Origin: Actinoplanes liguriensis
GTDB lineage: Bacteria > Actinomycetota > Actinomycetes > Mycobacteriales > Micromonosporaceae
Reading direction: 5' to 3'
Assembly (NCBI GenBank): GCA_000715855.1
Contig: KL571238.1
Coordinates: 14,879-25,698, forward strand
DNA length: 10,820 bases
Below, in pieces: positions 1 to 10,820 of this stretch. Position numbers and translations under genes: made by a program. The notes below the pieces were generated by a model that was given only the letters and a program-made list of their open reading frames with translations, searched no databases and was not told where the DNA came from. Every line of letters begins with the position of its first letter. The stretch's first letter is position 1.

Positions 1-1223
1 GAGCCGGTGATGTCGGCGGTGGCGTAGCTGATCGTCATGTTCGCGTTGTCGTGCGTGATCAGCGTGGCGGTGTAGCCGAGCGTGGCGGCCTCGACGATCT
101 GGCTGGTGTGGCCGTGGTCGGCGGTGACGACGACCAGCGTGTCGCGGTGCGTGCGCTGGTAGTCGAGGGCCTTCTTGACCGCGGCGTCGAAGGCGACGGT
201 CTCACCGATCTGACCGCACGGGTTCGCGGCGTGGTCCTGCTTGTCGATCGAGGCGCCCTCGATCTGCAGGAAGAAGCCCTTCTTGCTGTGCTTGGACTGC
301 TTGTCCAGCACGTCGAGCGCCTTGGTCGCCATCTCGGCCAGGTGCGGCTGGGTGGCGGTGCGGGCGGTGTTCGTGGCGCACTTCGCCGGAGTGGTGCCGG
401 TGCGCGTCGGCGTCGGGCCGACCCACTCCAGGTCCATGTTGTTCGGGGCGAACGCGCCCAGGATCGGGGCGCTCGGGGAGGCCTTGCTCAGGCCGGCGGC
501 GTCGGTGACGACCTGGTAGCCGGCCGCCTTCGCCTGGTCGGTCACGGTCTTGCCCTTGAACGTGCCGGCCTGCACGGTCTGGTCGAAGAAGACCTTGCCG
601 CCGCCGAGCAGCACGTCCGGCTTGGTCTGCACGAGCTGCTCGGCGATCGAGCCGGCGCCGCCGTTGACCTTGTCGTTGACAGCACAGGCGGTCATCGTCT
701 GCGGGCCCTTGCAGCCGCGGTCGACGACGTGCGAGCCGAGCACGGCCGGCGTCGCGTCCTGGAGCTCGGCGGTGGTCACGTCGCCGGTCCGGTATCCGGC
801 CTTCTTCGCCAGCTCCAGGATCGTCGGCACGGGCTTGCCGTCCGGAAGCACCGAGATCGCGCCGTTGTAGGTCTTGCTGCCGGTCGCCCAGCCGGTGCCG
901 GACGCGGCCGAGTCGGTCACGTATTCGGGCAGGGCCGGGTTCGCCTTCTGCACGGCGTAGGTGGTGTACGCGCCGGTCAGCGGCAGCGTGTCCATGGCCA
1001 GCCGGCCGTTCGCCCCGACCTCGTAGTTGCGGGCGATGGTGATCTCGCTGTCGCCCATGCCGTCACCGATCAGCAGGATGACGTTGCGGGCGGTGCCGCC
1101 CTGGATGGCGCGCTCGGCGGCCCGGGTCTTGTCCTGGTGCGAGTCACCGGCCATTGCCATCGACGGGATCGCGACGACCGCGACGGCGGCGGCCGCGAAG
1201 GCCACGCGTCCTCGGATATTCAT
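1..1223 (-). CDS. phoA: Secreted alkaline phosphatase, E. coli PhoA type (3' end cut by window edge)
   Basis: This enzyme hydrolyses phosphate monoesters outside the cytoplasm to release inorganic phosphate, using two zinc ions and one magnesium ion. Reading from ATG at 1223 gives 407 complete residues with no stop before the window edge. Residues 1-25 are a signal peptide with a basic start (NIRGR), an Ala/Val-rich core and an AMA|GD cleavage site. The catalytic residues known from E. coli PhoA are visible: D54 in LIGDGMGD, the nucleophile S105 in TDSAASGT, D156 and T158 in AELQDATPA, E322/D327/H331 in EGASIDKQDHAAN, and D369-H370 in TADHGH. Conserved cysteine pairs also look present (C171/C180 and C282/C336). 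About 50 C-terminal residues, including the last zinc-ligand histidine (H412 in E. coli), lie outside the window. GAGGGAG at 1233-1239 (minus strand) is a good ribosome binding site 9 bases before the ATG. No convincing Pho box was found upstream. Confidence 0.96.
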   Translation of the reverse strand, partial: MNIRGRVAFAAAAVAVVAIPSMAMAGDSHQDKTRAAERAIQGGTARNVILLIGDGMGDSEITIARNYEVGANGRLAMDTLPLTGAYTTYAVQKANPALPEYVTDSAASGTGWATGSKTYNGAISVLPDGKPVPTILELAKKAGYRTGDVTTAELQDATPAVLGSHVVDRGCKGPQTMTACAVNDKVNGGAGSIAEQLVQTKPDVLLGGGKVFFDQTVQAGTFKGKTVTDQAKAAGYQVVTDAAGLSKASPSAPILGAFAPNNMDLEWVGPTPTRTGTTPAKCATNTARTATQPHLAEMATKALDVLDKQSKHSKKGFFLQIEGASIDKQDHAANPCGQIGETVAFDAAVKKALDYQRTHRDTLVVVTADHGHTSQIVEAATLGYTATLITHDNANMTISYATADITG

Positions 1224-1739
1224 ACTTTCGCACTCCCTCATGTGTCGGTCCGCCCCAGGCCATCAGCATCGGGCAACGCGGAGGTGTCTGTCCGGTTCTG
1301 ATTCGGACAACACGGCACTACGGGAGATCGATGAATACGAGAAACCGTCAATAGCCGGATATGCCGCTCCCGAGGCGTTCATAATCATTGCGGCGTGGTG
1401 TGTTTGCGCAGCTCAAGGCACCTGTTCATGTTCGGTGCCGATGGACGGAGGAGAAAGCGCGTGCCGACCGACGTGGGCGTTGATCAAGCGCCGCGGGGCC
1501 GGGAGAGCTGAGGTCCATGTTCTCCCCGTGGCCCTGGAGTCCCGTTCGGCCAAGGTTGGGTGACCGCTCTGCGACTGCTTCCGGTCGTGAAGGTTCCTAT
1601 GCCCGAAATACGCGTTCCGCCGAAAACACTCCGATATGCCGGTTAAATTACGGATGGCTACGCCTCACGTGGACCTTTGGTCCGGTGTTTGCGCTGCTGA
1701 GGGCCGGGTCAACCGGTGCCCCCGACCGCCCAAGGTGCG
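1224..1739. other. Divergent intergenic region without a clear gene
   Basis: This stretch of roughly 515 bases separates phoA (leftward) from the riboswitch and repeat-protein gene (rightward), so it should hold both promoters. The composition is less GC-rich than the flanking genes, with AT-richer patches near 1325-1395 and 1600-1660. Open frames through it have no family resemblance and no typical actinobacterial coding pattern. One 16-codon frame (1461-1511) has a strong ribosome binding site and is reported separately as a finding. I could not assign a -35/-10 pair or a PhoP box with confidence. Confidence 0.6.
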
Positions 1740-1823
1740 GTACCCGAACAGGCAACCTCGTCGGGTGACGAGGACGCAAAGCCAGGGGCCTCCCCGCTGG
1801 AGGTTGCCCAGCCGCCGAAGGAG
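1740..1823 (+). ncRNA. Probable cyclic di-GMP-I (GEMM) riboswitch, somewhat off-consensus
   Basis: The segment contains GGCAACC (1751-1757), a hairpin CCTCGTC-GGGT-GACGAGG (1756-1773) and then GGACGCAAAGCC (1772-1783). This order and the near-invariant GGACGCAAAGCC string are the hallmark of the GEMM/c-di-GMP-I aptamer. GGTTGCC at 1802-1808 is exactly complementary to GGCAACC, as expected for the helix that closes the aptamer core. A GC-rich third hairpin lies between (about 1782-1800, GGGG against CCCC and CCAG against CTGG). The stretch ending GCCGCCGAAGGAG resembles the usual 3' flank, but its order relative to GGTTGCC differs from the consensus as I know it. The element ends in the AAGGAG ribosome binding site of the downstream gene, which suggests control of translation. 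The class assignment is from motif recognition, not from a covariance-model search. Confidence 0.72.
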
Positions 1824-1833
1824 ACAGGAAGAG
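1818..1833 (+). promoter_or_regulatory. Ribosome binding region abutting the riboswitch
   Basis: AAGGAG at 1818-1823 lies 11 bases before the ATG at 1835, and a second purine-rich block, AGGAAGAG, at 1826-1833 lies right next to it. The first block is the 3' end of the riboswitch-like element. Folding of that element could therefore expose or hide the Shine-Dalgarno sequence. The CCTCC at 1789-1793 is a possible pairing partner for it. This pairing is inference from complementarity only. Confidence 0.55.
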
Positions 1834-1834
1834 A

Positions 1835-4800
1835 ATGCGTCATCGACCAATCCAAACGGCGTCGCATGAGCGAGTGCCGTTCACATTCTGGGGACGTAAC
1901 CGAATCCGGCAAGTGATGACGTCTGTCGCGGTGTCGGCGGTGGCCCTAGTCCCGGCGACGTTCATCGCGTCACCGGCGTACGCCACTGTCATCGCCGGCC
2001 TGACCATCAGCTCCCCCGTCGTCAATGAAGGGGGGACGGCCAGCTTCACGGTGACTTACAGCGGTTCAGCAGCGTCGGCGAATGACATCGTCTTCACTAC
2101 GGGCGGCGGCACGGCGACCAACGGCGGAACCGACTACACCACCAATCCGACTGTCCCCGGCGGCAGTGGTAGTCCTGCGACCACCATTTCTGCAGGAGGT
2201 TTCACTGGCACGGTCGCCAACGGTGGTCCCAACACCATCGTGGTGACCGTTCCCACGACTGCGGACTCTTCGGCTGAAGGCCCTGAGACGTTCAATTTGA
2301 TCGCCACGGAGGCGAACACCACCTATGTGACTACCGCGACGGCGACGATCGTCGACTCGAAGGTCAACAATCTCACCGTGACCCCCGCCAGTGTCTGGGA
2401 GGGGGGAACGGCCAGCTTCGCCGTGACCTACACCGGAACCACCTCGTCGGGGAGCATTACCTTCGGTACGGCTGGGAGCGCTCAGACCCCGACCCTCACG
2501 GCAACCAGGGGAACCGACTTTAGTGCGACGCCGAGTGTCGCCAGCTACACCTTCCCTGGAACTGCCGCGGGCGGCACCAACACCATCACGGTGACGGTCG
2601 ACACTACGGCCGACGGCTCCAGCGAATCCGACGAGACGTTCCAGCTGACCGCCATGAGCTCGACCGGCACGGCGACCGGGACGGGAACGATCTGGGAACC
2701 CGCCAACAACCCGATCGTCCTCAGCGGAGCGACGACGGTTGCGGAGACGGCGACGGGCGGCGTCCAGCAGTCGGTGACCGTGACCGCCACCCAGGTCAAC
2801 CCGCAGCCGCACGATGTGGTCATCCCGGTGAAGACCGCGGATTTCGCGGGCACCAGCTACGCCACGGACATGGCGACCTCCGCGGGTGGCGCGAACCGGG
2901 ACTACTCCGCGCTGGGATCCGACGCGACGATCACCATCCCCGCGAACAGCACGGTCGGGACCACCACCGTGCAACTCTGGGATGACAACTCGGACGAGCA
3001 GGACACCCAGTACTTCAACGTTGCGGTGGACGCCACCCGGACCGTTCTCGGCGGCGCCGTGGTCGGCGGCCAGGACACGGTGAAGATCGGGATCAAGGAC
3101 GACGACGCCACGCCGACGGTGGTTGCCGGCGACGCGGCAAAGGTCACGGAAGGTGCTCCGCTCATCTTCCCGCTGACGCTGAGCAACCCCTCGGAGAAGG
3201 GGGCCAACGTCTCGGTCGCGGCCGCCGGTGTTGCCGCCGGCAGTGCGGCTGCGGCCACCGTCGGCACGACTGACTCCGGGACCAACGATGCCGTCTGGAC
3301 CACGTCGACGGTGACGTTCCCGGCGTACGCCAAGACCACCAACGTCCTGATCCCCACCACGACGCGTCCGAGCCAGTTCGAGGGCCCGGAGAACGTCCGG
3401 ATCACGATGAGCAGCCCGGTGAGCGCCACGCTCGGCACCCCGGCGACGGGCAACGGCGTCATCACCGACACCGAAGCCGGCCAGACACTGCAGTACAGCT
3501 CCCTGCATGACCCCTCGGGTCCCGGCGCGTTCAACAATGGGACACGTTCCTGGACCGAGGGGAACTCCGGTCCGGTCGAGAAGAAGATCTACCTGAAGTT
3601 CAACCCGACCGGAAATCTGCCGACGACGCTGAACTACACCTTCGCCGATGTCACCGCTACGAACGGGGTGGACTACATCGGTAAGGCCGGAAGTGTCTCG
3701 GTCGCGGCCGACGGCACGCTCGCGGAGATCCCGGTGACCATCGTCGGGGACCGGATCGCGGAGGCGAACGAGACCTTCAACCTGGTGGTGACCGACCCCA
3801 ACAACGTCGCCAGCGCGGCGTCCACCGGCGAGATCCTCTTCACCATCAACGACGACCCGGACTCCCCGCCGGTGTGGACCACCGGCGATGTCACGGTTGC
3901 CGAGGGGAACAGCGGTACCTCGCTGGCCCGGATTCCGGTCACTCTGAACGCTCCGGCCGGAGCCGACGCGACCTTCACCGCCGCGTTCACCCCGGCGGGT
4001 AGTGCCGTCGACGCCACCACGACGACGGCGGGCACCAACGACTTCGACGCGCCGACGGACTCGACCGTCACCGTCAAGGCAGGCTCGACCAAGGCCTACT
4101 TCGAGGTGCCGATCAACGGCGACACGGTCTACGAGCGGGACGAGAGCTTCAACGTCACGTTCACCCCGCCCGGCAGCGTGACCGCGTCGGCCGACACCGC
4201 AACCGTGTCGAAGGTGACCATCACCAACGACGACATGCAGCCGAAGATCACCTTCGCCGCGGCCAGTGGCACCGAGGGTGGGCAGGTGACGGTTGTTCCC
4301 ACCGTCGTCGGAACCTCGCAGTACACGTACGACGTGAGCTTCTCCGCCGGTGCCGGGACCACCGACCCGGCGACAGTCGATGCCGACTTCCAGATTCCGG
4401 CCACGCTGTCGTCGCCCACCGTCAACATCCCCGTCGGGTTCGAGGGGCCGCTGTCCAAGCTGCCGTCTCCGTACACCGTGCCGGCGTTCACCCTGTTGAA
4501 CGACGACATCGACGAGCCGACCGAGACGTTCACCGTCACGGCGAACGAGGCCAGTGCGGTCCTGCAGGGCTTCACCACGTCGTCCACGACCGTCAAGATC
4601 GCTGATGACCCGCTGGACACGCCGCCGGCGGCTTCCATCGGTGACGTCACGGTCAACGAGAAAGACAAGATGGCGGAGCTTCCGGTCGACCTCGCCTTCA
4701 CCGGCGAGGCCACCTCCACCACGCAGACCGTGACCATTCCGTACTACACCGCGGATGGCTCGGCCAAGGCGGGCAAGGACTACGCGCCGGTCACCAGGGG

Positions 4801-5521
4801 CGTTCTGACGGTGCCGCCGGGCACGATGAAGGCCACCGTCAAGGTGCCGATCATGGATGACCCGGACATGGAGTCCGACGAGACCTTCAGCGTCCGGCTC
4901 GGCACTCCGCAGCCGGTGGGCGCGCAGGTGATCGGCGGCGAAGCCACCGTCACGATCAAGTCGGACGACACGAAGCCGCCGATGGCGCCGACCCTGATGG
5001 TCACCGGCCCGGCGAAGGGTGCCGGCTCGGTCATGCTGTCCGGCAAGGCCACTCCCGGCACCGACGTCTGGCTGTCCGGCGCGGCTCTGCCCGAGATGGA
5101 CAAGAAGGACTTCAAGAAGCTCGGCTCGGTCAAGGCCGACGCCATGGGCAACTACAAGTTCCCGGCGCGGATGATCACCTCGGGGTGGGCGTTCGCGGTC
5201 GAGACCTCGGCCGGGTCCACCTCGGTCAAGACGGTCAAGCTGACCCAGGCGCCGATGCTGACCGTGTCGACGACGAAGGGCAAGCTGGCCGCCACGGTGG
5301 GCGGTAACCCGAAGGCTGCCGGCCAGACGGTCACCATCCAGCGCAAGAGTGGCAGCAAGTGGGTGACTGTCGGCTCCGGCAAGACCACTTCGACCGGCTT
5401 CCGGGGCTCCTGGAGCATCAAGTCGGGCACGAAGCTGACGGTGCGGGCCCTGGTCTCCGGTAACGCGGGCATGGGTATCAACGCCGGCTACTCCGCCACG
5501 AAGACCATCACCATCAAGTAA
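1835..5521 (+). CDS. Large secreted Calx-beta repeat protein
   Basis: This is a 1228-residue exported protein, probably an extracellular adhesin or matrix component. Residues 1-50 form a signal peptide with a long basic start (RNRIR at 21-25), a hydrophobic core at 27-45 and cleavage after SPAYA. About eight Calx-beta-like units of 110-130 residues follow, near 54-175, 178-288, 293-424, 427-546, 560-674, 680-800, 803-924 and 931-1045. Each runs from an EGG/EGN strand, usually through a G-x-DY or similar turn, to an E-ETF or DETF strand and often ends in DDD or NDD. Such acidic turns bind calcium in the family. Residues about 1050-1139 and 1140-1228 look like two further beta-sandwich domains (GKATPGTDVWLSG; VTIQRKSGSKW). 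No LPXTG, C-terminal membrane helix or catalytic domain is visible. Start 1835 is preferred because AAGGAG (1818-1823) and AGGAAGAG (1826-1833) precede it; ATG at 1916 is a weaker alternative. The riboswitch upstream suggests c-di-GMP control. The ligand or partner is unknown. Confidence 0.9.
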   Translation: MRHRPIQTASHERVPFTFWGRNRIRQVMTSVAVSAVALVPATFIASPAYATVIAGLTISSPVVNEGGTASFTVTYSGSAASANDIVFTTGGGTATNGGTDYTTNPTVPGGSGSPATTISAGGFTGTVANGGPNTIVVTVPTTADSSAEGPETFNLIATEANTTYVTTATATIVDSKVNNLTVTPASVWEGGTASFAVTYTGTTSSGSITFGTAGSAQTPTLTATRGTDFSATPSVASYTFPGTAAGGTNTITVTVDTTADGSSESDETFQLTAMSSTGTATGTGTIWEPANNPIVLSGATTVAETATGGVQQSVTVTATQVNPQPHDVVIPVKTADFAGTSYATDMATSAGGANRDYSALGSDATITIPANSTVGTTTVQLWDDNSDEQDTQYFNVAVDATRTVLGGAVVGGQDTVKIGIKDDDATPTVVAGDAAKVTEGAPLIFPLTLSNPSEKGANVSVAAAGVAAGSAAAATVGTTDSGTNDAVWTTSTVTFPAYAKTTNVLIPTTTRPSQFEGPENVRITMSSPVSATLGTPATGNGVITDTEAGQTLQYSSLHDPSGPGAFNNGTRSWTEGNSGPVEKKIYLKFNPTGNLPTTLNYTFADVTATNGVDYIGKAGSVSVAADGTLAEIPVTIVGDRIAEANETFNLVVTDPNNVASAASTGEILFTINDDPDSPPVWTTGDVTVAEGNSGTSLARIPVTLNAPAGADATFTAAFTPAGSAVDATTTTAGTNDFDAPTDSTVTVKAGSTKAYFEVPINGDTVYERDESFNVTFTPPGSVTASADTATVSKVTITNDDMQPKITFAAASGTEGGQVTVVPTVVGTSQYTYDVSFSAGAGTTDPATVDADFQIPATLSSPTVNIPVGFEGPLSKLPSPYTVPAFTLLNDDIDEPTETFTVTANEASAVLQGFTTSSTTVKIADDPLDTPPAASIGDVTVNEKDKMAELPVDLAFTGEATSTTQTVTIPYYTADGSAKAGKDYAPVTRGVLTVPPGTMKATVKVPIMDDPDMESDETFSVRLGTPQPVGAQVIGGEATVTIKSDDTKPPMAPTLMVTGPAKGAGSVMLSGKATPGTDVWLSGAALPEMDKKDFKKLGSVKADAMGNYKFPARMITSGWAFAVETSAGSTSVKTVKLTQAPMLTVSTTKGKLAATVGGNPKAAGQTVTIQRKSGSKWVTVGSGKTTSTGFRGSWSIKSGTKLTVRALVSGNAGMGINAGYSATKTITIK

Positions 5522-5542
5522 GCATCACCTGACCCGAAGAAA

Positions 5543-5579
5543 ACGGGGGCGGCCGAGAGGCCGCCCCCGTTGCTTTGTT
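5543..5579. terminator. Bidirectional rho-independent terminator
   Basis: A perfect 12-base-pair stem, ACGGGGGCGGCC (5543-5554) with GGCCGCCCCCGT (5559-5570), is closed by a GAGA tetraloop. It is followed by TGCTTTGTT on the plus strand, and its left side is flanked by GAAGAAA (A-rich), which reads as a T-rich tail for the minus strand. It lies 21 bases after the stop of the Calx-beta gene and 11 bases beyond the stop of the convergent ABC exporter operon, so it probably ends transcription from both sides. Confidence 0.92.
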
Positions 5580-5589
5580 CCGGAAGGGG

Positions 5590-7566
5590 TCAGTCGACCT
5601 CGGCGACGGCCTGGGCGAACTGCGCCGAGTACAGCCGCGCGTACGCCCCCTCGGCCGCGATCAGCTGGTCGTGCGTCCCCTGCTCCACGATGGTTCCGTT
5701 CTCCATGACGAGGATCAGGTCCGCGTCGCGGATGGTGGAGAGCCGGTGGGCGATCACGAAGCTGGTCCGCCCGGTCCGCAGCGTGTTCATCGCCCGCTGG
5801 ATCAGCACTTCGGTGCGGGTGTCGACGGAGCTGGTCGCCTCGTCGAGGATCAGGATGCTCGGCTCGGCCAGGAACGCCCGCGCGATCGTGATCAGCTGTT
5901 TCTGACCGGCGCTGACGTTCGAGCCCTCTTCGTCGATCTTCGTCTCGTAGCCGTCCGGGAGCATCCGGACGAACCCGTCGACGTGCGCGGCTTCCGCGGC
6001 CCGGACCACGGCTTCCTGGTCATGAGAGTCTGCCCCGTACGCCAGGTTCTCCGCGATCGTCCCCCCGAACAGCCACGTGTCCTGGAGCACCATCCCGATC
6101 TGTTCGCGCAGCTGTTCACGCGGCATGGTGGCGATGTCCACCCCGTCGAGCGTGATCCGTCCACCGGTCACGTCGTAGAACCGCATGAGCAGGTTGACCA
6201 GCGTCGTCTTGCCGGCCCCCGTCGGCCCGACAATGGCGACGGTCTGCCCGGGCTCGACCGAGAGTGACAGGTTCTCGATCAGCGGCTTGTCCGGCAGGTA
6301 TCGGAAGGACACGTTCTCGAACGCGATCCGGCCCTCGACGCGGGGGAGAGCGACCGGGGACGGGTCCGGGGACTGCTCGGGCGCGTCGAGCAGCGCGAAC
6401 ACCCGCTCGGCCGACGCCACCCCGGACTGCACCAGGTTCGCCATGCTGGCCACCTGGGTCAGCGGCTGGCTGAACTGCCGCGAGTACTGGATGAACGCCT
6501 GCACGTCACCGAGCGACAGCGTGCCGGACGCCACCCGCAGGCCACCGACGACCGCGACCAGCACGTAGTTCACGTTGCTGATGAACATCATGGCCGGCTG
6601 GATCAGGCCGGAGATGAACTGCGCGCGGAAGCTGGACGCGTACAGGTTGTCGTTGTGCGACCGGAATGTCTCCTCGGCCTCGTGTTGCCGGCCGAACACC
6701 TTGACCAGCGAGTGCCCGGTGAACATCTCCTCGATGTGCCCGTTGAGCTGGCCGGTCGTCTTCCACTGGGCGACGAACTGGGGCTGCGCCCGCTTGCCGA
6801 TGGCCTTGGTCAGGAAGAACGACACCGGAATGGTGACCAGAGCGATCAGCGCCAGCAGGGGCGAGATCCAGAACATCATTCCCAGTACGCCGACAACCGT
6901 CAGCAGCGCGGTGATGAGCTGGGCGAACGTCTGCTGCAGCGTCTGCGCGATGTTGTCGGTGTCGTTGGTGGCCCGGCTCAGGACCTCACCGCGCGCCTGC
7001 TTGTCGAAGTAGGACAGCGGCAGCCGGGACAGTTTCGCCTCGACCTGGTTGCGCAGGTCGAAGACGGCGGTCTGCACCACGCGCGCGGTGATCCGCCCCT
7101 GGAGCACGCCGAACACCCACGCGAACAGGTAGACCACGACGACCCCGGCCAGCACGTGCATCAGCTTGTCGAAGTCGATGCCCTGGCCGGGGATCACGTC
7201 GTTCATGCCGGCCAGCAGGTCGGCCATCTTGTTGTCGCCGCTCTGCCGCAGCAGCTCGATGGCCTGTTCCTTGGTGGTGCCGGGCGGGAGTGACTGGCCC
7301 AGTTTCTTGCCGACCACGCCGTTGAAGATCACGTCGGTGGCGTGGCCGAGCAGCCGCGGGCCGAGCACGGACAGGAAGACCGAGGCCACCCCGAAGAGCA
7401 GCACCAGCCCGACGAGTGCCCGCTGCGGTTTCAGAAGGCCGAGCAGGCGCTTCGTGGAGCCCTTGAAGTCCTCCAGTTTCTCCGGCGGACCACCTGCTCC
7501 CATCATCATCCGGGCGGCCGGCGGGCCACCCATCGGCCGCGCGGGCGGCCGGTTCGGCCCGGTCAT
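5590..7566 (-). CDS. ABC exporter half-transporter, catalytic-site subunit of a heterodimer
   Basis: This 658-residue protein fuses a six-helix exporter membrane domain (about 46-390) to a nucleotide-binding domain (about 410-650). The ATPase motifs are Walker A GPTGAGKTT (447-455, K453), Q-loop Q495, signature VSAGQ (551-555), Walker B ILILDE (571-576, catalytic E576) and H-loop H607. The glutamate and histidine are intact, but the signature is SAGQ rather than SGGQ. This fits the TM288/LmrD-type partner in heterodimeric exporters. Two additions stand out: a Pro/Gly/Met-rich N-terminal tail (1-30) and an extra hydrophilic segment of about 50 residues (82-135) between helices 1 and 2, predicted to face outside. 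The ATG overlaps the stop of the upstream half-transporter as ATGA (7563-7566) and has AGGAGG (7574-7579, minus strand) 7 bases before it. The substrate cannot be told from sequence; drug or lipid export is the usual role. Confidence 0.95.
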   Translation of the reverse strand: MTGPNRPPARPMGGPPAARMMMGAGGPPEKLEDFKGSTKRLLGLLKPQRALVGLVLLFGVASVFLSVLGPRLLGHATDVIFNGVVGKKLGQSLPPGTTKEQAIELLRQSGDNKMADLLAGMNDVIPGQGIDFDKLMHVLAGVVVVYLFAWVFGVLQGRITARVVQTAVFDLRNQVEAKLSRLPLSYFDKQARGEVLSRATNDTDNIAQTLQQTFAQLITALLTVVGVLGMMFWISPLLALIALVTIPVSFFLTKAIGKRAQPQFVAQWKTTGQLNGHIEEMFTGHSLVKVFGRQHEAEETFRSHNDNLYASSFRAQFISGLIQPAMMFISNVNYVLVAVVGGLRVASGTLSLGDVQAFIQYSRQFSQPLTQVASMANLVQSGVASAERVFALLDAPEQSPDPSPVALPRVEGRIAFENVSFRYLPDKPLIENLSLSVEPGQTVAIVGPTGAGKTTLVNLLMRFYDVTGGRITLDGVDIATMPREQLREQIGMVLQDTWLFGGTIAENLAYGADSHDQEAVVRAAEAAHVDGFVRMLPDGYETKIDEEGSNVSAGQKQLITIARAFLAEPSILILDEATSSVDTRTEVLIQRAMNTLRTGRTSFVIAHRLSTIRDADLILVMENGTIVEQGTHDQLIAAEGAYARLYSAQFAQAVAEVD

Positions 7567-9293
7567 GCGGCAGCCTCCTGCTCTGTGAGCTGGGAAAGAA
7601 CGATTTCCCGGTACGTCGGGTTGCCGTCCATCAGTTCCTCGTGTGTTCCGGTCCCGACCACCCGGCCGTCGTCGAGCACGACGATCCGGTCGGCGTCCCG
7701 GATGGTGCTGACCCGCTGCGCCACGATGACCACCGTCGCGTCCGCGATGTATTCGGTGAGCGCCGCCCGCAGCGCCGCGTCGGTGGCGTAGTCGAGCGCG
7801 GAGAACGAGTCGTCGAACAGGTAGATCTCCGGTCGGTGCACCAGTGCCCGGGCGATCGCCAGCCGCTGCCGCTGACCACCGGAGACGTTCGTGCCGCCCT
7901 GCGCGATCGAGGCGTCGAGCTGCCCGTCCATCGCCTCGACGAAGTCCTTGGCCTGTGCGATCTCCAGGGCTTCCCAGAGCTCCTCGTCGGTGGCGTCCGG
8001 GTTGCCGTAGCGCAGGTTGGTGGCGATCGTGCCGGTGAACAGGTACGGCCGCTGCGGCACGATCCCGACCAGCCGGGACAGTAGATCCGGGTCGAGCCGG
8101 CGGACGTCCACGCCGTCGACCAGCACCTCGCCCTCGCTCACGTCGAAGAGCCGCGGGATCAGGTTGAGCAGGGTGGTCTTGCCGCTGCCGGTGGACCCGA
8201 TGATCGCCGTGACCTCCCGGGGGCGCGCGACAAGACGTACGCCGGAAAGCACAGCGGCCTCAGCCCCGGGATAGCGGAAGCTGACCGCCTTCAGTTCCAA
8301 CTCGCCGTGTCTGGTCACCTCGGTGACCGGCGCCGCAGGCGGCGTCACCGACGTGTCGGTCGACGTCACCTCCTGGATGCGCTCGGCGCAGACCTCGGCC
8401 CGCGGGATCATGATGAACATGAAGGTCGCCATCATGATCGACATCAGGATCTGCATCAGGTAGCTGAGGAACGCGGTGAGCGCGCCGACCTGCATGTGGT
8501 CGCTGTCGATCCGGTGCCCGCCGAACCAGAGCACGGCGATGCTGGACAGGTTCACGATCAGCATCACGGTCGGGAACATCAGCGCCATGATCTTGCCGGC
8601 CTTCAGCGAGACCTGGGTGAGGTCGTCGTTGGCGACCTCGTAGCGCGCCTTCTCCCGGTCGTCGCGGACGAACGCCCGGATCACCCGGATGCCGGTGATC
8701 TGCTCACGCATCACCTGGTTGACCCGGTCCAGCTTGACCTGCAGGCTGCGGAAGAGCGGGCGCATCCGGCTGATGATCAGGGCGACCACGCCGATCAGGA
8801 TCGGGATGATCACCAGCAGCAGCGAGGAGAGCGGCACGTCCTGCCGCAGCGCCAGCACGATGCCGCCGACGCACATGATCGGCGCGGAGACCATCAGCGT
8901 GAACGTGAGCAGCACCAGCATCTGGATCTGCTGCACGTCGTTGGTGGTCCGGGTGATCAGCGACGGCGCGCCGAACTGGCCCACCTCGCGGGCCGAGAAC
9001 GTCTGCACCCGGGCGAAGATCGACTCGCGCACGTCCCGGCCGACCGCCATGGCCGTCCGCGCGCCGAAGTACACCGCGACGATCTGCGCCGCGATCTGCA
9101 GCACGGTGATGCCGAGCATCCAGCCGCCGACCTTCATCACATAGCCGGTGTCGCCGGTGATGACGCCCTTGTCGATGATGTCGGCGTTCAACGTCGGTAG
9201 GTAGAGCGTCGCGAGCGTCTGCAGGAACTGGAAGAGCACGATCAGGCCGATCGTGTTCCAGTACGGCCGCAGGTGCACGCGAAGCAGTTTCAT
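7563..9293 (-). CDS. ABC exporter half-transporter, degenerate-site subunit of a heterodimer
   Basis: This 576-residue protein has an exporter membrane domain (about 10-300) with six predicted helices and a nucleotide-binding domain (about 330-570). The motifs are Walker A GSTGSGKTT (366-374, K372), Q-loop Q414 and canonical signature VSGGQ (470-474). Walker B is YLFDD (491-495), with Asp495 where catalytic Glu is normal, and the H-loop position is Gln526 (VAQRVS) instead of His. These two substitutions are known from TM287-type subunits of heterodimeric exporters, whose own ATP site is weak or inactive. The complete Walker A/B of the neighbouring subunit would pair with this protein's SGGQ to make the working site. 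The ATG at 9293 was chosen over longer in-frame readings because it forms an ATGA overlap with the stop of the TetR gene, and membrane-domain similarity begins at MKLLRVHLRPYW. GGGGAG at 9308-9313 (minus strand) is a distant ribosome binding site, so translational coupling is likely. Confidence 0.95.
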   Translation of the reverse strand: MKLLRVHLRPYWNTIGLIVLFQFLQTLATLYLPTLNADIIDKGVITGDTGYVMKVGGWMLGITVLQIAAQIVAVYFGARTAMAVGRDVRESIFARVQTFSAREVGQFGAPSLITRTTNDVQQIQMLVLLTFTLMVSAPIMCVGGIVLALRQDVPLSSLLLVIIPILIGVVALIISRMRPLFRSLQVKLDRVNQVMREQITGIRVIRAFVRDDREKARYEVANDDLTQVSLKAGKIMALMFPTVMLIVNLSSIAVLWFGGHRIDSDHMQVGALTAFLSYLMQILMSIMMATFMFIMIPRAEVCAERIQEVTSTDTSVTPPAAPVTEVTRHGELELKAVSFRYPGAEAAVLSGVRLVARPREVTAIIGSTGSGKTTLLNLIPRLFDVSEGEVLVDGVDVRRLDPDLLSRLVGIVPQRPYLFTGTIATNLRYGNPDATDEELWEALEIAQAKDFVEAMDGQLDASIAQGGTNVSGGQRQRLAIARALVHRPEIYLFDDSFSALDYATDAALRAALTEYIADATVVIVAQRVSTIRDADRIVVLDDGRVVGTGTHEELMDGNPTYREIVLSQLTEQEAAA

Positions 9294-9922
9294 GAGCACT
9301 TCGCTTGCTCCCCAGAGTCGGATTCGTTTGCGTCTCGCAGGATGCCGTCGAGCAGCAGCGACGCCAGCTCCACGCCGCTGAACTGCTCGCTGTCGCCGAA
9401 CGGCCCGAACGTGTTCGCGCCGCAGTAGAGCAGCAGCAGCCGGGCCGCCTTGGCCGGCGAGACCCGCAGCCGGGCCGCGTCCGGCTCGAGGACCTCGGTG
9501 ACCGCGGTCATCAGCTGCCCGCGGGTGGAGGTCATCCGCTCGCGGGCCTCCGGGCTGCTCTCGCCCGTGATGATCAGCCGCCGGGCGGAGTGCATCAGGC
9601 TCGCGTTCTCCGTGAACCGGGCGTGCACGATCTCGGCCGCCCTCAGCAGCCGGGCCCGCAGGTCGGTCGCGGGATCGATGGCGGCCAGCGCGTCCAGGGT
9701 CGGCTGCGGGTCGAGCGCCTTGACCACCGAGCAGACCACCAGCTCGTTCTTGTTGCTGAAGACGCCGAAGATGGTGCCCTCGGCGACCCCGGCGGCGTGC
9801 GCGATCTGCCGGGTGCTCACCTCGACCCCATGCTCGTGAAGCAGCGGGATGGTCGCCGCGATCAACGCGGCCCGCCGCTCGTCCGGCGCCAGGGCCGGCT
9901 GTCGTCTGCGTCTCGTTTCCAC
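9290..9922 (-). CDS. TetR-family transcriptional regulator
   Basis: This is a 210-residue predicted repressor of the exporter operon. The N-terminal DNA-binding domain spans about 13-62, with helix-turn-helix residues near 36-56 (STRQIAHAAGVAEGTIFGVF) followed by the SNKNEL segment typical of the family. The C-terminal part (about 70-195) is helical, variable, and expected to bind a ligand and dimerise. GTG at 9922 is preferred: an AGG lies about 9 bases upstream, the family domain begins shortly after, and the operator-like palindrome (9937-9954) then stays outside the coding region. An in-frame ATG at 9955 would put the palindrome inside the gene and has no good ribosome binding site. The stop overlaps the start of the first ABC gene by 4 bases, so regulator and exporter are probably made from one mRNA. 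Autorepression relieved by an exported compound is the usual logic for such operons, but it is inferred here. Confidence 0.92.
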   Translation of the reverse strand: METRRRRQPALAPDERRAALIAATIPLLHEHGVEVSTRQIAHAAGVAEGTIFGVFSNKNELVVCSVVKALDPQPTLDALAAIDPATDLRARLLRAAEIVHARFTENASLMHSARRLIITGESSPEARERMTSTRGQLMTAVTEVLEPDAARLRVSPAKAARLLLLYCGANTFGPFGDSEQFSGVELASLLLDGILRDANESDSGEQAKCS

Positions 9923-9936
9923 GGCGCACAGCCTAA

Positions 9937-9954
9937 TGAGCGAGCACTCACTCA
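9937..9954. promoter_or_regulatory. Candidate TetR operator
   Basis: TGAGCGAGCACTCACTCA is an 18-base imperfect palindrome in which seven of nine half-site positions are symmetric. It sits 15 bases upstream of the TetR start. Related TGAGTGAG-type dyads are common operators for TetR-family regulators in actinobacteria. The location between the divergent genes fits autoregulation, though no promoter hexamers could be assigned with confidence. Confidence 0.6.
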
Positions 9955-9958
9955 TCCA

Positions 9959-9992
9959 CTGACTTTTGTCACGGGCCTGACTTTTGTCACGG
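9959..9992. repeat. Tandem 16-base direct repeat with internal TGAC-N4-GTCA dyads
   Basis: CTGACTTTTGTCACGG occurs twice without a mismatch, at 9959-9974 and 9977-9992, with a period of 18 bases. Each copy contains TGAC-TTTT-GTCA, a dyad typical of a protein-binding site. The pair lies between the TetR operator candidate and the divergent membrane-protein gene, so it could be a second operator serving either gene. The binding protein is unknown; it may be a regulator encoded elsewhere. Confidence 0.75.
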
Positions 9993-9994
9993 AC

Positions 9995-10023
9995 CCCTCG
10001 TCGAACCGGAAACGACACGAGGG
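9995..10023 (+). promoter_or_regulatory. Hairpin in the leader of the membrane-protein gene
   Basis: CCCTCGT (9995-10001) is complementary to ACGAGGG (10017-10023), with a further two possible pairs inside. The right arm contains GAGGG, the only Shine-Dalgarno-like string before GTG at 10038, though its 14-base spacing is long. The hairpin could be structural, regulatory or chance. Confidence 0.3.
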
Positions 10024-10037
10024 CGTATCAAGTAAAC

Positions 10038-10805
10038 GTGAGCCAACCACGCAAGCCGTACCGCCGGGTCATCCGCCATGTGACCACGGGTTTCGCCGCA
10101 GTCCTCGTCTTCCTCGCGCTGATCCTGCCGGACCAGATCACCCGGCTCCCGCCGGGCAACCACTGGTACACCGCGCTGGCGCGGATCCCCGTCGAAGGCC
10201 TGATCGCCGGCGCGGTGCTGCTGGTCACACCGCTCAAGTGGCGCCGTTGGCTCGCCGCCGGCCTGGGCGTGGTGCTCGGCGTACTGACCGTGGTCAAGCT
10301 CGTCGACATCGGCTTCTTCTGGGTGCTGGCTCGCCGGTTCGACCCGGTGCTGGACTGGACGCTCTTCGACGACGGCTTCAACTTCCTGGCCGACTCGATC
10401 GGCAAGGCGGCCTCGATCGGCGTCGCGGCCGGCGTGATCCTGCTCGTCGTCCTGCTGATCGTCGGCATGACCTGGGCGATGATGCGCCTGACCGTGGTCG
10501 CGGTCGGCCACCGCCGGATCGCGTGGAGTGGCCTGGGCGCCGCCACGGTCGCCTGGGTCGCCCTGTTCACGATGAGCTTCCAGCTGATCGGCGGCATCCC
10601 GGTCGCCGCGCACGCCGCCTCCGACCTGGCCCAGGAGACCGCGCTCGCGCTGCCCAAGGACCTCGCCGACAAGCGGAAGTTCACGCAGGAGGTGCTGAAC
10701 GACGCGTACCGGGACCGGCCGGGCAGCCAGTTGCTCACCGCGCTGCGCGGCAAGGACGTGGTCTTCTCGTTCATCGAGAGTTACGGCCGGGACGCGGTGG
10801 AGAAC
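10038..10805 (+). CDS. Membrane-anchored sulfatase/LTA-synthase-like protein (5' part only)
   Basis: The first 256 residues are readable before adapter sequence begins. A basic start (QPRKPYRRVIRH) is followed by about five hydrophobic helices, near 16-30, 52-65, 72-95, 123-147 and 163-186. A hydrophilic linker then leads to DVVFSFIESYGRDAVE (240-255). That string resembles the first strand and metal-binding motif of the sulfatase/alkaline-phosphatase superfamily, where a Glu in an ESYG- or EST-like motif (here E247) binds the metal in LTA-synthase-like enzymes. The expected extracytoplasmic catalytic domain of several hundred residues is missing because the contig ends. Such proteins act outside the membrane on phosphate or sulfate ester substrates; the substrate here is unknown. 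GTG at 10038 is the best start, with only weak GAGGG (10019-10023) upstream. The gene diverges from the TetR operon across about 115 bases holding dyad repeats, so shared regulation is possible. Confidence 0.82.
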
Positions 10806-10820
10806 CTGTCTCTTATACAC
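10806..10820. other. Residual Tn5 mosaic-end sequencing adapter at contig end
   Basis: CTGTCTCTTATACAC is identical to the first 15 bases of the 19-base Tn5 mosaic end used in transposase-based library kits. It sits exactly at the last base of the window and interrupts a good reading frame. It is AT-richer than its surroundings. It is best read as untrimmed adapter, not genomic DNA; the five codons it adds to the membrane-protein gene are not real. Confidence 0.93.

Follow-up and report, generated by a model that had tools for sequence, protein, structure and literature searches.

A predicted c-di-GMP-I riboswitch on the gene of a giant secreted Calx-beta protein in Actinoplanes, with a probably bistable allele in Actinoplanes liguriensis

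Introduction

Could a second-messenger RNA directly set the production of a giant exported protein in Actinoplanes liguriensis, and would the allele carried by this strain still respond? In filamentous actinomycetes the output of c-di-GMP is known mostly from proteins (BldD, RsiG-WhiG). Actinoplanes possesses WhiG and lacks RsiG (PMC8325347, excerpt). The DNA analysed here, referred to as the window, is a stretch of 10,820 nucleotides of contig KL571238.1, in which an earlier note had read a GEMM-like aptamer core in front of a very long exported reading frame. Precedents for c-di-GMP riboswitches on secreted adhesins exist in Vibrio (PMC4744006, excerpt) and Clostridioides (PMC11477304, excerpt). 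The riboswitch is not described in the excerpts of PMC6828939, PMC11205660, PMC10333796 and PMC8325347 that were covered, the words riboswitch and Calx are both absent from PMC7682106 and PMC13251363, the word riboswitch occurs a single time in each of two papers on Actinoplanes SE50/110 (PMC11767292, PMC11626248), and a literature search combining Actinoplanes with Calx-beta, which lay mostly outside subscription papers and does not speak for print at large, returned nothing.

Results and Discussion

The aptamer and the gene it precedes

The core is present in the letters as the earlier note had read it, with GGCAACC at 1751-1757 followed by a hairpin and by GGACGCAAAGCC at 1772-1783, and the covariance-model search proposed there gave a significant match. 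The c-di-GMP-I model (RF01051) aligns over its full length (1-87) with 48.7 bits against a cut-off of 35 (E 3e-07), and is the sole Rfam match at gathering level across the window. A c-di-GMP-II identity was rejected, as that model matched neither in the gathering-level scan of the window nor under looser thresholds on 1500-2000. The parts of the element and the features next to it are as follows; the aptamer, its contact residues and its two hairpins were placed by the Rfam alignment, the hairpins also by pairing across orthologues.

1741..1819, + strand: c-di-GMP-I riboswitch aptamer (GEMM-I)
1743..1746, + strand: 5' strand of P1, CCCG, with proposed partners at 1816-1817 and, past an AA bulge, at 1820-1821 within the Shine-Dalgarno sequence
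1751, + strand: equivalent of G20, ligand contact (role: PMC4744006, PMC10333796, excerpts)
1752..1777, + strand: P2 hairpin, loop GGGU (not GNRA)
1778, + strand: equivalent of A47, ligand contact (role: PMC4744006, excerpt)
1781..1812, + strand: P3 hairpin, including CCUCC/GGAGG
1815, + strand: equivalent of C92, ligand contact (role: PMC4744006, excerpt)
1818..1823, + strand: Shine-Dalgarno sequence AAGGAG
1835..5521, + strand: exported Calx-beta repeat protein of 1228 residues, starting at the ATG at 1835, with a signal region at about residues 1-50 as judged by eye

G20, A47 and C92 are the residues through which Vc2 contacts c-di-GMP, and Vc1 retains them (PMC4744006, excerpt). Position 20 is a selectivity determinant (PMC10333796, PMC9262584, excerpts), G20 preferring c-di-GMP to cAMP-GMP (PMC10333796, excerpt). 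The interhelical C-G pair between P2 and P3 has both of its members (C1775 and G1806), as judged by position only. The GNRA loop of P2, which docks into P3 and is common in c-di-GMP-I aptamers without being needed to pass the cut-off, is absent from the window, and this copy ranks only 74th by E-value among the 82 found in the genus.

That the aptamer ends in the ribosome binding site of the giant gene, as had been claimed, is borne out by the coordinates: its final two bases also begin AAGGAG, and 15 nt separate it from the start codon. The exported frame of 1228 residues has Calx-beta (PF03160) as its only Pfam match (135.3 bits, cut-off 27). Eight acidic ETF-like repeat motifs, spaced 116-129 residues apart, were picked out by a regular expression, and the protein has no cysteine. 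NCBIfam gave two matches far under their cut-offs, the better being a sodium/calcium exchanger model, while matches among solved structures were to Na/Ca exchangers and to their calcium-binding domains, the latter aligning with residues 895-1049. Calcium binding is a prediction from the domain. No LPxTG motif was found in the protein by regular expression, the single LAFTG being internal and far from the C terminus. Among the 59 orthologous proteins described below, 49 were scanned, and Calx-beta was found in all 49 and the LapA model in three. The repeats and these LapA matches suggest that the product, once secreted, most likely serves in the matrix or in adhesion. Like the large LapA and Calx-beta repeat adhesins it would be a long exported beta-repeat protein, and in contrast to them no retention or anchoring module was recognised in it.

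Distribution in the genus

RF01051 gave 82 matches in 60 of the 67 genomes of the genus, with a match over the cut-off in 59. All 82 loci were fetched with 2.5 kb before and 7.5 kb after the aptamer (less at contig ends). They fall into two arms. Arm A, defined by GGAG directly 3' of the aptamer, comprises 59 copies, and in all 59 an ATG located 13-16 nt past the aptamer end opens a frame of 704-1478 residues. Arm B comprises the other 23, where an ATG 14-25 nt past the aptamer end opens a frame of 130-150 residues. Records of Paractinoplanes tereljensis and Actinoplanes cyaneus are among those carrying loci of the genus set. Of the 59 arm-A loci, 57 and 56 have relatives of the window's two ABC transporter genes, at 50% identity or higher, within the fetched stretches; its TetR gene has them at 46 and its alkaline phosphatase gene at 15. 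By protein search, 66 of the 67 genomes have relatives of the Calx-beta protein, many of these matches being other Calx-beta proteins. The arrangement that the earlier note had suggested looking for in related genomes is thus indeed found: the evidence supports an aptamer immediately before the giant Calx-beta gene, within its leader, as one orthologous locus across most of the genus.

Searches of more than 40 genomes, that of the genus included, run with stricter filters by which weak matches are lost. Two further aptamers (in genomes G020 and G064) escaped the genus search in this way; they were recognised in the letters of the leaders, and a looser scan with RF03167 confirmed them. Together with two degenerate ones (G046 and G056), they bring the orthologous leaders to 63. 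In wider samples, searched with the same strict filters, 60 of 300 genomes matched in the family sample, 41 of 296 in the class sample and 155 of 396 in the phylum sample. The 60 family matches all belong to this single genus among 44 (it contributes 67 of the 300 genomes), and the 233 genomes sampled from the other genera gave no RF01051 match.

Conservation of the aptamer

Over 1711 pairs from 59 orthologous loci, pairwise identity averages 0.87 for the aptamer, 0.77 for the Shine-Dalgarno stretch and 0.69 for the first 90 coding bases, compared with 0.57 for the leader just upstream of the aptamer, 0.48 for sequence farther upstream and 0.51-0.52 for deeper parts of the gene. As the aptamer stands at 0.87 against 0.48-0.57 in the upstream and deeper gene stretches, it is more than a chance resemblance. 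All three contact residues are kept in 57 of the 59 arm-A aptamers, the window included. P2 and P3 have 98.4-100% of their cells paired in 53 distinct orthologues. Taken jointly with P1, 97.3% of cells are paired and three pairs have changed on both sides, a level reached by 11 of 500 shuffles. The outer C.G and U.G pairs of P1 are kept in 52/52 and 52/53 distinct orthologues with letters on both sides, and the inner pairs, as aligned, in 43/52. P1 shows no both-side changes among distinct orthologues and hence no proof by covariation. Little was found besides the aptamer when the long leader was folded with RNAalifold.

A regular expression identifies a GNRA loop on P2 in 51 of the 63 leaders. 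Among the remaining 12, eight read as non-GNRA and four were unparsed (the two degenerate ones and two with long loops). A47G occurs in four of 61 arm-A aptamers, all within this set of 12. The degenerate cases, G046 and G056, keep the protein, and the switch is therefore dispensable in some species. The model score, the conservation and the retention of all three contacts in the window indicate, as far as sequence goes, a genuine c-di-GMP-I riboswitch on the giant secreted Calx-beta gene.

A different cyclic dinucleotide as ligand (e.g. cGAMP, or the one preferred by the c-di-GMP-I-GGC class) is very improbable: the GGC model (RF03167) shares the overall fold, 19 of 20 other genus loci scanned, picked from among the best-scoring, pass its cut-off of 59, A47G occurs as noted above and position 20 is A in six and C in five of the 23 arm-B aptamers, but the window stays under that cut-off with 51.8 bits (1500-2000, looser thresholds), carries A and not G at position 47, and combines it with a G20 that favours c-di-GMP over cAMP-GMP (PMC10333796, excerpt).

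Leader and mode of control

Upstream of the aptamer a further conserved element is found.

1641..1651, + strand: GGTTAAATTAC, conserved promoter-like motif with a possible -10 element TAAATT at 1644-1649

Its consensus, GGTTANAKTRC, occurs upstream of 53 of the 59 orthologous aptamers, starting 78-115 nt before the aptamer in 52, and was met in 10 of 11800 mononucleotide shuffles. Its role would be that of a promoter, and its conservation suggests a transcription start upstream of the aptamer. Neither a sigma-70 promoter consensus nor a terminator-like site was found in 1240-2000, and on the latter ground transcription termination was rejected as the output. Since no terminator is seen and the Shine-Dalgarno sequence abuts P1, control is most likely translational, via ribosome access; Actinomycetota tend toward translational platforms (PMC12452182, excerpt). 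Binding of c-di-GMP would close P1, P2 and P3, and because the proposed 3' strand of P1 shares the GG of the Shine-Dalgarno sequence and the aptamer ends only 15 nt before the start codon, the output most likely is ribosome access. A c-di-GMP-I riboswitch at the 3' end of the leader would in this manner set translation of the exported protein.

Two other pairings were rejected as platforms. A hairpin in which codons 6-10 sequester the Shine-Dalgarno sequence (through GGA.UCC, joined in some folds by CGCCG.CGGCG) was not taken as the general platform: among the leaders listed, it occurs in the minimum-energy folds of many of those whose protein starts MRHRPIQ, the window included, and not in others. 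A GCGGY.GCCGC helix competing with P1 has 98.1% of its cells paired, yet covaries no more than shuffles.

As to the direction of the response, forcing P1 raises the mean computed accessibility of the Shine-Dalgarno sequence (57 of 59 leaders) from 0.39 when left free to 0.54 in short constructs, and from 0.38 to 0.40 in long ones. Between the aptamer fold and the alternative fold described below, subgroup means are 0.46 v 0.40 (n=7), 0.61 v 0.53 (n=1), 0.33 v 0.28 (n=9) and 0.66 v 0.52 (n=42), and in the eight non-GNRA leaders taken singly the sequence is freer in the aptamer fold in four, equal in one and less free in three. The accessibility thus differs little between folds, and single leaders are mixed. 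If the switch works, ON is slightly more probable than OFF. A pure OFF switch, in which c-di-GMP closes P1 and shuts translation so that the protein is made at low c-di-GMP (e.g. during sporangium development), is a variant overlapping with the riboswitch reading, not additional to it, and has somewhat less than an even chance. It would agree with the conserved outer P1 pairs that involve the Shine-Dalgarno GG and with the class I switches of C. difficile (PMC11477304, excerpt). However, this GG must stay conserved anyway, the computed accessibility on average leans weakly the opposite way, and the Vc1-gbpA switch of Vibrio is ON (PMC4744006, excerpt).

A competing helix and two leader alleles

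In the window, two segments of the aptamer are fully complementary to each other, and fold energies support their pairing.

1751..1759, + strand: 5' arm of a competing 9-bp helix, GGCAACCUC, which takes in G20
1800..1808, + strand: 3' arm of the same helix, GAGGUUGCC, which takes in 1806, the G of the interhelical pair

The length of the uninterrupted helix that can be built from these anchors is bimodal in the 63 leaders: 9 bp in six (window G000, G036, G060, G014, G043 and G046), 7 bp in three (G053, G064 and G020), 4-5 bp in three and 3 bp in 51. A helix of 7-9 bp is thus available in nine leaders, the window among them. In six of these nine the P2 loop is readable, and in none of the six is it GNRA; the loops of G064, G020 and G046 were unreadable by the script. 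Computed as model values that take in neither ligand nor tertiary contacts, the energy difference (alternative minus aptamer fold) among the eight aligned non-GNRA leaders is -0.8 kcal/mol at the median (-2.8 to 3.4), and the 51 GNRA leaders have a median of +12.0 kcal/mol (6.0 to 18.6). Medians from longer constructs are -5.4 (n=7) and -5.6 (n=1) versus +4.3 (n=9) and +9.4 (n=42). The window itself gives -0.9, and -7.4 in the longer construct, so that by these models its two folds are about equal in energy or the rival fold is favoured. No pair of the competing helix has changed on both sides, and its 65.4% of paired cells is the same as in shuffles. As covariation is absent, the case for this helix rests on the bimodal length distribution and on the energies.

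On the tree of the 63 proteins, the nine leaders with a helix of at least 7 bp require eight changes (seven forced) and show no clustering, with 171 of 500 shuffles as low. A single clade for these nine is rejected (p-AU 0.0004, for a label chosen after the tree was seen). The 12 leaders in which no GNRA loop could be read require seven changes, six forced, and are clustered (0 of 500 shuffles as low). G043 lies across the root branch of the tree from the window, yet its arms are identical to those of the window. Repeated origin or exchange of leaders would explain the scattered helix.

Free RNA of the window allele could form the 9-bp helix, using G20 and breaking P2 and P3, and is probably bistable; c-di-GMP would then shift the balance toward the aptamer. 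The rival fold gained in this strain may mean a changed response of the sensor. The best explanation as a whole, a c-di-GMP-I riboswitch setting translation of the Calx-beta protein, with a bistable allele in the window, is in our judgement likely. A more far-reaching proposal, possible but held tentatively, is that the genus has two leader alleles, one canonical and one bistable. In the latter, the window's own, three allele-specific bases would complete the 9-bp helix, which takes up G20 and rivals the ligand-bound structure, the GNRA docking loop being lost. The bistable form would be a c-di-GMP switch of shifted threshold, gained repeatedly or moved by leader exchange, and in one species the helix would have replaced the aptamer altogether.

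The same helix raises the prospect that the window aptamer is losing, or has lost, its control by c-di-GMP, with the helix dominating as a plain 5' hairpin and control surviving in the canonical relatives. We regard this as unlikely, although several of the above findings agree with it: the contrast between nine leaders with 7-9 bp and 51 with 3 bp, the separation of the energy medians in both construct lengths, the low model scores, the A47G changes in four of the 12 leaders where no GNRA loop could be read, and G046, which has lost P2 and the core and retains both helix arms with one G.U pair. On the other hand, the window keeps all three contact residues and the pairs of P2 and P3, and the non-GNRA aptamers are 0.92-0.93 alike (35-70% protein identity, gapped columns excluded), compared with 0.89-0.96 for canonical ones at similar distance. 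Of the direct c-di-GMP control claimed for the Calx-beta gene, the presence of an aptamer on its leader, orthologous across the genus, stands, while the response of the window allele is not to be taken for granted because of its strong competing helix and the missing GNRA loop.

Relation to known systems, and the second copy

The closest parallel is Vc1 before gbpA of Vibrio cholerae, likewise a class I aptamer with the same contact residues, located in the leader of a gene whose product is secreted and serves attachment; it differs in the protein family and in regulating positively (PMC4744006, excerpt). The class I riboswitch before CD2797 of C. difficile is a transcriptional OFF switch (PMC11477304, excerpt), whereas here no terminator was seen in 1240-2000 and the Shine-Dalgarno sequence abuts the aptamer. 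As c-di-GMP riboswitches on secreted adhesins are already known, this would be another case, on a Calx-beta gene whose locus is shared by most of one genus. The probably bistable allele of the window is the more interesting point, and canonical and bistable alleles of one leader would offer natural variants for following the evolution of a riboswitch threshold or the loss of a riboswitch. If true, an output through RNA, acting on secreted proteins of two kinds across most of the genus, would constitute a directly testable c-di-GMP effector.

The second kind of protein belongs to arm B. The earlier note had spoken of a single RNA switch, which does not hold: the window's genome has one arm-A and one arm-B copy, the latter in front of genes for a small secreted protein and for one resembling a signal peptidase. 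The small protein of this genome has no Pfam match (a fimbrial model at E 0.084 is far under its cut-off), and its structure model, of mean pLDDT 73, matched no fold at E 0.001 or better. Kinship with TasA was rejected for lack of a fold match, and the protein is described as a small beta-rich secreted protein. The next gene encodes 691 residues with DUF5305 and a signal-peptidase-I match of 48.6 bits, against a cut-off of 51.85. The position-20 changes in arm-B aptamers may indicate an altered ligand preference. Among 12 loci of the class inspected by eye, one from another family (L170) lies before an arm-B-like protein and four lie before type IV pilin-like proteins. Also in favour of the riboswitch reading are many c-di-GMP enzymes, with 109 stretches matching GGDEF, some being fragments of one domain.

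Ligand-contact positions of the aptamers

The orthologous aptamers, those before the giant Calx-beta gene, include four from four species (L111, L114, L123 and L124) in which the ligand-contact residue A47 is replaced by G; the consensus of c-di-GMP-I-GGC likewise has G at this position. The same replacement is found in one aptamer of arm B (L110), the group preceding a protein of 130-150 residues. At selectivity position 20, other arm-B aptamers carry A (L039, L041, L050, L084, L085 and L103) or C (L091, L094, L098, L099 and L100), and these are possibly ligand variants. The genome of the window (G000) also holds an arm-B aptamer, which lies before the genes of a small secreted protein, 143 residues long, and of a DUF5305/signal-peptidase-like protein:

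G000:C12:4732-4806, second c-di-GMP-I aptamer of the genome (loci L001, L087)

Judged from domain matches, the predicted c-di-GMP repertoire of this genome is rich, with 109 stretches matching GGDEF genome-wide, some of them being fragments of one domain.

Gene neighbourhood

Two kinds of gene were noted upstream of the riboswitch gene:

Window 3-1241, minus strand, divergent alkaline phosphatase gene (NCBIfam, Pfam)
G040:C28, G047:C1, G065:C30 and G028:C6, larger Calx-beta proteins adjoining arm A, the orthologous loci

The phosphatase assignment draws on a Pfam match of 299 bits and an NCBIfam score of 502 bits, below the cut-off of 540, and a relative lies within the fetched stretch at 15 of the 59 orthologous loci. 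The Calx-beta proteins, found just upstream in several species, are still larger than the riboswitch-gene product, with open frames of about 2000-3600 residues.

Window end and assembly

The last bases of the window (10806-10820) read ctgtctcttatacac, which belongs to the Nextera/Tn5 mosaic end, and a run of N comes next in the contig; the region concerned is G000:C46:25684-25908. With 372 + 343 copies of the 19-base adapter in G000, the assembly seems to have been joined through adapter sequence.
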